Shown here: positions 1-64,000 of the stretch, piece after piece | Layout: every line of letters begins with the position of its first letter | Position numbering within the stretch: position 1 is the first letter of the stretch | Assembly: GCF_035581345.1 (NCBI RefSeq) | Contig: NZ_CP141608.1 | Location: 2,386,501 to 2,450,500, forward strand | Source of the DNA: Pseudomonas sp. JQ170C | GTDB lineage: Bacteria; Pseudomonadota; Gammaproteobacteria; Pseudomonadales; Pseudomonadaceae | Length of the DNA stretch: 64,000 nucleotides | Direction: 5' to 3' | Made by a program: the position numbers and the translations under genes | The notes under the pieces: model-generated | What the model was told of the DNA's origin: nothing | Seen by the model: only the letters and a program-made list of their open reading frames with translations | The model's database searches: none

Positions 1-563
1 CGCAGGCGGTCTGGCAGGCGGTTGACCACAAAGCGGGTACCCAGCACGCGGACCTGTGCCAGGCCGCCGTCGATGACGAAGGGCCGCTCTGGCTGGCGGG
101 CCACCGAGAAAATGGCCTCGCCGCGCAGGAGTTCGACCTGACGCAGGTTATGGTCGAAATGCAGGTGCAGGTGGGTATCGGCATCGAGCATCAGTTCCGT
201 TCCGTCACGCAACTGCTGCACCTGCCGCTCACCGATGCCGGTCGCCAGATGAAGCTGCAGCGCACCGTAGCGGTGGGTATGCCAACCAAACGCGCCAGCC
301 ACCGTCAGCAACACCGCCAGTACGCTGCCGTGGAGCAGCCGCCGGCGCGGTCGCTGACGGTTCTGTTCCATGGCCTGGGCCAGCGCTTGGCTGCGGCGGG
401 TGCAGGAAAAGTCGCCCCACAGCTCGGCCAGTTCACGGTATTCGCTCTGGTGGAGCGGGTCGGCAGCCAGCCAGGTCTCGAACTGCGCGCGTTCAGGATG
501 GTCGGCAGCAGCGTTGTACAGGCGCGCGAACCACAGCGCGGCCTGCTCGCGAGCGGTACTCAT
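1..563 (-). CDS. FecR-type anti-sigma regulator (3' part beyond the window)
   Basis: Membrane anti-sigma/sigma-modulator of the FecR family; it would relay receptor status from the periplasm to the ECF sigma factor encoded just upstream. Only the first 187 codons are visible. The N-terminal cytoplasmic part (about residues 1-75) has the FecR_N look (ALWFARLYN, FETWLAADP). A basic stretch RPRRR is followed by one membrane segment (about 79-96). The periplasmic FecR domain starts near residue 105 with LRDGTELMLDADT, LLRGEAIFSVA and LGTRFVV. The ATG (561-563) overlaps the sigma stop by 4 bases (ATGA), indicating translational coupling. No receptor gene is visible; it is probably off the left edge. 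The family call is secure; the signal sensed is unknown. Confidence 0.9.
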   Translation of the reverse strand, partial: MSTAREQAALWFARLYNAAADHPERAQFETWLAADPLHQSEYRELAELWGDFSCTRRSQALAQAMEQNRQRPRRRLLHGSVLAVLLTVAGAFGWHTHRYGALQLHLATGIGERQVQQLRDGTELMLDADTHLHLHFDHNLRQVELLRGEAIFSVARQPERPFVIDGGLAQVRVLGTRFVVNRLPDRL

Positions 564-1057
564 GGGCCCAGCAGTTCGCGGGCGTTGCGCAGGTCGACCA
601 GGGCGCGGGCCATGTGCCGTTCAACCATGTTCAGGGTGATACCCAACTGCTGGGCGATCTCGCTCTGCGCGCAACCTTCGATGCGCGCCAGCCAGAAGAC
701 CTCGCGGCAGCGCGGTGGCAGGCAGTCGAGGATGCGCTGCAAGGCGATCAGCCGCTGCTGGACGTCCAGCAGGTGTTCGGCGGACGGGGCGAAGTGCGTG
801 TCGTCGGACTCTTCATGGTGCTCAGGCAGTGGTTGCACACGGGCGTTGCGGCGGAAATGGTCGACCAGCACCGATTGGGCGACCTGCCTGAGGTAGGCGT
901 TGGGCTGGGTCAATGGCTGGGCGGGGCGGGCCAGCGCGAAACGCAGGAACGCGTCATGCAGCACGTCATAGGCGCGTTGCACGCATCGGGTCTGGCGACT
1001 GAGACTGAGCAGCAGGTCACTGTAGGCCCAGCGCAGATCGATGTCCTGCCAGTTCAC
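560..1057 (-). CDS. ECF sigma-70 factor, FecI family
   Basis: RNA polymerase sigma factor that would direct transcription of an iron-uptake (TonB receptor) gene when released by the FecR partner. About 165 residues, normal for FecI. Region 2 is seen in YDVLHDAFLRFALA and NAYLRQVAQSVLVDHFRR; region 4 is seen in LPPRCREVFWLARIEG followed by the helix-turn-helix SEIAQQLGITLNMVERHMA. The GTG at 1055-1057 is chosen because region 2 begins about ten residues later, as in relatives; the frame stays open upstream to a TTG at 1144. Neither start has a good Shine-Dalgarno, so the 5' end is uncertain. It overlaps the following fecR-like gene by 4 bases. Confidence 0.85.
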   Translation of the reverse strand: MNWQDIDLRWAYSDLLLSLSRQTRCVQRAYDVLHDAFLRFALARPAQPLTQPNAYLRQVAQSVLVDHFRRNARVQPLPEHHEESDDTHFAPSAEHLLDVQQRLIALQRILDCLPPRCREVFWLARIEGCAQSEIAQQLGITLNMVERHMARALVDLRNARELLGP

Positions 1058-1170
1058 CGGCGGGTTTCGCAGACTGGCGGGGTGGAGGGGACAATCGGCA
1101 CGATCGGCTGCTCTCTGATACGACCGGGCTGGTCGCGGCAGCAAGCTTAATTATTTGTCAATTCCAAGTA

Positions 1171-1189
1171 AATAAGAAGTATTACTATT
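1171..1189. promoter_or_regulatory. Possible Fur box upstream of the ECF sigma gene
   Basis: The 19 bases AATAAGAAGTATTACTATT are A/T-rich and roughly palindromic in an otherwise GC-rich region. They match the 19-bp Fur consensus at about 11 positions by eye and lie 114 bases or more upstream of the proposed sigma start. FecI-type genes are commonly iron-repressed by Fur. The match is moderate and was judged by hand only. Confidence 0.35.
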
Positions 1190-1227
1190 TGTGCTTGTCT
1201 AGACAAAATGCGTCGCAGTCATATCCT

Positions 1228-1297
1228 GTAGGAGCGGGCTTACCCCGCGATAGCGATGTAGCTGTAAGGTCGCTACGCGGGGCAAGCCCGCTCCTAC
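1228..1297. repeat. Paired inverted REP element
   Basis: Two head-to-head copies of the Pseudomonas REP core (GAGCGGGCTTACCCCGCG and its complement) are separated by about 25 bases. They lie between the 3' end of the universal stress gene and the sigma gene. The complementary copies can form a hairpin on either strand. The left copy carries TTACCCC instead of TTGCCCC. A third short piece, CTCCTACA, follows at 1301-1308 and contains the complement of the stress gene stop codon. Confidence 0.9.
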
Positions 1298-1303
1298 ACG
1301 CTC

Positions 1304-2179
1304 CTACAGTGACACCAGCACATCACACTGGGATTCGTTGAGCACATGCTTGGTAATGCTGCCGATCAACAGTTCTTCCAGCGCGCTTTCGCCCTGTTTG
1401 CCGATCACGATCAAATCGCAGTCCAGTTCCTGTTCCTGCTCAACGATCCGCCAGGCCGGGTCACCGTGGACCACGATCTGCCGGGCATTGACCAACCCGG
1501 CGGCCTCGCTCAATGCCGCGAGTTTTTCCACGGCGTCTTTCTTGATGACATTGCGGTAGTGGGTGAGGGTGTCCTGGTCGATGTGGGCAAAGCGCATGCT
1601 GCCCTCGAAGGGCGCTTCGTAAACGTGCAGGAGAATGATCTCGGCTTGCGGGGCAACGGACTTCGCCAGCTCGATGGCGCGAAGTGATGAAGGCGAGAAA
1701 TCAACGGGGACCAGCAAGGTGCGGTAGGCATCGCGAGGGGCGTGCTTGACCACCAGCATCGGGCAGAGCATACGGTTGAGCATGCGTTGCACGGTAGAGC
1801 CCAGCAGCAGGCGACGGGCCAGGCTATACCCCTTCGCCCCGCACACCAGCAGGTTGGTGCGTTTGTCCTGCACCACACGGGTGATTTCCGTGGTGACCGA
1901 GCCAGAGGCGACCTGAACGCCAGCGGCGATGTCGTAGCGCTGGAACAGCAGGCTTGCCAGCTCGTGGGTTTTTTCGCTTGCCGTCTCCAGCGCACGATTC
2001 AACAAGTTGTCATCAGGTACCACGACCTGCTTGAGACGCTCGTAGGGTGCCGGGTTGGCGACGTAGAGCAGATCCAGCGAGGCGTTCTGCGCCTTGCTCA
2101 ATTGAGCCGCGCGCTCGGCTGCGTTGCGGGCAGCGCTGGACAGGTCGGTGGCAACCAGGATGTGGTTCAGCGGGGACAT
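1304..2179 (-). CDS. Tandem-domain universal stress protein (UspA family)
   Basis: Cytoplasmic stress protein of 291 residues with two Usp domains, each about 140 residues. Each ends in the ATP-binding signature: GAKGYSLARRLLLGST near residue 130 and GKQGESALEELLIGS near residue 270. Relatives bind ATP and accumulate in stationary phase or oxygen limitation. ATG at 2177-2179 is chosen because AGGAGC sits 6-7 bases upstream; the frame remains open for 40 codons further but that region is not conserved-looking. Its stop codon lies at the edge of the REP pair, which may stabilise the mRNA 3' end. Neighbouring genes on the same strand are separated by more than 130 bases, so it may be monocistronic. 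Confidence 0.92.
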   Translation of the reverse strand: MSPLNHILVATDLSSAARNAAERAAQLSKAQNASLDLLYVANPAPYERLKQVVVPDDNLLNRALETASEKTHELASLLFQRYDIAAGVQVASGSVTTEITRVVQDKRTNLLVCGAKGYSLARRLLLGSTVQRMLNRMLCPMLVVKHAPRDAYRTLLVPVDFSPSSLRAIELAKSVAPQAEIILLHVYEAPFEGSMRFAHIDQDTLTHYRNVIKKDAVEKLAALSEAAGLVNARQIVVHGDPAWRIVEQEQELDCDLIVIGKQGESALEELLIGSITKHVLNESQCDVLVSL

Positions 2180-2317
2180 AAATAGCTCCTTATGCAGTCC
2201 TTGCTTTGAGCCATCCTCTCGCGAACCGCGCCGCGTGTCTTGACCTGGGTCAAGCATGCCGCCCCGTCCCCGTCCTTGAGGCGCCCACAACGGCAACACA
2301 ACGCCCCCAGGGCGTAG

Positions 2318-2530
2318 TCAGCCTTCCCGTGAAATCGGCACGCCCGGGCTGGATTTAGGTCCGGCTGCAGCCCAGACGATTAGCCCCAGCACCGGCACAA
2401 AGACAATGAACACGATCCACAACATCTTGCGGTCCGCCCGGCTTTTGCTGCCGATGATGCGTTTGATGGCCCAGAGTTCGACCAGGGTGATCAGTACCGC
2501 GAGAGAGATCCAGATATGACCGTTTTCCAT
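2318..2530 (-). CDS. Small PLDc_N-type membrane protein
   Basis: A 70-residue inner-membrane protein with two predicted membrane helices: about residues 5-22 (IWISLAVLITLVELWAI) and 39-56 (WIVFIVFVPVLGLIVW). The layout and the tail rich in P, S and G match the phospholipase D N-terminal-like (PLDc_N) family, whose small members have no demonstrated catalytic activity. ATG at 2528-2530 follows GGAGGC with good spacing. It lies 113 bases downstream of the hydrolase stop on the same strand and could share its transcript. The function is unknown. Confidence 0.8.
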   Translation of the reverse strand: MENGHIWISLAVLITLVELWAIKRIIGSKSRADRKMLWIVFIVFVPVLGLIVWAAAGPKSSPGVPISREG

Positions 2531-2643
2531 GTAAGCCTCCAGTAGGTTCTGGGCGTTGGGCTCAGTGAGGCGGTCAGGGTTCATTCTGATAGGGCGGGTG
2601 AAGCGGGGAAGGGGAGCAGGATCATTACCCGCTCCCCCATTGA

Positions 2644-3474
2644 TCAACCTCGAACGAATGCGAGTAGATCGGCGTTGATGGTATCGGCGTGGGTGGTCGG
2701 CATGCCGTGTGGGTAGCCCGAGTAGGTTTTCAGCGTGCTGTTGTGCAACAGCTTGGCTGACAACAGCCCGGAGTTTTCGTAAGGCACGATCTGATCGTCA
2801 TCACCATGCATCACCAGCACGGGGATCGTGATGCGTTTCAAGTCTTCGGTGAAGTCGGTCTGGGAGAAGGCCACGATCCCGTCATAGTGGGCCTTGGCGC
2901 AGCCCATCATGCCTTGGCGCCACCAGTTACGGATGATGCCCTCGGAGGGCTTTGCACCGGGGCGGTTGTAGCCATAGAAAGGCCCGGCTGGCACGTCGTG
3001 ATAGAACTGCGCGCGGTTGGCTTGGAGCTGTGCCTGCAAGTCATCGAACACCGACTTTGGCAGGCCGCCAGGGTTGCCTGGGGTCTGAACCATCAACGGC
3101 GGCACGGCGCTGATAATGGCGGCTTTGGACACACGGTCTTCGCCGTGGCGGGCGATGTAATGAATGACTTCGCCACCGCCGGTGGAATGCCCCACATGCA
3201 CGGCACCCCGCACGCCAAGATGATCGACCACGGCCGCGACGTCGTCGGCGTAGTGATCCATGTCGTGCCCGTCCCACACCTGGCTGGACCGCCCGTGGCC
3301 CCGCCGGTCGTATGCAACTACCCGGTAGCCGTTGGCCAGGAAAAACAGCAACTGCGCATCCCAGTCGTCGGAACTGAGCGGCCATCCGTGATGAAAGAAA
3401 ATGACCTGGGCATCGCGCGGGCCCCAGTCCTTGTAAAAGATCTCAACACCGTCCTGCGTAGTGACATACCCCAT
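2644..3474 (-). CDS. Alpha/beta hydrolase, non-haem chloroperoxidase type
   Basis: A 276-residue alpha/beta hydrolase resembling cofactor-free haloperoxidases/esterases. The nucleophile elbow is GHSTGGG (Ser near residue 96), the oxyanion region is HHGWPLSSDDW, the acid is in MHGDDDQIVP, and the catalytic His is in YPHGMPTTH. Such enzymes hydrolyse small esters and can make peracids from acetate and peroxide; the physiological substrate is usually unknown. ATG at 3472-3474 has CGGGAGATG upstream; a longer frame to 3579 is open but lacks family similarity. No signal peptide is seen, so it is cytoplasmic. It neighbours the stress protein, which would fit an oxidative-stress role, but this is inference. 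Confidence 0.9.
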   Translation of the reverse strand: MGYVTTQDGVEIFYKDWGPRDAQVIFFHHGWPLSSDDWDAQLLFFLANGYRVVAYDRRGHGRSSQVWDGHDMDHYADDVAAVVDHLGVRGAVHVGHSTGGGEVIHYIARHGEDRVSKAAIISAVPPLMVQTPGNPGGLPKSVFDDLQAQLQANRAQFYHDVPAGPFYGYNRPGAKPSEGIIRNWWRQGMMGCAKAHYDGIVAFSQTDFTEDLKRITIPVLVMHGDDDQIVPYENSGLLSAKLLHNSTLKTYSGYPHGMPTTHADTINADLLAFVRG

Positions 3475-3623
3475 GTTCGCATCTCCCGAATGAAATGGAG
3501 GCCATGACCAGGAGCGTGTCCCGATCGCGTCTTTTTTTGAACAAAGTGCAGCCCAGCCTGAAGTCAGCTTGAAGGTCATCGGTCTTTTTGGGTGGACTAT
3601 GAGAATAGGCGAATTGGCGAAAG

Positions 3624-3646
3624 GTAGGAGCGGGCTTGCCCCGCGA
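3624..3646. repeat. Single REP element
   Basis: One copy of the Pseudomonas REP core (GAGCGGGCTTGCCCCGCG) lies in the gap of about 335 bases between the hydrolase start (3474) and the unknown gene ending at 3810. No inverted partner is seen nearby. Apart from this repeat and the terminator at 3766-3793, nothing recognisable was found in the gap. Confidence 0.88.
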
Positions 3647-3765
3647 GAGGCCGGTGCTGCTTTGCAGCCGATCAGCGGCTACAAACTGCAGGCCAGGCCG
3701 GAAATGTCACGAATTCGGATCGACGGTTTCAATTTCTCGACAGAGATCATTTGACTGAGCCAAAG

Positions 3766-3793
3766 AAAGCCCCGGCCTGAGCCGGGGGCTTTT
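3766..3793 (-). terminator. Rho-independent terminator after the two-gene unknown operon
   Basis: The stem AAGCCCCGGC/GCCGGGGGCTT has a 4-base loop and is followed on the minus strand by TTTCTTT. It lies 17 bases beyond the stop of the gene at 3810-4457 and would end that transcript. Confidence 0.85.
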
Positions 3794-3809
3794 GGATGCT
3801 GTGTGGATC

Positions 3810-4457
3810 TTAGGTGCGTGGAGCCAACTTTCCGAAGATAGGGTTATCCGACACCCACGATTCAAACCGCATACGCATGATAGTGCGTTGGATAAAGCTC
3901 AGCCGGCTATCACGCTCGAGGCTTGCATAGATCACACCACTTGGCAGGATGCCACGCTTGTAAGTCGTGAACTCAATGTGATCAAAGTCGGTGATCGCAA
4001 CGTTAAACGCCATGCAGCCTTTGCCAGCGCTCGTGAAGGTGAGCATGCCTCTCTGCATATGCAGGTTCTCAGGGTTGAGTCCTACGCTGTTAGAGGTGGT
4101 TCTAACACCTTTCAGCTCGCAGAAGCCGTCCTTGAACCTCCAGTGATCCTCGCTCACAACGAAGTTGTCTTGTAGGCCCAGCGACTTGAGAACCTGGACG
4201 TCTTTGCCATCAAACGCCAATCGAACACCCGTATTGTTTTCGACTTGAGGCCGCTTGTTGATAACGAAGCCACCTTCCAACATGTCCAGGGTCATGGTCG
4301 CGTCGATAGGGTTGGCTTTCCCGCCATTGATGATTGCGACACTACCGGTAAAACGGTCATCGATAGGGTTACGGATGAAGCCCGTCACAACTTCGGCGAT
4401 GAGCCAAAATCCGATAACAACCGAAGCCGCCTGCTTGAATGTACGCTTCTTGATCAC
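3810..4457 (-). CDS. Unknown protein with one N-terminal membrane anchor
   Basis: A 215-residue protein not assigned to a family. Residues 1-10 are basic (MIKKRTFKQ) and are followed by one hydrophobic segment at about 11-27 (VVIGFWLIAEVVTGF), read as a signal anchor. The remainder is soluble and mixed alpha/beta, with two cysteines (FCELKG and GKGCMAF) that could form a periplasmic disulfide. Its ATG overlaps the stop of the upstream membrane gene by 4 bases (ATGA), so the two are co-translated. Base composition is lower in GC than the flanking core genes, which together with the adjacent IS element suggests an acquired or fast-evolving patch. Confidence 0.7.
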   Translation of the reverse strand: MIKKRTFKQAASVVIGFWLIAEVVTGFIRNPIDDRFTGSVAIINGGKANPIDATMTLDMLEGGFVINKRPQVENNTGVRLAFDGKDVQVLKSLGLQDNFVVSEDHWRFKDGFCELKGVRTTSNSVGLNPENLHMQRGMLTFTSAGKGCMAFNVAITDFDHIEFTTYKRGILPSGVIYASLERDSRLSFIQRTIMRMRFESWVSDNPIFGKLAPRT

Positions 4458-4813
4458 TGTACTTGGGCCCTTGCTTGGCGGTTAAAACGAGCATCAACTT
4501 TGTCGACAAAAGGCGGGCTGACAAAAGCGAAAAAGACGAAAGTCAAGATCACGCCGATGTGTTCCCAGAGCATCTCGCCAGCCATTACTGCCAGAGAGCT
4601 AGTTGCTGGTAACAGTTGAGCGACATATGTCACTACATAGCAAAGTGGGTGTGCCAAAGCATAAGGAAAATAAAACATATCCTGCATTGCACCTTGAACC
4701 ACTCCTCGCGCTTCTTCGTAGCCAATGCCGTCGACAAAGCCTGCAAGGATGAACGCGGGAGCCATTACCAGCACCATCAGCGCAAACCATAATACTCTAT
4801 ACAGCTGCCCCAC
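4454..4813 (-). CDS. Unknown small multi-pass membrane protein
   Basis: A 119-residue protein with about three hydrophobic segments: residues 7-27 (LWFALMVLVMAPAFILAGF), about 50-75 (YALAHPLCYVVTYVAQLL with the following residues) and 85-103 (GVILTFVFFAFVSPPF). The C-terminus is basic (DARFNRQARAQ). AGGAGG lies about 8 bases upstream of the ATG (4811-4813). It is the first gene of a two-gene operon with the anchored protein at 3810-4457. No family was recognised. The pairing of a membrane protein with an anchored partner suggests an envelope complex, but nothing more can be said. Confidence 0.65.
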   Translation of the reverse strand: MGQLYRVLWFALMVLVMAPAFILAGFVDGIGYEEARGVVQGAMQDMFYFPYALAHPLCYVVTYVAQLLPATSSLAVMAGEMLWEHIGVILTFVFFAFVSPPFVDKVDARFNRQARAQVQ

Positions 4814-5079
4814 TTGACCTCCTAGTCAGCAATGATGGCTAAATGATATCTTTGCGGATGAATCGTAAAGCCTTTCCACATAAAAGTCACTAAGACATAC
4901 GGGCTAGAGCCTTGCAGTTCATGCTTAAAATATCCTAATGAGCATCAAGTGTTATGTGTCGTCGAATGCCGACAGCTAGAACATCAACTACCCCGATCCC
5001 CGGAAAATCAATTCTGCATCCTCAGCAGAGGGTTTGCTGTAAACAGATAATATCTATAAGCTGAATCGCCCCGGGTTTT

Positions 5080-5961
5080 CTAGACACCTTGCAAGCTCTT
5101 TGCGTAACGCTTTTCAAACTCTATCGGTGACAGCTGATTGTTGAAGCCATGCCTGCGTTTTGCGTTGTAGAACATCTCGATGTAATCGAACACATCACTA
5201 CGAGCGTCATCCCGCGTGGTGTAGATTTTCCGCTTGATTCGCTCCCGTTTTAGAAGCTGGAAAAAGCTCTCGGCCACAGCATTGTCATGACAGTTGCCTC
5301 GGCGACTCATACTGGCAACCAAATTGTTTGCCCTCAAAAAACTGCGCCAATCGGAGCTACTGTACTGGCTGCCTTGGTCGGAGTGAACCATCACCTCCTG
5401 CTTCGGTTTTCGTCTCCACACCGCCATTAATAACGCATCAATGGCCAAATCACTGGTCATCTGCGGCTTCATTGACCAGCCAACGACCTGACGCGAAAAC
5501 AGATCCAGCACCACAGCCAAATACAACCAGCCCTCATACGTACGAATGTAGGTGATGTCAGTGACCCAAACTTTGTTGGGCTCTACGACATCGAACTGGC
5601 GCTTCAGCAAATTGGGTGAGGCGACCGCTGGCTTACCGCCGTGCTTTCCAGGGCGTCGTCGATATCCTGTCTGAGAGCGCAGACCTTCGAGACGCATCAG
5701 CCTCGCCACACGATGCCGACCACAATCCTCACCAACCTCGCGCAGATCATCATGGATTTTGCGATAGCCATAAACTCCGCCGCTCTCAAACCATGAATGC
5801 TTGATCAAACCCAGCAATCGCTGGTCGTCTTTGGCGCGTGCAGATTGCGGCTCAGACAACCAGGCGTAATAACCACTGGGATGGACCTTCAGCGTCAGGC
5901 AAAGCCGTCGTATGGAATAGTCGCCCGCTCGCTGCTTGATAAAGGCGTACTTCAGCCGCAC
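5080..5961 (-). CDS. IS3-family transposase OrfB (integrase catalytic part)
   Basis: DDE transposase catalytic region of 293 codons. An HTH_21-like N-terminal part (residues 40-100, GVYGYRKIHDDL) precedes the rve integrase core. The catalytic acids are in WVTDITYI, in VVLDLFSRQVVGWSM (second strand), in MVHSDQGSQYSS, and the Glu in NAVAESFFQLLKRE. The C-terminal rve_3 signature is YNAKRRHG...LSPIEF. The frame starts with GTG at 5959-5961 but has no ribosome site of its own; it is expected to be made as an OrfAB fusion by -1 frameshifting at the A6G run in orfA. The catalytic residues all appear intact. Confidence 0.95.
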   Translation of the reverse strand: MRLKYAFIKQRAGDYSIRRLCLTLKVHPSGYYAWLSEPQSARAKDDQRLLGLIKHSWFESGGVYGYRKIHDDLREVGEDCGRHRVARLMRLEGLRSQTGYRRRPGKHGGKPAVASPNLLKRQFDVVEPNKVWVTDITYIRTYEGWLYLAVVLDLFSRQVVGWSMKPQMTSDLAIDALLMAVWRRKPKQEVMVHSDQGSQYSSSDWRSFLRANNLVASMSRRGNCHDNAVAESFFQLLKRERIKRKIYTTRDDARSDVFDYIEMFYNAKRRHGFNNQLSPIEFEKRYAKSLQGV

Positions 5962-6230
5962 TCCTTGGCAAAGTACGCGGCGGCCTTTTTTAATATGTCT
6001 CGCTCTTCGGTGACCCGCTTGAGCTCCGCTCGCAGGCGACGCAGTTCAGCGTGCTGATCATCGTCCTGCTGCCGCTCTTCTTGAGGTTTGCTGTAGCGCT
6101 TTATCCAGGCATAGAGGCTATGTGTCGACACACCAAGACGTGCTGCCACATCAGCGACAGGCAGCTTCTTTTCAGTCACTTGATTGACCGCTTGGATTTT
6201 GAATTCTTCGGGGTAACGCGGGTTGCTCAT
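5952..6230 (-). CDS. IS3-family transposase OrfA (DNA-binding part)
   Basis: A 92-residue HTH_Tnp_1 protein. It has YPEEFKIQAV at the N-terminus, the helix-turn-helix VADVAARLGVSTHSLYAWIKRY, and a C-terminal leucine-zipper-like segment (ELRRLRAELKRVTEERDILKKAA). It binds the inverted repeats. AGGAGG precedes the ATG. The sequence TTAAAAAAG in codons for ILKK provides the -1 slippery site: shifting there runs directly into the orfB frame (GRRVLCQGVRLKYAF). OrfA stops at 5952 if no shift occurs. Confidence 0.94.
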   Translation of the reverse strand: MSNPRYPEEFKIQAVNQVTEKKLPVADVAARLGVSTHSLYAWIKRYSKPQEERQQDDDQHAELRRLRAELKRVTEERDILKKAAAYFAKECG

Positions 6231-6478
6231 GGAACCTCCTAATTGGCCTCAGTTTAAGGCAAAGAGGTGTCTACGAAACCCGGGGCGATTCAAGCCTCCA
6301 TCGCGAGTGCGATAGCATAAATTGCAAAATCTACGACTGATCTTTTGTAGTACCCCTTCACGTGAGGCGCTGAACAGTTTCCGACATGCCAACACCCATT
6401 CGGCGTCCTTATAGCTGTCGGAGTGTTTGTCGTCACACGGCGTTGTCAGTGGCTCGTGGGCAGTGATAGCTTGCGACC

Positions 6479-6955
6479 ATGATAAAACCTGTGTTCGATC
6501 ATGACTTTTCACGCGTAACCCGTGAGCACTACATCACGGGCAAAGCTGCGGTCAACTTTCCCACTCCAGGTGTTACTACGGGAGGCTGGCATTTCATGTC
6601 GTACTGGAATCGTGATTCAGGTGTGTGCAAGGTCTCCCTCGCTGGCATCCATTTTCCGGAAACCACATCCTTCTTCGGTGACGATGGGATCGTGGATGTC
6701 ACTCAGGTGCTGTCTGAGCGTGGCTGGCATGCTAAAGGGAAAGTCATCTGGATGGCTGATCACTTCAGAGCGGCAGCAGACATGGTCGTCCGATGGGCGA
6801 TGAGTGAGTCGCGACACTGCAATGTTGATATGGATGACTGGTTCCCCGCTGAGGAAGATAGGCTGCGGTTTCTCAATCTCCTAGCCACCGCTTTGCCAGA
6901 ACTTCAGGCACTGGGACAGTCAGAGAAAGTCGAGCGTTGGTTGCTTAGTCAGTGA
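6479..6955 (+). CDS. Unknown cytoplasmic protein
   Basis: A 158-residue protein, not assigned to a family. It has no signal peptide or membrane segment and is rich in aromatic residues. Notable motifs are TPGVTTGGWHFMSYWNRDSGV (split here as TPGVTTGGWHF and MSYWNRD), GIHFPETTSFFGD and a helical C-terminal part from about residue 95 (IWMADHFRAAADMVVRWA) ending in LPELQALG. No good Shine-Dalgarno precedes ATG 6479, so an internal start is possible. It lies 186 bases right of the IS3 element and has lower GC than core genes. It is considered real because codon usage is consistent over the full length and no competing frame exists. Confidence 0.6.
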   Translation: MIKPVFDHDFSRVTREHYITGKAAVNFPTPGVTTGGWHFMSYWNRDSGVCKVSLAGIHFPETTSFFGDDGIVDVTQVLSERGWHAKGKVIWMADHFRAAADMVVRWAMSESRHCNVDMDDWFPAEEDRLRFLNLLATALPELQALGQSEKVERWLLSQ

Positions 6956-7157
6956 CTCAGGCAGGATTTCGGGGCGCTGACTTTGATGTAGCACCTACCA
7001 TGGGTCTCAATGAAAATATCGGCGACTAAAACCCAGGTCTCATCCGAGAGCTCGTAACGCTTCGCCATCACCTCAATAAACCAAGCCGTCGGTCACCTAC
7101 AGCCCTCCTTTTTCCCCAAGGGTTCAAACTGCGAGATGCGACTCTAAACGGAGGCGT

Positions 7158-7475
7158 ATGACAATGAGTATCACCATACGAAGCGCGATGACCTTTTTCC
7201 TACTTACGGCATCGTGCATGACAGCGTTTGCAGACTCCTACGACGCTGTCGACGACGAATCTGGGTATGCCCAGACAGTCGGGAGAAATGGTTCACACTC
7301 GATGCATCCCAACGCGCCTATAGCAGCCGCGCAATTCGCTGACAATGACGCGTTTGGATATACCCAGATAGTCGGGAGAAATGGTTCACACTCGATGCAT
7401 CCCAACGCACCTGTAACAGCCGAGCATTTCGCTGGTGATGACGTACAGGTGTTACAGCAAACTGGAGCTGAATAA
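7158..7475 (+). CDS. Small secreted protein with two near-identical repeats
   Basis: A 105-residue protein with a Sec signal peptide (hydrophobic AMTFFLLTASCMTAFA, cleavage likely after AFA near residue 25). The mature part is two copies of a 31-residue unit with the invariant core VGRNGSHSMHPNAP, first at about residues 42-55 and again at 73-86, flanked by acidic DDE/DND/GDD. The DNA of the two units is almost identical over about 50 bases (7269-7319 and 7362-7411, 93 bases apart). GGAG lies 4 bases before ATG 7158; ATG 7164 is also possible. The His, Ser, Met and Asp content suggests metal or surface binding. The function is unknown. Confidence 0.75.
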   Translation: MTMSITIRSAMTFFLLTASCMTAFADSYDAVDDESGYAQTVGRNGSHSMHPNAPIAAAQFADNDAFGYTQIVGRNGSHSMHPNAPVTAEHFAGDDVQVLQQTGAE

Positions 7476-7873
7476 CCGGAGGCTCCCAGGAGCACCTGAG
7501 ACCACCGCATGAGTGCTCGAAGCCCGCAGCCGCCAACGGCCATTGCTGGAGTGACAATCTTCCAGCATGGCACCCAACAATCCGGCCTTCGCGGGCTTCG
7601 ATCACTCGAGGTTCAACGTCCAACGTCGGTCGCATTGGCGGTGCTCGCTGGCAAACGGGATTCAATCGTTTCCATCCAACTCGTGCATAGGCAATTGCCG
7701 GCTGTTTACCGTTGTATTTCCTGTGCGCGATCTGCGCAGCCAGAACGCGTTGTCTCCTACTGCTGATGTCAGCCCCTCGATAGAAGCCGCAATCAATCCC
7801 GAGCAATCTTGTCTTTTGCCAAGGCTTAGGGCAGGGTCGATTCCACTGACATCTCTGCCAAAGGAGTCACCCC
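7476..7873. other. Intergenic region without a recognised gene
   Basis: About 400 bases lie between the repeat protein and the aminotransferase. Short frames on both strands (for example 7567-7905 on the plus strand) have no ribosome site or family similarity and overlap one another. The stretch presumably holds the aminotransferase promoter, but no clear promoter elements or hairpins were identified. Confidence 0.5.
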
Positions 7874-9007
7874 ATGTCAAAGCTGTATCCCAGTATCGAT
7901 CCTGAGGGGCTGGTCGAGTACTCGGTGGTCTACACCGACCGCTCGCTCAACCACATGTCGCAGTCATTTCAAGGCGTGATGAAGAACATCTCCAGGACCC
8001 TGAAACAGGTCTACAACGCCCAGGCAGTTGCGGTGGTCCCGGGCAGCGGCACATTTGGCATGGAAGCGGTGGCGCGGCAGTTTGCCACCGACCAGCAATG
8101 CCTGGTGATACGCAACGGCTGGTTCAGTTATCGCTGGAGCCAGATCCTTGAGATGGGCAACATCCCGGCGGCCACCACGGTGCTCAAAGCCCGACCGGTG
8201 GAAACGGGCCGCCAGGCGGCCTACGCGCCACCCCCTCTGGACGAAGTGCTGGCAGCCATTGAGACTTCGAGGCCGCAGATCGTCTTCGCCCCCCACGTTG
8301 AAACTTCATCAGGAATTATCCTGCCCGACGACTACCTGCGGGCCGTCGGCGACGCCGTGCATGCGGTGGGTGGCCTGTTCGTGCTGGACTGCATCGCCTC
8401 AGGCACGCTGTGGGTTGATATGCACAAATGCGCAGTCGACCTGCTGATCAGCGCACCGCAGAAAGGCTGGAGCGCCTCACCTTGCTGCGCCCTGGTGATG
8501 TTCAGTGCGTTGGCCCTCGAGCGCATTGAGCAGACGCACAGCACCAGCTTCGCCTGCGACCTGAAAAAGTGGCTTCAGATCATGCAGGCCTACGAACAGG
8601 GCGGACACGCCTACCATGCGACCATGCCCAGCGATTCCCTCGCGCGATTTAACGACGTGATGAAAGAGACGCAGGCCTACGGTTTCGATAAGGTCCGTGG
8701 CGAGCAGCAGGCGCTGGGCGATAGGGTGCGCGCAATGTTGACCGGCAAAGGCATCAAAAGCGTGGCCGCAGCCGGCTTTCAGGCCCCTGGCGTCGTGGTG
8801 AGCTACACCGATGATGCCGACATCAAGAACGGCAAGAAATTTGCCGACCACGGCCTGCAGATCGCCGCCGGAGTGCCGTTGCAATGCGACGAGCCGGCCG
8901 ACTTCCAGACCTTCCGCATCGGTCTGTTCGGGCTCGAAAAGCTGCGCAATATCGAGCGCACGGTCAGCACCCTCGAGCAGGCACTGGACGAGGTGATGGT
9001 GAGCTAA
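7874..9007 (+). CDS. Class V aminotransferase (alanine/serine-glyoxylate type)
   Basis: A PLP-dependent fold-type I enzyme of 377 residues. The PLP lysine lies in SAPQKGWSASP (about residue 196), the cofactor-binding loop in VVPGSGTFGMEAVARQ (55-70), and the aspartate that contacts the pyridine nitrogen in VLDCIASG (about 173). The closest characterised groups are alanine-glyoxylate, serine-glyoxylate and phosphonopyruvate-linked aminotransferases; the substrate cannot be fixed from sequence. AAGGAG lies 7 bases before the ATG. It is flanked by unrelated genes, so it is probably transcribed alone. There is no signal peptide. Confidence 0.88.
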   Translation: MSKLYPSIDPEGLVEYSVVYTDRSLNHMSQSFQGVMKNISRTLKQVYNAQAVAVVPGSGTFGMEAVARQFATDQQCLVIRNGWFSYRWSQILEMGNIPAATTVLKARPVETGRQAAYAPPPLDEVLAAIETSRPQIVFAPHVETSSGIILPDDYLRAVGDAVHAVGGLFVLDCIASGTLWVDMHKCAVDLLISAPQKGWSASPCCALVMFSALALERIEQTHSTSFACDLKKWLQIMQAYEQGGHAYHATMPSDSLARFNDVMKETQAYGFDKVRGEQQALGDRVRAMLTGKGIKSVAAAGFQAPGVVVSYTDDADIKNGKKFADHGLQIAAGVPLQCDEPADFQTFRIGLFGLEKLRNIERTVSTLEQALDEVMVS

Positions 9008-9029
9008 GCCTTCATCTGGCTAAAGCGGC

Positions 9030-9647
9030 CTAACGTGATTTTTGGGGCGATTCCGAAACCGGCAGCGAGGCGTCACCGACGATTCGTTTGACCAGCACAG
9101 CATGACCGCTGGCATCGTCACCGCGGGAAATGACCTGGATGACCGCCATGCGATCGCCGGAGCCGGCGATAAAGGTGCTGTTCAAGGTCTTGCCGCCGCC
9201 CAGGGTCGCCGTACTGTCGATTTGTCGTACACCCAGGCCGTTGCGGTTAAGGCGCGTTTCGCCGGTTTGTCGGAAGTCCGGCAGCCCGGCGCTCTGGCGG
9301 TCGACGAAACCACTGACGGCGCCGTCGAGGAAGGCGTCGTCGTTGTCGCCAGGGCGAGACGCTTCGGGGAGCGGTTTCTCGATCACCATGACCACGCGCT
9401 TTTCCTGCGCATTGGCATACAGGGTACCCACGGCGCCGGCACCTTCGCTGCTCTGTTCATCGGCGCTCAGGGGGCTGGCGTTGAAGCCTGCCGGCAGGGT
9501 GAAGCTGAACTTGCCGCCAAGCACCGCAACGTTTACCTCAGGTTGCGGCTTGGCGGCGGGTTTGTTGGCGGCATGCAGATTCGACAGCCCTAACAGGCCG
9601 ACGACGGCCAGGGTCAGCGTCAGGGTTCTTTTGTTGAAAATCGACAT
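9030..9647 (-). CDS. Exported DcrB-like (DUF1795-type) protein
   Basis: A 205-residue protein with a Sec signal peptide (KRTLTLTLAVVGLLGLSNLHA, cleavage near residue 27). The mature region starts with a P/K-rich linker. It then reads GGKFSFTLPAGF and AVGTLYANAQEKRVVMVIEKPLP, which resembles the DcrB/DUF1795 fold found in small periplasmic or lipoprotein-type proteins. No lipobox is present. ATG at 9645-9647 has GAGAGG upstream; an in-frame ATG 12 bases earlier is an alternative. It converges with the aminotransferase gene, leaving 22 bases between stops. The family call is tentative. Confidence 0.65.
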   Translation of the reverse strand: MSIFNKRTLTLTLAVVGLLGLSNLHAANKPAAKPQPEVNVAVLGGKFSFTLPAGFNASPLSADEQSSEGAGAVGTLYANAQEKRVVMVIEKPLPEASRPGDNDDAFLDGAVSGFVDRQSAGLPDFRQTGETRLNRNGLGVRQIDSTATLGGGKTLNSTFIAGSGDRMAVIQVISRGDDASGHAVLVKRIVGDASLPVSESPQKSR

Positions 9648-9817
9648 ACAGCCTCTCATCGGGCAGGGGTAGGGGGCATGGCAGGCTGGATATGCTCACA
9701 TAAACCTGCCTGGTCGGTAAGCCCCGGGTTTCCCGTCGGCCAGACGGTCATGGCAGATCGCCTTGAGGGGACTATTGTTGCTTTTCCGGGCAACGACTAC
9801 CAACGGAGGGCGGTGCC

Positions 9818-10543
9818 ATGAACACGAGCGATTTACTTGAACAGTTACTTCGGGCCGGGCAGGGTTCGCAAGCGCAGCAAGGGGGCGGCGGCATGTCATC
9901 GCAAGGCGGCCTGGGCGATTTGGGCGGCTTGCTGGGCGGTCTGCTTGGTGGCGGCAGTGCAGCGGGTGGCGGTAGTGGCCTGGGTGGTTTACTGGGCGGC
10001 CTGTTGGGTGGCGCTGGCGGCAGCGGCGCTGGCGGCTCTACCCAGGGGCGCTCCGCGGGTGGCACCAATTATGCGGCCCTGGCGTCGTTGGGCATGATGG
10101 CGTTCCAGGCCTATCAAAGCTGGCAGCGCAGCCAGGCGGCGGCCCCGCAACAGGCGGTGCGTACGGTCGATCAATTGTCCGGCCCCGAGGCCGAGGATCA
10201 CAGCCATGCAATCTTGCGTGCGCTGATCGCGGCAGCCAAGGCTGACGGTCGCATCGACAAGCAAGAAGAACAGTTGATCTACGCGGAAATCAAACGTCAA
10301 ACCAGCGACCCGCAACTGCAGCAATGGCTGGATGAGGAAGTCAGCAAGCCACTCGATGCTGCCGAGGTGGCTCAGTCGGCCCAGGACCCGGCCATGGCCG
10401 CGGAAATGTACCTGGCCAGCGTGATGCTGGTGGATGACCAGCAGGACGCAGAGCGTGCCTACCTTGACGAACTGGCCGGCGCACTGCAAATCGATCCGGA
10501 TTTGCAGGTGCATCTGGAACAGCAGGCCAAGGGCACCGCCTGA
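9818..10543 (+). CDS. TerB-like DUF533 protein with glycine-rich repeats
   Basis: A 241-residue protein. Residues 22-75 are almost only Gly, Leu, Ser and Ala, with repeats of LGGLLGG. One hydrophobic segment near residues 85-98 (YAALASLGMMAFQAY) precedes a C-terminal DUF533/TerB-type helical domain (about 125-241). That domain carries the signature AAAKADGRIDKQEEQLI and a helix-rich end (AERAYLDELAGALQIDP). TerB folds are often metal-binding and membrane-associated; DUF533 itself is uncharacterised, and E. coli YebE is a relative. AACGGAGGG precedes the ATG. A strong hairpin follows at 10556-10591. Confidence 0.85.
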   Translation: MNTSDLLEQLLRAGQGSQAQQGGGGMSSQGGLGDLGGLLGGLLGGGSAAGGGSGLGGLLGGLLGGAGGSGAGGSTQGRSAGGTNYAALASLGMMAFQAYQSWQRSQAAAPQQAVRTVDQLSGPEAEDHSHAILRALIAAAKADGRIDKQEEQLIYAEIKRQTSDPQLQQWLDEEVSKPLDAAEVAQSAQDPAMAAEMYLASVMLVDDQQDAERAYLDELAGALQIDPDLQVHLEQQAKGTA

Positions 10544-10555
10544 CCGGGCTGAGAT

Positions 10556-10591
10556 GCCTGCGCGCTTCAGCAATCTGAAGCCAGCGCAGGC
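10556..10591 (+). terminator. Strong hairpin after the DUF533 gene
   Basis: GCCTGCGC pairs with GCGCAGGC, and CTTCAG with CTGAAG in between, closing on a CAAT loop. There is no U-tract, so it may be a transcript-stabilising structure or a weak terminator. It lies 13 bases after the stop codon. Confidence 0.6.
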
Positions 10592-10784
10592 AGGGCCCGG
10601 GAGAGTGCACGCACGCTCATCTCTGACGGGTTGCACGCCGAAACCTGAAAGGGGCATACGCCCAAACCCGCTTGGCATCGAATGGTAAATCGTTGGCACC
10701 CCCTGACAATTGCTCCGCCCCGCCTTCTGGCATGTTTGCCCGAAGACTGCCGACAGGCATCACGTCAATGTGCAAGGGTGGGGT

Positions 10785-12245
10785 ATGACGAATAAGCAGG
10801 GTGACGGCGTAAGTCGCCGCAAGTTTCTGAGAAATGCCGGTGTGGTCGGTGCCGCAGGGGCGGCGATTTCGGCCGGGGCGGTGTCCGCTGGCATGGCCGT
10901 GGCCGCCGACACGCAAGGCGCCAAGTGCAGTGACTGCGATTACGATGTGGTGGTCATCGGCGGTGGTTTTGCCGGGGTGACGGCGGCGCGCGACAGCATG
11001 AAGAACGGCTACAAGACGCTGATTCTGGAAGCCCGCAACCGCCTCGGCGGGCGCACGTTCAGCAGTGAATTCGCGGGCCACAAGGTCGAGCTGGGCGGTA
11101 CCTGGATCCACTGGACGCAGCCTTTCGTCTGGGCCGAAGTGCAGCGCTACGGCCTGAAACTCAAGGAAACCCCGGAGCCGTTTGCTGAAGAACAACAGAC
11201 CGTGCGCATCATTCACGAAGGCAAGTCGGTCGAGCCGACGCTCGAGGAAATGATCGGCATCTCCAAGGCGGTCAAGGCTTACTTCGCCGATGCGCCCAAG
11301 CTCTGGGAACGCCCCTTCGACGCCAGGCACACGTGGGAGCAACTGCTGGCCGTCGATGGCATGACGGGCGCCGATCGCTTTGCCCAGTTGAAGCTCACAC
11401 CGCTGGAGCGCAGTTTCGTCGATGCCTATGTTGCCGGTATCGCCCACACCACCAGCGACCGCACCTCGTACCTCGAAATCGCCCGCTGGTGGGCGCTGCC
11501 GGGGGGGAACATGACTGCGTTCGTCGATGCCTGCGGTCGCTACAGCTTCAAGGACGGCACCATCAGCCTGATCAACGCGATGATCGACGAGGGCAAGCCG
11601 CAGGTGCGCCTGTCCACGCCCGTGGCCAAAGTCCAGGAGCAGGGCAACCGGGTGTTGGTCACCACCGAGGGCGGAGAAGTGATTCGTGCCGCCGCGGTGA
11701 TCGTGGCCGTGCCGATGAATGTGTTGCCGCGCATCGACTTCAGCCCGGCACTGGATCCGGCGCTGGTCCAGGCGGCGGCGGAGAAGCATACCGGCAGCGG
11801 GGTCAAGGTCTTCGTCCGCACCAAGGGCAAGCTCCCGGGGGAGGGCAAGCGCATTGGCGTGGCCGGCTCCAGTCATCCGATCAACCTATTGGCGACCTAT
11901 GCGAAGGCGGACGATCACACGATTTTCGTCGGCTTCGGCGCCGATCCCGAGAAGCTCGACATTCAGGACCGGGACGCGGTGCAGGCGGCGGTCAGCACCT
12001 TTTATCCGGACCTGGAAGTCGAGTCGTGCTATGGCTACGAGTGGACGCTGGACCCGTATGCGCGCGGGACCTATTGCAGCTACAAGCCGAAGTGGCTGGG
12101 CAAGTACTACGACCACTTCCAGAAGGATCGCGGTCGGGTGGTGTTTGGCCAGGGGGACCATGGTGAAGGTTGGCGCGGCTTCATTGACGGCGCCATCAGT
12201 GCCGGCAGTCAGGCGGCGTTGCGCACGCATAAATTGTTGGGCTGA
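10785..12245 (+). CDS. Tat-exported flavin monoamine oxidase (NicA2/Pnao-like)
   Basis: A 486-residue FAD amine oxidase. The Tat signal is SRRKFLRNAG at residues 10-19, followed by a long Ala/Gly/Val segment. The dinucleotide-binding motif is VVVIGGGFAGVTAAR (about 54-68), the E of LEARNRLGGRTF contacts FAD ribose, and HKVELGGTWIHWTQPFVWAE is the substrate-side motif shared with nicotine oxidoreductase and pseudooxynicotine amine oxidase of Pseudomonas. It would oxidise a secondary or primary amine in the periplasm, producing an imine and passing electrons to oxygen or a cytochrome. ATG 10785 fits the Tat signal. The exact substrate is not deducible; no nicotine genes are nearby. Confidence 0.88.
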   Translation: MTNKQGDGVSRRKFLRNAGVVGAAGAAISAGAVSAGMAVAADTQGAKCSDCDYDVVVIGGGFAGVTAARDSMKNGYKTLILEARNRLGGRTFSSEFAGHKVELGGTWIHWTQPFVWAEVQRYGLKLKETPEPFAEEQQTVRIIHEGKSVEPTLEEMIGISKAVKAYFADAPKLWERPFDARHTWEQLLAVDGMTGADRFAQLKLTPLERSFVDAYVAGIAHTTSDRTSYLEIARWWALPGGNMTAFVDACGRYSFKDGTISLINAMIDEGKPQVRLSTPVAKVQEQGNRVLVTTEGGEVIRAAAVIVAVPMNVLPRIDFSPALDPALVQAAAEKHTGSGVKVFVRTKGKLPGEGKRIGVAGSSHPINLLATYAKADDHTIFVGFGADPEKLDIQDRDAVQAAVSTFYPDLEVESCYGYEWTLDPYARGTYCSYKPKWLGKYYDHFQKDRGRVVFGQGDHGEGWRGFIDGAISAGSQAALRTHKLLG

Positions 12246-12252
12246 ATGCTGT

Positions 12253-12289
12253 GCCGGCGGGGTGCGATGGCACCCGCCGGCTTTTTTTT
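12253..12289 (+). terminator. Rho-independent terminator after the amine oxidase
   Basis: The stem GCCGGCGGGGTGC/GCACCCGCCGGC has a GATG loop and is followed by eight T residues. It begins 8 bases after the stop codon at 12245. Confidence 0.92.
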
Positions 12290-12387
12290 GGTTCTTCACG
12301 GATTTACGGGTTTGATGTTCTTTGTGGCTTTGTGGCTTTTAGTGCTGCGGGCTTATCCGTTTGCCAAGGCGGCGCTGAGTCACCTTT

Positions 12388-13008
12388 GCGCCCTTACGGC
12401 GCCTTACTTTTTTTCAGTCGAAAAAAAAAGTAAGCAAAAAATTCTCGCCCCACCAGGGGCCCTGCGCTTCGCTCCGGGTCCCCTCACTCCGGTGTCGCTA
12501 CGGGGTATCGCGGCCTACGACTTGCTTCGCCAAGTCTACGTCTCGCGACTTCGGCTATCGCCGAAGGTGCTTCGCACTCACCCCTCCACGACACCTACGC
12601 TCGGCCCTTCTGGTTAACGGGGCAGGTAGATCAAAAACAAGATCAAAAGCAAGATCAAAAGCAAGATCAAAAGCAAAAGAGCAAAAGAGCAGAAACAAAA
12701 GAGCGGTGCCTACTGATTCACCGGGGTCCAAAAGCAAGAGCGCAGCGAATTGTGCTCTTGATCTTGATCCACCGGCCCCGTTAACCAGAAGGGCCGAGCG
12801 TAGGTGTCGTGAAGGGGCTAGCGCGCAGCGCCTTCGGCGAATGCCGAAGTTGCGAAGCGTAGAGTTGCTTGCAACTCGTAGCTCGCAATGCCCCGTAGCG
12901 ACACCGTAGCGAGGGGACCCGAAGCGAAGCGTAGGGCCCCTGGTGGGGCGAGAATTTTTTGCTTACTTTTTTTTTCGACTGAAAAAAAGTAAGCCGCCGT
13001 AAGGGCGG
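12388..13008. repeat. Very large imperfect inverted repeat (arms about 235 bp)
   Basis: The left arm (12388-12623) and right arm (12775-13008) are inverted copies, with several long perfect blocks such as CGTTAACCAGAAGGGCCGA and AGCGAAGCGTAGGGCCCCTGG matched by their complements. The outer ends hold an A/T-rich hairpin (TTACTTTTTTTCAGTCG and its complement), which resembles a bidirectional terminator. The central loop of about 150 bases contains four 12-bp tandem units. Two smaller hairpins inside the arms (CTTCGGCGAATGCCGAAG and similar) add to the structure. No protein-coding gene is supported. The region accounts for most of the 865-base gap between the amine oxidase and the AraC gene. Similar hairpin islands occur repeatedly in Pseudomonas genomes, to my recollection. 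Confidence 0.9.
12629..12676. repeat. Four tandem 12-bp repeats in the hairpin loop
   Basis: The units are GATCAAAAACAA once and GATCAAAAGCAA three times in direct succession, followed by degenerate AAAGAGC units up to about 12704. They sit in the single-stranded loop of the large inverted repeat. The period of 12 gives an open frame (repeated FDLA or DQKQ), which explains spurious reading frames here. Confidence 0.9.
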
Positions 13009-13110
13009 AAGGGGCCAGTGGCGTCACCCCACAAAATGGATAAGCTCACCATCACCATCACCATCACCACCCAAGCCAAACGTTCCCAACAATCCGTGAA
13101 GACCCTTTTT

Positions 13111-14121
13111 TTACGCATTGTTCTGCTGGCGGAACTCCCGCGGCGTCACCCCGACCCAGCGCCGGAAGGCCCGCGTGAAAGAGCTGGCTTCGTTGTAGCC
13201 CAACCGCTGGGCAATCGCAGTCAGGCTGTGCGAGGACTGGCGAACGAGGTCGATGGCCAGTGCCTGACGTATCTCCTCCACCAGCTCGGCAAACTCCACG
13301 CCTAGCTCCTGCAACCGCCGCTGAAGGGTCCGCTTGCTCATGCACAGGTGGCGGGCGACCTGATCAATACCAATCTGGCCGCTGCTGACATTGGCTTCAA
13401 TCACCAGGCCGATGCGGGTGGTCAACTCGGTATCCGCCAGGCGCCGAAGGCGTTCTGCCTCCAGCCCCGGCAACAATGCCTGGAACAAACGCGGGTCGGC
13501 AGTCACCAGGGGTTGGTCGAGTATCTCTGCTGGCCAGACCATGACGTTGCCCGCCTGATCGAAGCGCAACGGACACTCGAACCCCGAGCGGTGCAGGCTG
13601 ATGTCCGTCGGTTGCCCATGGGCAAAGTCGACACGCAGCGGCGCGAAACGCTCGCCAGTGACTTCGCGCAGCAGGGCGTACAGCGCTCCCAGCGCGAACT
13701 CGGCGTCCTGGCGCCGGTGCTGGACGCTGGGGTCGGTGACCTGATAGCTGATGTCCAGCCGACCGGCATTCAGGCGCCAGTCCAGTTCGCAGGCCTGGGC
13801 ATGCACCACAAGAAAGCGGCTGGCGCAGGCGAGCATGGTGCGAACGTCCGGTGCGCTGCGGGCGATATGACCGACGCCGCCCATCAGGCTGGTATTGGCG
13901 GGGATGCCCAGTCGACGCAGGCCCATGCGCAAACCAAGGCTGGGGTCGCAGTGCTCTGCGGCGACTTCCAGCAGGGCGTTGTATTGGCTCAACGGGATCT
14001 TGGCGTCCGGCTGATGGAGTATCGCTTCGTCGAGGCCAACCGCCGCCAGGTAGGGGCGAAAAATGTCGGCGTGTCGCTGCAGCAAGGCTTCGGCATAAAC
14101 GGTGTGTTTGAAGCGGGACAT
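13111..14121 (-). CDS. AraC-family transcriptional regulator
   Basis: A 336-residue regulator with an N-terminal ligand/dimer domain of the arabinose-binding-like AraC type (about residues 20-210) and a C-terminal AraC HTH (about 230-330). Key motifs are ARHLCMSKRTLQRRLQELG (first HTH) and IAQRLGYNEASSFTRAFRRWVGVTPREFR (second HTH plus the family signature). AGGAGC lies about 7 bases before ATG 14119-14121. It is transcribed away from the sulfatase gene starting at 14386, and the 264-base divergent region could hold shared operators. This makes the sulfatase and cytochrome genes its likeliest targets, by position only. Confidence 0.92.
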   Translation of the reverse strand: MSRFKHTVYAEALLQRHADIFRPYLAAVGLDEAILHQPDAKIPLSQYNALLEVAAEHCDPSLGLRMGLRRLGIPANTSLMGGVGHIARSAPDVRTMLACASRFLVVHAQACELDWRLNAGRLDISYQVTDPSVQHRRQDAEFALGALYALLREVTGERFAPLRVDFAHGQPTDISLHRSGFECPLRFDQAGNVMVWPAEILDQPLVTADPRLFQALLPGLEAERLRRLADTELTTRIGLVIEANVSSGQIGIDQVARHLCMSKRTLQRRLQELGVEFAELVEEIRQALAIDLVRQSSHSLTAIAQRLGYNEASSFTRAFRRWVGVTPREFRQQNNA

Positions 14122-14385
14122 ACACGTGCGCTCCTGACCCGACGGTTCGTTGTTGTTCACTTGAATTCAGCGTGTGCGCGCAACGGCGGCATGCAGACTT
14201 CGCCATCTCAATCCTAACAAGGTGAACCAGATTCCCACCCCCCTCTTTAAGTGGGGCACGGGAAAGAATGGCGCTGTATGAACAGTCTCTGGCACCCGCG
14301 GACAATTCGACGGGGCACGGGCCAGCCTAAGGTCTGGTCAGGCTGGCGAGGGTCATGCCGGCAACCCACAGCACTGGAGATCACT

Positions 14386-15828
14386 ATGAGAAGCCTGTTG
14401 TCATGCCTGGCGTTGCTGGGCGTTCTGTTGGCCAGTCCGTTGACCCAGGCCGCTGCGCCGAACATTGTCGTCATCCTGTTCGACAACCTCGGATACGGCG
14501 AGCTGGGCGTCTATGGCGGTGGCGTGTTGCGCGGGGCCGAGACGCCGCGCATCGATCAGTTGGCCGCAGAAGGCATACGTTTCACCAATTTCAACGTCGA
14601 AGCGCAATGCACACCGTCACGGTCGGCGCTGATGACCGGGCGCTTTTCGATCCGCTCCGGGACGTACAAAATCCCGCGCCCCGGCCAGCCGGACGGCCTG
14701 ACCCTGTGGGAAATCACGCTGCCGGAACTGCTGGCGGACCAGGGCTACGCCACGGGCATCTGGGGCAAGTGGCACCTGGGCAGCAGCGAAACACGCTTGC
14801 CGACCCATCAGGGCTTCGATGAGTGGTACGGCGTGCCACGTACCTACGACGAGTCCATGTGGTCGGCTTCCGACGAGGCCAGCGGCCTGATGCCGGCCAT
14901 TGGTCACAAGCAGGGCTGGGATGAAACCCTGGCGCCAGCGCCATTCATTTACGAGGCGCGCAAGGGGGAGGCGGCACGTCCAGTCAAGAAGCTCGACCTC
15001 GATACCCGGCGTACCCTGGATGAAGAAATCACCACGCGAGCCACCGCGTTCATCAATCGCAACGCCCAGGCCGGCAAGCCGTTCTTTGCCTATGTGTCGT
15101 TCTCGCAACCGCACATGCCCACGCAACCCAATCCTGCCTTTGTCGGCAAAACCGGCAACGGCTCATGGGCGGATGTTCTTGCGGAAATCGACTCCCGCAC
15201 CGGCCAGGTCCTCGATGCCCTGAAAGCGGCGGGTGTCGATCAGAACACCCTGGTGGTGCTGGCCAGCGACAACGGCGGCGAGGCCACCTATCCCTGGCAA
15301 GGGGCCAACGGCCCCTGGCGCGGCACCTACTTCACGGCCATGGAGGCGAGCCTGCGGGCGCCGTTCATCCTGCGTTGGCCCGGCCAAGTGGCGAGCGGCA
15401 AGGTCAGCAACGAGGTGGTTCACATCGTCGATCTCTACACCACCCTGGCCCATGCGGGCGGCGCACAGGTGCCCAGCGACCGCGCCGTGGACGGCGTCGA
15501 TCAGCTGGCGTTCTTCACCGGTAAACAGCCGAACTCCAATCGCGAAGGCTTCCCGGCCTATGTCGCCGAGCGTCTGTCGGCGGTCAAGTGGCGCAACTGG
15601 AAGATGCACTTCTTTCTCCAGGACAACATGTACGATCCACCGCAGCAGCTACCGTTGCCGCGCTTGTACAACCTGCTCACCGACCTGCGCGAAGAGCACA
15701 ACGTGGCGGCGGAAAATACCTGGGTGTTCCAGCCGATGATGAACATCATGGGGGCGTTCAAGGCGAGCCTGGCCAAGTACCCGCCCATCGAAAGCGGCAC
15801 GCCTGATCCTTATTCCCCGGCACCCTGA
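14386..15828 (+). CDS. Secreted formylglycine-type sulfatase
   Basis: A 480-residue exported sulfatase that would hydrolyse a sulfate ester. A signal peptide covers residues 1-23 (LLSCLALLGVLLASPLTQA). The active-site cysteine for formylglycine conversion is C75 in CTPSRSALMTGR, the signature having C-x-P-x-R. Other metal and substrate motifs are GKWHLGS, SQPHMP and ASDNGG. The N-terminal metal motif reads FDNLGYG where sulfatases normally have DD. ATG 14386 is chosen because GGAG lies 5-6 bases upstream and a signal peptide follows. No formylglycine-generating enzyme is in the window. The divergent AraC gene is a likely regulator. Confidence 0.9.
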   Translation: MRSLLSCLALLGVLLASPLTQAAAPNIVVILFDNLGYGELGVYGGGVLRGAETPRIDQLAAEGIRFTNFNVEAQCTPSRSALMTGRFSIRSGTYKIPRPGQPDGLTLWEITLPELLADQGYATGIWGKWHLGSSETRLPTHQGFDEWYGVPRTYDESMWSASDEASGLMPAIGHKQGWDETLAPAPFIYEARKGEAARPVKKLDLDTRRTLDEEITTRATAFINRNAQAGKPFFAYVSFSQPHMPTQPNPAFVGKTGNGSWADVLAEIDSRTGQVLDALKAAGVDQNTLVVLASDNGGEATYPWQGANGPWRGTYFTAMEASLRAPFILRWPGQVASGKVSNEVVHIVDLYTTLAHAGGAQVPSDRAVDGVDQLAFFTGKQPNSNREGFPAYVAERLSAVKWRNWKMHFFLQDNMYDPPQQLPLPRLYNLLTDLREEHNVAAENTWVFQPMMNIMGAFKASLAKYPPIESGTPDPYSPAP

Positions 15829-15952
15829 CGGCCGTGGCGATTGCGGGCGTCGATTGGCGCCCAATGGCAAAACTCTGGCGTTGGCCAGCGATTAGTCGAT
15901 CCCCTCGAATGTCACCTTAGGTTCACCACCAATCGGTTCGGGGAACCTCAAG

Positions 15953-16324
15953 ATGCATTACCTGTTTCAAACACTGGCCGGCGTCTCGCTACTGGCGCTC
16001 AGTCATGCCATTCAGGCCGCCGACTGCGATGCCGGCGCCGGGCAACAAGCCTTTCAGACCAAGTGCGCAGCTTGCCATGCCCTCGATGCTGATCACGTCG
16101 GTCCGCGTCTGGCGGGCGTGGTGGATCGCCCTATCGGGTCGGTGCCGGGCTTCAAATACTCAAAAGACCTGGCAGGAGCGAACAGCACCTGGTCGGTCGA
16201 GCAGCTCGATCGCTGGCTGTCTTCCCCGGCAAAAATGTTCCCTGATACGGCAATGGCCTTTGGGGGGCTGCGCAATGCCAATGAGCGCCAGGCCGTGCTG
16301 TGTTTTCTGCAAGAGCAGAGGTGA
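15953..16324 (+). CDS. Small periplasmic cytochrome c
   Basis: A 123-residue class I c-type cytochrome with a signal peptide (LFQTLAGVSLLALSHAIQA, cleavage near residue 22). It has one haem site, CAACH (about residues 38-42), and distal methionine candidates in AKMFPDTAMAFGGL (M near 96 or 102, the second in the usual KM-x-F-x-G-like context). It resembles cytochrome c2/c550-type electron carriers. It lies 125 bases after the sulfatase on the same strand. It may serve a periplasmic dehydrogenase or oxidase; the nearby Tat-exported amine oxidase is one candidate, by inference. Confidence 0.9.
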   Translation: MHYLFQTLAGVSLLALSHAIQAADCDAGAGQQAFQTKCAACHALDADHVGPRLAGVVDRPIGSVPGFKYSKDLAGANSTWSVEQLDRWLSSPAKMFPDTAMAFGGLRNANERQAVLCFLQEQR

Positions 16325-16426
16325 GCCGACCTAGTGGTCAGCCGCAAAAATAGCGTCAAGCGGTGTAGGGTATGGAAAGGGTCTGGGAGAAGGATTTGAT
16401 GCGTTCTGGTTTGGTCTCCAGCGCCC

Positions 16427-16999
16427 TCAGGCGTGGGGCTTCAGGCTTGCGATCATGTTTCTTTCTTGAACTACTGTTTGCGGATCAAAGGTGGTGTTGC
16501 GTTCTTTACTAAAGTGCTCCATGACGAATATCTGCGCCTCGCACAATTCGATCAAATTGCTTTTTAGTACCTCGACTTGAGACTGGATCGCATTCCTGAC
16601 CCGTCCATCACTTATCTCGGTGGTTGTTATCAGGCAGTGAATGACGCTTTGCAACGACTTCATGTTTCTCTGCACTGCTGAATACGACGATATATACCTT
16701 TCATAGATGAACGTCTGCTTCGGAGTGAGTTCTGAAAGGCGCACTGCAATATTCTTGGGAAGGTCGTCTAATGCATAGGTAAAGCTTGCGTATTCACCTG
16801 CTCTGTACGCATCAATTATGGTGTTCAAACCCTTAAGATCACTGGCAAGGCCTAAATTTTTGGTGCTGAAGATTCGCCATAGTGATTCCTTTTTTGCTTT
16901 GGTCTCAAGCAGCCGGGCGACGTGGTAGTGAATCCAGATCAACGCAATTGAAAAGATGAAAGGGATGCATAGCTTTAGCGTATCGTCCCAGGTCAGCAT
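16427..16999 (-). CDS. Unknown membrane-anchored protein
   Basis: A 190-residue protein with one membrane helix near the N-terminus (about residues 9-25, KLCIPFIFSIALIWIHY). The remaining part is long, helical and cytoplasmic-looking, and might form coiled coils (RNMKSLQSVIHCL, QSQVEVLKSNLIELCEAQ). No family was recognised. ATG 16997-16999 is favoured because AGGAA is 6-7 bases upstream; the frame is open back to 17161 but there it runs through the REP repeat and is unlikely to be coding. GC is clearly lower than in neighbours, suggesting horizontal acquisition. Confidence 0.6.
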   Translation of the reverse strand: MLTWDDTLKLCIPFIFSIALIWIHYHVARLLETKAKKESLWRIFSTKNLGLASDLKGLNTIIDAYRAGEYASFTYALDDLPKNIAVRLSELTPKQTFIYERYISSYSAVQRNMKSLQSVIHCLITTTEISDGRVRNAIQSQVEVLKSNLIELCEAQIFVMEHFSKERNTTFDPQTVVQERNMIASLKPHA

Positions 17000-17103
17000 C
17001 TTTTTATTCCTATTGGGAATTAACAGATTCAATATGGGTTTTGCCGTTTGAATAAAGCCTAGAAGAAACGTGTCTGAAGGCAAGATCGGCACAGCGATGC
17101 GAA

Positions 17104-17173
17104 GTAGGAGCGGGCTTGCCCCGCGATAGCAATATCGCCGATACATCGTATCGCGGGGCAAGCCCGCTCCTAC
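17104..17173. repeat. Paired inverted REP element
   Basis: Two inverted REP cores (GAGCGGGCTTGCCCCGCG and its complement) are separated by a spacer of about 24 bases. They lie between the start of the unknown gene (16999) and the 3' end of the TonB receptor (17211). They can form a long hairpin at the receptor mRNA 3' end. Confidence 0.92.
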
Positions 17174-17210
17174 GGGTTCGTTTGTGACCCAAGGCGGGCG
17201 TTCATGTCGG

Positions 17211-19679
17211 TTAGAAGTCGTATTTCAGGCTTGCCATGATGTTGCGGGGCTCGCCGTAGAAGGTCGAGGCGTAGCTGCCCATGCCGCTGAAGTATTTGCG
17301 GTCGGTCAGGTTGTTGAGGTTGAGGTTGCCACGCAGGTTGTTGCTGAAGTCATACGCCGTCATCAGCCCGACGAGGGTGTAGGGCTTCTGCTCGAAATGG
17401 GCGTCGAGGGTGTTGGTGCCGAACCCCAAGGTGGTGTCGTAGTAGACCTTGCTCTGCCAGGAGACATTGCCGCCAACGGTCATGCGGTTGAGGGCACCCG
17501 GCAGCCGGTAGGTGGTGGCCAGGCGGGCGATCTGCTCGGGCTGGGTGGTGCTGACCTTGTTGCCGTCCTTGTCTTCGGAGTGGCGGTAGGTGTAGCCGCC
17601 ATGCACGTTCCAGTCGGGCATCAGTTCGCCGGAGACCTCAACCTCGAAACCGCGGGTCGAGACCCCGGAAGCAGCACGGTAGGCGGTGGCGTTGGGCACA
17701 TCCAGGCGCAGGCCATCGGCTTCGGCGACGTTGTCCTGCTCCGATGCGAACAGTGCAAGGCTTGCGTTCAGGCGGCCCTCGTAATACTCGCCCTTGATCC
17801 CCAGCTCATAGCTTTCACCCGTCAGCGGGTCGATCGGCGTGCCGTTGCGGTCCGGGTTGAAGGGCTGTGGCTTGAAGATGTCGGCATAGCTGGCATAGAG
17901 GGTGTGGTGTTCATCCACATCGTAAGTGATGCCGGCATAGGGGGTGACCACGCCACTGTCGCGGGTGTTGTAGTGCACGTTCGGGTTGGGCAGCGGCGGG
18001 ATGACCCCGTCCTGGTCCCAGTAGTGGTCGGTCACCCGGGTACCGAGGATCACGTTGAGGTCATCGGTAGGCTTGAATATCGCGGCGGCATAGGCGGCCC
18101 GCTCCCTGGCCACGGTGTCGTAGGGCACGGTGTACAACGGCGCCTCCGGTTTGACGGGGTCGTGGTTCCAGTTGAAGAAGTCGTCGACCCGGTAGCTGCC
18201 GAACGAGATGGTCGCCGATTCGTTCTCGTTACGCGCCCAGTTGACCCCCATCACCATCTCATGGGTACGGCCGAACAGCTGGAATGGCCCGTTGGCATAG
18301 GCCGCGAAGTCGAGCTCTTTGGAGGTCGAGTGGTATTTGCTGGTAAACGCGTTGGCCGAGTGGTCCACGGCGTTGATCTGGCCGTTGACCGACGAGGTCA
18401 GGTTGTCGACGTCGTAGCGGCGGAAGTTGGCTTCCAGCTTGACCAGCCAGTCGTTCTGCAGATGGTGTTCGATGCTGGTGAAGAAGCGCTGGGTCTCGGT
18501 GTCGCTGTAAGCCCACTTGGCACCGGAGTTGGTCGAGCGCGACGGCTTGACGGTGGCACCGTTGGAGTAGAACGCCGGCAGGTTGGAGTTGGTCGAGCCA
18601 TCGGCGTGACCTTTCTGGTAGTCCAGGCCGAAGGCGAGGGTGGTGCTGTCGTTCAGATCGGCTTCGACAATGCCGTAGAAGATGTGGTCCTCTCGGCGCA
18701 GGTAGTCGATGTAGCTGTTCTCCTCCTGCGTGGCGGCGACCATGCGGCCGCGCAGGTGCTTGCTGTCACTCAGTGGCCCGGACAGGTCCAGTTCACTGCG
18801 GTACTGGTCCCAGGTGCCGGCGCCAGCGGTGACGTGCCCCTGGAATTCGCTGGTCGGGCGCTTGCGGACGAAGTTGACCACGCCCGAGGGAAAACCGGTG
18901 CCATTGAGCAGGCCGGCCGAACCGCGCAGTACCTCGATGCGGTCGTAGATGGCGGTGCCGATCAATCCGTAGTTGTCGCGTAACGGCGCATTGGTGCTGA
19001 GGCTGGGCAGGCCATCGAACTGGAAATTGGTGATTTCAAAGCCGCGGGCATAGAAGGAGTTGACCTCGGTGTTGTCCTGGCTGACCGTCACGCCGGGTGT
19101 CTGGTTGAGCACGTCGGCGATGTTCAACAGCCCCTGGTCCTCGATTTGCTGGCGGGTGATCACGCTGACCGATTGCGGGGTGTGACGCAGGGACAGGTTC
19201 ATCTTGGTCGCGGTGCTGGTTGCGCCGGTGGTGTAGGAGCCGGTCCCTTCGGTGGTAGTTCCCAACCCGGTACCGGAGATAGTGGTTTCGCCCAGCTCCA
19301 GCGCATTGCCCTGGCTCGCGGCCACTTCCAGCACATAGTTGTTGCCTGCCTTGACGGCCCTCAGGCCACTACCGGCCAGTAGACGCGCCAGGCCTTCATC
19401 GACGGAGTAGGGCCCGTTGAGCCCGGCGCTGCGCTTGCCGGCGGTCAACTGGGCATCGGCCGAGAGCAGGATGTTGGCCGCCCGGGCAAATTGGTTCAAC
19501 GCCTGATCAAGGCTGCCGTTGGCAATGCTGTAGGTGTGCATCTGTTCGCTGGATGCCGCGAGGGCCTGCGGAGCCTGGGTGCCGAGCAACAACGGTGCGC
19601 CAACCAGCACGCTGGCAAACAGGACAGGGTGAAGCCTTCGGTTCAGGCGGGAGCGGGGGGAAGTGGGCAGATACGGCAT
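17211..19679 (-). CDS. TonB-dependent siderophore receptor with STN signalling domain
   Basis: An 822-residue outer-membrane ferric-siderophore transporter-transducer. In order it has a signal peptide (to about residue 42), an STN secretin/TonB N-terminal domain (about 50-118, YSIANGSLDQALNQFARAANI) that contacts FecR, a plug domain (about 160-275, TPQSVSVITRQQIEDQG, FPSGVVNFVRKRP), and a 22-strand barrel ending in LKYDF with terminal Phe. The domain layout is that of FpvA/FoxA-type receptors; the ligand is unknown. It is the last gene of a fecI-fecR-receptor locus, with fecR ending 99 bases upstream. A stem-loop (19690-19724) overlaps its ribosome-binding site. Confidence 0.94.
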   Translation of the reverse strand: MPYLPTSPRSRLNRRLHPVLFASVLVGAPLLLGTQAPQALAASSEQMHTYSIANGSLDQALNQFARAANILLSADAQLTAGKRSAGLNGPYSVDEGLARLLAGSGLRAVKAGNNYVLEVAASQGNALELGETTISGTGLGTTTEGTGSYTTGATSTATKMNLSLRHTPQSVSVITRQQIEDQGLLNIADVLNQTPGVTVSQDNTEVNSFYARGFEITNFQFDGLPSLSTNAPLRDNYGLIGTAIYDRIEVLRGSAGLLNGTGFPSGVVNFVRKRPTSEFQGHVTAGAGTWDQYRSELDLSGPLSDSKHLRGRMVAATQEENSYIDYLRREDHIFYGIVEADLNDSTTLAFGLDYQKGHADGSTNSNLPAFYSNGATVKPSRSTNSGAKWAYSDTETQRFFTSIEHHLQNDWLVKLEANFRRYDVDNLTSSVNGQINAVDHSANAFTSKYHSTSKELDFAAYANGPFQLFGRTHEMVMGVNWARNENESATISFGSYRVDDFFNWNHDPVKPEAPLYTVPYDTVARERAAYAAAIFKPTDDLNVILGTRVTDHYWDQDGVIPPLPNPNVHYNTRDSGVVTPYAGITYDVDEHHTLYASYADIFKPQPFNPDRNGTPIDPLTGESYELGIKGEYYEGRLNASLALFASEQDNVAEADGLRLDVPNATAYRAASGVSTRGFEVEVSGELMPDWNVHGGYTYRHSEDKDGNKVSTTQPEQIARLATTYRLPGALNRMTVGGNVSWQSKVYYDTTLGFGTNTLDAHFEQKPYTLVGLMTAYDFSNNLRGNLNLNNLTDRKYFSGMGSYASTFYGEPRNIMASLKYDF

Positions 19680-19689
19680 TCAATAAGGT

Positions 19690-19724
19690 CCTCTTGAGAA
19701 TGCGTCTTTATTGAGTTCAAGAGG
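19690..19724 (-). promoter_or_regulatory. Stem-loop enclosing the TonB receptor ribosome-binding site
   Basis: CCTCTTGA (upstream on the minus strand) pairs perfectly with TCAAGAGG, separated by a 19-base loop. The downstream arm contains the AGAGGA that serves as Shine-Dalgarno, about 10 bases before the ATG at 19677-19679. Folding would limit translation of the receptor. This is inferred from complementarity only. Confidence 0.45.
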
Positions 19725-19778
19725 TATCCCGGACGAGCGCTCGAATCCTACAAGGGGCAACCGATTTTTTTTGCGGCG

Positions 19779-20735
19779 CTATCCAGGCAGTACGGTCACC
19801 CAGTAACGGGTGGCACGGTGGACCTTCACCGGCAGTGATTGCTGCAGAGCCGTCAAGACGCGATCGGTATCGGCCAGGGGGAACACACCGGTCAGCGGCA
19901 GCAGGGCAATGCTCGGGTCGCAACGAAGCACGCCGGGGCGATGACGGGACAGCTGCTCCAGGAATTTCCCCAGTGGCATGCGTTCGGCCACAAGGCGACC
20001 GTCCTGCCAGGCGATGCTGTTGGCATCGGCGACCGAGAGCGCGCCCAGGTGTGTGGATGAAAACCAGCGACGCTGCCCTGCGGCAAGGCGTGTGGTTGGG
20101 GCATGCCGAGGGCGCAGTTCCAGCGCGCCCTCGAACAACTCGACCTGGCTGCCGCCGTCGTGTTGATACACGCAGAAGCGGGTGCCAAGCGCCTGGATTT
20201 CTCCGGCCGTGGTTTCCACGATCAAGGGGCGCCGGGCGGCATCATGGCCACTGTCCAGCAGTATTTCGCCGTCGAGCAAGCGGATGCGCCGCTCAGTGTC
20301 GCTGAAGGCAATGTCTACGGCACTGCCGCTGTTGAGGCTCATGCGGCTGCCGTCGGGCAGGGTGCGGTGCAGGGTTTGCCCCGTGCCCGTGCGCACATCG
20401 GCCCATGCCTCCCGCCAGAACGGCTGAGCTTGCACAAGGTAGCCGCTGCCACCGGTCACCAGCACCAGGCTGAGCAACTTGAGAACCTGGCGCCGTTTTG
20501 CATCGGGCATGTCGCGCAGGACCGTTCGCACGGTATCGCCAGGCACACACGCCAGCGTGCTTTGCATCTGCTCCAGTCGCTGCCAGGCGCGACGATGTTC
20601 GGGGTCGGCTGCCTGCCATTCGGCGAAGCGACGCTGTTGCTCTTCGTCCAGCTCGCCACCCCATAGCAGCATCAGCCAATGACTGGCCTGCTCGACGACG
20701 GCGGGCGCGATGGGGCCTTCGTTAACGTGGGTCAT
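19779..20735 (-). CDS. FecR-type anti-sigma/sigma regulator
   Basis: A 318-residue inner-membrane signalling protein between the TonB receptor and the ECF sigma factor. The N-terminal DUF4880/FecR_N part (residues 10-70) has WLMLLWGGELDEEQQRRFAEW. A hydrophobic segment lies at about 92-108 (LLSLVLVTGGSGYLV). The periplasmic FecR domain follows (about 120-225) with TLPDGSRMSLNSGSAVDI, LLDGEILLDSGHDA, VETTAGEIQALGTRFCVY and AGQRRWF. ATG 20733-20735 overlaps the sigma stop by 4 bases. It would hold or activate the sigma factor according to receptor occupancy. Confidence 0.93.
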   Translation of the reverse strand: MTHVNEGPIAPAVVEQASHWLMLLWGGELDEEQQRRFAEWQAADPEHRRAWQRLEQMQSTLACVPGDTVRTVLRDMPDAKRRQVLKLLSLVLVTGGSGYLVQAQPFWREAWADVRTGTGQTLHRTLPDGSRMSLNSGSAVDIAFSDTERRIRLLDGEILLDSGHDAARRPLIVETTAGEIQALGTRFCVYQHDGGSQVELFEGALELRPRHAPTTRLAAGQRRWFSSTHLGALSVADANSIAWQDGRLVAERMPLGKFLEQLSRHRPGVLRCDPSIALLPLTGVFPLADTDRVLTALQQSLPVKVHRATRYWVTVLPG

Positions 20736-21238
20736 TCGGCGTAAAGCACCTGATAGCTGGCGGTGATGGCGCGCACCATGTACTTCTGCACCGCACTGAC
20801 ACTGACCTGCAGGCGCTCGGCGATCTGCGGATAGGTCAACCCCTCGAACTGCGACAGCAGGAAGGCCTCGCGCACCTTGGCGGGCATGCTGTCGAGCATG
20901 GCGTCGATCTGCATCAGGGTTTCGATGACCAAGGCGCGTGTCTCCAGTGAAGGTGTTTGCGGTTCCGGTCGGGCGGCGAGGCTCTCCAGGTACGCCTGCT
21001 CGATACGCTGGCGGCGCCACTGGTCGATCACCAGGTTGCGCGCGATCTGCGTGAGAAAACGTCGCCCGTCTCCACGTTCGGGCAGGCGTTGGCTCACCAG
21101 CAGGCGCAGGAAAGTATCCTGGGCGATATCGGCAGCCTGCTCGCGGTTGCCCAGGCGCCCACGCAGCCAGTTACGCAGCCAGCCATGATGAGTGCGGTAA
21201 AGGGTATCGAGCAGGTGAAGCGAGGCGTCCGATGGCAC
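20732..21238 (-). CDS. ECF sigma-70 factor, FecI family
   Basis: A 168-residue sigma factor expected to transcribe the downstream TonB receptor. Region 2 has YRTHHGWLRNWLRGRLGN, EQAADIAQDTFLRLL and RRFLTQIARNLVIDQWRR. Region 4 has MPAKVREAFLLSQFEGLTYPQIAERLQVSVSAVQKYM. The start is a GTG at 21236-21238 with AGGAAAG 5-8 bases upstream. The stop overlaps fecR by 4 bases. The order sigma, fecR, receptor is the classical arrangement for cell-surface signalling. Confidence 0.94.
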   Translation of the reverse strand: MPSDASLHLLDTLYRTHHGWLRNWLRGRLGNREQAADIAQDTFLRLLVSQRLPERGDGRRFLTQIARNLVIDQWRRQRIEQAYLESLAARPEPQTPSLETRALVIETLMQIDAMLDSMPAKVREAFLLSQFEGLTYPQIAERLQVSVSAVQKYMVRAITASYQVLYAE

Positions 21239-21335
21239 CGGCCTTTCCTATGAATGATTTGCAGATGAGAATTTGTCTCGATTGTAGAGCGGTCTGCCGG
21301 CTTTGGGAACACCCGCGTGGGCTGCGAAGCGCTCG

Positions 21336-22010
21336 CTAGAGCCCCGCCTTGCCCTTGAGCTCCGCCTCCTGCCACACCCCGCTCAGCGGTCCGCCCGGCA
21401 ACCCTTCATTGGCGCGCTCCAGCGTAAAGACCACCGGAATGAACCCGGCCTCCCGTACCAATCGAGCCCCCACCTCCCGGGCTTTGGCGTCGTCCGCAAA
21501 AATCGGCAGGGCCTTGCCGCTGCCGGACTGATCTTTCATGGCGCCATAGCCGAGGGCATTGAACGCCCGCACCAGGTGCACACCGGGCAGATACTGCCGG
21601 TCAGCCAGTGCAACACCCGTCTCCAGCGCCGAGCGCCCGACTTCACCGTCGCGACCACTGAAGGGATTGCTGGTGCTCAACACGACCTTGCCGTCCAGCT
21701 TGCCCTTGAGCTGTTCGGCCAGGGTCGGCATCGCGCCGTAGGGCACGCTGATCACTATCACCTCGCCCCATGTCGCGGCTTCGCTCACCGAGCCGGCCTT
21801 GGCATTGGGGCCGGCGCTGCTGACCAGTTCCGTGAGCGTCTCGGGATGTCGCGACGAAAACATCACGGCGTGCCCAGCCTTGGCCCACAGTGTGCCCAGC
21901 GTACCGCCGACCTTCCCGGCACCGATCACGCCGATCCTGAGGGAGTCGGCCATGGCTTGGCCGGTGCACAGCACCAGGCCGGCGATCATCAGCAAAAGGA
22001 TTCTGGCCAT
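21336..22010 (-). CDS. Exported NAD(P)-binding protein (F420/NADP oxidoreductase fold)
   Basis: A 224-residue protein whose body matches the NADP oxidoreductase, coenzyme F420-dependent family. The Rossmann motif is IGVIGAGKVGGTLGTLWAKAG (about residues 25-45, shown in part as GVIGAGKVGGTLG), with SSRHP after the second strand, VIISVPYG-like VIVISVPYG, LVRAFNALGYG and FADDAKAREV. Before it lies a clear Sec signal peptide (RILLLMIAGLVLCTGQAMA, cleavage near residue 21). A Sec-exported unfolded Rossmann protein is unusual because NAD(P)H is cytoplasmic. It starts at ATG 22008-22010 and appears monocistronic. The substrate is unknown. Confidence 0.82.
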   Translation of the reverse strand: MARILLLMIAGLVLCTGQAMADSLRIGVIGAGKVGGTLGTLWAKAGHAVMFSSRHPETLTELVSSAGPNAKAGSVSEAATWGEVIVISVPYGAMPTLAEQLKGKLDGKVVLSTSNPFSGRDGEVGRSALETGVALADRQYLPGVHLVRAFNALGYGAMKDQSGSGKALPIFADDAKAREVGARLVREAGFIPVVFTLERANEGLPGGPLSGVWQEAELKGKAGL

Positions 22011-22289
22011 GTGCTGCGCTCCTGATTGAACGGTTGAGTAGTCACCGTAGTAGAGCCAGCCGTTGAAAGAAAGGCGTGTGCCGTTGCCGCCGCGCGTTCA
22101 CCGGGTGTGCGAGTGTTCGGGGTGGCCTGTGTCGCACATCTATTCATCCGGCAGCGCATTTTCTCTTCTACGCTGTTACTGGTTATCCGCTGCGCAGGGC
22201 GTTGCGGGTGTCACTTGCCGAGTCGGTAACCCGTTGGGTGTCAGGGCGCCAACGTTCCGTTCTGCCGTTTCTCCCAGAGGACTATCGTC

Positions 22290-23831
22290 ATGTCTGCCTG
22301 CCTCTACCGGGCGATCCTACTCACTATCGCCATGTTCGCGCTCTCGGGTTGTTCCGATGAGGATTCGCAGGCCAAGCCATCGGCCGCGGCGCCCGCATCG
22401 GCCACTCCGGCCGCTCCCGTTACTCCAGCCGCGCCAGCCGCTCCGGTCACACCGGTCACGCCACCTGCGCCGAGCGAGGCGGTGTTCAGCACCGAACAGC
22501 TTGATCAGATGCTGGCACCCTTGGCGTTATATCCGGATGCGTTGCTGGCGCAGGTGCTGATGGCCACCACTTATCCGGGCAATGTCGCCGACGCCGTTGC
22601 CTGGTCCAAGGCGCATCCGAAGGCCAGCGGTGATGCCGCCGTCAAGCAGGTCGCCGACCAGCCCTGGGACCCCAGCGTGCAGTCGCTGGTGGCGTTTCCG
22701 CAGGTGCTCGCCACCCTCGGCCAGGACCCGGTGTGGGTGCAGCGAGTCGGCGATGCGTTTCTGGCCCAGCCCGACGCGGTCATGAATTCGGTGCAGCGCC
22801 TGCGCGCCAAGGCCAAGGCCGCCGGCCACCTGGAGTCGAACGAGCAGCAGACCGTCATCGTGCAACCGGCAAGCGCCCCCGCGGGCGGTACGACCACGGT
22901 GGTGCAAGGGGCCGCGCCGGCACAAACCATCGTGATCCAGCCGACCAATCCGCAGGTCGTGTACGTCCCGAGCTACAACCCCACTGTGGTGTATGGCAGC
23001 TGGCCCTATCCGGCCTCGCCACCGGCGTATTACCCGCCGTCGCCGGGTTATGCCATCGGCACGGCGTTGGCCACCGGCCTGGCATTCGGCGCTGGCGTCG
23101 CCATCGTCAACTCGCTGTGGGGGGATTGCGACTGGGGGCACAATGACGTCGATATCGACGTCAATCGCTACAACAACATCAACGTCAACCGCAGGATCGA
23201 TGCCAATCAGAACAACTGGCAGCACAATCCGCAGTATCGCAACGGCGTACCGTACCGCGACCAGGCCAGCCGAACCCAATTCGACCGACGCTTGCCCGGC
23301 AGCGAACAGCGCACCGCCTTGCGGGGTGACACGCCAGCCCGTGTCGCAGACCGCCAGCGTGCCCGGGAAAGCCTCGCGCAGCGTGGCATCGAAGCACCGG
23401 CCACCAGTAACCTCGAGGCCCGCCAGCGTGTGCAGAGTGCCGACCGCGAGCGCGCCCAGCAAAGCCTGGAGCAACGCGGCATCGGCCAGTCCGGTAGCGC
23501 ACGCGAGCGTGCCCAGGTTGCCGACCGCCAACTGAAAAATGACGGTCAGGCCCGCCAGCGTGCGCAGGCGACCCAGCAGAATCGCCAGAACAAGCCGTCA
23601 GCGCACAACAACCAGCAGGTGCGCAAGCAGGTGCGTCAGCAACATGCTGGTGCCCAGGCGCCGCGCAACAATGCGTTGGCCGGTGCGCGTGATCCTGCGC
23701 AATCACGCCTCGCGAGTAATCGCGGACAGGTCAGCCGCCAGAGCTTCAGCCGACCCTCCGGGGCGTCTGCGGGCCACGCGGTGCAACGACCGGTACGGAT
23801 GCAATCCCACGGTGGCGGCCGTCGCCGTTGA
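22290..23831 (+). CDS. DUF3300 lipoprotein with charged repeat tail
   Basis: A 513-residue lipoprotein with the lipobox ALSGC (Cys20). A Pro/Ala/Val linker (26-65) is followed by the DUF3300 domain (about 68-300): EQLDQMLAPLALYPDALLAQVLMATTYP, then PQVVYVPSYNPTVVYGSWPYP. A glycine/alanine hydrophobic stretch lies near 250. The C-terminal 220 residues are Arg/Gln/Asn-rich and very basic, with repeated units (RQRARESLAQRGIEAP and RERAQQSLEQRGIGQS). Such a tail may bind nucleic acid, LPS or anionic polymers. DUF3300 has no established function. It is followed 14 bases later by its usual partner DUF2950, so the two form an operon. Confidence 0.9.
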   Translation: MSACLYRAILLTIAMFALSGCSDEDSQAKPSAAAPASATPAAPVTPAAPAAPVTPVTPPAPSEAVFSTEQLDQMLAPLALYPDALLAQVLMATTYPGNVADAVAWSKAHPKASGDAAVKQVADQPWDPSVQSLVAFPQVLATLGQDPVWVQRVGDAFLAQPDAVMNSVQRLRAKAKAAGHLESNEQQTVIVQPASAPAGGTTTVVQGAAPAQTIVIQPTNPQVVYVPSYNPTVVYGSWPYPASPPAYYPPSPGYAIGTALATGLAFGAGVAIVNSLWGDCDWGHNDVDIDVNRYNNINVNRRIDANQNNWQHNPQYRNGVPYRDQASRTQFDRRLPGSEQRTALRGDTPARVADRQRARESLAQRGIEAPATSNLEARQRVQSADRERAQQSLEQRGIGQSGSARERAQVADRQLKNDGQARQRAQATQQNRQNKPSAHNNQQVRKQVRQQHAGAQAPRNNALAGARDPAQSRLASNRGQVSRQSFSRPSGASAGHAVQRPVRMQSHGGGRRR

Positions 23832-23845
23832 GAGGAGAGTCAGTC

Positions 23846-24736
23846 ATGAATGCTGCAGGTCGATGTGCACTGGTTCTGCTCCTGTTCTGGACATCCGGCA
23901 GTTTTGCTCAGCAACACTTCCCAAGCGCGGAGGACGCCGGCGCGGCGCTGGTGCAGGCTCTTGGCAGCGAGAGTAGCGAAAGCCAAGCGCTGGCGAAGCT
24001 GCTCGGCAACGACTGGAAGAGCTACATCCCAACCGAGCACGTCGACCGCGAAGATGTCGACGCCTTTCTGGCCCTCTACAAGGAAAAGCATCTGATTCAG
24101 CCCGACAGCCCGGATCGTGCGCACCTGGTCGTCGGCGAAACAGCCTGGGTGTTCCCGATTCCCATCAAGCACGTTGCCAGCGGCTGGACATTCGACACCA
24201 AGGTCGGTGCCGAAGAAATCCGCCTGCGCCGCATCGGCCGTAACGAACTGGCAACCATTCAAGCGGTGCGTGCCTATCACGACGCGCAGATGGATTACGC
24301 CGAGGTTGATCGCAACAACGATGGGGTTCTGGAGTACGCGCAGAAGTTCATCAGCAGCGACGGGCAGTTCGATGGCCTGTACTGGCCTGAAGAGGAGGGC
24401 ATCGAGGAAAGCCCCCTCGGGCCGCTGTTCGGCGATGTCGCGATTGGCGACGACTGGCACGGCTATCACTACCGCATCCTCACCGCCCAAGGCCCCTCGG
24501 CACCCGGCGGCGCCTATGACTACAAGATCGACGGACGCATGACCCGCGGCTTTGCCGTGATCGCCTGGCCGACGAAGTACGGAGACACCGGCGTGATGAG
24601 CTTCATGATCAGCCACGACGGTGAAGTATTCGAGAAAGACCTCGGCCGAGACAGCACCAAAAAGGCTGCAGCCATTACCCGTTTCGACCCCGATAGCAGT
24701 TGGATCGAAGTCAAGGACGAGGACGACGCGCCCTGA
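23846..24736 (+). CDS. Exported DUF2950 protein
   Basis: A 296-residue exported protein with a signal peptide at residues 1-21 (CALVLLLFWTSGSFA). The mature part matches DUF2950: FPSAEDAGAALVQALG, VGETAWVFPIPIK, AYHDAQMDYAEVDRNNDGVLEYAQKF, GYHYRILTAQG and a C-terminal YGDTGVMSFMISHDGEVFEKDLG. The D-x-N-x-D-G segment resembles an EF-hand-type calcium loop. ATG 23846 is preferred over 23828 because GGAGAG lies just upstream. DUF2950 and DUF3300 genes are regularly neighbours, implying a joint envelope role that is not yet known. Confidence 0.9.
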   Translation: MNAAGRCALVLLLFWTSGSFAQQHFPSAEDAGAALVQALGSESSESQALAKLLGNDWKSYIPTEHVDREDVDAFLALYKEKHLIQPDSPDRAHLVVGETAWVFPIPIKHVASGWTFDTKVGAEEIRLRRIGRNELATIQAVRAYHDAQMDYAEVDRNNDGVLEYAQKFISSDGQFDGLYWPEEEGIEESPLGPLFGDVAIGDDWHGYHYRILTAQGPSAPGGAYDYKIDGRMTRGFAVIAWPTKYGDTGVMSFMISHDGEVFEKDLGRDSTKKAAAITRFDPDSSWIEVKDEDDAP

Positions 24737-24866
24737 ACCAGGCGGCCCTGCAACTCGACTGTAACCCGAGATCGCCGCCTTTCTGGACGGCTGGATTGAG
24801 AGCGTCCGTTTCGACCGCAGCAGCCGGACGGTGCCTTGGGCACGGCCCAGAGCAAGAGAGATATCC

Positions 24867-25250
24867 ATGCCATTGGTTCGCATCGACATCAGAAAACATC
24901 CCGACCCCGAGCACATCCAGAAACTGGGCCGGATCGTGTACCAGGCCATGAGGGACACGATCAACGTCCCAGACCATGACAACTTCCAGATACTCACCGA
25001 GCACGACGGCAACCGGCTGGTGAACGATCCCGAATACCTGGGTATCCGGCGTTCGGAGGGTCAGGTGTTCATCCAGATCACGCTCAACGAAGGCCGCACG
25101 ACCGAGCAAAAGAAAATGCTCTACCAGACCATCGCCAAGGGCTTCAATGAGGCGGCGGGCGTGCGCATGGAAGACGTCTTCATCAGCCTGGTGGAGGTCA
25201 AGCGGGAGAACTGGTCATTCGGCAACGGCATTGCCCAGTACGCCGAGTAA
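24867..25250 (+). CDS. Tautomerase-family protein (MIF/4-OT superfamily)
   Basis: A 127-residue cytoplasmic protein. The catalytic N-terminal proline is residue 2 (MPLVRIDIRK) after Met removal, as in 4-oxalocrotonate tautomerase relatives. LVNDPEYLGIRRSEGQVFIQITLNEGRTTEQK and VFISLVEVKRENWSFGNG identify the Tautomerase_2-type group. Enzymes of this kind tautomerise keto-enol substrates or dehalogenate. ATG 24867 is required to place Pro at position 2. AGAGAGA lies upstream. The gene is 130 bases downstream of DUF2950 and could be co-transcribed, but no functional link is apparent. Confidence 0.9.
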   Translation: MPLVRIDIRKHPDPEHIQKLGRIVYQAMRDTINVPDHDNFQILTEHDGNRLVNDPEYLGIRRSEGQVFIQITLNEGRTTEQKKMLYQTIAKGFNEAAGVRMEDVFISLVEVKRENWSFGNGIAQYAE

Positions 25251-25319
25251 CCCGCCTCGCGTTGACCGTCATCGCCTGCTGTGCCTCTGCCCACAACGCC
25301 GTCGGTGTATAGAGGCCCA

Positions 25320-25342
25320 GTGGGAGCGGGCTTGCCCCGCGA
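25320..25342. repeat. REP element within a longer repeated unit
   Basis: This is the REP core GAGCGGGCTTGCCCCGCG. The surrounding bases 25298-25388 closely match, in inverse orientation, bases 39223-39312, so the mobile or copied unit is about 90 bases rather than the REP alone. The second REP half present in the other copy has decayed here. Confidence 0.88.
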
Positions 25343-25497
25343 TTCTGGCGATCGGCAATGTCTGCCATGCTGCCGTGAGTCTGTCGCGAAGGGCCACAAT
25401 TCCAGTTGGGAAAATGAGTACTCCGCCGCCAGGCCACCCATGCCCAACCCGAACTAACCTTTAGAACGTGACTTCGGCGACCTCTTCAGGATGTGAC

Positions 25498-27057
25498 ATG
25501 AAGCGCTTATGGCCTCTGCCGCTCGATTTGCGCGCACTCATACTCTTTTTTGTTCTGCTGTCAGTGCTTGCCACGCTCTGCAACAGCTTTATCGTCGCCT
25601 ACCGGGTCCAGCGCGATGCGCTGATTCATTCGACGCTCGAATCCAATAACGCTTATGCCGCCAAGCTGGCATCGAGCATTGGCGCGTTTCTTCAGTCGGC
25701 CCAGGGGCGAATGAAATACAGCGCGGATGTCCTGGCTGCTCATTGGAATGAACCGCAAGCGCTTCGTGCTGAGGCAAATCGTTTGCAACGCCAGGATGCG
25801 GACCTGAATGCCATTGCCATAATCGACGCCAGTGGCAGGGTTCTCCAGACGGCACCGGAGGTCTTGAAAACCGAGGGTTCAACGCCGGATTCAACGACCC
25901 TGCAGCAGGCCCTCAGGGAGCACAGCCCCTTGGTCAGCTCGGCTTATACAGCGGCATCCGGCCATTTGGTCATCTTCATTTCTCAGCCCATCGTCACGGC
26001 ATCGGGCCAGTTTCTCGGCGTGATCGGTGCCTCCGTCTATCTCACGCAGGAGAGCGCCTTACATACAGTGATCAGCAGGCACTTCCACCACGAAGGCACC
26101 TTCGTGTTCGTGACCGACGGGAGCGGGCGGCTGCTGTATCACCCCGACCAGCAGCGAATCGGCGAAATCCTCGGTCGAAGCAGTGCAGTGGATGCGGCTT
26201 TGCGGGGCGAGACCGGGTCAATGACTGTTCCAGACGACAAAGGGGGGCAGTTGCTGGCCGGCTACGCACAGGTACCGGATGCCAATTGGGCCGTGATAGC
26301 CATGCAATCTCGGGAGCGAACGCTCGCCCCTCTCACCCCCCTGATGGAGCACATCATCATGGGAATGATTCCGGCAGGCATCGTAGGGTTAGGGTTGATC
26401 CTGGCCGGCACTGTTCTGATCGCACGGCCGCTTCGCCAGCTATCGATCGCCGCGACTCAGTTGATGGCGCCGGAAACCGAGACCCGATTGCTGCGCGTAC
26501 ACGTCTGGTACCGCGATGCCTCTGCTATCCGACGGGCCCTACTCAGCGGCTTCAAACTCCTGCAGCAAAAGCTTGGCCATCTCAGTCATGAAGCGCAGAG
26601 TGATGCGCTGACGGGGCTTGCGAATCGAAGGGCTATGGGGGGGCTTCTCGACATGTTGACGCAGACGGAACAGCCATACGCCGTACTCTCGCTCGATATA
26701 GATCACTTCAAGCGCATAAACGATACCTTTGGCCACGACACGGGTGATATCGCGATCAAGCATGTTGCCGAGGTCTTGAAAAGCAATTCGAGGATCAACG
26801 ATCTGGCCTGTCGTGTCGGCGGCGAAGAGTTTGTCCTGGTTATGCCAGATACGTCTAAAGCCATCGCGATCATCATCGCGGAACGAATCAGGGAAAACAT
26901 AGCGAGTAGCGATGTGCCTACGGTAGGCAAGCTGACGCTGTCCCTTGGGGTGGCTTGTCGAGAGGAGGCATTGACGTCCGTGGCGGTTTTGAAACTGGCC
27001 GATGAGAGGCTTTACCTGGCCAAGCAGGGCGGGCGAAACCGAGTGGTGGCGTCCTAG
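25498..27057 (+). CDS. Membrane diguanylate cyclase (dCache-HAMP-like-GGDEF)
   Basis: A 519-residue inner-membrane c-di-GMP synthase. The first membrane helix is at about residues 12-33 (ALILFFVLLSVLATLCNSF). A periplasmic Cache sensor follows (about 40-270, containing VFVTDGSGRLLYHPD), then the second helix (about 278-302), a short linker, and the GGDEF domain (about 365-519). The active site is GGEEF (about 441-445), intact for catalysis. The inhibitory I-site RxxD is RIND, exactly five residues before it, so product inhibition is expected. SDALTGLANRR and LDIDHFKRINDTFGHDTGD are canonical. ATG 25498 has AGGA upstream. The ligand of the sensor is unknown. Confidence 0.94.
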   Translation: MKRLWPLPLDLRALILFFVLLSVLATLCNSFIVAYRVQRDALIHSTLESNNAYAAKLASSIGAFLQSAQGRMKYSADVLAAHWNEPQALRAEANRLQRQDADLNAIAIIDASGRVLQTAPEVLKTEGSTPDSTTLQQALREHSPLVSSAYTAASGHLVIFISQPIVTASGQFLGVIGASVYLTQESALHTVISRHFHHEGTFVFVTDGSGRLLYHPDQQRIGEILGRSSAVDAALRGETGSMTVPDDKGGQLLAGYAQVPDANWAVIAMQSRERTLAPLTPLMEHIIMGMIPAGIVGLGLILAGTVLIARPLRQLSIAATQLMAPETETRLLRVHVWYRDASAIRRALLSGFKLLQQKLGHLSHEAQSDALTGLANRRAMGGLLDMLTQTEQPYAVLSLDIDHFKRINDTFGHDTGDIAIKHVAEVLKSNSRINDLACRVGGEEFVLVMPDTSKAIAIIIAERIRENIASSDVPTVGKLTLSLGVACREEALTSVAVLKLADERLYLAKQGGRNRVVAS

Positions 27058-27127
27058 ACCGCTGTCTATGTGCTCCCTGGGGCGTCAGCCCGTGATCAGC
27101 CAGAAACGGGCGTTGGCGTTCAGACGC

Positions 27128-27565
27128 TTACAGGCCCTTGAGGTGAAAGCTCAGGTCGCCCGTGAACTCCAGCAGGGAGTAATCGCGAAAGCAAAAACGC
27201 CACGCCTGGTGGACGCGCTCGAATTCGTCGTGGTAACGGCCCGCAGCGATTGGCTGAAGAGCGAGTTCGGTGGTTTGCTGGAGGACGGTGTAGCAGGAAC
27301 GTATCGTCGCCTTGCCGGAGGTTTCATCGACTTCGATGATCGGATTGGTGATGACATGCTTTGTGCGCGGAGTCCCGCATGGATAGATTTTTACGTGTTG
27401 CTTCCAGAGCCGCAGCAGGTCAGCGGCATCAAGAAAGTCTTCGCGGCTCTGGACTTTGATACGTGCATGTCGAAAGAGCGCTGCGGCACCTTCCAGGTCA
27501 CCTGCGTCCATGCTCTCGGCGTAGCGGTAGAGCAGATTGGTAATTTCAATGGCGCTATTGCTCAT
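27128..27565 (-). CDS. SnoaL/NTF2-like protein
   Basis: A 145-residue cone-fold protein of the SnoaL-like/ring-hydroxylating dioxygenase beta type. The N-terminal helix is ITNLLYRYAESMDAGDLEGAAALF, and the barrel strands include KHVITNPIIEVDETSGKATIRSCYTV and HQAWRFCFRDYSLLEFTGDLSFHL. Usual catalytic His/Asp pairs are not certain. Members act as isomerases, dehydratases or have no known role. ATG 27563-27565 follows GGTGAG. It converges on the diguanylate cyclase. No operon partner is visible. Confidence 0.82.
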   Translation of the reverse strand: MSNSAIEITNLLYRYAESMDAGDLEGAAALFRHARIKVQSREDFLDAADLLRLWKQHVKIYPCGTPRTKHVITNPIIEVDETSGKATIRSCYTVLQQTTELALQPIAAGRYHDEFERVHQAWRFCFRDYSLLEFTGDLSFHLKGL

Positions 27566-27738
27566 TACTCACCCTTTCTCACGAATGGCCGCTTGGCCTG
27601 ATGGACCGTGGGACCCGATTGGGCGCCTGGTACGAACACCAAGAAATCATCGCCAACAAGGGGAAATGAGACATCGTCCTTATGGAGGGTCCTCTAGCGT
27701 GTTTCGAGTGAGTTGCCTCGCCGATGCATAAAGGCTCT

Positions 27739-27808
27739 GTGGGAGCGGGCTTGCCCCGCGATTGCGATCTGTCTGTCAGATTGTCTCGCGGGGCAAGCCC
27801 GCTCCCAC
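27739..27808. repeat. Paired inverted REP element
   Basis: Two inverted REP cores (GAGCGGGCTTGCCCCGCG and complement) with a 24-base spacer lie in the 307-base gap between the SnoaL gene and the DUF502 gene. The rest of that gap holds an 18-base match (27840-27857) to the first codons of the DUF3077 gene and nothing else recognisable. Confidence 0.9.
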
Positions 27809-27856
27809 AGCAAGCCCGTTTGTGTCTGGCGACAGGGAAGGTCAGGAACGGGTTTT

Positions 27857-28122
27857 GCCTTCTTGGCGCGGTCTATTCGGATTTCACCGCTTGTTTTTCA
27901 TCCTCATCCAGAATCATCGCCGCCAGCTCCAGCGTTCCGCGGCCTCCACGGCGTAGGCAGGCAATCAGCGACAACCAGGGGATGTCCGTGATGCGTACCT
28001 GTGAGCCCGGTATTGCGCGAACTTCGCCAGCGGTTCCCCCGGCAGGACCGCCGTCAGGCAAATAGACCAATAGCCAATCACCGCGGCTCTCCAGCACCAG
28101 GCCGAAACGAAAACCCTCACCC
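27857..28122. repeat. Duplicated segment, copy 1 (3' end of DUF502 gene)
   Basis: About 265 bases covering the stop codon and last 80 or so codons of the intact DUF502 gene. It matches 33888-34153 with roughly 12 mismatches by hand count (about 95% identity). Confidence 0.9.
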
Positions 28123-28490
28123 TCACTGATCATTCCCACCCGGGCACCTTCGATGTCATCCAGGCCGGCGAAACGGGCGGTGGCGTCCTTTAGCAGTTGG
28201 TAACCCGGCAGGTTGCCCAGCAGCCGATTTTCCAGCGTGCCCAGGGCCCGCGAGGCTATTGCAGTCTTGGCGAGCAAACCCGCGAGAAAGCAAACAAGCC
28301 CCAGGAGGATCACCGTGGCCAGTGTCACTGACGTCACACCGGCAACGCTGAAACCACTGAACCACGGCACCACTTTCTGCACGGGACCGCTGAGTAAGTG
28401 GATGGCCTTTTCGATAAGGATGAACACCAACACCAGCGGCAGTATCAGCAGTAATCCGCCGGCAATCGTGGTCTTGATGAAGCTGAACAT
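27873..28490 (-). CDS. DUF502 inner-membrane protein
   Basis: A 205-residue protein with two N-terminal membrane helices: about residues 7-27 (AGGLLLILPLVLVFILIE) and 52-75 (VTSVTLATVILLGLVCFLAGLL). They are followed by the conserved DUF502 cytoplasmic region (ENRLLGNLPGYQLLKDATARFAG, VLESRGDWLLVYLPDGGPAGGTAGEV). AGGAGG lies close upstream of ATG 28488-28490. The C-terminus ends in acidic EDEK. The function is unknown; plant relatives are chloroplast/ER proteins. The 3' third of the gene also exists as a broken copy near 34 kb. It lies 35 bases downstream of the FadL-type gene and may be its operon partner. Confidence 0.88.
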   Translation of the reverse strand: MFSFIKTTIAGGLLLILPLVLVFILIEKAIHLLSGPVQKVVPWFSGFSVAGVTSVTLATVILLGLVCFLAGLLAKTAIASRALGTLENRLLGNLPGYQLLKDATARFAGLDDIEGARVGMISEGEGFRFGLVLESRGDWLLVYLPDGGPAGGTAGEVRAIPGSQVRITDIPWLSLIACLRRGGRGTLELAAMILDEDEKQAVKSE

Positions 28491-28524
28491 GAGGCCTCCT
28501 GCGCTGGGCTGTTCGGGGGCAGGC

Positions 28525-29826
28525 TTAGAATCGCCAGGTGGCACCCGCACCGAGGATATGCAGTGCGGCATTGCGATAAGTGCCCGACAGGGTGGTGCCT
28601 GATCGCGCCTTGGTCTGATTCACATCCATGTCGCCAAGCCAAATCAGTGTGTAGGCGGCGTGCAGGTCCAGGCCTTCGTCCACCTGATAGTTGACCCCCG
28701 TAGCCAATCGCCAGGCTTCTCCCATGGGGTTGTCAACGGTGCGATCCTTGTCGTCCACCGCCGAACTGTCATAGCCCAAGCCCATGTTCAGGCGCAGGCG
28801 CGGGTTGATCTGGTACTGGGCCCCCACGGAGGCATGCCAGGTGTCCTTGTACTGGCGGTCGACGGTGCGACTGACGCCCAAGGCGTCTGCATCCACCTCG
28901 ACGCCGATGTTGCCGAACTCGCTCCAGTCTTGCCAGCCAAGGCTACCCAGCAGCTTCCACTGGGCATTGAGGTCGTGGGCGACGCTCAGCAATGCGGTTT
29001 GTGGGACCGCCATGTCCAGCTCCAGAGAGTCGGCTCCCAGGCGGTTCAATGCCGTGTTGATGATCAGGTTGTCGACCTTGTGCACGCTCGGTTTGTCCTT
29101 GAACTCCAGGTCGATCTTGCTGGTGTAGGCGAAACCGATTTGCGTGCGTTCGCTCAGTTTGTACAGCAGCCCCAGATTGACCCCGGTGCCGACATCCGTG
29201 TCTTTGTATTCGAGCTGGCCATCGGGACGATCCAGCAGTCCGAGCAGGTTGTTGTTGATGGCCATCTCGTTGCGGTAGTAGGCAACCATGATGCGCGGGC
29301 CAATGCCCATAGACAGGTCATCGGTAAATTTGTACGCCAACGTCGGTTGGAACGACACGCCGATGATCGCCGCTTCCTGGTTGAAGTAACGCCCCGCCCA
29401 ATCGTCGTCGTAGTCCAGGGCCAGGCCAAAGTTGCCGTACATGCCAAAGCCAATCGCCGAACGCTCGTCGATCTGGTGACTGATGAACAGACTGGCACCG
29501 GGCAGGTACTGCAGGGCGTTGCCGCCTTCGTTGCCGTCGAACTGGTTGCGACTGTCGCGGGAAAAACCCATGTCGCCGAGGATGACCTGCGCATTGGCGC
29601 TGACCTGAGTGCCCTGCAACTCGACGATACCCGCGGGGTTGCTCATCAATACGCTAGGGTCGGTTGCCAGCGCGGCCGCGCCGGCGTTGGCAAGGCCATT
29701 GCTTTCTTGCCCGGCCTCGTAGATCAGAATCCCACCGGCCAAGGCGTCACTGCTCAGTACCCACAAGCTGAACGCCAGACCGGTAAGGCGCAAGCCATGG
29801 TTGAGATCACGCGTGGTTGACTTCAT
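28525..29826 (-). CDS. FadL/OmpP1-family outer-membrane transporter
   Basis: A 433-residue outer-membrane channel for hydrophobic substrates such as long-chain fatty acids or aromatic compounds. A signal peptide is seen at about residues 1-30 (LTGLAFSLWVLSSDALA). The FadL N-terminal hatch signature is GGILIYEAGQESNGLANAGAAALATDPS with NPAG. The barrel ends in terminal Phe (GAGATWRF). GAGGAGG lies 4-5 bases before ATG 29824-29826. It is followed by DUF502 and preceded 70 bases upstream by a DUF3313 lipoprotein and then an alkylsulfatase, all on the minus strand. This could form an uptake-and-desulfation set for alkyl sulfates; that link is inference. Confidence 0.92.
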   Translation of the reverse strand: MKSTTRDLNHGLRLTGLAFSLWVLSSDALAGGILIYEAGQESNGLANAGAAALATDPSVLMSNPAGIVELQGTQVSANAQVILGDMGFSRDSRNQFDGNEGGNALQYLPGASLFISHQIDERSAIGFGMYGNFGLALDYDDDWAGRYFNQEAAIIGVSFQPTLAYKFTDDLSMGIGPRIMVAYYRNEMAINNNLLGLLDRPDGQLEYKDTDVGTGVNLGLLYKLSERTQIGFAYTSKIDLEFKDKPSVHKVDNLIINTALNRLGADSLELDMAVPQTALLSVAHDLNAQWKLLGSLGWQDWSEFGNIGVEVDADALGVSRTVDRQYKDTWHASVGAQYQINPRLRLNMGLGYDSSAVDDKDRTVDNPMGEAWRLATGVNYQVDEGLDLHAAYTLIWLGDMDVNQTKARSGTTLSGTYRNAALHILGAGATWRF

Positions 29827-29859
29827 CAAGCCTCCTCAAGGTCAATCCGTTGATGGCGA

Positions 29860-29880
29860 CCTGCCGACAGCATCGGCAGG
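29860..29880 (-). terminator. Hairpin between DUF3313 and FadL genes
   Basis: The perfect 8-bp stem CCTGCCGA/TCGGCAGG has a 5-base loop and lies 15 bases after the DUF3313 stop. No U-tract follows, so it is a processing or attenuation structure at most. Confidence 0.5.
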
Positions 29881-29895
29881 CCGAGGGGCCAGGTC

Positions 29896-30570
29896 TTAGT
29901 GTTTGGTCTTGAGCTGCTCGAACGATTTGACGATGTCGATCGCCCAGCCATCGAGCACTGCCTTGGCGTCTTTGGCGGTCATCACCTGATCGGAGTTGTC
30001 GAGGTCGGCACCGGCACCTTTGCGCACCACCTGGGCAACGACTTTGTTGTTGCTGGCATCGAGGAACTGCGCTTCAGTCGACAGGCTGGTGTCCTGATCG
30101 CGAATACCAGTGGCAGTGCTGACACCCGCAGCGAGCAGTGCGATCGGGATCACTTCATACGGGCGCAGGCCCTTGGTCTTGGCGCTTACCGCGGTAATCG
30201 CCGGCCGCACCACCAACACACCTGGGCCTGGGCCTTTAGCCAAAGGCAAGACTTTGGAGAACTGGGTTTGCAGGGCCTGGTTGTAATACTGGGTGATGCC
30301 TTGCAAGGTGGAATCCGGGATCTTCTCCGTCGCCTGTGGCTTGGGGTAGAGCTGGCTTGGCTCGACATAGACGCTGCTGAACTTGTTGGCGTCGATTTTC
30401 GGGTCGATCCAGCGCATGACCGCTGCACCCGACGGTGATTTTTCTTCCTTCAGGGCACTGTAGTCCTTGAGAAAACCGGAATACTGGTCGGGCTCGACAT
30501 ATTTGCTGGCGCAGCCGGAGAGCGCCAGGGAAGCCACACACAACGCTGCAGCAAAGGATTTAACCTGCAT
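29896..30570 (-). CDS. DUF3313 lipoprotein
   Basis: A 224-residue lipoprotein with signal and lipobox LALSGC (Cys19). The mature part matches DUF3313: DQYSGFLKDYSALKE, MRWIDPKIDANKFSSVYVEPSQLYP, VVRPAITAVSAKTKGLRPYEVIPIALLAAG and a C-terminal DAKAVLDGWA. Position +2 is Ala, so outer-membrane sorting is likely. The function of DUF3313 is unknown. It sits between the alkylsulfatase (upstream) and the FadL channel (downstream). A second DUF3313-type lipoprotein of divergent sequence is encoded at 39742-40512 beside an arylsulfatase cluster. Confidence 0.88.
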   Translation of the reverse strand: MQVKSFAAALCVASLALSGCASKYVEPDQYSGFLKDYSALKEEKSPSGAAVMRWIDPKIDANKFSSVYVEPSQLYPKPQATEKIPDSTLQGITQYYNQALQTQFSKVLPLAKGPGPGVLVVRPAITAVSAKTKGLRPYEVIPIALLAAGVSTATGIRDQDTSLSTEAQFLDASNNKVVAQVVRKGAGADLDNSDQVMTAKDAKAVLDGWAIDIVKSFEQLKTKH

Positions 30571-30632
30571 GGTAGAACTCCGATTTAACTAACTGGTTTA
30601 AGTCTGAAACGGCAAACATCAGCGACTCTATG

Positions 30633-30691
30633 GCGTGGCGGCAGCAATCCATTTGCCGCCGCCACGCGCCGTAATCAACGCATTACGGCGT
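30633..30691 (-). terminator. Two tandem hairpins at the alkylsulfatase 3' end
   Basis: The first stem, CGCCGTAAT/ATTACGGCG with a 6-base loop, overlaps the stop codon region. The second stem, GCGTGGCGGC against GCCGCCACGC, follows at once on the minus strand. There is no U-tract, so these probably protect the mRNA 3' end or terminate weakly. Confidence 0.55.
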
Positions 30692-32704
30692 CACGATGTT
30701 GAACCAGAAGTCGAAGTTGTCCATGTAGCTCATCAACTCCTCAAGCTTGCCCTCGTTGCCTTCAACCTTGATGTCACCCGAACCTTTCGCGTCTTTGAGC
30801 GTGGTCTGTTTGAGCATCAGATTGTTCAGCGTGTCGCGGGTAAGGGTGATGGTTGCGTCGGCATCTTTCGATTGCACGCCTTCGGTGTGGTTGAGTACAC
30901 CGTTGACCATCTCCAGCGTGTATTTCTGCTTCAGATCAGTGAAGTCGAGGTTGAGGGTGATGTGCTTGCCTTCCACCTCAGGCGCTTTCAGGCGCATGGC
31001 CAGGTAGTCGAAGAACAGGTCCAGGTCCATCGCCTTGACGGTGTCGGGGCTGGCGGTGTCGGGCGTCGGCAGTTTCTGCACGCCGTTGCGAAGCTCCTGT
31101 GCGCCGGTCAGGTAGAAGTTGCGCCACGGTCCGCTTTCGGCCTGGTAGCCCAGTTGCTCTAGGGCGTCGGCCTGCAGGTTTTTCGCCGCCTGGTTGGTGG
31201 GCTCGGCGAAGACCACGTTGTTTACAACCTTGGCCACCCAGCGGAAGTCACCCTTGTCGTAGTACTCCTTGGCTTTTTTCAGCACGGCATCGGCGCCGCC
31301 CATCATCTCGACAAAACGCTTGGCCTCTTCTTCCGGCGGCAGTTCCCACAGCGTGGCGGGGTTGCCGATGAACCAGCCCAGGTGCAGCACGTAGGTAGCC
31401 TTGACGTTGTGGTTCAGCGAGCCGTAATAGCCGCGGTTGGAGAAGCGGTTGGCAATCGACTTGGGCAGTTTCACCTGCTCGGCGATTTCGGTCATGGTGT
31501 ACCCCTTGTTGGCCAGACGCAGGGTTTCGTCGTTGATGAAGCGGTACATGTCACGTTGCGAGGACAGCTGGTCCTTCACTTCCTTGTTGCCCCAGACCGG
31601 CCAGTGGTGCATGGCATACATCACCTGAACGTCGTCGCCCCACATCTTCAGCGCTTCGTTGAGGTACTTCGACCACGGCAGCGGCTCGCGGATTTTCGCG
31701 CCACGCAGCGAGTAGGTGTTGTGCAGGGTATGGGTGGAGTCTTCGGCCGTGTTGAGGGCCTTTTTCTCCTTGATGTAATAGAGCATCTCGGCCGGCGCCT
31801 CGCTGCCCGGCGCGTAGAGGAACTCATAGGTGAGGCCGTCGATAACGTGCTTCTCGCCGGTCTTCTCGATGATGTCTGTCGGCGGGATGAGGGTCACGGT
31901 ACCGGCAGAGGTGGTAGTACCCAGGCCTGCGCCCAACTGGCCGGTGGCATTGGGTGGCAGCAGGTTACCGTACATGTAGCTGGCGCGACGGCTCATGGCG
32001 GTACCCGCCATGACGTTCTCCGCTACCGCGTGCTCCAGGAAGCCCTTGGGTGCATAAACCTTGACCTTGCCGGCCTTGACGTCTTCTTCGTTGATCACAC
32101 CGCGCACACCGCCGTAGTGGTCAACGTGGCTGTGGGTGTAGATCACCGCCACCACGGGCTTTTTCGGCCGGTGCTTGTAGTAGAGCTCGAGCGCCGCCTT
32201 GGCGGTTTCGCTGGAAATCAGCGGGTCGAAGATGGTGATACCGTCCTTGCCTTCGACGATGGTCATGTTCGACAAGTCGTAGTTGCGCACCTGGTAGATG
32301 CCATCGGTGACTTCAAACAGACCAGAGATGTTGATCAGTTGCGATTGACGCCAGAGGCTGGGGTTGGTGGTATCAGGCGCTACTTCGCCTTCCTTGATAA
32401 ACGCATACTTGGCCGGGTCCCAGATTACATTGCCTGACTTGCCCTTGATGACCTCGGAAGGTAGCGGGGCAATGAAGCCTTTATGGGCCAACTCGAAAGA
32501 TGTCTTGTCATTGAACGGAAGTTCCTTGAGCAAGGCGTTATTGGCCGCCTTAGTGGCCTCCGTCGCGGGTTTCGGTTGCTCTGCCGCCATCGCTTCGGTG
32601 GCCAGCGCGAGCGCTACGACCAGTGAGCAGGTCATGCCCGCCACTTTGCGTGTTTTCGACCCACCAAGAGGGAAGAATTGCCCTAACGTCATCTCCAAAC
32701 TCAT
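30683..32704 (-). CDS. Secreted metallo-beta-lactamase-type alkylsulfatase (SdsA1-like)
   Basis: A 673-residue exported zinc enzyme that splits alkyl sulfates such as dodecyl sulfate to alcohol and sulfate. A signal peptide ends near residue 41 (LVVALALATEAMA). The metal site is THSHVDHYGG (H191, H193, D195, H196). The second half of the metal site is in EDSTHTLHN and AMHHWPVWG. A dimerisation domain (about 420-540) and a C-terminal SCP2-like lipid-binding domain (about 550-673) follow, as in SdsA1 of P. aeruginosa. AGGAGC lies 5-8 bases before ATG 32702-32704. FadL and DUF3313 genes downstream suggest a combined alkyl-sulfate utilisation locus. Confidence 0.93.
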   Translation of the reverse strand: MSLEMTLGQFFPLGGSKTRKVAGMTCSLVVALALATEAMAAEQPKPATEATKAANNALLKELPFNDKTSFELAHKGFIAPLPSEVIKGKSGNVIWDPAKYAFIKEGEVAPDTTNPSLWRQSQLINISGLFEVTDGIYQVRNYDLSNMTIVEGKDGITIFDPLISSETAKAALELYYKHRPKKPVVAVIYTHSHVDHYGGVRGVINEEDVKAGKVKVYAPKGFLEHAVAENVMAGTAMSRRASYMYGNLLPPNATGQLGAGLGTTTSAGTVTLIPPTDIIEKTGEKHVIDGLTYEFLYAPGSEAPAEMLYYIKEKKALNTAEDSTHTLHNTYSLRGAKIREPLPWSKYLNEALKMWGDDVQVMYAMHHWPVWGNKEVKDQLSSQRDMYRFINDETLRLANKGYTMTEIAEQVKLPKSIANRFSNRGYYGSLNHNVKATYVLHLGWFIGNPATLWELPPEEEAKRFVEMMGGADAVLKKAKEYYDKGDFRWVAKVVNNVVFAEPTNQAAKNLQADALEQLGYQAESGPWRNFYLTGAQELRNGVQKLPTPDTASPDTVKAMDLDLFFDYLAMRLKAPEVEGKHITLNLDFTDLKQKYTLEMVNGVLNHTEGVQSKDADATITLTRDTLNNLMLKQTTLKDAKGSGDIKVEGNEGKLEELMSYMDNFDFWFNIVTP

Positions 32705-32966
32705 CTCTATGCTCCTGCTAGTCGGAAATCGCACTACCAAACCGGTAAACGCGAGCACAGGTAAACCTAGTAGTTTCTCGATGAATGGCGAATTTTCTGA
32801 CGAGAAAGTCAGAACCGTAACTGTCAGAGTTTTCGGGTGAGCTCAGTGCGCACGACTGAAGAGCGCAGTAAAAGCTGAAGGCTAAAACGTTTAAGCCCGT
32901 GCAGGAAAAATAATGCTTTTGTTGTTCGACAGCGCATTGCCCAATTGAGACTTTAATCACATCTGG

Positions 32967-33159
32967 GTGTAACCCTGAGCCAGTTACTCAGCGTTGGCAG
33001 CCGGTTATTGGCGGTGAAGTTTGGCGCGTGATATTAGTTGGCCATATTGCTAATGGCGCTCTAGAGTTGGTCTTTAGCGTTGCGGTTACCTTGTTATTCA
33101 GCTCCCTGTTGTAGGACTTGTTCAAGTTCCCCAACCCCGCATCCTGTGTGTCTGCAGAA
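32967..33159. repeat. Diverged intergenic repeat, copy A
   Basis: About 190 bases that align along their length with 39399-39567. Shared blocks include AGCGTTGGC, TTAGTTGGCCA, CGTTGCGGTTA, TTGTTATTCA and TGTGTGTCTGCAGAA. The copy lies in the 507-base gap upstream of the alkylsulfatase and downstream of DUF3077. The rest of the gap (32705-32966) holds the alkylsulfatase promoter region and nothing else recognised. Confidence 0.7.
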
Positions 33160-33173
33160 TCTAAAGTCATCTT

Positions 33174-33196
33174 GCAAAGGGCCGCATCGGCGGCCC
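33174..33196 (-). terminator. Terminator-like hairpin after DUF3077
   Basis: The perfect stem GGGCCGC/GCGGCCC has a 4-base loop and is followed on the minus strand by TTTGC. It lies 16 bases beyond the DUF3077 stop. A near copy of this hairpin without the gene occurs at 45440-45457. Confidence 0.65.
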
Positions 33197-33211
33197 TGGG
33201 TCAACCGACCG

Positions 33212-33556
33212 TCACTCCTTCACTGCAGCGTGAACGGCCTGCACGGAGCGACGCAGCACCGCAGACGTCGCCGCCCGCGCTTCCACTTCATCCAGCAATG
33301 CCTCGATCAGCGCAAGGCTCATTTCCAGCGTGTGCTGCGAACCCCAGAGCAGGTTGCGAACCTCGGGCTCGACCCGCTCACAGGCTTGGGCGGTGGTCTG
33401 GTAGGCACTTTTGATCAGGATGGAGGCATGGACCAGGGCGTCTTCGGACGAGACACCGGCACGTACAGCGAACAGCGGTTCGTGGCTGCCGTTGCAGGAG
33501 CCGAAGGTGGTGGAGGTCTGGGTGGTGAGGGGAGGGTCAGGAACGGGTTTTGTCAT
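33212..33556 (-). CDS. DUF3077 domain protein
   Basis: A 114-residue cytoplasmic protein. The DUF3077 core is LFAVRAGVSSEDALVHASILIKSAYQTTAQACE, followed by helices (LLWGSQHTLEMSLALIEALLDEVEARA). The family is small, abundant in Pseudomonas, often present in many paralogues and of unknown function. AAGGAG lies 7-8 bases before ATG 33554-33556, inside a sequence that can pair with the upstream leader. The leader (33557-33800) is highly structured and resembles an antisense-controlled mRNA. A terminator-like hairpin follows. Confidence 0.82.
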   Translation of the reverse strand: MTKPVPDPPLTTQTSTTFGSCNGSHEPLFAVRAGVSSEDALVHASILIKSAYQTTAQACERVEPEVRNLLWGSQHTLEMSLALIEALLDEVEARAATSAVLRRSVQAVHAAVKE

Positions 33557-33800
33557 TGTGTAGCTCCTTGATTGGTGGAGCCGCCACGTATCGCTACCAA
33601 ACGAATGGGTGGCGGCTGTACGCAGGTTGGTAGACCGGGAATCAAGGAAACCGGCGCGCACGAATGCGCCCTACGCACAGCCGCCATAACACGAAAAAGC
33701 GGGCACAAAAAAAAGCGCCAGCTGAATCGGATGGGGCGCTTGTGCGCCTTGATTCTCTCCCGGGCTACCAAACCCGGTCGCTGGATTTACAGCGACAGCG
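33557..33800 (-). ncRNA. Structured leader with candidate terminated antisense small RNA (C4-like)
   Basis: On the minus strand the order is as follows. A hairpin TCGCTG/CAGCGA lies at 33778-33795 and a hairpin CCGGG/CCCGG at 33760-33777 with loop TTTGGTAG. The single-stranded element GAATCAAGG is at 33747-33755. A terminator AGCGCC...GGCGCT with eight T residues is at 33707-33741. Next come the target blocks CCTTGATTC (33639-33647) and CTACCAACC (33625-33633), a hairpin AGCCGCCAC/GTGGCGGCT (33579-33617), and the Shine-Dalgarno region AATCAAGGAG (33564-33573). The first RNA of about 95 bases is complementary to both target blocks, and the first block is also complementary to the Shine-Dalgarno region. 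The layout recalls phage C4 antisense RNA. No protein is supported here. Confidence 0.6.
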
Positions 33801-33887
33801 AGGAGGGTAGCGGGGTCGGGGGAGGGATTCAAGGGGCAGGGTATGGCGTCAGCGAATTGAACAGCATCACTTCGTTTCTGCCGCGCG

Positions 33888-34170
33888 CGCCTTCTTGGCA
33901 CGGTCTGTTCGGATTTCACCGTTTGTTTTTCATCCTCATCCAGAATCATCGCTGCCAGCTCCAGCGTTCCGCGGCCACCTCGGCGCAGGCAGGCAATCAG
34001 CGACAACCAGGGAATGTCCGTGATGCGCACCTGTGAGCCCGGTATTGCGCGAACTTCGCCAGCGGTTCCCCCGGCAGGACCGCCGTCAGGCAAATAGACC
34101 AATAGCCAATCGCCGCGGCTCTCCAGCACCAGGCCGAAACGAAATCCCTCCCCACCCTGGCACCTTCGTT
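33888..34170 (-). pseudogene. Truncated copy of the DUF502 gene (3' third)
   Basis: Bases 33888-34153 match the last 80 or so codons of the intact gene at 27873-28490, with about 95% identity. The stop codon TAG is changed to CAG, so the frame runs on into unrelated sequence (to 33671). At 34150-34165 there is a deletion of about 16 bases relative to the intact copy, after which similarity fades (CCTTCG.TGTCGTCCA). The 5' two thirds with both membrane helices are absent. It is not expected to make a functional protein. Confidence 0.88.
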
Positions 34171-34247
34171 GTCGTCCATGCGGGCATCCTTGACCTCAAG
34201 TTGACTTGAGGTCGCAGACTACCAACCCTTGCATCTGGAGTAGTCCC

Positions 34248-34664
34248 ATGTCCGTAGATTCTCGTCTCGCGTTCGAGCTTTCCAACCCGCCAGGGCTGTA
34301 TGACCCGAGCAACAACGGGTATTCCCACGTCGCTGCAGTGGCACCTGGGGCCAGGCTGCTGTTTATTGCAGGGCAGGGTGGCGAGGACGTCGACGGGCGA
34401 CTGCCAGCCGCGTTCTCCGAGCAGGCAAGGCAGGCGCTGGTCAACCTGAACACTGCACTCCAATCGCAGGGCTCGAGCTTGCAACAGGTGTTCAAGCTGA
34501 CCTTATTGATCGTCGATCATGATGAGCATCGCTTGCGCGATTGGGTTGGGGAAGTGAATCGGGTCTGGAAGGTCAGGCATCCGGTCTGCACTTTGATTCC
34601 GGTACCACGGCTGGCGCTGGATGGCATGCTCGTGGAGATCGAGGCGGTGGCTGCTTGCAGCTAA
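34248..34664 (+). CDS. RidA/YjgF-family enamine deaminase-like protein
   Basis: A 138-residue cytoplasmic protein of the RidA superfamily, which hydrolyses reactive imines/enamines formed by PLP enzymes. The family hallmarks are LLFIAGQGGEDVDG, QARQALVNLNTALQSQGSSLQQVFKLTLLIVD and HPVCTLIPVPRLALDGMLVEIEAVA. The arginine important in archetypal RidA (in a P-x-R-S context) is represented here by VPRLALDGMLVEIE, where R lies near residue 121, so true deaminase activity is plausible but not certain. ATG 34248 has GGAG 6-7 bases upstream. It sits between the broken DUF502 copy and an IS21 scrap, so it is probably an isolated unit. Confidence 0.88.
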   Translation: MSVDSRLAFELSNPPGLYDPSNNGYSHVAAVAPGARLLFIAGQGGEDVDGRLPAAFSEQARQALVNLNTALQSQGSSLQQVFKLTLLIVDHDEHRLRDWVGEVNRVWKVRHPVCTLIPVPRLALDGMLVEIEAVAACS

Positions 34665-34692
34665 CCGGCAAACCTTATTCACTCGCTCCGAC

Positions 34693-34855
34693 CCGCTTTC
34701 AGTGTTTCGCGATAGCCCGGTACGCTTGGTTATCTGATGCAGCGACAGCTTGCCGCGAAAATACATCCGCCGAACTTTGCCCATCATTATCCATGCTGAT
34801 CACCCTGTGTTCTCCTGCTCAAAATTGAGCAGGAACAGTTGAGCACCTGTCAGTT
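34693..34855 (-). mobile_element. Remnant of an IS21-family element (istA 5' end)
   Basis: The frame from 34787 reads KVRRMYFRGKLSLHQITKRTGLSRNT, the N-terminal helix-turn-helix of IS21 IstA. It then breaks into unrelated residues directly after SRNT. Upstream is a perfect hairpin (CCTGCTCAA/TTGAGCAGG, 34813-34832) that may be part of the element's left end. The rest of istA and all of istB are missing. The remainder of the 400-base gap (34856-35065) shows no supported gene. Confidence 0.6.
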
Positions 34856-35065
34856 TTTCAATCAGCGCCAACAGCACTGCGTGCTTTGGGAAATTTGCTT
34901 ATGGGGCTCGAAGGGCTGCGACCTCGAGACCTGCTCAATGCACAAACACGAGGACGTAGGTGATTGGCTTGACCACAAGCATCTGAACCTAGCGCGTTTA
35001 GAGCCGGGCGCAAAACCCCGTGACCAAGGGGGCGACGCCACGCGTTGGAACGCTCGTCAATCCTG

Positions 35066-35989
35066 TCAATCCACGATTGAACCAGCCTCCTCCTGCTGTT
35101 TGAGGTAGGGCTGAATAAAATCGAGGAATGCTTGAGCAGCTGGCGTAAGGGTGCGATCACATGGAACGTATATCGACATTTCTCTAATGATCTCAGGCTC
35201 TTCAATCCGTCTCATTACAAGGCCCATGGCGCGAGCCTGTTTCGCTAGAAACCCCGGGCACAATGACAGCATCACCGCCAGATCCGATGTCGCCAGTCCA
35301 AGGGCTGTAGAGATGTTATCTACAACATAATCCGGCTCGAATTGCTGGTCTGCGGTCAAATACTGCAACGCATCAGTGAAGTAAGTTTCATAGTCTTTTC
35401 CTGTCGTGATGACCGAGTGATCATTGAGCATGCCCCACGTGATTTTGGGGCTGACTGCCAAGGCATTGGAAGCCGCGCACAACATCATCCAAGGACTTCT
35501 ATACAGCGCGATACGTTTAACTTTATTGCCAGTTTTTCGGTCTGCACCAAAGGCTATGTCGACGCGATTACTGGCCACAGCATCCGCCAGCTCGTCCACG
35601 GAGCAGTCGATGAGGCGGACGACGACGTCGGGCTTGTGCTTTCGGTAGACGGCTAAGGCTGTCGGCAATAGTGAGCTGGCGGCGAGCAGCGGAGCGGCAA
35701 CCCGGACGATACCAGTCGATAGGTTTTTGATGGTATTGACTGTCCGCATCGCAGATTGAATCTCGTGCATGACTTTTTCGGCCGCAGGGCGAAACTCCTC
35801 CCCCGCTTTAGAAAGCACCATGGACCGCGTCGTACGGTCGAACAAGGAAAAGCCGAACTCCTGTTCCAGCTCCTTGATGATCAGACTTACAGCTCCAGGC
35901 GTCACATGCAGATGCTGGGCAGCATGGCTAAAGCTCTGGGCGTCGGCCACGACGAGGAATGTCCGTAATTGCTTGAAAGTGAAATTCAT
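35066..35989 (-). CDS. LysR-family transcriptional regulator
   Basis: A 307-residue regulator with an N-terminal winged HTH (FTFKQLRTFLVVADAQSFSHAAQHLHVTPGAVSLIIKELEQEF) and a C-terminal periplasmic-binding-type effector domain (about 90-295, GIVRVAAPLLAASSLLPTALAVYRKHKPDV). It is divergent from the MFS/2-hydroxyacid oxidase operon beginning at 36240. The 250-base intergenic region should hold its operator, so it most likely controls that operon in response to a hydroxyacid or its keto product. AAGGG precedes the ATG. GC is lower than in core genes, like the whole 35-38.7 kb locus. Confidence 0.92.
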   Translation of the reverse strand: MNFTFKQLRTFLVVADAQSFSHAAQHLHVTPGAVSLIIKELEQEFGFSLFDRTTRSMVLSKAGEEFRPAAEKVMHEIQSAMRTVNTIKNLSTGIVRVAAPLLAASSLLPTALAVYRKHKPDVVVRLIDCSVDELADAVASNRVDIAFGADRKTGNKVKRIALYRSPWMMLCAASNALAVSPKITWGMLNDHSVITTGKDYETYFTDALQYLTADQQFEPDYVVDNISTALGLATSDLAVMLSLCPGFLAKQARAMGLVMRRIEEPEIIREMSIYVPCDRTLTPAAQAFLDFIQPYLKQQEEAGSIVD

Positions 35990-36239
35990 CTGGGCCCTTG
36001 CGAAGGTGTGGACTGCCCCTGAACTGCCCCCGGAAAGGTAGATATCTTTGGCCGGTGCCTGGAGGTCTCCACCAAATCAGGGGCGACTCATCGGGGGAGG
36101 GCTCCAATCTACGAGGTTTATTAACGAATGGGCAAAAATAATTCGATTGTCGCTATAGCAGTGTGGCGCTCAGACTCCATCGGAGGGTCGCCCCTCTGAT
36201 AGCTCACGCGCAATCCATTAAAATAATAAGAGAACGCCT

Positions 36240-37550
36240 ATGACTAGTCTCTCTCCGTTACCACTGCCTACCTATGAAAAATCAGCTGAAAATCGGCTTT
36301 ATGCCAAAGTTACCTGGCGGCTAATTCCTTTCCTGTGTTTGTGCTACTTCTGCGCTTATTTGGATCGGGTGAATGTGGGGTTTGCCAAGCTGCAGATGCT
36401 GGATGACCTGCAGTGGAGCGAAACTGTATATGGCTTGGGTGCTGGCATTTTCTTTGTTGGCTACATACTCGTCGAAGTACCGAGCAACATCCTGCTGCAG
36501 CGTGTGGGGGCCAAACGATGGATTGCGCGAATCATGATTACCTGGTCGCTACTTTCCGCCGCCACCGCTTTCGTCACAACACCTGCGATGTTTTATGTCA
36601 TCCGTTTTCTGCTGGGCGTCGCAGAGGCCGGATTTCTTCCGGGAATCATTCTTTATCTGACGTATTGGTATCCGGCTGACCGACGCGCCAAGATTACTGC
36701 GTTTTTTTATTGTGCCATTCCTCTTTCTGGCGTGATTGGCGGCCCCCTATCAGGCTGGATCATGAGTGCGTTTACCGGTGTATCCGGTCTGCAAGGCTGG
36801 CAATGGCTGTTTCTCCTCGAGGCGGCACCTTCCTTATTGGTCGGTATCGCTGTGCTGTTCATTCTGGACGACGGCATTCGGCACGCGCGGTGGCTGACCC
36901 CCATGGAGAAAAGCATTCTAGAACGAAACATCCAAAGCGAGTCGGATGACAAACTCCACCACTCCATTGCTCAGGCTTTCAAAGACTCCCGGGTTTGGCT
37001 GATGGGTTTGATCTTTTTTACCTGTGCCATGGGCATCTACACCTTCAGTTTCTGGTTGCCGTCTCTGATTAAGGACGCTGGCGTCAAGGATGTCCTGAAC
37101 GTGGGTTTGCTGGTCGCTGTTCCTTACGCCTTTGGGATGGTTTCAATGGTCTTATGGGCACGCCACTCTGACCAAACCCGAGAGCGTCGATGGCACCTCG
37201 CGATCGCCATGGCAGTCGGTGCAGTTGGGCTGGCATTGAGCACCCTGACAGGGTATGGCATCTACTTTGTTCTGCCTGCGTTAACACTTGCATCTGTCGG
37301 TATCCAGGCCATGGCACCTATTTTTTGGAGCATGCCCACAGCATTCCTTGGGGGGGCTGCGGCAGCGGCTGGTATTGCCTTGATCACCGCTATCGCCAAC
37401 ATCGGTGGGCTCACCAGTACCTATCTGGTCGGCTGGATCAAAGACCTCACCGGCAGCGCCGAGATAGGACTCTATGCAGTCGCGGCGGTACTCGTCGCCG
37501 GAAGCGTTATTACGCTCGCCGCCGTGCCCGCCAGGTTGGTAAACAAATAA
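36240..37550 (+). CDS. MFS anion:cation symporter family transporter
   Basis: A 436-residue 12-helix permease of the phthalate/tartrate/hexuronate branch of the MFS. Typical features are WRLIPFLCLCYFCAYLDRVNVGFAKLQM in helix 1 (shared by ACS-family members), GYILVEVPSNILLQRVGAKRWIAR (loop 2-3 motif), and GVAEAGFLPGIILYLTYWYP in helix 5. It would import an organic anion. It is followed 30 bases later by a 2-hydroxyacid oxidase, so the imported compound is probably a 2-hydroxy acid. AAGAGAA precedes the ATG. It is divergent from the LysR gene. Confidence 0.93.
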   Translation: MTSLSPLPLPTYEKSAENRLYAKVTWRLIPFLCLCYFCAYLDRVNVGFAKLQMLDDLQWSETVYGLGAGIFFVGYILVEVPSNILLQRVGAKRWIARIMITWSLLSAATAFVTTPAMFYVIRFLLGVAEAGFLPGIILYLTYWYPADRRAKITAFFYCAIPLSGVIGGPLSGWIMSAFTGVSGLQGWQWLFLLEAAPSLLVGIAVLFILDDGIRHARWLTPMEKSILERNIQSESDDKLHHSIAQAFKDSRVWLMGLIFFTCAMGIYTFSFWLPSLIKDAGVKDVLNVGLLVAVPYAFGMVSMVLWARHSDQTRERRWHLAIAMAVGAVGLALSTLTGYGIYFVLPALTLASVGIQAMAPIFWSMPTAFLGGAAAAAGIALITAIANIGGLTSTYLVGWIKDLTGSAEIGLYAVAAVLVAGSVITLAAVPARLVNK

Positions 37551-37580
37551 CGCCTCCATGCCTTTTAAGAGAAGTACTCG

Positions 37581-38726
37581 ATGGCCACGCCTATAACTTG
37601 TATCGAAGACCTGCGCGTCTTGGCAAAAAAACGCATCCCACAAATGTTTTATGACTATGTCGACTCCGGCTCCTGGACAGAATCTACGTACCATCTGAAC
37701 GAATCGGATTTCCAGGCGATAAAGCTACGTCAACGCGTTGCTGTCGATATAGAGAAACGCAATTTGCGCACCACGATGGTTGGGCAAAACATCGCAATGC
37801 CTGTTGCCCTCGCGCCAACGGGACTCGCTGGGATGATGCATGCCGACGGCGAAATACTCGCGGCTAAAGCGGCAAAAAAATTTGGCGTTCCCTACACGAT
37901 GTCAACGATGAGTATCTGCTCTTTGGAAGACATTGCCGAACACGTCGCCGCACCGTTTTGGTTTCAGTTGTACATGATGCGCGATAGGGATTTCATTGAA
38001 CGCCTGATAAAGCGTGCGATTGCTGCGAACTGCAGTGCATTGGTGCTGACGCTCGATTTACCAATCTGTGGACAGCGACACAAAGATATCAAGAATGGCC
38101 TGTCGGCGCCGCCACGTCTGACCCCGTCCAACCTGCTCAACATGATGACCAAGCCGAAGTGGTGCCTAGGCATGGCATCCACCAAGCGTCGTCAGTTTGG
38201 CAACATCGTCGGACACGTCCAGAATATCAGCGACATGTCTTCACTCTCTTCCTGGATCCAGGAGCAGTTCGATCCGAGCATGAGTTGGGCCGATATTGCA
38301 TGGGTGCGTGAACGCTGGCCAGGAAAACTCATTTTAAAGGGCATTCTTGACCCGGATGATGCACGCGTCGCGGCGGAAATTGGAGCTGACGCACTCATTG
38401 TTTCCAACCACGGCGGACGCCAGCTAGATGGTGCCCAATCAACTATTAGCGCATTACCGGCCATCGTCGATGCGGTGGGTGATCGGATCGAGGTATGGAT
38501 CGACAGTGGTATCCGTAGTGGCCAAGACGTGCTGAAGGCCATAGCACTGGGTGCCAAAGGCACTTTGATCGGTCGAGCATTTCTTTATGGCTTGGGCGGC
38601 TTGGGTGAAGCAGGTGTGACCCGCAGTCTGGAAATCATCGCCCATGAACTGGATGCCTCAATGGCGCTCTCCGGTCAAATCGACATTAACCACGTCGATA
38701 GAAATATTTTGCTCACTCCTAACTAA
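37581..38726 (+). CDS. FMN-dependent 2-hydroxyacid oxidase/dehydrogenase (LldD-like)
   Basis: A 381-residue flavoenzyme of the L-lactate dehydrogenase/glycolate oxidase family, oxidising an L-2-hydroxy acid to the 2-keto acid. Residues seen are the FMN/substrate motif APTGLAGMMHADGE, YTMSTMSICSLEDIAE, FQLYMMRDRDF (Tyr), LTLDLPICGQRHKD, LKGILDPDDAR (catalytic-side Lys), the active-site SNHGGRQLDGA with His near 275 and Arg following, and DSGIRSGQDVLKAIALGAKGTLIGR. Membrane or soluble state cannot be told; a respiratory acceptor is likely. AAGAGAAG precedes the ATG. It forms an operon with the MFS transporter; the substrate is not deducible. Confidence 0.92.
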   Translation: MATPITCIEDLRVLAKKRIPQMFYDYVDSGSWTESTYHLNESDFQAIKLRQRVAVDIEKRNLRTTMVGQNIAMPVALAPTGLAGMMHADGEILAAKAAKKFGVPYTMSTMSICSLEDIAEHVAAPFWFQLYMMRDRDFIERLIKRAIAANCSALVLTLDLPICGQRHKDIKNGLSAPPRLTPSNLLNMMTKPKWCLGMASTKRRQFGNIVGHVQNISDMSSLSSWIQEQFDPSMSWADIAWVRERWPGKLILKGILDPDDARVAAEIGADALIVSNHGGRQLDGAQSTISALPAIVDAVGDRIEVWIDSGIRSGQDVLKAIALGAKGTLIGRAFLYGLGGLGEAGVTRSLEIIAHELDASMALSGQIDINHVDRNILLTPN

Positions 38727-38731
38727 TAAGC

Positions 38732-39106
38732 TCAAGTGCCACTGGCACCGGATTGAACCAAATCGCCATCACCCCCTATTCCCATTGGGCATGCTAACTT
38801 GATGTCATCGTTGTCATCGAGTTCTGGGTGGGGTAGGGGAGTATCTAAAAATTTAGTACTAATAAATATAGGGATGCTCCGATCAACTTGATGGCATATC
38901 CACTGTGCTAGAACTCGTGGGCGACCGTGATCGTCTTTGATCGCTAGCTTCTCTGGAAGTGAACATTCGTTGTTCTTACGGAAGCGGGATTTGCTGATGT
39001 AGCCCTCTGCTTCGAGCGTTTTTATCTTGCGTATGACCTGACGCATCGCTGATTGCAAAATTGCACTCCACTTGCCCCCCCTGATTGCATCGGATTTGAT
39101 CAACAC
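38732..39106 (-). other. Weak reading frame, possible remnant of a DNA-binding protein
   Basis: A 124-codon frame starting at GTG, with no ribosome site. Residues 20-45 (MRQVIRKIKTLEAEGYISKSRFRKN) resemble the recognition part of a winged-helix protein, and the rest has no recognisable similarity. It converges on the hydroxyacid oxidase, with stops 5 bases apart. GC is low. It may be a decayed fragment of a phage or plasmid regulator, or noise. Confidence 0.3.
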
Positions 39107-39189
39107 GCTTAGTAACCATGATCATCTGAAAGCTGCGCATTGTTGCCGGTGGCGACAGGCAGAAACCGGCCACAAGCGGTCTTGCACCA

Positions 39190-39290
39190 GTGGGAGCGGC
39201 GGTGCGACGCTTCGACTTGCCCCGCGACAGAATCATGGCAGTTGGTAGACATTGCCCATCGCCAGAATCGCGGGGCAAGCCCGCTCCCAC
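39190..39290. repeat. Paired inverted REP with a 16-bp interruption
   Basis: The right half is a perfect inverted REP (complement of GAGCGGGCTTGCCCCGCG). The left half begins GTGGGAGCGG, is then interrupted by 16 bases (39200-39215), and resumes with CTTGCCCCGCGA. The right half with its outer flank (39223-39312) matches 25298-25388 in inverse orientation. The rest of the region 39107-39398 shows nothing else recognised. Confidence 0.8.
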
Positions 39291-39398
39291 TGAGCCTCTA
39301 TGTACCGACGGCTTTGGCTCGACTCCTGCCCTTCGCGTCAGGCAAAAATCGGCCAGAAGCGGTCCTTCGGAAGCGTCTACGGAAGAAGGACCGATTCA

Positions 39399-39567
39399 GT
39401 GTAACCTCGCGCCAATTACTAAGCGTTGGCTGTGAAGTTTGACGTGCAGTGTTAGTTGGCCACTATTCATGGCTCTCGAGCGTCGGGCTTTCCCGTTGCG
39501 GTTATTTTGTTATTCAACGCTCAGCCGTAGAACTTGCATAAGTTGCCCAGTCTGTGTGTCTGCAGAA
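39399..39567. repeat. Diverged intergenic repeat, copy B
   Basis: This matches copy A at 32967-33159 with many substitutions and small gaps, ending in the same TGTGTGTCTGCAGAA. It lies 175 bases upstream of a DUF3313 lipoprotein gene, whereas copy A lies near DUF3077 and the alkylsulfatase. Confidence 0.7.
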
Positions 39568-39741
39568 GTGAACGCTCGAAAGGCCCAGCGCGGATGCTCA
39601 CACATGGCAGCCGGCGTAGAGAACATCAGCATCCTCAACACCCCACGCGCATCCCTTGGGTAATTTATGTCTACACTTTTTACTGCTTTGGGGCGGGCAG
39701 TTGCCGCGAAAAAATTCGATGTGAATAGGGAGTTTTTCTGC

Positions 39742-40512
39742 ATGACAAAAACCTTCAATACCCTGGTTCTTGGCAGTGCGCTGGTGTTGCTGGCCGCCTG
39801 TGCTTCAACATCCCAGCCCGGCAGAAGCACGACGCTGGCCGAGAACGTCAAGGGTTCAGGCTTCATGCCCGACGTTTATCCAATGATGAAACCAGGTAAA
39901 GAAGGGGAGTCGTTGCTGCTGTACCGCAATCCCAAATTCGCTTCGTCTCAGGCGTTTTCTCGCTACAACAAGATCTATCTTGACCCGGTCAAGTTGTATG
40001 GCGACGCCAACTCCAAGTTGCATGACGCGCCCCAGGAACAAAGCGCCGCCATTGCCCAGGGCCTCTACGATCAATTGCATGAACAGTTGGGCAAAGATTA
40101 TCAAATGGTCAATCAGGCAGGCCCCGACACCCTGCATTTGTCGGTGGCGATCATCGACGCGCAAGCGTCTGACTCTTCGATGAAGGCGATGTCTTATGTG
40201 CCCATTCCATTGGGTGTTCCCGGGGCCAAGATGGCAACGATGCAGACGTTGTCGCATACCACCGGCAAGCCGCCCTTCGCGGGGCAGGTGACGGTCGAAG
40301 GGAAAATGGCGGACGCCGGGACCGGAGAGGTGATTGCCGCGATGATCGATCGCCGTGTGGGCGCCCGCAAGCCCATCATCGGTCTGTTTGAAAGCAGTAC
40401 CTATGATTCATGGAGCGATGTCAGCGAGGCCGAGCGTTACTGGGCCGAGCAGATGCGTTATCAATTCTGCATGCGCCGCGCAGCGGGTAATTGCACGAAA
40501 GCCAGTGAGTAG
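39742..40512 (+). CDS. DUF3313-type lipoprotein
   Basis: A 256-residue lipoprotein with signal and lipobox LLAAC (Cys22). The mature region is DUF3313-like: GSGFMPDVYPMMKPGKEGESLLLYRNPKFASSQAFSRYNKIYLDPVKLY, a central HLSVAIIDAQASDS, YVPIPLGVPGAKMA, and a C-terminal YDSWSDVSEAERYWAEQM. It is longer than, and only distantly similar to, the DUF3313 protein at 29896-30570. ATG 39742 is chosen because AGGGAG is 9 bases upstream and a lipobox follows. It converges with the DUF1254 gene at 40567 over a perfect hairpin. Confidence 0.8.
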   Translation: MTKTFNTLVLGSALVLLAACASTSQPGRSTTLAENVKGSGFMPDVYPMMKPGKEGESLLLYRNPKFASSQAFSRYNKIYLDPVKLYGDANSKLHDAPQEQSAAIAQGLYDQLHEQLGKDYQMVNQAGPDTLHLSVAIIDAQASDSSMKAMSYVPIPLGVPGAKMATMQTLSHTTGKPPFAGQVTVEGKMADAGTGEVIAAMIDRRVGARKPIIGLFESSTYDSWSDVSEAERYWAEQMRYQFCMRRAAGNCTKASE

Positions 40513-40529
40513 TTGAGTAGTAACGGCTA

Positions 40530-40556
40530 GTTCTCCCTCCCATCGGGAGGGAGAAC
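40530..40556. terminator. Bidirectional hairpin between convergent genes
   Basis: The perfect 12-bp stem GTTCTCCCTCCC/GGGAGGGAGAAC has a 3-base loop and lies midway between the stops at 40512 and 40567. Neither side has a run of T, but the position and perfection suggest it ends both transcripts. Confidence 0.7.
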
Positions 40557-40566
40557 ACCGGATCAA

Positions 40567-41862
40567 TCAGGGCTTTACCACTTCAACGGCAGGGAACTTG
40601 TAGCCGCCGGCCTGCACTTCCTTGCTCGGGCCATACATCCTCAACACGATATAGACGTCTTTTTCCGGGATGGGCAAATAGTTGGGATTGCTCGCATCGC
40701 CCTTGGCGCTGAGTTCGATGGTGTAGTTGCCGTCGGCGTCGGGTTTCAAGGTGCGGTCGCCGCGGCTGTGGCGGTTGATTTCGTTGTGCGCCATGAAACG
40801 GTTGTCGCTGCCGTACACAGTGAAGGACCAGAACTCGCTGACGTCCGGCGCCTTGAAATGCATGCGATACGCTTTGCCATTGGCGCCATTGATGTTCTTG
40901 CCATCGCTGCCTTTGACGGCCTGCAGGTAGATGGTTTCGTCCGGCGGCAACCCCCACTGGCCCAGGTAGGTTCCCTCGGCGAACAGTTCACGTGGGTCGT
41001 CGCTCAACTGCGCGCGAGTTCCAAGCAGCTTGCCGGCATCCGTTAAGGTCGGAGCCAGTTCCTTGATGTGCTTGATGCCCAGTTCCTCGCCTTTCTTCGC
41101 AGCGGCAAGCTGGTCTTTGGTGAAGTCTTCCTTGCAAGGTTCAAGACCCACGGTCTTGAATTGCTCCAGCCATTTTTTGTCGGCTTTGCCCATGGTTCCA
41201 TCGCACAGCACGTAATTGACCCGTTGCAGCCAATTGGTTTTCGCCGGGTCAAGGTAAGTGCGTTGTTTAGGCTTGGGACCGGCGACGCCCAGGTAAGCCG
41301 AGAGCGTCCTGACGTTCCAGTCATCCATGTAGTTCAAGGCCGTTTTTTCGTCTTCCGGGCCGGTGGCCATGATCCGGCCCATGAGTTTCACCAGGTTGGA
41401 ATCGACGCGGATCACTTCGTCGACGCTGCCTGGAACTTCGCCTTTCCAGTCCTGGGTGGCGAACATGAAGTGGCCGCCTTTGTTGCCACGGGTACGAGAG
41501 CCGATCATGGTCACGGTGTAGTGCCCCATGTCCATGGTGTGCAGGATCCAGTAGCGGCCCTTGTCCATGTCCGGCACGGTCACGATGACCGGTTCGGCGG
41601 CGACATCGAGCCAGCCCATCAGGTGCAGGGTGTCGTTGTTGATGGTTGGGTGATCGGTGTACTTGTCGTCGGCCAGGTGGCGGATGTTCTGGAAGCGGTT
41701 GAGCGGTGTGTCGGTCTTGACTGCCGTCTCATAGAAGAACTTGTACGCTTCGTCGATGGAGTAGCCGTAGGTATAAGCGTCGGCGGCCAGTTTGTCTGGT
41801 ATCTGCGCAAAGGCCGGTACCGTCAGCGAAAGCAGCGTTGCCGCAAGGGTCAATCGTTTCAT
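40567..41862 (-). CDS. Exported DUF1254/DUF1214 protein (first of pair)
   Basis: A 431-residue exported protein with a signal peptide (LTLAATLLSLTVPAFA, cleavage near residue 19). The DUF1254 domain (about 30-160) contains AADAYTYGYSIDEAYKFFYETAV, LHLMGWLDVAAEPVIVTVPDMDKGRYWILHTMDMG. The C-terminal DUF1214 domain (about 330-431) contains RMHFKAPDVSEFWSFTVYGSDNRFMAHNEINRHSRGD. The family is periplasmic and uncharacterised, and usually occurs in tandem. ATG 41860-41862 has GGAG 5 bases upstream. The second DUF1254 gene lies 26 bases upstream on the same strand, forming an operon. Confidence 0.9.
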   Translation of the reverse strand: MKRLTLAATLLSLTVPAFAQIPDKLAADAYTYGYSIDEAYKFFYETAVKTDTPLNRFQNIRHLADDKYTDHPTINNDTLHLMGWLDVAAEPVIVTVPDMDKGRYWILHTMDMGHYTVTMIGSRTRGNKGGHFMFATQDWKGEVPGSVDEVIRVDSNLVKLMGRIMATGPEDEKTALNYMDDWNVRTLSAYLGVAGPKPKQRTYLDPAKTNWLQRVNYVLCDGTMGKADKKWLEQFKTVGLEPCKEDFTKDQLAAAKKGEELGIKHIKELAPTLTDAGKLLGTRAQLSDDPRELFAEGTYLGQWGLPPDETIYLQAVKGSDGKNINGANGKAYRMHFKAPDVSEFWSFTVYGSDNRFMAHNEINRHSRGDRTLKPDADGNYTIELSAKGDASNPNYLPIPEKDVYIVLRMYGPSKEVQAGGYKFPAVEVVKP

Positions 41863-41888
41863 GAGCACTCCAGTGGGGCAGAGAAAAG

Positions 41889-43406
41889 TCAGGGATTGAC
41901 CTGCTCGAAGTCAGGCATCTTGAACGTCTTGTTATTGAACGCCTCGGTCGGTCCGTAGAAACGCATGGTGGGCATCGGGCGTTTGTTCTGCGTGGGTATC
42001 CAGTTGGACTCCAGCCCCTCGGGTGCTTTCGGACCGACATAGAGCGTGATGCTGCCATCGGCGTTCTTCTTCATCTTGTCGAGGTCGAACGACGACAGCG
42101 TGGTGCGGTTGCTGTCGCTGTAAATGAAAGAGAAGGTGGCGCGGTCGTAGACTGTCAGCGCCCAGAACTGCTTGACCGGCACTTTGGCTGGAACATTCAC
42201 CGAGTAGAGCTTGCCGGCTTCCAGCGGCTTACCGTCCTTGTCCGCCAGCGCCACCATGTAGGCGGTGGCGGGTGAGTCGCTGAGTGCCTTGGGCATGTAG
42301 GTGCACCAGAAGTACTCCGCCGCGCGCTCGATCAGGTCGATCTTGTCGTCATACTTGAACGTGAATTGGCGATTGGCATCGGTCTGCAACAACGAGACGT
42401 AGTGGCGATCCGGCCAGTAAACGCGCTTGACCATTTCCTTGTCGAACCAGCCCTGCAAATAGAACCAGGCGTCGATGGCCGCCTGGTGCATGGCGCGTTT
42501 GGCAGTTTCGTCCGGGGCGAAAGGTTTGCCTTTCTCGATGCCCAGGGACTTGAGCATGCCCATCATCACCTTGTCGTGCTCCCTGACCGGCTCGACGCTC
42601 ATGATCTCGTACATGTCCTGGAAGTGCCGCTCATCGTAGAACGGCAGCGTCGGATAACGCTGATGGCTGGGGTCGATGAATTTTTGCTGTGGCGGATTCT
42701 GCGCCTGAGACAGGGAATACATGCGCAAGCGCTTGGCGTATGCGTAGGCGTCAGCAGCCGTTTTGCCGGCTGGCGGTACCGACCGGAAAGCAAAGGCGAT
42801 GCGATAGTTTGGCGAGCTGACGTGGAAGTAGCCTTTGGGGATCGCACCTTTGTAATCGGGCGCGGTAAACAGGTATTTGCCACCCTTGCCTTTGTCGAGC
42901 CCGGCAGGCCCGACGTCGGCGATGGTGAACTGCCAGGCGTCCACCACCTGGCCGTACAGGCTGCCGTCGGCCCCGGCAGGTGGAATTTCCAGCACCACGG
43001 GGCCCTTGCGCAAATCGGTGTAGGCGGCGATGTACGGCGTGGTGCTGTTGGCGGTCAGGGCTTCGAGTTGTGGGGTGGCCGTCGCCGAGTAGGCGATGAT
43101 GTCGTTGTCCTGGTAGCCCAGGTGCTCGAAGGCGGCACGGCGGAACGAGTAGATGGAGATCGCCGGCATGTTCCACAGTACAGCTTCAAAGGCGCGCTGG
43201 TACTTGATCTGGTAGTCGAAGTCCTTCACTGAGGGGGCCGCGCCTGGCGGTGGCTGACCTCCCAGGGGTTCAGTGGCTGCCTGTAGTGAAGCGGCGCCGC
43301 AAGCGGCGAGCGCCATCGTCAGCAACCTGGGTAAAAGGGCGTTGGCAACATTCAGGCCTTTGCGTGGTGGGAGCATACGAGTCATCAATCCTTCTACGGC
43401 TCTCAT
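41889..43406 (-). CDS. Exported DUF1254/DUF1214 protein (second of pair)
   Basis: A protein of about 505 residues. The N-terminus is basic and is followed by a hydrophobic segment (LLPRLLTMALAACGAASLQA), read as a signal peptide. DUF1254 contains IKYQRAFEAVLWNMPAISIYSFRRAA and YIAAYTDLRKGPVVLEIPPAGADGSLYGQVVDAWQ. DUF1214 contains FWALTVYDRATFSFIYSDSNRTTLSSFD and GPKAPEGLESNWIPTQNKRPMPTMRFYGP. ATG 43404-43406 has GGAG 6 bases upstream; ATG 43385 and an ATG at 43427 are alternatives. It is the first gene of the DUF1254 pair and diverges from the arylsulfatase gene. Confidence 0.88.
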   Translation of the reverse strand: MRAVEGLMTRMLPPRKGLNVANALLPRLLTMALAACGAASLQAATEPLGGQPPPGAAPSVKDFDYQIKYQRAFEAVLWNMPAISIYSFRRAAFEHLGYQDNDIIAYSATATPQLEALTANSTTPYIAAYTDLRKGPVVLEIPPAGADGSLYGQVVDAWQFTIADVGPAGLDKGKGGKYLFTAPDYKGAIPKGYFHVSSPNYRIAFAFRSVPPAGKTAADAYAYAKRLRMYSLSQAQNPPQQKFIDPSHQRYPTLPFYDERHFQDMYEIMSVEPVREHDKVMMGMLKSLGIEKGKPFAPDETAKRAMHQAAIDAWFYLQGWFDKEMVKRVYWPDRHYVSLLQTDANRQFTFKYDDKIDLIERAAEYFWCTYMPKALSDSPATAYMVALADKDGKPLEAGKLYSVNVPAKVPVKQFWALTVYDRATFSFIYSDSNRTTLSSFDLDKMKKNADGSITLYVGPKAPEGLESNWIPTQNKRPMPTMRFYGPTEAFNNKTFKMPDFEQVNP

Positions 43407-43682
43407 GGCGGCTCCAGGTACAAGCATGATGTCGGGGCTGATGTCCCGACACGCACAGTCGCTTTAGCCATTGGAAACAGGCACCCGCGCAAGTGTAGTT
43501 CACCGCTATGGGGCCGCTCGCCATGGCAGTTCTCGTAGGAACCCGCGAACGCCTGTACAGCAGGGGGGGAGGTTTTCATGTCTACACTCACTCCTGCGCA
43601 ATCTCCTGGGGTCTCCGGTGCCCGTCGTCAGCACAGCGCAGCACACGTTGCCGTCATGACATCAGCACGAAGGAGCGCCCCC

Positions 43683-45311
43683 ATGCACAACCGATCCGGC
43701 TTTGCATTACTCATTGCAGCGTTCAGTTGCACAGCGGCGCTGGCCGTAGATGAAGCACCCACCGCAGATCAATCGACGCTGGCCAATGGGGCTTACCCTG
43801 CTTCGCAATTGAGTCGGGCGGTCGTTCAACAAGACAACATGCAGCCCGCTATTCCCCGGGACGCGCAAGACAAGGCAGCCGATGAAAAGCTCGACGCGTT
43901 GCTGAAAAAAACCAACAAGCGCCCCAACATCGTCTGGTTGGTCATCGATGACCTCGGCTTTGGCGACCTCGGGGGGCCTTGGGGGGGAGGCGCTCACATT
44001 GGTGCTGCAACCCCCAGCATCGACAGGATTGCCGCGCAGGGCCTGCAACTGACGACGACCTATTCCCAGCCGACCTGTACCCCGACGCGCTCTGCCATGA
44101 TGATTGGCCGCCTGCCCGCGCGCACCGGCCTGATTCGCCCGATTCTGGCCGGTGACAAGGTGAAGAAGAACCCGTGGGCCGATGAGCACAGCATTGCGCA
44201 GCTGTTATCCAGCGTGGGGTACTACACGATTTTGACGGGCAAATGGCATACCGGCGAGCTTGAAGGCATGCGGCCGTGGGAAGTTGGCTTCGACGAGTTC
44301 CAGGGGTATTACGCGTCACAGAAGGAACTGACTCAGCAGTTCGACGGCAGGCGCTATCCCGACCTGGTGTACGACGCGGAAAAGCTTGCACGCTTCAAGA
44401 AAGTGGGCGGCAAGATTGACAGGTACTACGGCGCCAAGGGCCAGGGTGAAAAGGTCGTAGAGAAAACCACCAGCATCGAGCAGTTCGCCGAAGCGGACCA
44501 GGCACTCGCCCAGTTCACGATTGACCGCATCCAGACACTGGCCAAGGGCGACAAGCCATTTTTCATTGCCCATAACTTTATGCGGGTGCATGCAGATAAC
44601 CATCCGAGCAAGGCGTTTCTGGGGAGCAGCGCCAGTAAGTACCCGTACAAGGACAATGTTGTCGAAGTCGATGCATTGGTAGGTCGCATTGTCGATGCCT
44701 TGGACAAGGCCGGCGTGCTGGAGAACACCTTCGTGTTCATCACCTCGGACAACGGTCCGCAGATGGACAGCTGGCCGGATTCCGGCTACACGCCGTTTCG
44801 CGGTGCGAAGGGCTCAGCCTGGGAAGGGGGAGTGCGCGTTCCGGGGATCGCCTACTGGAAAGACATGATCAAGCCGCGCGAAAGTGCAGAGATGTTTGAC
44901 CTGATGGATCTGTTCAATACCAGTCTGCATTTCGCGGGTGCCAGCGACAAGCTGCTCAAGGACCGCTACTACGACGGTATCGATCAGGCCTCTTTTCTCA
45001 TCGTCGATAATGGCCAAAGTAAACGGGAAGCCGAGTACATATGGAGCGGGGCGAACCTGGCGGCGATCCGGATGCGCGAATACAAGCTGCATCTGCGGAT
45101 GACGCAGGAACAGGCGCCGCATATGACGATTGATTACAGCACCACTGAACAGGTCGGGCTTTCTCCGTGGCTGTTCAATCTCTATATCGACCCGAAGGAA
45201 TCAATGCCGTTGGGACACCGACTCAATCCCTGGCTGGCCTCCTTGCTGTCGGAAGCTCAGGCCCACATGGCCACCTTCAAAAAGTACCCTCCAAAGAAAA
45301 TAGGGCTGTAA
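43683..45311 (+). CDS. Exported formylglycine-type arylsulfatase
   Basis: A 542-residue exported sulfatase with a signal peptide at residues 1-21 (FALLIAAFSCTAALA). An extra N-terminal region of about 55 residues precedes the sulfatase core. The metal motif is VIDDLGFGDLGG (D89, D90). The formylglycine cysteine is C132 in TCTPTRSAMMIGRLPARTG. Other motifs are LTGKWHTGE and ITSDNGPQMDSWP. AAGGAG lies 7 bases before ATG 43683. A formylglycine-generating enzyme must act from elsewhere in the genome. It is divergent from the DUF1254 pair, so the two units probably share regulation; the substrate is unknown. Confidence 0.92.
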   Translation: MHNRSGFALLIAAFSCTAALAVDEAPTADQSTLANGAYPASQLSRAVVQQDNMQPAIPRDAQDKAADEKLDALLKKTNKRPNIVWLVIDDLGFGDLGGPWGGGAHIGAATPSIDRIAAQGLQLTTTYSQPTCTPTRSAMMIGRLPARTGLIRPILAGDKVKKNPWADEHSIAQLLSSVGYYTILTGKWHTGELEGMRPWEVGFDEFQGYYASQKELTQQFDGRRYPDLVYDAEKLARFKKVGGKIDRYYGAKGQGEKVVEKTTSIEQFAEADQALAQFTIDRIQTLAKGDKPFFIAHNFMRVHADNHPSKAFLGSSASKYPYKDNVVEVDALVGRIVDALDKAGVLENTFVFITSDNGPQMDSWPDSGYTPFRGAKGSAWEGGVRVPGIAYWKDMIKPRESAEMFDLMDLFNTSLHFAGASDKLLKDRYYDGIDQASFLIVDNGQSKREAEYIWSGANLAAIRMREYKLHLRMTQEQAPHMTIDYSTTEQVGLSPWLFNLYIDPKESMPLGHRLNPWLASLLSEAQAHMATFKKYPPKKIGL

Positions 45312-45439
45312 GTCCGTGATGCTCGATTTTTCCTGAAGGCCCTGCGCACTGCCCCGGGTTGAAGCCGGTCTTTTTCGTGGTGTTCATTGATTCGGTTTGC
45401 TTCAACGGCTGAACGCAGAGAGCAGAGCCTTGTTGCAAA

Positions 45440-45457
45440 GGGCCGCATCGGCGGTCC
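45440..45457 (-). repeat. Orphan copy of the DUF3077 terminator hairpin
   Basis: Bases 45431-45466 nearly repeat 33171-33207: the same TTGCAAAGGGCCGCATCGGCGG block, with one substitution in the stem (GCGGTCC). In the other copy the hairpin follows DUF3077; here the adjacent upstream bases encode only a few residues like the DUF3077 end before stops. It is probably the scar of a lost DUF3077 gene. Nothing else is recognised in 45312-45519. Confidence 0.6.
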
Positions 45458-45519
45458 TGGGGCAACCCGCAGTTACTCCATCACCGCAGATCAGCGGCCT
45501 GAGCCCAGTATTTTCTGCA

Positions 45520-46167
45520 TTAACTAAAGTTCGGCTCGGTCAACACATTGCGCCCTGACGGGCGCAATCGCATGCGAAAAAGATAATCGCGAAGGTTGGA
45601 GGTTTGTTTCAGCCATTGCGCACTTTCGGGCACGCGTTCCAAGTAATCGAGCATAGGCGTGAGGATGGCGTCCGCCATGCTGTAGTCGGCCCCACAGAAA
45701 AACGGCTGCCCGCCCAAATGCTTCTCCAGCAGCCCAAGTGTTTGGGTAGCCACTGGCTCGGCGTTAGCCACAGCGTCTCTATCGACAGGGCGTGACGGTT
45801 GCGCAGGTGAAACCAGCAATAAGAGATAACGACGTATCAGTCGATCATCGGCATACATCGCCAAGGCAGCGGACCACTGATCGACCTTTACCTTCTGGGC
45901 CAAGTCGGTGGGCCTTAGAGAAGTGTGCGCAAAGGCATCATCCAGGTAGCGGCAAATGGTGGTTGTTTCAAATACGCTCCGCTCACCATGCAGTAATACC
46001 GGGACCTTGCCAAAAGGATGCAGTGCCTTGTGCTCAGGGCTGTGGAGCGTGATCGTTTTACCCTCCACGTGCATCCCGTGTGTGTAATCGAGCGCTTTCT
46101 CTTCGCAGTAAAGTCTGACACTACGCACGAAGGTGCTGAATCCAGGTCCCAGTATGTGCAATTTCAT
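45520..46167 (-). CDS. Glutathione S-transferase family protein
   Basis: A 215-residue GST. The thioredoxin-like N-terminal domain (about 1-80) has KLHILGPGFSTFVRSVRLYCEEK, FGKVPVLLHG and the glutathione-binding turn FETTTICRYLDDAF. The helical C-terminal domain follows (about 90-215, FFCGADYSMADAILTPMLDYL). It would conjugate or reduce electrophiles with glutathione. AAGGAG lies 6-7 bases before ATG 46165-46167; a longer upstream frame overlaps the operator and is rejected. It diverges from a TetR regulator across a 112-base region containing a 26-bp palindrome, so TetR control is very likely. Confidence 0.92.
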   Translation of the reverse strand: MKLHILGPGFSTFVRSVRLYCEEKALDYTHGMHVEGKTITLHSPEHKALHPFGKVPVLLHGERSVFETTTICRYLDDAFAHTSLRPTDLAQKVKVDQWSAALAMYADDRLIRRYLLLLVSPAQPSRPVDRDAVANAEPVATQTLGLLEKHLGGQPFFCGADYSMADAILTPMLDYLERVPESAQWLKQTSNLRDYLFRMRLRPSGRNVLTEPNFS

Positions 46168-46209
46168 AAGTAGCTCCTTGAGGAAAGAGCCGGCAATTCT
46201 GGTCGGTAT

Positions 46210-46235
46210 GACTTTATGTTCAAGAACATAAAGTC
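46210..46235. promoter_or_regulatory. Palindromic operator for the divergent TetR regulator
   Basis: Perfect 12-bp arms GACTTTATGTTC and GAACATAAAGTC are separated by AA. The site lies between the GST start (46167) and the tetR start (46280), 42 and 44 bases from the two genes. The size and symmetry fit a TetR-family operator controlling both promoters. Confidence 0.8.
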
Positions 46236-46279
46236 CCGTTTTGTCATACTCCTCCCACGCTTTACTGAGGAGAAGACGT

Positions 46280-46846
46280 ATGCCCTGGCCTGCTACACAG
46301 CGCCCATCCACTCGACAAATGATTTTGGATAGCGCAGCACGACTCTTCGCACTAGAAGGTTTTGAAAAAGTCAGTATCGACTCAATTATGAAGAATGCCG
46401 GGCTGACCCGGGGGGCCTTCTATAGTCACTTCGCATCCAAAACGGAGCTTTACACCGAAGCGATCAGAAATGCCGCGAACGCGGGGGGCGCGATACTGGA
46501 AGACGCGGGTAAAGACGGTTTGCAGCAGGTAGTCAAAGACTATCTGCGCATGGACCATCGGGATGCAAGCCGTATGCACTGTCCGTTGGCCTTCATGGTC
46601 AATGATGCGGCTCAACAAAGCGGAGCCATCCAGGAGAGCTATACCCACGTGCTCGCAGCGTTCATTACACGTTTGGAGTCCGGACTGAAATCGACGACAG
46701 CGACAGATACACGCCAGCAGGCTTTGCAAATTGCCGTAGGGATGATTGGTGGTTTGGCACTAGCTCGCGCTGTGGCAGATGACCAATTGGCGCAAGAGAT
46801 TCTCACAGCCTGTCAGCAGGGGTGTTTGCAGCTCGCTGAGCCATGA
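46280..46846 (+). CDS. TetR-family transcriptional repressor
   Basis: A 188-residue repressor. The TetR HTH is in residues 8-55: STRQMILDSAARLFALEGFEKVSIDSIMKNAGLTRGAFYSHFASKTELY. The C-terminal domain resembles the TetR_C_16/YxaF-like group (HCPLAFMVNDAAQQSG, a Cys that may sense electrophiles). GAGGAG lies 7 bases before ATG 46280. It is divergent from a GST gene over a 26-bp palindrome. A thiol-reactive or aromatic inducer is plausible since the target is a GST; this is inference. Confidence 0.92.
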   Translation: MPWPATQRPSTRQMILDSAARLFALEGFEKVSIDSIMKNAGLTRGAFYSHFASKTELYTEAIRNAANAGGAILEDAGKDGLQQVVKDYLRMDHRDASRMHCPLAFMVNDAAQQSGAIQESYTHVLAAFITRLESGLKSTTATDTRQQALQIAVGMIGGLALARAVADDQLAQEILTACQQGCLQLAEP

Positions 46847-46881
46847 CATGCCTTGGCAAGGGACGAAACGACCGCATTGGG

Positions 46882-46914
46882 GCGATAGCGGTCAGTCGCG
46901 AATGTCCGTTATCG
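46882..46914. repeat. Short intergenic repeat, copy 1
   Basis: The block CGATAGCGGTCAGTCGCGAA plus the following 12 bases is identical to 52743-52774. Here the flanks GGGGCGATA and TATCGGCC form only a short stem. Degenerate relatives with the core TATCGGCCAGAAGC occur at 51883-51897 and 39347-39360. Confidence 0.85.
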
Positions 46915-46971
46915 GCCAGAAACGGACACCCGAACGCATCACCTGATCGGCTATTTTGTAGGGCGAAGCAG

Positions 46972-47541
46972 TTACCCGTGTTCCGCTGCCAACAATGACC
47001 TGAACTGTGAAACGATCTCTGAAGAGAGTCCGGCAGCTTCGAAAACTGCGCAGGTAAAGCTAACGGGTGCAGGGCCTGGTGCAGTTATGATGCGGTCGGC
47101 AACCACGGCTACTTGGCTGCTTTGATAAAGCGCGATGCCTTCATAACCTACGGCATTCTGTTGTAAGAAGTCTGCTGTGTTCGAGGTATGAGAAACCGAG
47201 TCGAGCAGCCCAGCCCTCGCGAGTGCCAGTGTTCCCCCACAGATACCGGCAATTGTCGCTCCACTTGAACGACTGGCATGAAGAAAGTCCCGAATGTCCG
47301 GTGCATCTGCATGCTCCCAGATCATTCCACCGATGACGACAACAACGTCCGGCTTCCAGTCCAGGCATTGTTGCAAGTTGCTATCCACAACTACAGTCAG
47401 TCCCCCCTGCGAGCGGAACTGCCCCGTAGCAGCGGCGAAAAACCTGACATCGATCCCGTAAAACGGGGATGCGGTCCCTGCAATGAAAGCATATTCCCAG
47501 TCCGCAAAACCGGGGGTCAGTATCAAGCCCACGCGTGCCAT
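46972..47541 (-). CDS. DJ-1/PfpI-family protein
   Basis: A 189-residue protein of the DJ-1/PfpI glutamine-amidotransferase-like fold. The nucleophile elbow is AGICGGTLALARAG (Cys near residue 100), with VVVIGGMIWE before it and PVSFTCAVFEAAGL at the C-terminal helix. Members include chaperone/deglycase-like proteins, isonitrile hydratases and the sensor halves of AraC regulators; without an HTH domain this is a free-standing one. It converges with tetR, and the 126-base gap carries one copy of an intergenic repeat (46882-46914). No clear ribosome site is seen before the ATG. Confidence 0.85.
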   Translation of the reverse strand: MARVGLILTPGFADWEYAFIAGTASPFYGIDVRFFAAATGQFRSQGGLTVVVDSNLQQCLDWKPDVVVVIGGMIWEHADAPDIRDFLHASRSSGATIAGICGGTLALARAGLLDSVSHTSNTADFLQQNAVGYEGIALYQSSQVAVVADRIITAPGPAPVSFTCAVFEAAGLSSEIVSQFRSLLAAEHG

Positions 47542-47663
47542 AAATCAGAATCCTCCATGAAAACGACCAACATAAAGCGATAACAAATAGATCTCAACGG
47601 CTGCTTCGAGTCGAAAACGAACTCCCGATAGCACCGCGACCTACAGCTATTGGTCGATATCTC

Positions 47664-48368
47664 TTAGACGCCAATATTGAGTGCCGAAGCTGCCAGTCTC
47701 GCCACTTCAAGCCTACTGTCTGGCTCAGCGCCGTCTTCGAGCATCCAGGTTGCCGACAACCCTGCCCATGCAAGCACCCATTGCAAAAGTCTTCGGCGAT
47801 CAATCTTAGAAGCACCCGCGATGAGCGCTATTCGCCGCGCGAAGCATCCAGGAGCAAGCGCGCTTGCGTCGTCGGGATTGCAGAGAGTATTCGCGTAGTC
47901 GAAGCCCCGTTCGCCGTATAACCCTTTGGGATCAATGGCGAGCCATCCGGGCTGGCCGAAATCGAGCACATTGCCGTGATGGATATCGCCGTGCAGTACC
48001 GCGACATCGCGCGGATCAGCCAAAAGCTCGCTTGCAACCCTTGCACAGTGCTCAAGAATGCCGCCGTGAGTAAGCGCCATGCTCCATAGCGCTTCAAACC
48101 ATTGCACTAGCGGAACCAACTCCGGGATCGGCTTGGCGCGTGGCACATGAAGGCGGACAGCTACCGCACAGAGGATGCGGGTGGCCTCGTCATCCTGGCC
48201 ACATTTGACCATTTGCGCGAGCGAGGCCGCCCCTTGCGCGCGCTCCATCAGCAAGGCCCCACCATCATGGGCCAGCACGGGCGCCGCGCCATCGCCGTCC
48301 CACCAAGCCATGAGCTGGTTGCCTGCTTGCTCCTCCGGCTCTTGCGAGATTTTGAGCATGGCTGGCAA
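47664..48368 (-). pseudogene. Aminoglycoside phosphotransferase gene lacking its start (APH(6)/AphE-like)
   Basis: Kinase of the streptomycin/hygromycin phosphotransferase type. It has MLKISQEPEEQAGNQLMAWWDGDGAAPVLAHDG, the catalytic loop VLHGDIHHGNVLDF, the metal-binding WLAIDPKGLYGERGFDYAN and the C-terminal LQWVLAWAGLSATWMLEDG. Family similarity clearly continues upstream of the first usable start (TTG 48368): the same frame encodes LTIDGEAFVSLNGNLLPV up to about 48430, where relatives have another ten residues or so. No ATG, GTG or TTG starts that part. The gene thus appears 5'-truncated, joined to an unrelated short frame at about 48431. Residual activity from an internal start is uncertain. 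Confidence 0.7.
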
Positions 48369-48430
48369 GCCACGTTGACGAACGGGAAGCAGATTCCCGT
48401 TCAGAGAGACGAAAGCCTCGCCATCAATGG

Positions 48431-48631
48431 TTAATCTGCTGCGATCACCGACAACGGGGGATTGGAGCGAAAGCGATCGTACAAGCCACCCTTGACGACG
48501 GGCACCAGGTGACCGGCTATATCGATCACGGTTGTGTCGTTCTGGCCGGGCATTTCAGGCAATTGCGCCCACGCATGGCTGGCAAATGTGGTGAACAGCA
48601 ATCCTGTTAAAACGGCGCTTGCGAGTTTCAA
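48431..48631 (-). CDS. Short exported protein, possibly truncated at its C-terminus
   Basis: A 66-codon frame beginning with TTG (48629-48631), with GGAGAG about 9 bases upstream. Residues 1-22 form a clear signal peptide (LASAVLTGLLFTTFASHAWA). The mature part (LPEMPGQNDTTVIDIAGHLVPVV) is not recognised. It ends exactly where the truncated phosphotransferase frame begins, so it may itself have lost its 3' end in the same rearrangement. Confidence 0.45.
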   Translation of the reverse strand: MKLASAVLTGLLFTTFASHAWAQLPEMPGQNDTTVIDIAGHLVPVVKGGLYDRFRSNPPLSVIAAD

Positions 48632-48823
48632 TCTGTCTCTCTCCAGGTGATTTCATTGGCTTGATGGCGTCGGCCAGGGCAGGCCCCTGAGGCCTGCCTG
48701 AAATGACCTTAACGTTAAACTCAACTTTAAGGTCAAGCACCGGGAAAACAGATTTGGGAGTTGCCAGGGTCAGTTGTCTTCAAGGTCGAAAACAATGAGG
48801 AGCTAGCCGGGGCTCGCTCCCCC

Positions 48824-49684
48824 TCAAGGCGCGCCGAACAGCATCGTCCAATACACACCCTCATCGCTGCGCGAGTTCGCGGCGTAGGCCGCACCCACCT
48901 GGGTAAACATCGGATTCATCAGATTGGCGCAATGCCTGGGGCTGGCCAGCCAACCTGCCATCGCCTTGCTCGCTGAGCCCTGTCCGGCGGCGATGTTCTC
49001 GCCGATCTGGCGGCCACGGTAGCCGGCGTCCCTCGCCCGGTCTGCCGGCATATCACCGTCGGGGTCACGGTGTGCGAAGTAATTGCTGTTGGCCATCGTC
49101 CGGCTGTGTTTCTGCGCCGCCGCCCCCAGGGCGGTATTCCAGGTCAACGGACGTGCCGCGGCGAAGCGCTGGCGACCACACAGGCGCGGCTTCGCCCGTG
49201 CTGCGTTGACCTGTGCCAGCAACGCTTTGCTCGCGGATCGCCCATCGCCGAGCTGAGCATCGAGCAAGGGGCGCGCCAGCACCACCCGCCACTCGTTCCG
49301 GGCGCGACTGACGCCGATATCGGCAAATTGAGTATCGAGCAGGGCTGCGCAGTAGTCGCTCTGGAGCATGTCAAAGGCCTCCTCGGCATCTTGCGCGCCG
49401 ACCAGACGGATGCTGCGCACCGCCACCGCCTGATAGCCGGCAGCCTTCAACCTTTCCCGCAAAGCGCCGCCATAGCCGACCGGCAACGCCAGGTTCGACT
49501 TCAACACCAGCGGCGTCGAGACCCGAACCACACGCCTCTCACAGCGCTGGGGCTCGGCGCGGTAGTCGTTGATGGCCTCCACCAGTTGCCTTTCCGCGCT
49601 GGCATGGGCGGGGCTGGCGAACAGGGGGAACAAAGGAATGAGGCAGAGCGAGACAAAGCGGGAGCAGCGGACGGCTTGGCGCAT
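48824..49684 (-). CDS. Exported CAP/SCP-domain protein
   Basis: A 286-residue exported protein with a signal peptide (FVSLCLIPLFPLFASPAHA). An N-terminal region of about 125 residues of DUF-type character (AERQLVEAINDYRAEPQRCERRVV, cysteine-containing) precedes a C-terminal CAP domain (about 150-286). The latter shows LLAQVNAARAKPRLCG, AQKHSRTMANSNYFAHRDPDG, IGENIAAGQG and HCANLMNPMFTQVGAAYA, with the His and Glu residues of the CAP cavity. The N-terminal half itself resembles a degenerate second CAP module. Four or more Cys residues could form disulfides. ATG 49682-49684 was chosen for the signal peptide; no strong ribosome site. Confidence 0.85.
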   Translation of the reverse strand: MRQAVRCSRFVSLCLIPLFPLFASPAHASAERQLVEAINDYRAEPQRCERRVVRVSTPLVLKSNLALPVGYGGALRERLKAAGYQAVAVRSIRLVGAQDAEEAFDMLQSDYCAALLDTQFADIGVSRARNEWRVVLARPLLDAQLGDGRSASKALLAQVNAARAKPRLCGRQRFAAARPLTWNTALGAAAQKHSRTMANSNYFAHRDPDGDMPADRARDAGYRGRQIGENIAAGQGSASKAMAGWLASPRHCANLMNPMFTQVGAAYAANSRSDEGVYWTMLFGAP

Positions 49685-49904
49685 GGGGCGGACAGCTCTG
49701 ATGGGATGACGGCGGTAATGCCGATAAAAGGGCTCGGCTAAGACTGCGGCCTTCAACACAAGGTTCACGAGCAAAGGGTGCAAATTTATTGTTGGAGCAA
49801 GGGGACGTGACGGCCTGGATCACTACTCGGATTGAAGCTATACCGAAAGGGTTCAGAGTGGTGATGGAGCACATGCTTGATTAGCAACTGAGGAGAGCCT
49901 CGCG

Positions 49905-50777
49905 GTGTCGAATGAGCTGGTCATACGCAACATGACACGTCCCGAGCTGGACGAGCTCGTCGATTGGGCTGCCCGTGAGGGGTGGAATCCCGGTCTTCAC
50001 GATGCCGAGTTGTTCTGGGCTACGGATCCTGCCGCCTTCATCGCGGCGTCCCGCGGTGACGAGTTGATCGGCGGCGGTGCAATCACCTCCTACAATGGCG
50101 AATTCGGTTTCATGGGTTTTTTCATCGTCCGGCCTGAATATCGCGGTCAAGGTCTGGGCAATACCCTCTGGCACGCACGCCGCGAGCGACTCCTCGCCCG
50201 CCTCCGCCCAGGCTCGAGCATCGGCATGGACGGCGTCTTCGCGATGCAGGATTACTACGCCAAAGGTGGTTTCGTCTTCTCCCATCGCAACATGCGTTTT
50301 CGTGCCGAGATTACCGAGCGCCCGGCGCCCTCACAGGCAGACGATCAGGACATCGTCCCGTTGGCCACCTTCCCGTTCGATGAGGTTGTCGATTACGACC
50401 GTACCTGTTTCCCCGCCGCGCGTGAAACCTTCCTGAGCGGGTGGATGGCCCAAGCCGACGCACTCGCCGTGGGTTGCCAGCGCGAGAGCAGGCTAAGCGG
50501 CTACGGTGTAGTAAGGCGCTGCCGGCAAGGTTACAAGATCGGCCCCTTGTTCGCCGATGACGCCCTGGCAGCCAATGCCCTCTACGCGCGCCTGGCGGAA
50601 TTTGCCGAGGGTGGCCCGCTGTTTCTCGATGCCCCGGAGAATAACCCCGCCGCGATGGCGCTCGTGCGCCAACAGGGCATGATCGAGGTTTTCGGCTGCG
50701 CACGCATGTACCTCGGCCCCCCTCCGGCGATCGCGCACGAACGTGTGTTCGGCGTCACGACCTTCGAGCTGGGCTGA
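49905..50777 (+). CDS. Tandem GNAT-fold acetyltransferase
   Basis: A 290-residue cytoplasmic protein. The N-terminal GNAT domain (about 1-140) has the acetyl-CoA motif [18 protein letters not shown] and [15 protein letters not shown]. The C-terminal half (about 150-290) is a second GNAT-like acetyltransferase domain of the DUF1248/Acetyltransf_18 type ([21 protein letters not shown]). The start is GTG 49905 with AGGAGA about 10 bases upstream. Its stop overlaps the ATG of the polysaccharide deacetylase gene (TGATG), so the two are co-translated. The acetyl acceptor is unknown. Confidence 0.88.
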
Positions 50778-51670
50778 TGTCCGCTCGCGACCTCATCGGT
50801 TATGGCAGCTGCCCACCCCACCCGCGATGGCCTGGTGAAGCGCGCGTCGCGGTCCAGTTCGTACTCAATATCGAAGAAGGCGCGGAATCATGCATTGCCA
50901 ATGGCGATGCACAGTCGGAGGCCTGGCTACATGAGCTACCGGGCCGCCCGCCGCGTGTGGGGGAATTGGACTTGAGCGTCGAGGGCATGTACGAATATGG
51001 ATCGCGCGCAGGTGTGTGGCGCATTCTGGAGCTGTTCAGCGCCCGAGGCTTGCCGCTGACCGCCTTCGCTGTCGGTCGAGCACTGGAACTCACCCCGGCG
51101 ATTGGCCATGCGCTCTGCGCTGCCGGGCATGAGATTGCCGGGCATGGCTACCGTTGGCTGGACTATCGCGACATACCTGAAGACCAGGAGCGTCGCCATA
51201 TCCGCCTCACCCTCGACGTGATCGAGCAGATCTGCGGTAAACGCCCGGTAGGTTGGTACACCGGAAGGGTCAGCCAGAACACCCGCCGCCTGTTGCGTGA
51301 GGAAGGTGGGTTTCTCTATAGCTCGGACGCCTACAACGATGACCTGCCCTATTGGCTCCCAGGCTCGCCCGCCCACCTGGTGATCCCTTACACACTGGTC
51401 AACAACGACGCCCGTTATCTGCTACCGAACGGTTTTGCCTGCGGTGAAGACTTCTTCCAGTTGCTCAAGGATGCTTTCGACCTGCTGTGGCAGGAAGGCG
51501 CGCAGCACCCGAAAATGATGAGCGTCGGCCTGCATGGGAGGATCAGTGGCCATCCTGGTCGGGCGATGGCGCTGGCGCGCTTTCTCGATTACGTGCAAGG
51601 CCACAATGCGGTGTGGATCTGTCGGCGCGAAGAAATTGCCAGGCACTGGATAACCCAGTTCCCCGCGTGA
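50777..51670 (+). CDS. Polysaccharide deacetylase family protein, PuuE/allantoinase type
   Basis: A 297-residue NodB-fold hydrolase. It has [46 protein letters not shown], and the metal-side motif [20 protein letters not shown], matching the PuuE-type allantoinase and related amidohydrolases rather than peptidoglycan deacetylases. [15 protein letters not shown] and [16 protein letters not shown] are further signatures. No signal peptide, so it acts on a cytoplasmic amide or N-acyl compound. It shares a TGATG junction with the upstream GNAT gene; an acetylation/deacylation pair on a nitrogen compound is possible. Confidence 0.88.
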
Positions 51671-51959
51671 GCGGCCAGAGGTTCGAAACGGCCTGAGTCA
51701 CGCTGATGTACCCCGTTCGAAGTCAGGTTTGCTCAGACTGCATTGCACTGTCTTGGCAAGGAACACCTGAACTTCTGGCTCCAGGCTTTTTTCGCCACTC
51801 TATATTGGCCAGAAGCGACCTGAACCCGCCGCTGGCGACAGGCATATATCCGCCCCATAGATACCCGTTGCAATAGGCAGCTATCGGCCAGAAGCAGCCG
51901 TTCATGAACGACCGCTCCGACTCAAAAGCAGACGGGGTGACCCCGTCCGCAAAGTACGA
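51671..51959. other. Intergenic region with degenerate repeat cores
   Basis: This 289-base region holds two copies of GGCCAGAAGC-type cores (51799 and 51887 areas), related to the repeat at 46882 and 52742. No gene is supported; a short minus-strand frame (51723-51905) has no ribosome site or similarity. Confidence 0.55.
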
Positions 51960-52490
51960 TCAGCTTTGGCAAAACCGGATTCGATTGCCGAATGGGTCAT
52001 ACACTTCTAGAACTTGGCCCCAGCCCTGCTGAACAATATCCGGACGTCCATATCCGTAACGTTTGCCCTGCAATTCGTCGCGGAGCAATTCAATGTTTTG
52101 CATCGGGACAAATATCGTCGATCCCGGGCTCGCATCGCCATGATGTTCAGAAAGATGGAGGTGCAGACCGTTTCGGCTGATACCGAGGTAGAGCGGTAGA
52201 TCAGTTTCAAATCGGTGCTCGAATTCGACGCTGAAGCCCAGAAAATCAAGATAGAACTCGCGCGCCTTGATTTCGTCAAACATCCGCAGTATCGGAATGG
52301 TTTTGTCGAATGTAATCGCGGGCTGAGTGTTTTCCTGAGGAAGAATCGCTGACGCAGTGTTCCAGTCCTTGTACCCCAGCTGGTGCGCTACTGTTTCCAG
52401 CGCCGTGGAATGAGTCACGGCTTGATTGCGCGACTCTAGCGAGGCACGCAGCCTCTTCGCCATCTGCTTGGCTTGCTCGATTGAAAACAT
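51960..52490 (-). CDS. Glyoxalase-superfamily protein with N-terminal helical domain
   Basis: A 176-residue protein. Residues 1-55 form a helical domain (IEQAKQMAKRLRASLESRNQAVTHSTALETVAHQLGYKDWNTASA) common in a subgroup annotated as glyoxalase superfamily. Residues 60-176 form a vicinal oxygen chelate (bleomycin-resistance/glyoxalase) domain: ILRMFDEIKAREFYLDFLGF, LHLHLSEHHGDASPG, GWGQVLEVYDPFGNRIRFCQ. A His and a Glu (HLSEHHG and LEVYDPFGN) could ligate metal. AGGAG lies close before ATG 52488-52490. It probably binds or inactivates a small electrophile; no substrate is known. Confidence 0.88.
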   Translation of the reverse strand: MFSIEQAKQMAKRLRASLESRNQAVTHSTALETVAHQLGYKDWNTASAILPQENTQPAITFDKTIPILRMFDEIKAREFYLDFLGFSVEFEHRFETDLPLYLGISRNGLHLHLSEHHGDASPGSTIFVPMQNIELLRDELQGKRYGYGRPDIVQQGWGQVLEVYDPFGNRIRFCQS

Positions 52491-52738
52491 AGTTTCTCCT
52501 GTAATCGAGGCATTTTGGTGCTCGCGTTGCCAAACCTCGACTTTCAAGAGATGCGACTGGATTTGGGAAGAGAAAAAAATGCTTTCACCTTTCCTTTCGG
52601 AAGCGAGCGGCAGGCAGCATCAGCCTGCGCAGATGATACATACCGGCTTAAGTCAGCGGAAGCTCTCTCGGTTGCAAGTCTCCTGCGCGATTCATCGTCC
52701 CTATGGGTCGCTTTTAGTCGGTCGCGAGCAGCAGCTAT

Positions 52739-52778
52739 GGGTCGATAGCGGTCAGTCGCGAATGTCCGTTATCGACCC
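52739..52778. repeat. Short intergenic repeat, copy 2, with hairpin flanks
   Basis: Bases 52743-52774 equal the copy at 46882-46914. Here the ends form a 9-bp stem, GGGTCGATA/TATCGACCC, with a 22-base loop. The rest of the 327-base gap (52491-52817) shows no supported gene. Confidence 0.85.
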
Positions 52779-52817
52779 AATGTAATCGGATAGATATCCG
52801 GCTGGCCCCAAATGAAC

Positions 52818-53714
52818 TTAGACGCCTCCACCCCCTCGCCGCAGAACCCGCACAAGTTCCCCAACAACAACCCCTTCAACAGCCCCTTCAGTAGCACCTG
52901 CCTCAAACACCGCACAACAAGCCGACGCATCGCCGTCACAAATACGGTAAACGGCAACGACACTCCCAGGCCCGCACCCTGTGTGTCCACAGAGCGTAAA
53001 GCCACCCTCAATCTCACCCTGCATCAAACCAAGGCCATAGCCCGGGGTAAGCCATGGACGTCCCGGAATCGGGCCGCCCAGTGTTTTTGCTGTCTGCATT
53101 TCCTGGAGCAGGCCTGGGGGAAGGAGATGCCCGGCGAGCAGTCGGTCCAGGAATAGGGCGGCTTGGGAAAGGGGGCCGATCAGCAAGCCGTGGTATACCC
53201 AGGCGGGATCGTAATTTGCTGTGTCGCCGAGGTGGGCACCTTGTAAGTCTGCTCGTGTTTTGGCGAAGCGAACGCTGGAAAGGCCCAATGGCGTCAGTGC
53301 GCGTTGACTCACTGCCTCTTCAAGCGACAGTTCAGTCACTTGCTCGATCAGCTTGCCAATGAGGTAGTAACCAACATTCGAGTAACGCCATCCGGTGCCG
53401 GGGCTGTAGCGAAGCCGGGCTCCCTCGAGGCGCTGCATCATTTCGCCTGCCGACCAGGCGGCCTCATTGTTGGCGACGGCGGTGTGATAGTCCGCAAGTT
53501 CGCTGTAATCGGCGAGCCCGGCTTCATGCCGCAGCAGTTGGCGCAAGGTGAAGGGTTGATCCAGAACCGCGTCGTCCAGCCTGATCCGCCCATCACGGAC
53601 CAATGACAGGGCGGTAGCGGCCAGGACCGTCTTCGTGAAGCTCCACCACGGCACCACCACGTCTGAGCGATCGGACGTCAGTGGCTGGCCATTGAAGATG
53701 AGTGAACTCGGCAT
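52818..53714 (-). CDS. Serine beta-lactamase-like hydrolase (class C/PBP type)
   Basis: A 298-residue protein of the serine hydrolase (beta-lactamase/D-aminopeptidase) family. The SxxK motif is SFTK (WWSFTKTVLAATAL, Ser near 25). The second motif is YSN in GTGWRYSNVGYYLIGKLIE, and HTG in LCGHTGCGPGS serves as the third motif. No signal peptide is seen, so a cytoplasmic esterase/peptidase role is likelier than antibiotic resistance. The last 30 residues (VEGVVVGELVRVLRRGGGGV) are atypical and may reflect frame extension. The stop lies 7 bases or so from the next gene's region boundary; the DUF262 gene ends 8 bases upstream of its ATG, on the same strand. Confidence 0.85.
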   Translation of the reverse strand: MPSSLIFNGQPLTSDRSDVVVPWWSFTKTVLAATALSLVRDGRIRLDDAVLDQPFTLRQLLRHEAGLADYSELADYHTAVANNEAAWSAGEMMQRLEGARLRYSPGTGWRYSNVGYYLIGKLIEQVTELSLEEAVSQRALTPLGLSSVRFAKTRADLQGAHLGDTANYDPAWVYHGLLIGPLSQAALFLDRLLAGHLLPPGLLQEMQTAKTLGGPIPGRPWLTPGYGLGLMQGEIEGGFTLCGHTGCGPGSVVAVYRICDGDASACCAVFEAGATEGAVEGVVVGELVRVLRRGGGGV

Positions 53715-53721
53715 TGGAGAG

Positions 53722-55416
53722 TCAAAGCATAGTTATCAGGGCAGCGACGATCTTCTCATGCCGCGCCTGAATGGCGTCTTTGCCCCACACCCGGCCATCG
53801 CTCACGAAGTGCGTGATCTCTCGCTGTTGGAAGTAGTGGGTGTAGGTTGCCAGTTTCTGCTTGAACGGGATGTTGCCCACCGCACAGTTATGGGGTTTGG
53901 ACAGCAGCAGGTAGTTGCCGAGACAGTTCAGGTATTCCTGTTTGAAGGTCTCGTCGTAGGTGCCATAGCCGTGGGGTTGGGTCGAGGGTTCGGTAGAAGG
54001 GGCAATGTGCTCCAGCTCGGGGCGTTCAATGTCGCTGTAGCGCCGCGGTGTGTAGCCACGGTAGCCATCGCCTTCCAGGTGGACTTCATATTTCCAGAGC
54101 AGGTGCTTGGCGGTTCTGTGGTTGATTTCACCGTCCAGGGCAGCCAGCAATTTGTCGTTGTTCCAATAGGCCCACCACCAGTCACTCGCAGTCTTGAGGC
54201 GTTCGATCCGATCAAGGATCGGCTCTATCGACGACGCCTCGGTGGAAAATTGCTCGTAAACATGACTGATGCGGGAAGTGATCTCCGCACGCGTGCCAAT
54301 CAGGCGATGACGGATGATCAGGCTCTCGAAGGCCACGCAGAGTCTGTTCTTGTCAGCGAGGCTCAGGCCAAACCGATAGGCTTTGAGGATGAACGGCAGG
54401 GCGATAGCGATCCCGCCCAAGCTCACCAACGAGTGGATCGGGAAGTTGTTGCGTTCGTCCTCGCCAAAGAACACGGACAAGTGCTCGAAGCTGATGGCCA
54501 GGGAGTCGGTAAATGCCTGTACGAATTCCAGGGGTGACGGCCCGGCCAGCATGGCCTCGACTTTGTCCAATGCGCCGCTCTCCCACAGGGAGTTGAAGTG
54601 AACGCGCAGGGTGTACTGCAGTACATCGTCTTCTTTGATTCGGTACTCAATCGCCGATATGGATTTGTAAATGGTCTCGAAGCGGTTTTTGACTTCCTCG
54701 ATCAGGCTGTCTTTTTGCTGTTGATCTTCGCCGTGCAGATGGATGGCATACATGAACTGCGCTTTCACCACCTCCAGGTTGGAGGGGCGTTTGCCGCGGT
54801 TGTTCTGGAAAATGAACATCTGAATGGCTTCGGCTTCATCCCGAACCGGGTGCGTGCTGCACGATGCCTGAGACACGATGGTCAGCATGTCGGTCAGGTA
54901 CGCTTCGGATTGGTCGCTTAGCGCTTTCTTGAAGTACTCGAAGGCCGTGATCAGCCGCTGGGCTGAAGTGGTCTTGAAGGTTTGGGCGTCTTTTCTGGAC
55001 TGGTTGATCACATAGTCGACAAAGACTTGGTTGTCATAGTCCACGGTCTTGAAGCGGATCTGGCTATCGCGCTTGATGAGGTCCTTGTAGCAATCCTGCT
55101 CTTCTTCGGTGAGTGCCCGCTTGCCCTGCAGGCAATTGAACAGGGCCGCCAGGAAGAGACTGATCGTGGTCAGACGTTGCTGGCCGTCAATCACACGAAA
55201 CTCACCTTGCGTCTCCTCGAACAGGAAGTGGCCGAAATAATAAGGACTTCGGGACTTGCTGCGGCGGTACGCCTCGAGGTCCAGGAGGAACACGTCCGTC
55301 TGCGTGGTCCGGTTCGAGCCTTCGGTAGGCGTTTCCCAGGCATAGGCGCGTTGGTAGGCAGGAACCACGATTCGGTTGTTGGCCATCATGTTGCGGATGG
55401 TCGTCGAAGCTTTCAC
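53722..55416 (-). CDS. DUF262/DUF1524 protein (GmrSD-like, putative defence nuclease)
   Basis: A 564-residue protein. The N-terminal DUF262 (ParB/sulfiredoxin-like NTPase, about 1-250) has VVPAYQRAYAWE, VIDGQQRLTTISLFL (residues 76-90) and NNRGKRPSNLEVVKAQ. The C-terminal DUF1524 region (about 440-564) has ELEHIAPSTEP with the HNH-type His and NCLGNYLLLSKPHNCAVGN. This architecture is that of GmrSD type IV restriction enzymes and BrxU/SspE-type phage defence proteins, which cut modified DNA using nucleotides. Start GTG 55414-55416 has AAGGA 8-9 bases upstream. No companion methylase or DndB-type genes are seen, so it would act alone. Confidence 0.85.
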   Translation of the reverse strand: MKASTTIRNMMANNRIVVPAYQRAYAWETPTEGSNRTTQTDVFLLDLEAYRRSKSRSPYYFGHFLFEETQGEFRVIDGQQRLTTISLFLAALFNCLQGKRALTEEEQDCYKDLIKRDSQIRFKTVDYDNQVFVDYVINQSRKDAQTFKTTSAQRLITAFEYFKKALSDQSEAYLTDMLTIVSQASCSTHPVRDEAEAIQMFIFQNNRGKRPSNLEVVKAQFMYAIHLHGEDQQQKDSLIEEVKNRFETIYKSISAIEYRIKEDDVLQYTLRVHFNSLWESGALDKVEAMLAGPSPLEFVQAFTDSLAISFEHLSVFFGEDERNNFPIHSLVSLGGIAIALPFILKAYRFGLSLADKNRLCVAFESLIIRHRLIGTRAEITSRISHVYEQFSTEASSIEPILDRIERLKTASDWWWAYWNNDKLLAALDGEINHRTAKHLLWKYEVHLEGDGYRGYTPRRYSDIERPELEHIAPSTEPSTQPHGYGTYDETFKQEYLNCLGNYLLLSKPHNCAVGNIPFKQKLATYTHYFQQREITHFVSDGRVWGKDAIQARHEKIVAALITML

Positions 55417-55512
55417 TGAGCATGTCCTTATGGATAGTGGCGTTGTGCCAATGATCGCTTGAGTTGCGCATTTTTGCACGGTGGATATTCGGGGGCAGGG
55501 TGTGGCTGGGGA

Positions 55513-55535
55513 TCGCGGGGCAAGCCCGCTCCTAC
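55513..55535. repeat. Single REP element
   Basis: One inverted REP core (complement of GAGCGGGCTTGCCCCGCG) lies 5 bases before the LysR stop, between that gene and the DUF262 start. No partner is seen. Confidence 0.88.
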
Positions 55536-55539
55536 CGTG

Positions 55540-56457
55540 TCAGCGCCGGGCCGATAGCTGCTGGGGCGCCAGAAATGCATCATGAAAGTAGTTGCGAAAC
55601 GCATTCATCGCCGGGCTGAACTCCCGCTCCCGGTGCCACGCCAACCCCACACTCATCGGCGTTACCTTGTCGGTAATCGTCAGGGTTTCAATCCGCTTGC
55701 CTTCCAGCGACCAGGGCCGGTGAACCAGGTCCGAGAGAATCGCCACGCCACTGCCATTGGCCACCATGCTGCGCACCGCTTCCACCGAGCTGGTGCGCAC
55801 CCGCACGTTCGGGCGTTGGTGCGCGTGTTCCCAGTAGCGCATGGCGCTCTGTTCGGCTTCGTCGACGGTGAGCAGGATGTAGGGCTCCCGGGCCACGTCG
55901 GCCAGGCTCACGGCCGACTGCTCGCACAGCGGATGGTGGCTGGGCAGCCACAGCCGGCGTTCGGAGTTGAACAGGGTTTCGGAGACGATGTCCGGGTGGG
56001 TGAGGTTGGACGTAAGTACCACGGCCATGTCGAACTGGCCCTCCAGCAGGCCTTGTTCGATGGACTCTCGTTCCTGTTCGTGCACTTCGATGGCGACGTC
56101 CGGGTGCCAGTGCTCCAGGCGTTGCAGGTGGTGCGGGAGGAAGTAGCCGATCACGGTGTAGCTGGCGGCCAGGCGCAGCAGGCCGCTGGCGCGTACGTCG
56201 GGCAGCGGGCTGTTGAGGGCGTCGTCGACGCTGCGCTGGATCACGTAGGCGCGGTTGAGAAAGTGCCGCCCGGCATCGGTCAGGCTCATGCCCTGGGCCG
56301 AGCGCTGGAACAGCAGGGTGCCGAGCATGGCTTCCAGCTCCTTGATGGCGGTGGTCACCGCCGATTGGGAGATGTTCAGGTGGATCGCCGCCTGGGAGAT
56401 CTGGCCGATCTCGGCGGTGGCGACGAAGTAGCGCACCTGGCGCAGGGTCAGTGACAT
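55540..56457 (-). CDS. LysR-family regulator beside the pxp/acc operon
   Basis: A 305-residue regulator. The N-terminal HTH is LTLRQVRYFVATAEIGQISQAAIHLNISQSAVTTAIKELE, and the effector domain covers about 92-290 (GLLRLAASYTVIGYFLPHHLQRLEHWHPDVAIEV). It diverges from pxpA (start 56583) over 125 bases, so it is the expected regulator of the operon, probably sensing 5-oxoproline or a related amide. The 5' half of the intergenic region contains AGATCTATTAACAG-type A/T sequence, which could hold the LysR box and promoters. Confidence 0.92.
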   Translation of the reverse strand: MSLTLRQVRYFVATAEIGQISQAAIHLNISQSAVTTAIKELEAMLGTLLFQRSAQGMSLTDAGRHFLNRAYVIQRSVDDALNSPLPDVRASGLLRLAASYTVIGYFLPHHLQRLEHWHPDVAIEVHEQERESIEQGLLEGQFDMAVVLTSNLTHPDIVSETLFNSERRLWLPSHHPLCEQSAVSLADVAREPYILLTVDEAEQSAMRYWEHAHQRPNVRVRTSSVEAVRSMVANGSGVAILSDLVHRPWSLEGKRIETLTITDKVTPMSVGLAWHREREFSPAMNAFRNYFHDAFLAPQQLSARR

Positions 56458-56582
56458 GCTCGCTCCGGTCGGGCAGGTATCTGTTTTTCAGAAGATGCCC
56501 TATCTGTTAATAGATCTTCCCAAGGGGTGAGGGGGAATCTAACGTGGCCTGCAGGTAGTGACAAGTGTCAGGAGCAAGCACC

Positions 56583-57341
56583 ATGCAGGCAGTAGATTTC
56601 AATTCGGACATGGGCGAAGGCTTTGGCCCATGGACCATCGGCGATGGCGTCGACACGGAGCTGATGGGCTTCATCAGTTCGGCCAATATCGCCACCGGTT
56701 TTCATGCCGGCGACCCCGGCACCATGCGCCGCACGGTCGAGCAGGCCAAGCGCCTGGGCGTGGCAGTGGGGGCGCACCCGGGCTTTCGTGACCTGGTCGG
56801 CTTCGGCCGCCGCCACATCAATGCGCCGGCCCAGGAGCTGGTCGACGACATGCTCTATCAGTTGGGGGCCCTGCGTGAGCTTGCCCGGGTTCAGGGCGTT
56901 GCGCTGCAGCACATCAAGCCCCACGGCGCGCTGTACATGCACCTGGCCCGGGACGAAGAGGCGGCGCGCTTGCTGGTGCAGAACCTGCAACGCCTGGAGC
57001 CTGAGCTGCTGCTGTATTGCATGCCCGGTTCGGTGATCTGGCGGGTCGCCACCGAGCTCGGCCAGCCAGTAATCCGCGAGTTCTACGCCGACCGCGAGTA
57101 CGACCTCAGCGGCTCGATCGTCTTTACCCGCAACGTGCGTGCCTATGACCCGGCCCAGGTCGCTGCGCGGGTGCTGCGTGCCTGCCAGGAAGGGGTGGTG
57201 CGCGCGGTCGAGGGGGAAGACCTGGCAATCGAGTTCGACTCCATCTGTTTACACAGTGACACCCCCGGCGCCCTGGCGTTGGTCGAAGCCACACGCAAGG
57301 CGCTCGACAGCGCGGGGATCACGGTGCGCGCGCCGCGCTGA
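56583..57341 (+). CDS. pxpA: 5-oxoprolinase subunit A (LamB/YcsF family)
   Basis: A 252-residue protein of the LamB/YcsF family, subunit A of the ATP-dependent 5-oxoprolinase PxpABC. The family signature is [14 protein letters not shown] at the N-terminus, followed by [44 protein letters not shown] and [23 protein letters not shown]. With subunits B and C it opens 5-oxoproline to glutamate using ATP. AGGAG lies 9 bases before ATG 56583. It is the first gene of an operon in which biotin-dependent carboxylase genes separate pxpA from pxpB and pxpC, an arrangement seen in several Pseudomonas. Confidence 0.93.
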
Positions 57342-57410
57342 AGCCGGCGCCAGGGTTTACCCACTTATTTTTTGCCTGCCTTTCTACAACTAATTCCAAA
57401 AGGAACAGAC

Positions 57411-57656
57411 ATGGCCGAACACAGCGTAATTACCCCATTGCCCGGGACGTTCTACCGCAAGGCTACCCCTGATGCGCCGGCGTACGTCGAGGAGGGGGCA
57501 CAGGTCAGCGCCGACACCGTGATTGGCCTGATTGAAGTCATGAAGCAGTTCTCGGAACTGACCGCGGGGGTGGAGGGACGCCTTGGCGCCTTCCTGGTGG
57601 AAGACGGCGATCCGGTGGAGCCGGGTCAGGTCATCGCCACGCTCGATAACGTGTGA
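57411..57656 (+). CDS. accB: Biotin carboxyl carrier protein of the pxp operon
   Basis: An 81-residue biotinyl/lipoyl domain. The biotin-accepting lysine lies in IEVMKQFSE (about residue 45; the canonical motif is EAMKM), and the barrel strands are GTFYRKATPDAPAYVEEG and GRLGAFLVEDGDPVEPGQ. At 81 residues it lacks the N-terminal extension of housekeeping AccB (about 150 residues), so this is an operon-specific paralogue. AAAAGGAA precedes ATG 57411. It is followed 10 bases later by the biotin carboxylase gene. Confidence 0.92.
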   Translation: MAEHSVITPLPGTFYRKATPDAPAYVEEGAQVSADTVIGLIEVMKQFSELTAGVEGRLGAFLVEDGDPVEPGQVIATLDNV

Positions 57657-57666
57657 GGGCGCGACC

Positions 57667-59040
57667 ATGAGCCAAGCCATTCGTAAATTGCTGATCGCCA
57701 ACCGCGGCGAGATCGCCGTGCGGATCATCCATGCCGCCAAGGCGCTGGGCATTCCCACCGTGGCCGCGTGCAGCGAGGCGGACATCGACTCCCAGGCGGC
57801 GCGCCTGGCCGATGAAGTGCATATCCTCGGGCCGGCCCGTGCCGACAAGAGCTACCTGAATGTCGAGGCCTTGCTCGGCGCCTTGCAGGCCACCGGTGCC
57901 AACGCGGTGCATCCGGGCTATGGCTTTCTCTCGGAAAACGCCGACTTCGCCGAGGCGGTGCTCGCGGCCGGGGCGATTTTTGTCGGCCCGAGCCCGCAGA
58001 CAATCCGGCGCATGGGTGACAAGGCCGAGGCACGGCGCACCGCACAAGAAGCGGGTGTGCCGGTGGTGCCGGGCTCGCCGGGTGAGCTGTTCGACGTCGA
58101 TTCGGCACTCAAGGCTGCCGAGTCCGTTGGCTTCCCGCTGCTGATCAAAGCCTCGGCCGGTGGCGGTGGGCGCGGTATTCGCCTGGCGGAAAACGCCCAG
58201 CAACTGAGCGAAGAATTCCCGCGTTCCCAACGCGAGGCCCAGGCGGCATTCGGCAATGGCGCGGTGTACCTGGAGCGCTTTATCAGCAAGGCACGCCACA
58301 TCGAAGTGCAGGTGTTGGGTGATGGGCAAAACGCGGTGCACCTGTTCGAGCGTGAGTGTTCGCTGCAGCGTCGGCGGCAGAAAATCTTTGAAGAGGCGCC
58401 ATCGCCGGCACTCAGTCAGCAGCAGCGCGAAACGCTCTGCGCCAGTGCCGTGCGCTTGACCGAAGCCCTCGGCTACCAGGGCGCCGGGACGCTGGAGTAC
58501 CTGTATGACGACGTCACCGGCGAGTTCTTCTTCATCGAGATGAACACGCGGATTCAGGTGGAGCACCCGGTCAGCGAACTGATTACCGGCATCGACCTGG
58601 TCCAGGCGATGCTGCGCATTGCCGGTGGCGAGCCGCTCGGTTTCACGCAACCTGACATTCAAATCAACGGCGCCGCTCTGCAAATGCGCCTGAACGCCGA
58701 AGACCCGGCCCGGGATTTCTTCCCAAGCCCCGGGCAGGTAGACGCCCTGGTGTGGCCGCAAGGGCAGGGGGTGCGTGTCGATAGCCATCTCTACCCGGGT
58801 TACCGCGTGCCGCCTTACTATGACTCGCTGCTGGCCAAGCTGATCGTCCATGGCAGCGACCGTGCCCAGGCACTGGCCCGTGCGCGCCTGGCGGTGGAGC
58901 AGACCACGCTCACCGGCATGGCCAGCACCTTATCGCTGCACGGCGAGCTGCTGGAACAACCCTGGCTACACAGCGCCGATTTTCATACCGGCACCCTTGA
59001 AACCTGGCTGGCCGAGCGCCGTAGCGGAGGTAACGCATGA
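57667..59040 (+). CDS. accC: Biotin carboxylase of the pxp operon
   Basis: A 457-residue ATP-grasp biotin carboxylase. It shows KLLIANRGEIAVRII, HPGYGFLSENADFA, IKASAGGGGRGIRLA, FERECSLQRRRQKIFEEAPSPAL and FFIEMNTRIQVEHPVSELITGIDLV, all canonical. It carboxylates biotin on the adjacent carrier using bicarbonate and ATP. Its ATGA junction with pxpB (4-base overlap) indicates coupled translation. As this is a second set beside the housekeeping fatty-acid carboxylase, it probably serves a dedicated carboxyltransferase, for which pxpB/pxpC (KipI/KipA-related, urea amidolyase-like) are the candidates. Confidence 0.93.
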   Translation: MSQAIRKLLIANRGEIAVRIIHAAKALGIPTVAACSEADIDSQAARLADEVHILGPARADKSYLNVEALLGALQATGANAVHPGYGFLSENADFAEAVLAAGAIFVGPSPQTIRRMGDKAEARRTAQEAGVPVVPGSPGELFDVDSALKAAESVGFPLLIKASAGGGGRGIRLAENAQQLSEEFPRSQREAQAAFGNGAVYLERFISKARHIEVQVLGDGQNAVHLFERECSLQRRRQKIFEEAPSPALSQQQRETLCASAVRLTEALGYQGAGTLEYLYDDVTGEFFFIEMNTRIQVEHPVSELITGIDLVQAMLRIAGGEPLGFTQPDIQINGAALQMRLNAEDPARDFFPSPGQVDALVWPQGQGVRVDSHLYPGYRVPPYYDSLLAKLIVHGSDRAQALARARLAVEQTTLTGMASTLSLHGELLEQPWLHSADFHTGTLETWLAERRSGGNA

Positions 59041-59909
59041 GCAGTCCAATCCGTTACAGCTTTGGCGCAGATGAACATCTGTTTGCCGAAGTCAGCGACA
59101 GCATGTCGCTTGAAGCCTTCTTCAAAGGCATGGCGGTAACGCGCGCGGTAGAGCGCCTGGCCCTCGATGGCGTGCTCGATGTGTGCCTGGCCAATGCCTC
59201 GTTCCAGATCCGTTTCGACCCGGACCGCATCGCCCCGCAGGCGTTGCTCGACGCGGTGAAAGCCGCAGAGGCCGAGGCAGTTGCGCAACGCACCCTGCAC
59301 ACGCGGATCATCGAGATCCCGGTGCTGTACAACGACCCCTGGACCCACGAAACCCTGATGCGTTTTCGCGACCGCCATCAAGACCCGAGCGTGACTGATC
59401 TGGAATACGCCGCCCGGGTCAATGGCCTGGCGGATGTCGAGGCGTTCATCGCCGCCCACAGTGGTGCGCCGTGGTTTGTCTCGATGGTGGGCTTTGTCGC
59501 CGGGTTGCCGTTCATGTTCCAGATGGTCGAGCGCGAGCGCCAGTTGCAGGTGCCCAAGTACCTGCGTCCGCGCACCGATACGCCGAAATTGACCCTGGGC
59601 CACGGCGGCTGCTTTGGCTGCATCTACTCGGTGCGCGGGGCCGGTGGCTACCAGATGTTCGGCGTCACGCCGGCACCGATCTACGACCCGCAGCAGAACC
59701 TGGCGTACCTCAAGGAGCACATGGTGTTTTTCCGCCCGGGCGACATCGTGCAGTTCAAGCCGATGGATCGCGAGGCCTATGACCAGGCAGTGGCCGAGGT
59801 GGAAGCGGGGCGTTTTGACCTGCGCATTCGCCCGGTGGAGTTCTCGCTGGATGCGTTTCTGGCCGACCCGGTCGGTTATCCCAAGTCGTTGCAGGAGGTG
59901 CTGGCATGA
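59037..59909 (+). CDS. pxpB: 5-oxoprolinase subunit B (KipI/allophanate hydrolase subunit 1 family)
   Basis: A 290-residue protein of the PxpB/KipI family, related to the N-terminal half of the urea amidolyase carboxyltransferase. It has IRYSFGADEHLFAEVSD, YNDPWTHETLMRFRDRHQDPSVTDLEYAARVNGLA, FVSMVGFVAGLPFMFQM and LGHGGCFGCIYSVRGAGGYQMFGVTPAPIYDP. The protein is longer than typical PxpB (about 220 residues), owing to its C-terminal part (HMVFFRPGDIVQF). It overlaps accC and pxpC by 4 bases at each end (ATGA). It should form a heterodimer with PxpC. Confidence 0.92.
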   Translation: MSSPIRYSFGADEHLFAEVSDSMSLEAFFKGMAVTRAVERLALDGVLDVCLANASFQIRFDPDRIAPQALLDAVKAAEAEAVAQRTLHTRIIEIPVLYNDPWTHETLMRFRDRHQDPSVTDLEYAARVNGLADVEAFIAAHSGAPWFVSMVGFVAGLPFMFQMVERERQLQVPKYLRPRTDTPKLTLGHGGCFGCIYSVRGAGGYQMFGVTPAPIYDPQQNLAYLKEHMVFFRPGDIVQFKPMDREAYDQAVAEVEAGRFDLRIRPVEFSLDAFLADPVGYPKSLQEVLA

Positions 59910-60880
59910 TCAAGGTACTCAAACCGGGCCTGGCCACCTCTGTGCAGGACCTGGGACGCGAAGGCTACTACCACCTGGGCATCCCGCCTTCCGGTGCGCT
60001 CGACCAATACGCCTTGAGCGCGGCCAATCAATTGGTCGGCAACCCGGCGGGCGCGGCGGCGCTGGAGTGTACGCTGCTCGGCCCTGAGCTGGAGTTCCAG
60101 GCGGATGCCCTGGTGGCGGTGTGCGGCGCGCACATGACGCCGAAGGTCGATGGCGTCGACATGCACCCCGATACCGCCTTCACGGTCAAGGCCGGGCAAG
60201 TGCTGCGCTTTGATTTTCCCAAGGCCGGGGCGCGTGCCTACCTGGCGGTTGCCGGCGGCATCGATGTGCCCGTGGTGCTTGGCAGTCGTTCGACCTATGC
60301 GCTGGGCGCCCTGGGTGGTTTCCAGGGGCGTCGGCTGATCGCCGGGGACGTGTTGCCGGTGGGGGTTGCCAGCGGCAAGGGCCGGGCCGGCGCCAGCCTG
60401 CCCATGGCCTTGCGTCAGTCACTGGGTGGCGAGATCAGCCTGCGCGTGGTGCCGGGCCTGTATTACGAGCGCCTGAGCGCGTCGGCAGCGGACAGCTTTT
60501 TTGCCGAAGCCTGGACCGTGGGTTCGGAGGCCGACCGTATCGGCTACCGCTTCAAGGGTGGCAGTGCGCTGAGCTTTCAGCCCCGTGAGCAGCCGTTTGG
60601 TGCCGGCTCCGATCCGTCGAACATCGTCGACAGCTGCTATCCGATTGGCTCGATCCAGGTGCCGGCCGGGCTTGAGCCTATCGTGCTGCACCGGGACGCG
60701 GTGTCGGGTGGTGGCTACGCCATGATCGGCACCGTGATCAGCGCCGACCTCGACCTGATCGGCCAGATGCAACCGAACCAGAAGGCCCGGTTCGTTGCCG
60801 TAACCCTTGAAGAAGCGTTGGAAGCGCGCCGCTCCTACAAGAAAAAGCTGGCATGCCTGAGCAAACTCTTCCCGTCCTGA
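59906..60880 (+). CDS. pxpC: 5-oxoprolinase subunit C (KipA/allophanate hydrolase subunit 2 family)
   Basis: A 324-residue protein of the PxpC/KipA family (biotin-dependent carboxyltransferase). It shows KVLKPGLATSVQDLGREGYYHLGIPPSGALDQYALSAANQLVGNP, ALECTLLGPELEF, YLAVAGGIDVPVVLGSRSTYALGALGGFQGR and DSCYPIGSIQVPAGLEPIVLHRDA. It ends the operon; a paired REP element follows 15 bases after the stop and may protect the mRNA 3' end. Whether the trans-acting biotin carrier makes this a carboxylating enzyme is unresolved. Confidence 0.93.
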   Translation: MIKVLKPGLATSVQDLGREGYYHLGIPPSGALDQYALSAANQLVGNPAGAAALECTLLGPELEFQADALVAVCGAHMTPKVDGVDMHPDTAFTVKAGQVLRFDFPKAGARAYLAVAGGIDVPVVLGSRSTYALGALGGFQGRRLIAGDVLPVGVASGKGRAGASLPMALRQSLGGEISLRVVPGLYYERLSASAADSFFAEAWTVGSEADRIGYRFKGGSALSFQPREQPFGAGSDPSNIVDSCYPIGSIQVPAGLEPIVLHRDAVSGGGYAMIGTVISADLDLIGQMQPNQKARFVAVTLEEALEARRSYKKKLACLSKLFPS

Positions 60881-60895
60881 AGCCTGTAGGAGCGG

Positions 60896-60955
60896 GCTTG
60901 CCCCGCGATGCGCTGTGACTGGCTGACCGCTATCGCGGGGCAAGCCCGCTCCTAC
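60896..60955. repeat. Paired inverted REP element
   Basis: Two inverted REP cores (GAGCGGGCTTGCCCCGCG and complement) with a spacer of about 15 bases lie between the pxpC stop (60880) and the next gene (61011). They can form a strong hairpin at the end of the pxp/acc operon. Confidence 0.92.
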
Positions 60956-61010
60956 CCTGGGGTTACCCGGCGTATACTCCGCGGCCATATCAAGCGCCGG
61001 GGAGACGTTC

Positions 61011-61487
61011 ATGCGCCAGGTTTTGCTTATCGTTGATGTCCAGTCCACCTTCAGCCCGCCCGAATGGCTGGTCGATGGTGTGCGGGCGTTGTCCGCGAGG
61101 ATGCCGGCGGTCGCGTCGGTCGAGTTGCATGATGAGCAGGTCACGCCCTTCGACAAGCAACTTGGCTGGCACCCGGCAGCCGAGGACGAAAGCCTGGTCG
61201 AGGCCGATCAGGTGTTCATCAAGCACGGTTACGGCCAGAGCGCCGAAGCCATCGCGTACCTCAAGCAGCTCAATGTCGAGCGCGTGCTGGTCTGTGGCAT
61301 CCAGACCGAAACCTGTGTGCTGGCCGCCGGGTTTGCGCTGTTCGATGCAGGGCTCAACCCGACGCTGATCACCGACTTGACCGTGGGCTCGTCCCTGGAC
61401 AGGTCCGGCCAGCTGGGGATCAATCTGTGGAAGCATCACTTCCGCCAGGTCACCACCCGCGCCGAAGTCGTCGCCGAACTGGAGTAG
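61011..61487 (+). CDS. Isochorismatase-family cysteine hydrolase
   Basis: A 158-residue cytoplasmic hydrolase with the nicotinamidase-like catalytic triad: Asp in LLIVDVQSTF (about residue 9), Lys in ADQVFIKHGYG (about 71) and Cys in CGIQTETCVLAAGFALFDAG (about 103). The family hydrolyses small amides or vinyl ethers. GGGAG precedes the ATG (position 61011). It lies 130 bases downstream of the pxp operon across a REP pair, on the same strand, so co-transcription is possible but not shown. Substrate unknown; a role in amide metabolism beside 5-oxoprolinase is plausible. Confidence 0.9.
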   Translation: MRQVLLIVDVQSTFSPPEWLVDGVRALSARMPAVASVELHDEQVTPFDKQLGWHPAAEDESLVEADQVFIKHGYGQSAEAIAYLKQLNVERVLVCGIQTETCVLAAGFALFDAGLNPTLITDLTVGSSLDRSGQLGINLWKHHFRQVTTRAEVVAELE

Positions 61488-61495
61488 GCGCGGGC

Positions 61496-62269
61496 TTACG
61501 CAGCCCGTTCCAGGGCGCCGAGTAAATCCACGAACTCCAGCGAGAGTTTGTTGCGCGGGGCCAGGCGGACCAGTGGCACCGACGCTTCGTGGGACTCGCG
61601 CATTTTCACCGAGCTGCTCAGGAACGTCGGCAGAACGGGCAGGCCTTCGGCGAGCAATTGGTCGATGAGCGTTTGATGCAGGGTGGTGCGCCCGGAGAAC
61701 TGGTTCACCACGATCCCCTCAAGCAACAGCGATTCGTTATGGTCCAGGCGCAAGTCCTCGACCTGGGCGATCACGCTGTACAGCGCCTGGCGGGAAAAAC
61801 TGTCGCAGTCGAAGGGAATTAGCAGCCGGTCGGCCGCCACCAGGGCACTGAAGGTATAGAAGTTCAGCGAGGGCGGGGTGTCGATGTAGATGCGCTCGTA
61901 GTCCTGGGACAGTTCGACCAGCAGCCTGCGCAGCTTGTTGATTTTGAACTTGCTCTCAAGCTTGGGCTGGATGTCTGTCAGGTCTGGGCTGGCGGTCACC
62001 AGGTGGAGGTTGTCGTAGGCCGTTTCGGTGACGGTCACGCGCGATTTCTTGCTGGCGGGGCCGCTGGACAGCGTCTGCTTGAAGAAATCCGTGATACCGG
62101 ACGGAATGTCGTTGTTGAGAAGGCCGGTCAGGTAGTGCGTTGAGTTGGCCTGAGGGTCGAGATCGACCAGCAGAGTTCTGTAGCCTTCGGCGGCGCTGAC
62201 CGCGGCGAGGTTACACGCAATACTGGATTTGCCCACTCCACCTTTCTGATTGAATACAACTCGACGCAT
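61496..62269 (-). CDS. Orphan ParA-family ATPase
   Basis: A 257-residue ParA/Soj-type ATPase. The deviant Walker A motif is [18 protein letters not shown] (about residues 6-23), Walker A' is [12 protein letters not shown], and Walker B is YIDTPPSLN. No ParB gene is adjacent, so it is not a standard partition locus; Pseudomonas genomes carry such free-standing ParA paralogues in addition to the oriC-proximal pair, some of which position cellular structures. It converges with the isochorismatase gene, leaving 8 bases between stops. No ribosome site stronger than GAG is seen before ATG 62267-62269. Confidence 0.9.
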
Positions 62270-62483
62270 GAGGCGCTTGATCCTTGAGTAGGTCTACGAC
62301 GGAATAAAATCAGCAGCAGCGCTTAATTTATTACCAAGATGTTTCAGAAATAAGTCACGGCGGGCCACGTGTCGGTTTTCAGGCACCCCCAGGCAACCCC
62401 CCAACGTGGGTAGCCGCAGAAACCCAGGCGTTTCAGTAGTTTATTGCTGAGCGTGAAACACCGGTTTCTGCAAGGGAGTGGCA

Positions 62484-63800
62484 ATGAAAAACAACCAAGA
62501 TCCAGAGGCGCCCCCCGGGTTGCAGGCCATTGGCATGCCTCGCGTGTTGCGCGCCTTTCAGCCCGACCGAGAGGCACGGGCCTTTCTGCGCCTGGTGAAC
62601 CTCTCCACCCGCCTGCGGCCCGCCGAAAACTACTCGCTGCCGCGCTTACGCCAGGGCTGGCGCTTGACGGCGCTGGCGCTGGGGGTCAATCCGCCCGTGG
62701 CCTCGGTCAGCGAGCAACTGATCGATGGGCCCGACGGCGAAATTGCCTTGCGCATCTTCAAGCCCGCCAATGCCCAGGCCTTGCAGCCGGCGTTCCTGTG
62801 GTTTTTCGGCGGCGGCTTCATCATTGGCGACCTGGACACGGCCGACGGCATCTGCCGCAGCATTGCCCTGGCCGCTGATTGCATGGTGATCGCGGTGCGT
62901 TATCGCCTGGCCCCGGAGCACGATCTGTCGGCAGGCCGTGCCGATGCCCTGGCGGCGTTGGAGTGGGTGGCCAGGCACGGCGCGCAGTTGGGCGTCGATA
63001 CCACGCGCCTGGCCATTGGCGGCGATTCGGCGGGCGGCAACCTCAGTGCTGCCGTCGCCCAGGAAAGCCTGCGCCGTGGGGGGCCGGCGCTGAGCCTGCA
63101 AGTGCTGGTCTACCCGGCCACCGAGCTGGTGGAGAAATTCCCGTCCTATGCGCAGAACGCCTTCGGCCAACACCTGCTGACCGACCATGCGGTGAAATGG
63201 ATCGAACAGACCCTGGCCCCGTCACTCGCCACCCTCGACCTGCTCGATCCGTGGTATTCGCCACGGCGCAGCCCTGACATGCACGGCCTGGCGCCGGCCG
63301 TGATCGTCAGTGCCGGCTTTGACCCGATCCGCGATGACGGGCTGGACTATGCCGCCCGCCTGCGTGCTGCCGAGGTGCCGGTGGAGTTGTTGCACTACCG
63401 GGGCCAGTTCCATGGCTTTCTCAATTTCGACTCGGTCAACGGCGCCAGCCGCGATGCCTTGCTGCGGATCGGCGAGGCACTGCGCAGGGCGTTCAACCGC
63501 CAGCCGGCTGCCGACAGGACTATCGAGATCGCTGATCGCCTGCCACGCAAGCAATCGCGCCTGCGCGCCAGCGCCGACGAACTGGCGACCTCGACCTTGA
63601 CCACCTGGGTGCTCACCGAGCGCTGGGGTATCGCCTTGCTGCGTTTGCTCGCGCCCAGGACCGCCAGCGCCTGCCGCTTGCTGATCAGGCCCTGGCTGTT
63701 GCCCACGGTAATGCTGCGACGCAAGGCCATTTCCGGCCTTGACCGGTTGGCCGCACGGCAAACCTGGCCCGCAGAGAAACGCCGCACTGTAAAACCCTGA
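62484..63800 (+). CDS. HSL-type alpha/beta hydrolase (lipase/esterase)
   Basis: A 438-residue esterase of the hormone-sensitive lipase (family IV) group. The oxyanion motif is FFGGGFIIGDLDTAD (a variant of HGGG in which the His is Phe), the nucleophile elbow is GGDSAGGNLSAA (Ser near 186), the acid is in GFDPIRDDG, and the His is in QFHGFLNFD. After residue 330 there is an extra C-terminal extension of about 105 residues, rich in Arg and with a hydrophobic segment (WGIALLRLLAP). AAGGGAG sits 5 bases before ATG 62484. It is followed 14 bases later by the gene starting at 63815, in the same orientation. Confidence 0.9.
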   Translation: MKNNQDPEAPPGLQAIGMPRVLRAFQPDREARAFLRLVNLSTRLRPAENYSLPRLRQGWRLTALALGVNPPVASVSEQLIDGPDGEIALRIFKPANAQALQPAFLWFFGGGFIIGDLDTADGICRSIALAADCMVIAVRYRLAPEHDLSAGRADALAALEWVARHGAQLGVDTTRLAIGGDSAGGNLSAAVAQESLRRGGPALSLQVLVYPATELVEKFPSYAQNAFGQHLLTDHAVKWIEQTLAPSLATLDLLDPWYSPRRSPDMHGLAPAVIVSAGFDPIRDDGLDYAARLRAAEVPVELLHYRGQFHGFLNFDSVNGASRDALLRIGEALRRAFNRQPAADRTIEIADRLPRKQSRLRASADELATSTLTTWVLTERWGIALLRLLAPRTASACRLLIRPWLLPTVMLRRKAISGLDRLAARQTWPAEKRRTVKP

Positions 63801-63814
63801 TCGAGGAAAACGTC

Positions 63815-64000
63815 ATGGCATTACCTGATCCGTTGAAACTGTATCGCGAGACCATTACCCGGTTTGAAAACGGCATCAATACCCTGGCCGCCCGTCACCT
63901 CGACTCCAAAGAAGTGGGCCTGGTGATCGACCAGTACGCCAGGGTCTCACACGGCTTGCAGCACCTGTCGCAGACGTCGCTCGATCGTCTGTACAAGCGC
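63815..64000 (+). CDS. Unknown protein (start only, cut by window end)
   Basis: Only the first 62 codons are in the window: a hydrophilic, helical start (PDPLKLYRETITRFENGINT, then HLDSKEVGLVIDQYARVSHG). CGAGGAAAAC precedes ATG 63815. It lies 14 bases downstream of the esterase, so it is probably in the same operon. The visible part resembles phasin-like or scaffold helices but no family assignment can be made. Confidence 0.55.
   Translation, partial: MALPDPLKLYRETITRFENGINTLAARHLDSKEVGLVIDQYARVSHGLQHLSQTSLDRLYKR

Follow-up and report, generated by a model that had tools for sequence, protein, structure and literature searches.

C4 is a phage immunity RNA, and Bro-N is a domain of phage antirepressors. 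The C4 RNA of phage P1 participates in the control of Ant expression (PMC8201110, partial text), and C4 and c4-a1b1 are listed for Proteobacteria and phages in the available part of Weinberg et al. (PMC2864571). In the Salmonella prophage Gifsy-1, the short IsrK RNA binds an inactive read-through transcript and renders it translatable, so that its own read-through mRNA is activated (PMC4825925, partial text). In Acinetobacter baumannii, 21 C4-like Group 1 sRNAs with a variable a′ loop have been described, and these RNAs are apparently processed from longer transcripts (PMC5320573, partial text).

We analyzed a 64-kb stretch of Pseudomonas DNA (the window) and found that one spot on its minus strand is a known kind of phage antisense switch, a C4 RNA with an IsrK-like partner, placed before a small bacterial gene. 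The C4, isrK, and c4-a1b1 matches each exceeded the curated Rfam cut-off, with E-values across the window of 1.6e-16, 5.1e-10, and 6.9e-9, respectively, which is far beyond chance. In the RNA, the order from 5′ to 3′ is c4-a1b1, isrK, and C4. The features, from 5′ to 3′ in the RNA, are as follows.

33173..33841, minus strand: the unit as a whole, about 0.67 kb (outermost blastn match ends against L178-L193, among the matches listed)
33804..33832, minus strand: promoter-like motif TTGAAT-17-TACCCT, 5′ of the short RNA (read from the sequence)
33757..33810, minus strand: c4-a1b1 element, RF03163 (47.5 bits, cut-off 46.7)
33708..33796, minus strand: IsrK-like short RNA, RF01394 (58.8 bits, cut-off 50)
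33765..33772, minus strand: b1 block in a hairpin loop, TTTGGTAG (sequence and leader comparison)
33747..33755, minus strand: a1 block, GAATCAAGG (sequence and leader comparison)
33735..33748, minus strand: candidate antiterminator, a small hairpin GGCGC-ACAA-GCGCC that would compete with the terminator (folding with a1 free and blocked)
33707..33741, minus strand: intrinsic terminator AAGCGCC/GGCGCTT followed by eight T (sequence and folding)
33605..33691, minus strand: C4 antisense RNA, RF01695 (89.9 bits, cut-off 45, full length 1-87)
33639..33650, minus strand: C4 specificity loop a′, TTTCCTTGATTC (hairpin finder and sequence)
33625..33633, minus strand: C4 block b′, CTACCAACC (sequence and leader comparison)
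33594..33601, minus strand: b2 block, a second TTTGGTAG upstream of the ribosome site (overlooked in the first-pass annotation)
33579..33587, minus strand: third block, GTGGCGGCT, with complementarity to the 3′ strand of the main stem of C4 (z = 4.7, 76 loci)
33564..33573, minus strand: a2 block, AATCAAGGAG, which holds the Shine-Dalgarno sequence (sequence and leader comparison)
33212..33556, minus strand: 114-aa gene of the DUF3077/DUF6124 family (PF11275 and PF19619)

The first-pass annotation had described a short minus-strand RNA able to pair in two blocks with the leader of this gene. All of the elements that it named (GAATCAAGG, TTTGGTAG, the terminator, CCTTGATTC, CTACCAACC, and AATCAAGGAG) are present on the minus strand, with CCTTGATTC at 33647-33639 inside the a′ loop span. 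The two-block pairing held up, the blocks being found in the window and matched in the leaders of relatives, and so did the overlap of the leader complement with the ribosome site, where a2 includes the Shine-Dalgarno sequence. The ATG of the gene lies at 33556-33554, just 3′ of a2. The second copy of TTTGGTAG makes the ribosome-site target likewise a two-block one, and the complementarity between C4 and this site in the window amounts to 10 bp at a2 and 7 bp at b2. The GTGGCGGCT stretch upstream of the Shine-Dalgarno sequence could let the ribosome-site region invade C4; as a separate observation, its complementarity was weakly locus specific over 76 loci (z = 4.7, control 0.8).

The promoter-like pattern, which was devised after the motif had been seen, was matched in 11 of 16 leaders (window counted, among the matches listed), and a consensus promoter scan reported no promoter at the locus. 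The consensus terminator scan, which covers loops of 3 to 8 bases only, missed the terminator at 33741-33707 with its 15-base loop and returned an overlapping site at 33719-33702 and another within C4, with 0.7 expected. Pseudoknot-free folding placed the Shine-Dalgarno sequence in a local hairpin with a′ either blocked or free. A candidate anti-Shine-Dalgarno hairpin scored at 27 of 59 loci, and the control stretch gave 11 of 59. When C4 was folded as a dimer with either the short RNA or the ribosome-site segment, no a′ pairing appeared, kissing contacts not being representable in such folds.

We consider it likely that this is a chromosomal, self-addressed C4 switch that controls translation of the DUF3077/DUF6124 gene, with the short RNA as a decoy and C4-a1 attenuation as a possible further step. 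A promoter 5′ of a1b1 would yield one of two products, a short RNA of about 90 bases that ends at the terminator or a read-through transcript carrying C4 and the gene. In the short RNA, b1 would sit in a hairpin loop and a1 in the linker. The C4 loop a′ would pair with a2, Shine-Dalgarno sequence included, and b′ with b2, and translation would thereby be blocked, in cis or once C4 had been released by RNase P. The short RNA, with the same two target blocks, would act as a decoy that occupies C4 as it accumulates and frees the gene, and pairing of C4 with a1 may also favor the terminator and limit read-through. We infer the repression, decoy action, processing, and attenuation at the window locus from these complementarities, and both the direction of regulation and the release of C4 by RNase P are predictions. 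The best reading is that C4 represses at the ribosome site and that the short RNA is a decoy in the subtype that bears a terminator. Release of translation by a competing short RNA, as the first-pass annotation had suggested, is plausible by analogy with Salmonella IsrK, for which it was shown by experiment (PMC4825925, partial text).

Like the C4 of P1 and P7 (RF01695, with c4-a1b1 RF03163), the window has a full-length C4, a1b1 upstream, and a two-block ribosome-site target downstream. Unlike in those phages, the target is a DUF3077/DUF6124 gene and not icd/ant, the tested neighbors are nonphage genes, and relatives carry dozens of copies per genome; a phage antirepressor operon as the C4 target was not found in the window. 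The arrangement also resembles IsrK of Gifsy-1 (RF01394), in which a short terminated RNA precedes a read-through mRNA that carries a complementary segment farther downstream, and activation by the short RNA is proposed for the window by this analogy. However, the window target has no antirepressor match, and the terminator is missing from most of the sister copies examined. With the Acinetobacter Group 1 sRNAs the family shares a chromosomal location, a conserved scaffold, and a variable a′ loop (PMC5320573, partial text). For those 21 members, targets are only proposed in the available text (PMC5320573), whereas in Pseudomonas most C4 copies adjoin a cognate target and the members are more numerous, 54 to 55 in one genome. 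In the window, the block in the P3 loop covers the Shine-Dalgarno sequence, whereas b′ covers the ribosome site in the account of PMC5320573 (partial text), a′ and b′ being labeled here by position. Finally, the P4 CI RNA is an antisense RNA cut from its leader that pairs with segments up- and downstream (PMC4825925, partial text); similar cutting is presumed for the window, and termination, the main output for CI, is only a possible output here in the folding model.

The relatives of the window protein gave 16 loci and 15 usable leaders, window counted, with L186 and L193 dropped (among the matches listed). The 13 leaders measured by script carried five a′ codes and four b′ codes, and among the matches listed, a1 and a2 both followed the changes in a′, and b1 and b2 those in b′. 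The first-pass annotation had regarded a lack of compensatory changes in the paired blocks of homologous leaders as evidence against pairing; this three-way covariation is the opposite outcome. The exceptions were L179, where both a1 and b2 are short, and L190, where b2 is short; in L192, chance may account for the called a1. In L185 and L187, the blocks were visible by eye, and L187 lacks the 5′ half of C4. Separately, the b2-a2 ribosome-site segment of L190 looks tandemly duplicated 5′ of the gene (by eye, with two overlapping blastn matches).

In the window's own genome (5.94 Mb), five places account for the six C4 matches, of which one is a weak tandem neighbor. All four DUF3077 genes of this genome have a C4 upstream, at distances of 88 to 369 bases, and a fifth gene, which matches DUF6124 only, has none upstream. 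An a1b1 element was present at each of the five places with an E-value of 7.3e-9 or better (two of the five exceeded the cut-off), in a search at a loose limit that also gave four more weak matches and matched 9 of 14 control genomes, none above the cut-off. The isrK model was reached by the window copy only. The five copies have different codes, and in 5 of 5 cases the top-scoring downstream target of a C4 was its own, the blocks of three copies having been placed by hand. The own upstream target was also the best for each of the five, narrowly in L004 (30.5 versus 30) and L005 (29 versus 26), where a1 is weak. At L004, an 80-aa frame that matches nothing in Pfam has the paired ribosome site in front of it, and the DUF3077 gene follows this frame; L038 is arranged in the same way. 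At L002 (position 1048519 of the own genome) and L038, C4 and the same kind of terminator precede an open frame of 52 to 53 aa without a Pfam match, and the upstream frame at L002 resembles an AlpA-type regulator by eye.

The private character of the codes was examined over 76 loci, comprising 55 of 55 C4 copies from genome G049, the 15 best scoring of 42 from G019, and all 6 from the own genome; G049 and G019 had been picked for high copy number and a single contig, not at random. In a permutation test that counts related copies as independent, the a′/a2 helix had a mean of 8.4 bp with the own partner versus 5.2 bp with permuted partners (z = 27.8), and the other own-pair helices gave z values of 20.5 (b′/b2), 17.2 (a′/a1), and 18.5 (b′/b1). 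For each of the four, 0 of 10000 permutations reached the observed value. Three control windows gave z values of 1.8 (420 of 10000), -1.5, and 0.0. An initial test of specificity, which took in a wide downstream stretch, gave a noisy result, the own partner being best in 9 of 40; the narrower ribosome-site window was picked after that output had been seen, which the control windows offset in part. The hairpin finder misplaced the loop in L003 and probably in a few others, and these rows stayed in the permutation test. The same own-pair excess, though weaker (z = 6.4 to 6.8), was seen at the 15 loci of G049 that lack a DUF gene. No two of the 55 a′ loops in G049 are identical as strings, rows with misplaced loops counted in, and four of them (L114, L146, L166, and L167) have the a′ core CCTTGAT in common with differing b′ blocks. 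With both blocks summed, the own target was strictly the best in 33 of the 40 G049 DUF loci, and 19 of 1560 wrong pairs did at least as well as the right one; thus, the codes are largely private, and the insulation is strong but not complete. In our reading, the C4 copies form a library of switches, largely insulated from one another, that are coupled to an unstudied protein family.

Across 59 Pseudomonas genomes, the own genome counted, C4 was present in 54 (above the cut-off in 53), with ten or more copies in 36 and a maximum of 54. A more sensitive repeat search of the highest-copy genome gave 55 copies, 52 above the cut-off, the 59-genome count having used stricter filters. In a class-wide set, C4 was found in 7 of 185 genomes, own counted, the other six having one to three copies, and the named relatives of the window protein are nearly all from Pseudomonas (among the matches listed). 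The number of C4 copies rose with the number of DUF3077 and DUF6124 matches over the 59 genomes, with a Spearman coefficient of 0.93 for the summed totals, which add two overlapping families, and 0.88 for DUF6124 alone. All five genomes without C4 also lacked DUF3077 and DUF6124, and six genomes with one to three C4 copies had no match to either. The tie between C4 and this family was also visible gene by gene. With a same-strand C4 within 1500 bases counted as upstream, 40 of 46 DUF genes in G049, 43 of 47 in G019, and 4 of 5 in the own genome had one, compared with about 0.5-0.6% per gene expected under random placement. In G019, 38 of these 43 genes had the C4 within 250 bases and five had it at 547-1066. 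Conversely, a DUF gene followed 40 of 55 C4 copies in G049, 38 of 42 in G019, and 5 of 6 in the own genome, where two of the five have the same gene. For the best-scoring gene per genome (strand of three checked), C4 was upstream of DUF3077 in 27 of 30 genomes and of DUF6124 in 22 of 30; at L076 and L077, it lay about 500 bases upstream of the gene. In two genomes, the best DUF6124 gene (loci L106 and L107) stands beside a PrrF sRNA, without a C4 exceeding the cut-off.

Among the window-type leaders, 14 of 15 carry the terminator GGCGC-T7 or T8 (among the matches listed), but a credible terminator between a1b1 and C4 was found at only about 9 of the 76 loci (11 by script, two of them badly placed, and 0 in the control window). 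Thus, two subtypes exist. The window falls in the IsrK-like subtype, which has a terminated short RNA; the other subtype lacks this RNA and is commoner, and the decoy RNA is therefore not general. The terminator bears on a different ordering of events, in which C4, like the P4 CI RNA, acts primarily by pairing with a1b1 to cause early termination and the ribosome-site pairing is secondary. The hairpins that follow a1 are mutually exclusive, and when a1 was blocked, pairing of the terminator's 3′ arm was predicted with a probability of 1.0 in 14 of 14 leaders (among the matches listed); with a1 free, the window had 0.43 and L190 had 0.15, by a measure that counts any pairing of that arm. The CI RNA itself acts by pairing with seqA and seqC (PMC4825925, partial text). 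However, 8 of the 14 leaders (among the matches listed) reached 0.93 or more for this arm even with a1 free, which makes the attenuation step weak, and while terminators are confined to about 9 of 76 loci, covariation is stronger for a′/a2 (z = 27.8) than for a′/a1 (z = 17.2). We therefore regard termination as the primary output as doubtful; attenuation through C4-a1 pairing is possible, not established, in this folding model. The scheme of the first-pass annotation, with the short minus-strand RNA as a C4-like antisense RNA of reversed sign, draws on the real two-block pairing of that RNA with the leader and on the activating role of short IsrK in Salmonella (PMC4825925, partial text). Its likeness to phage C4 was correctly sensed, the Rfam C4 search giving 89.9 bits, but the match lies in the leader and the short RNA is the a1b1/IsrK element, and on this placement the assignment was rejected. 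Because the leader is C4 and the short RNA is its upstream target, a reversal is uncalled for; blocking of the ribosome site is still what C4 would be expected to do, the short RNA being its target or decoy, and b2 completes the C4 circuit without any need for a reversal. We consider this scheme improbable.

A further reading is that C4 and the DUF genes are decayed prophage remnants, neutral leftovers without a present function, and here the target gene and its surroundings are informative. The window protein exceeded the curated cut-offs of both PF11275 (35.7 bits, cut-off 21) and PF19619 (33.6 bits, cut-off 27). Its single PHROG match was weak (E 0.0019) and to a family of unknown function there, which would fit a phage origin, as would the degenerate copies (L006; L187, by eye; and four sub-cut-off matches in the sensitive C4 search) and the occurrence of C4 5′ of Bro-N antirepressor genes in the same genomes. 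However, matching changes have been retained in several places across dozens of copies, which requires selection, the window protein had no match in phage or plasmid records at the limits used, and the two adjoining genes tested by Pfam encode an alkylsulfatase and a Rid-family protein. We judge neutral remnants to be very improbable. Neither Pfam nor PHROG gave an antirepressor match for the window protein, and of 19 viral-contig stretches that fit a sequence pattern, none encodes a relative of it; recent carriage of the window gene by a phage or plasmid is thus unsupported in the phage, plasmid, and viral-contig searches. A DUF6124 query matched one phage record near its end (bases 61-405 of 22689) and no plasmid record.

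Returning to the self-addressed switch, the unit of about 0.67 kb was found again at other chromosomal places in relatives (blastn against L178-L193, among the matches listed). LysR-type and MFS-type frames near the window gene were identified by eye only. Among the matches listed, an alkylsulfatase or Rid neighbor was found within 2.5 kb at 0 of the 16 relative loci, by which positional orthology was rejected, and 2 of the 16 had only a weak LysR-type match (27-28% identity). The homologous unit extends at most over 33173-33841 and its neighbors are unshared, which suggests from sequence comparison that the C4-DUF unit is a cassette that moves between places. A search around Rid homologs in five genomes, to a distance of about 1.5 kb, showed neither an alkylsulfatase nor a LysR or DUF match and thus no clean empty site, and no insertion mechanism was found for the cassette.

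It is conceivable, though we hold it only tentatively, that the C4 and DUF3077/DUF6124 cassette is dispersing and that its codes, largely insulated, diversify because of mutual silencing between copies that share a code, in the manner of incompatible phages or plasmids. If so, one cell would contain dozens of orthogonal translational switches, a natural library, and any incoming element bearing the code of a resident C4 could be silenced by it as well. Cognate targets can be read beside most C4 copies in a common bacterial genus, so that one scaffold presents dozens of naturally occurring antisense pairs, most of them orthogonal. For the Acinetobacter C4-like family, targets are proposed but unassigned in the available text (PMC5320573). 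Why a genome keeps many privately addressed small genes thus becomes testable. The literature searched, which covered few subscription papers, contained almost nothing on DUF3077 (furfural tolerance only), nothing on DUF6124, and no link by name between C4 and either family, and no report of Pseudomonas C4 copy numbers was found in the titles and abstract openings searched, again with few subscription papers covered. The one DUF3077 case concerns an evolved furfural-tolerant Pseudomonas putida with a one-base insertion in the DUF3077 pseudogene PP_RS01475 (PMC9630843, partial text).

Not all C4 copies precede DUF genes. In L126, L132, L139, L164, L171, L172, and L173, C4 precedes small proteins of about 86-111 aa, and those of L132, L139, L164, and L171, when scanned, had no Pfam match. 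Genes with a Bro-N domain lie 3′ of C4 in L116, L156, and L176 (by Pfam) and in L119 (by sequence likeness), and this position of C4 5′ of antirepressor genes ties the chromosomal family to the phage type. In L156 (G049, position 6041087), a DUF6124-type N terminus, MIKVTPNPPE, is fused to Bro-N behind C4.
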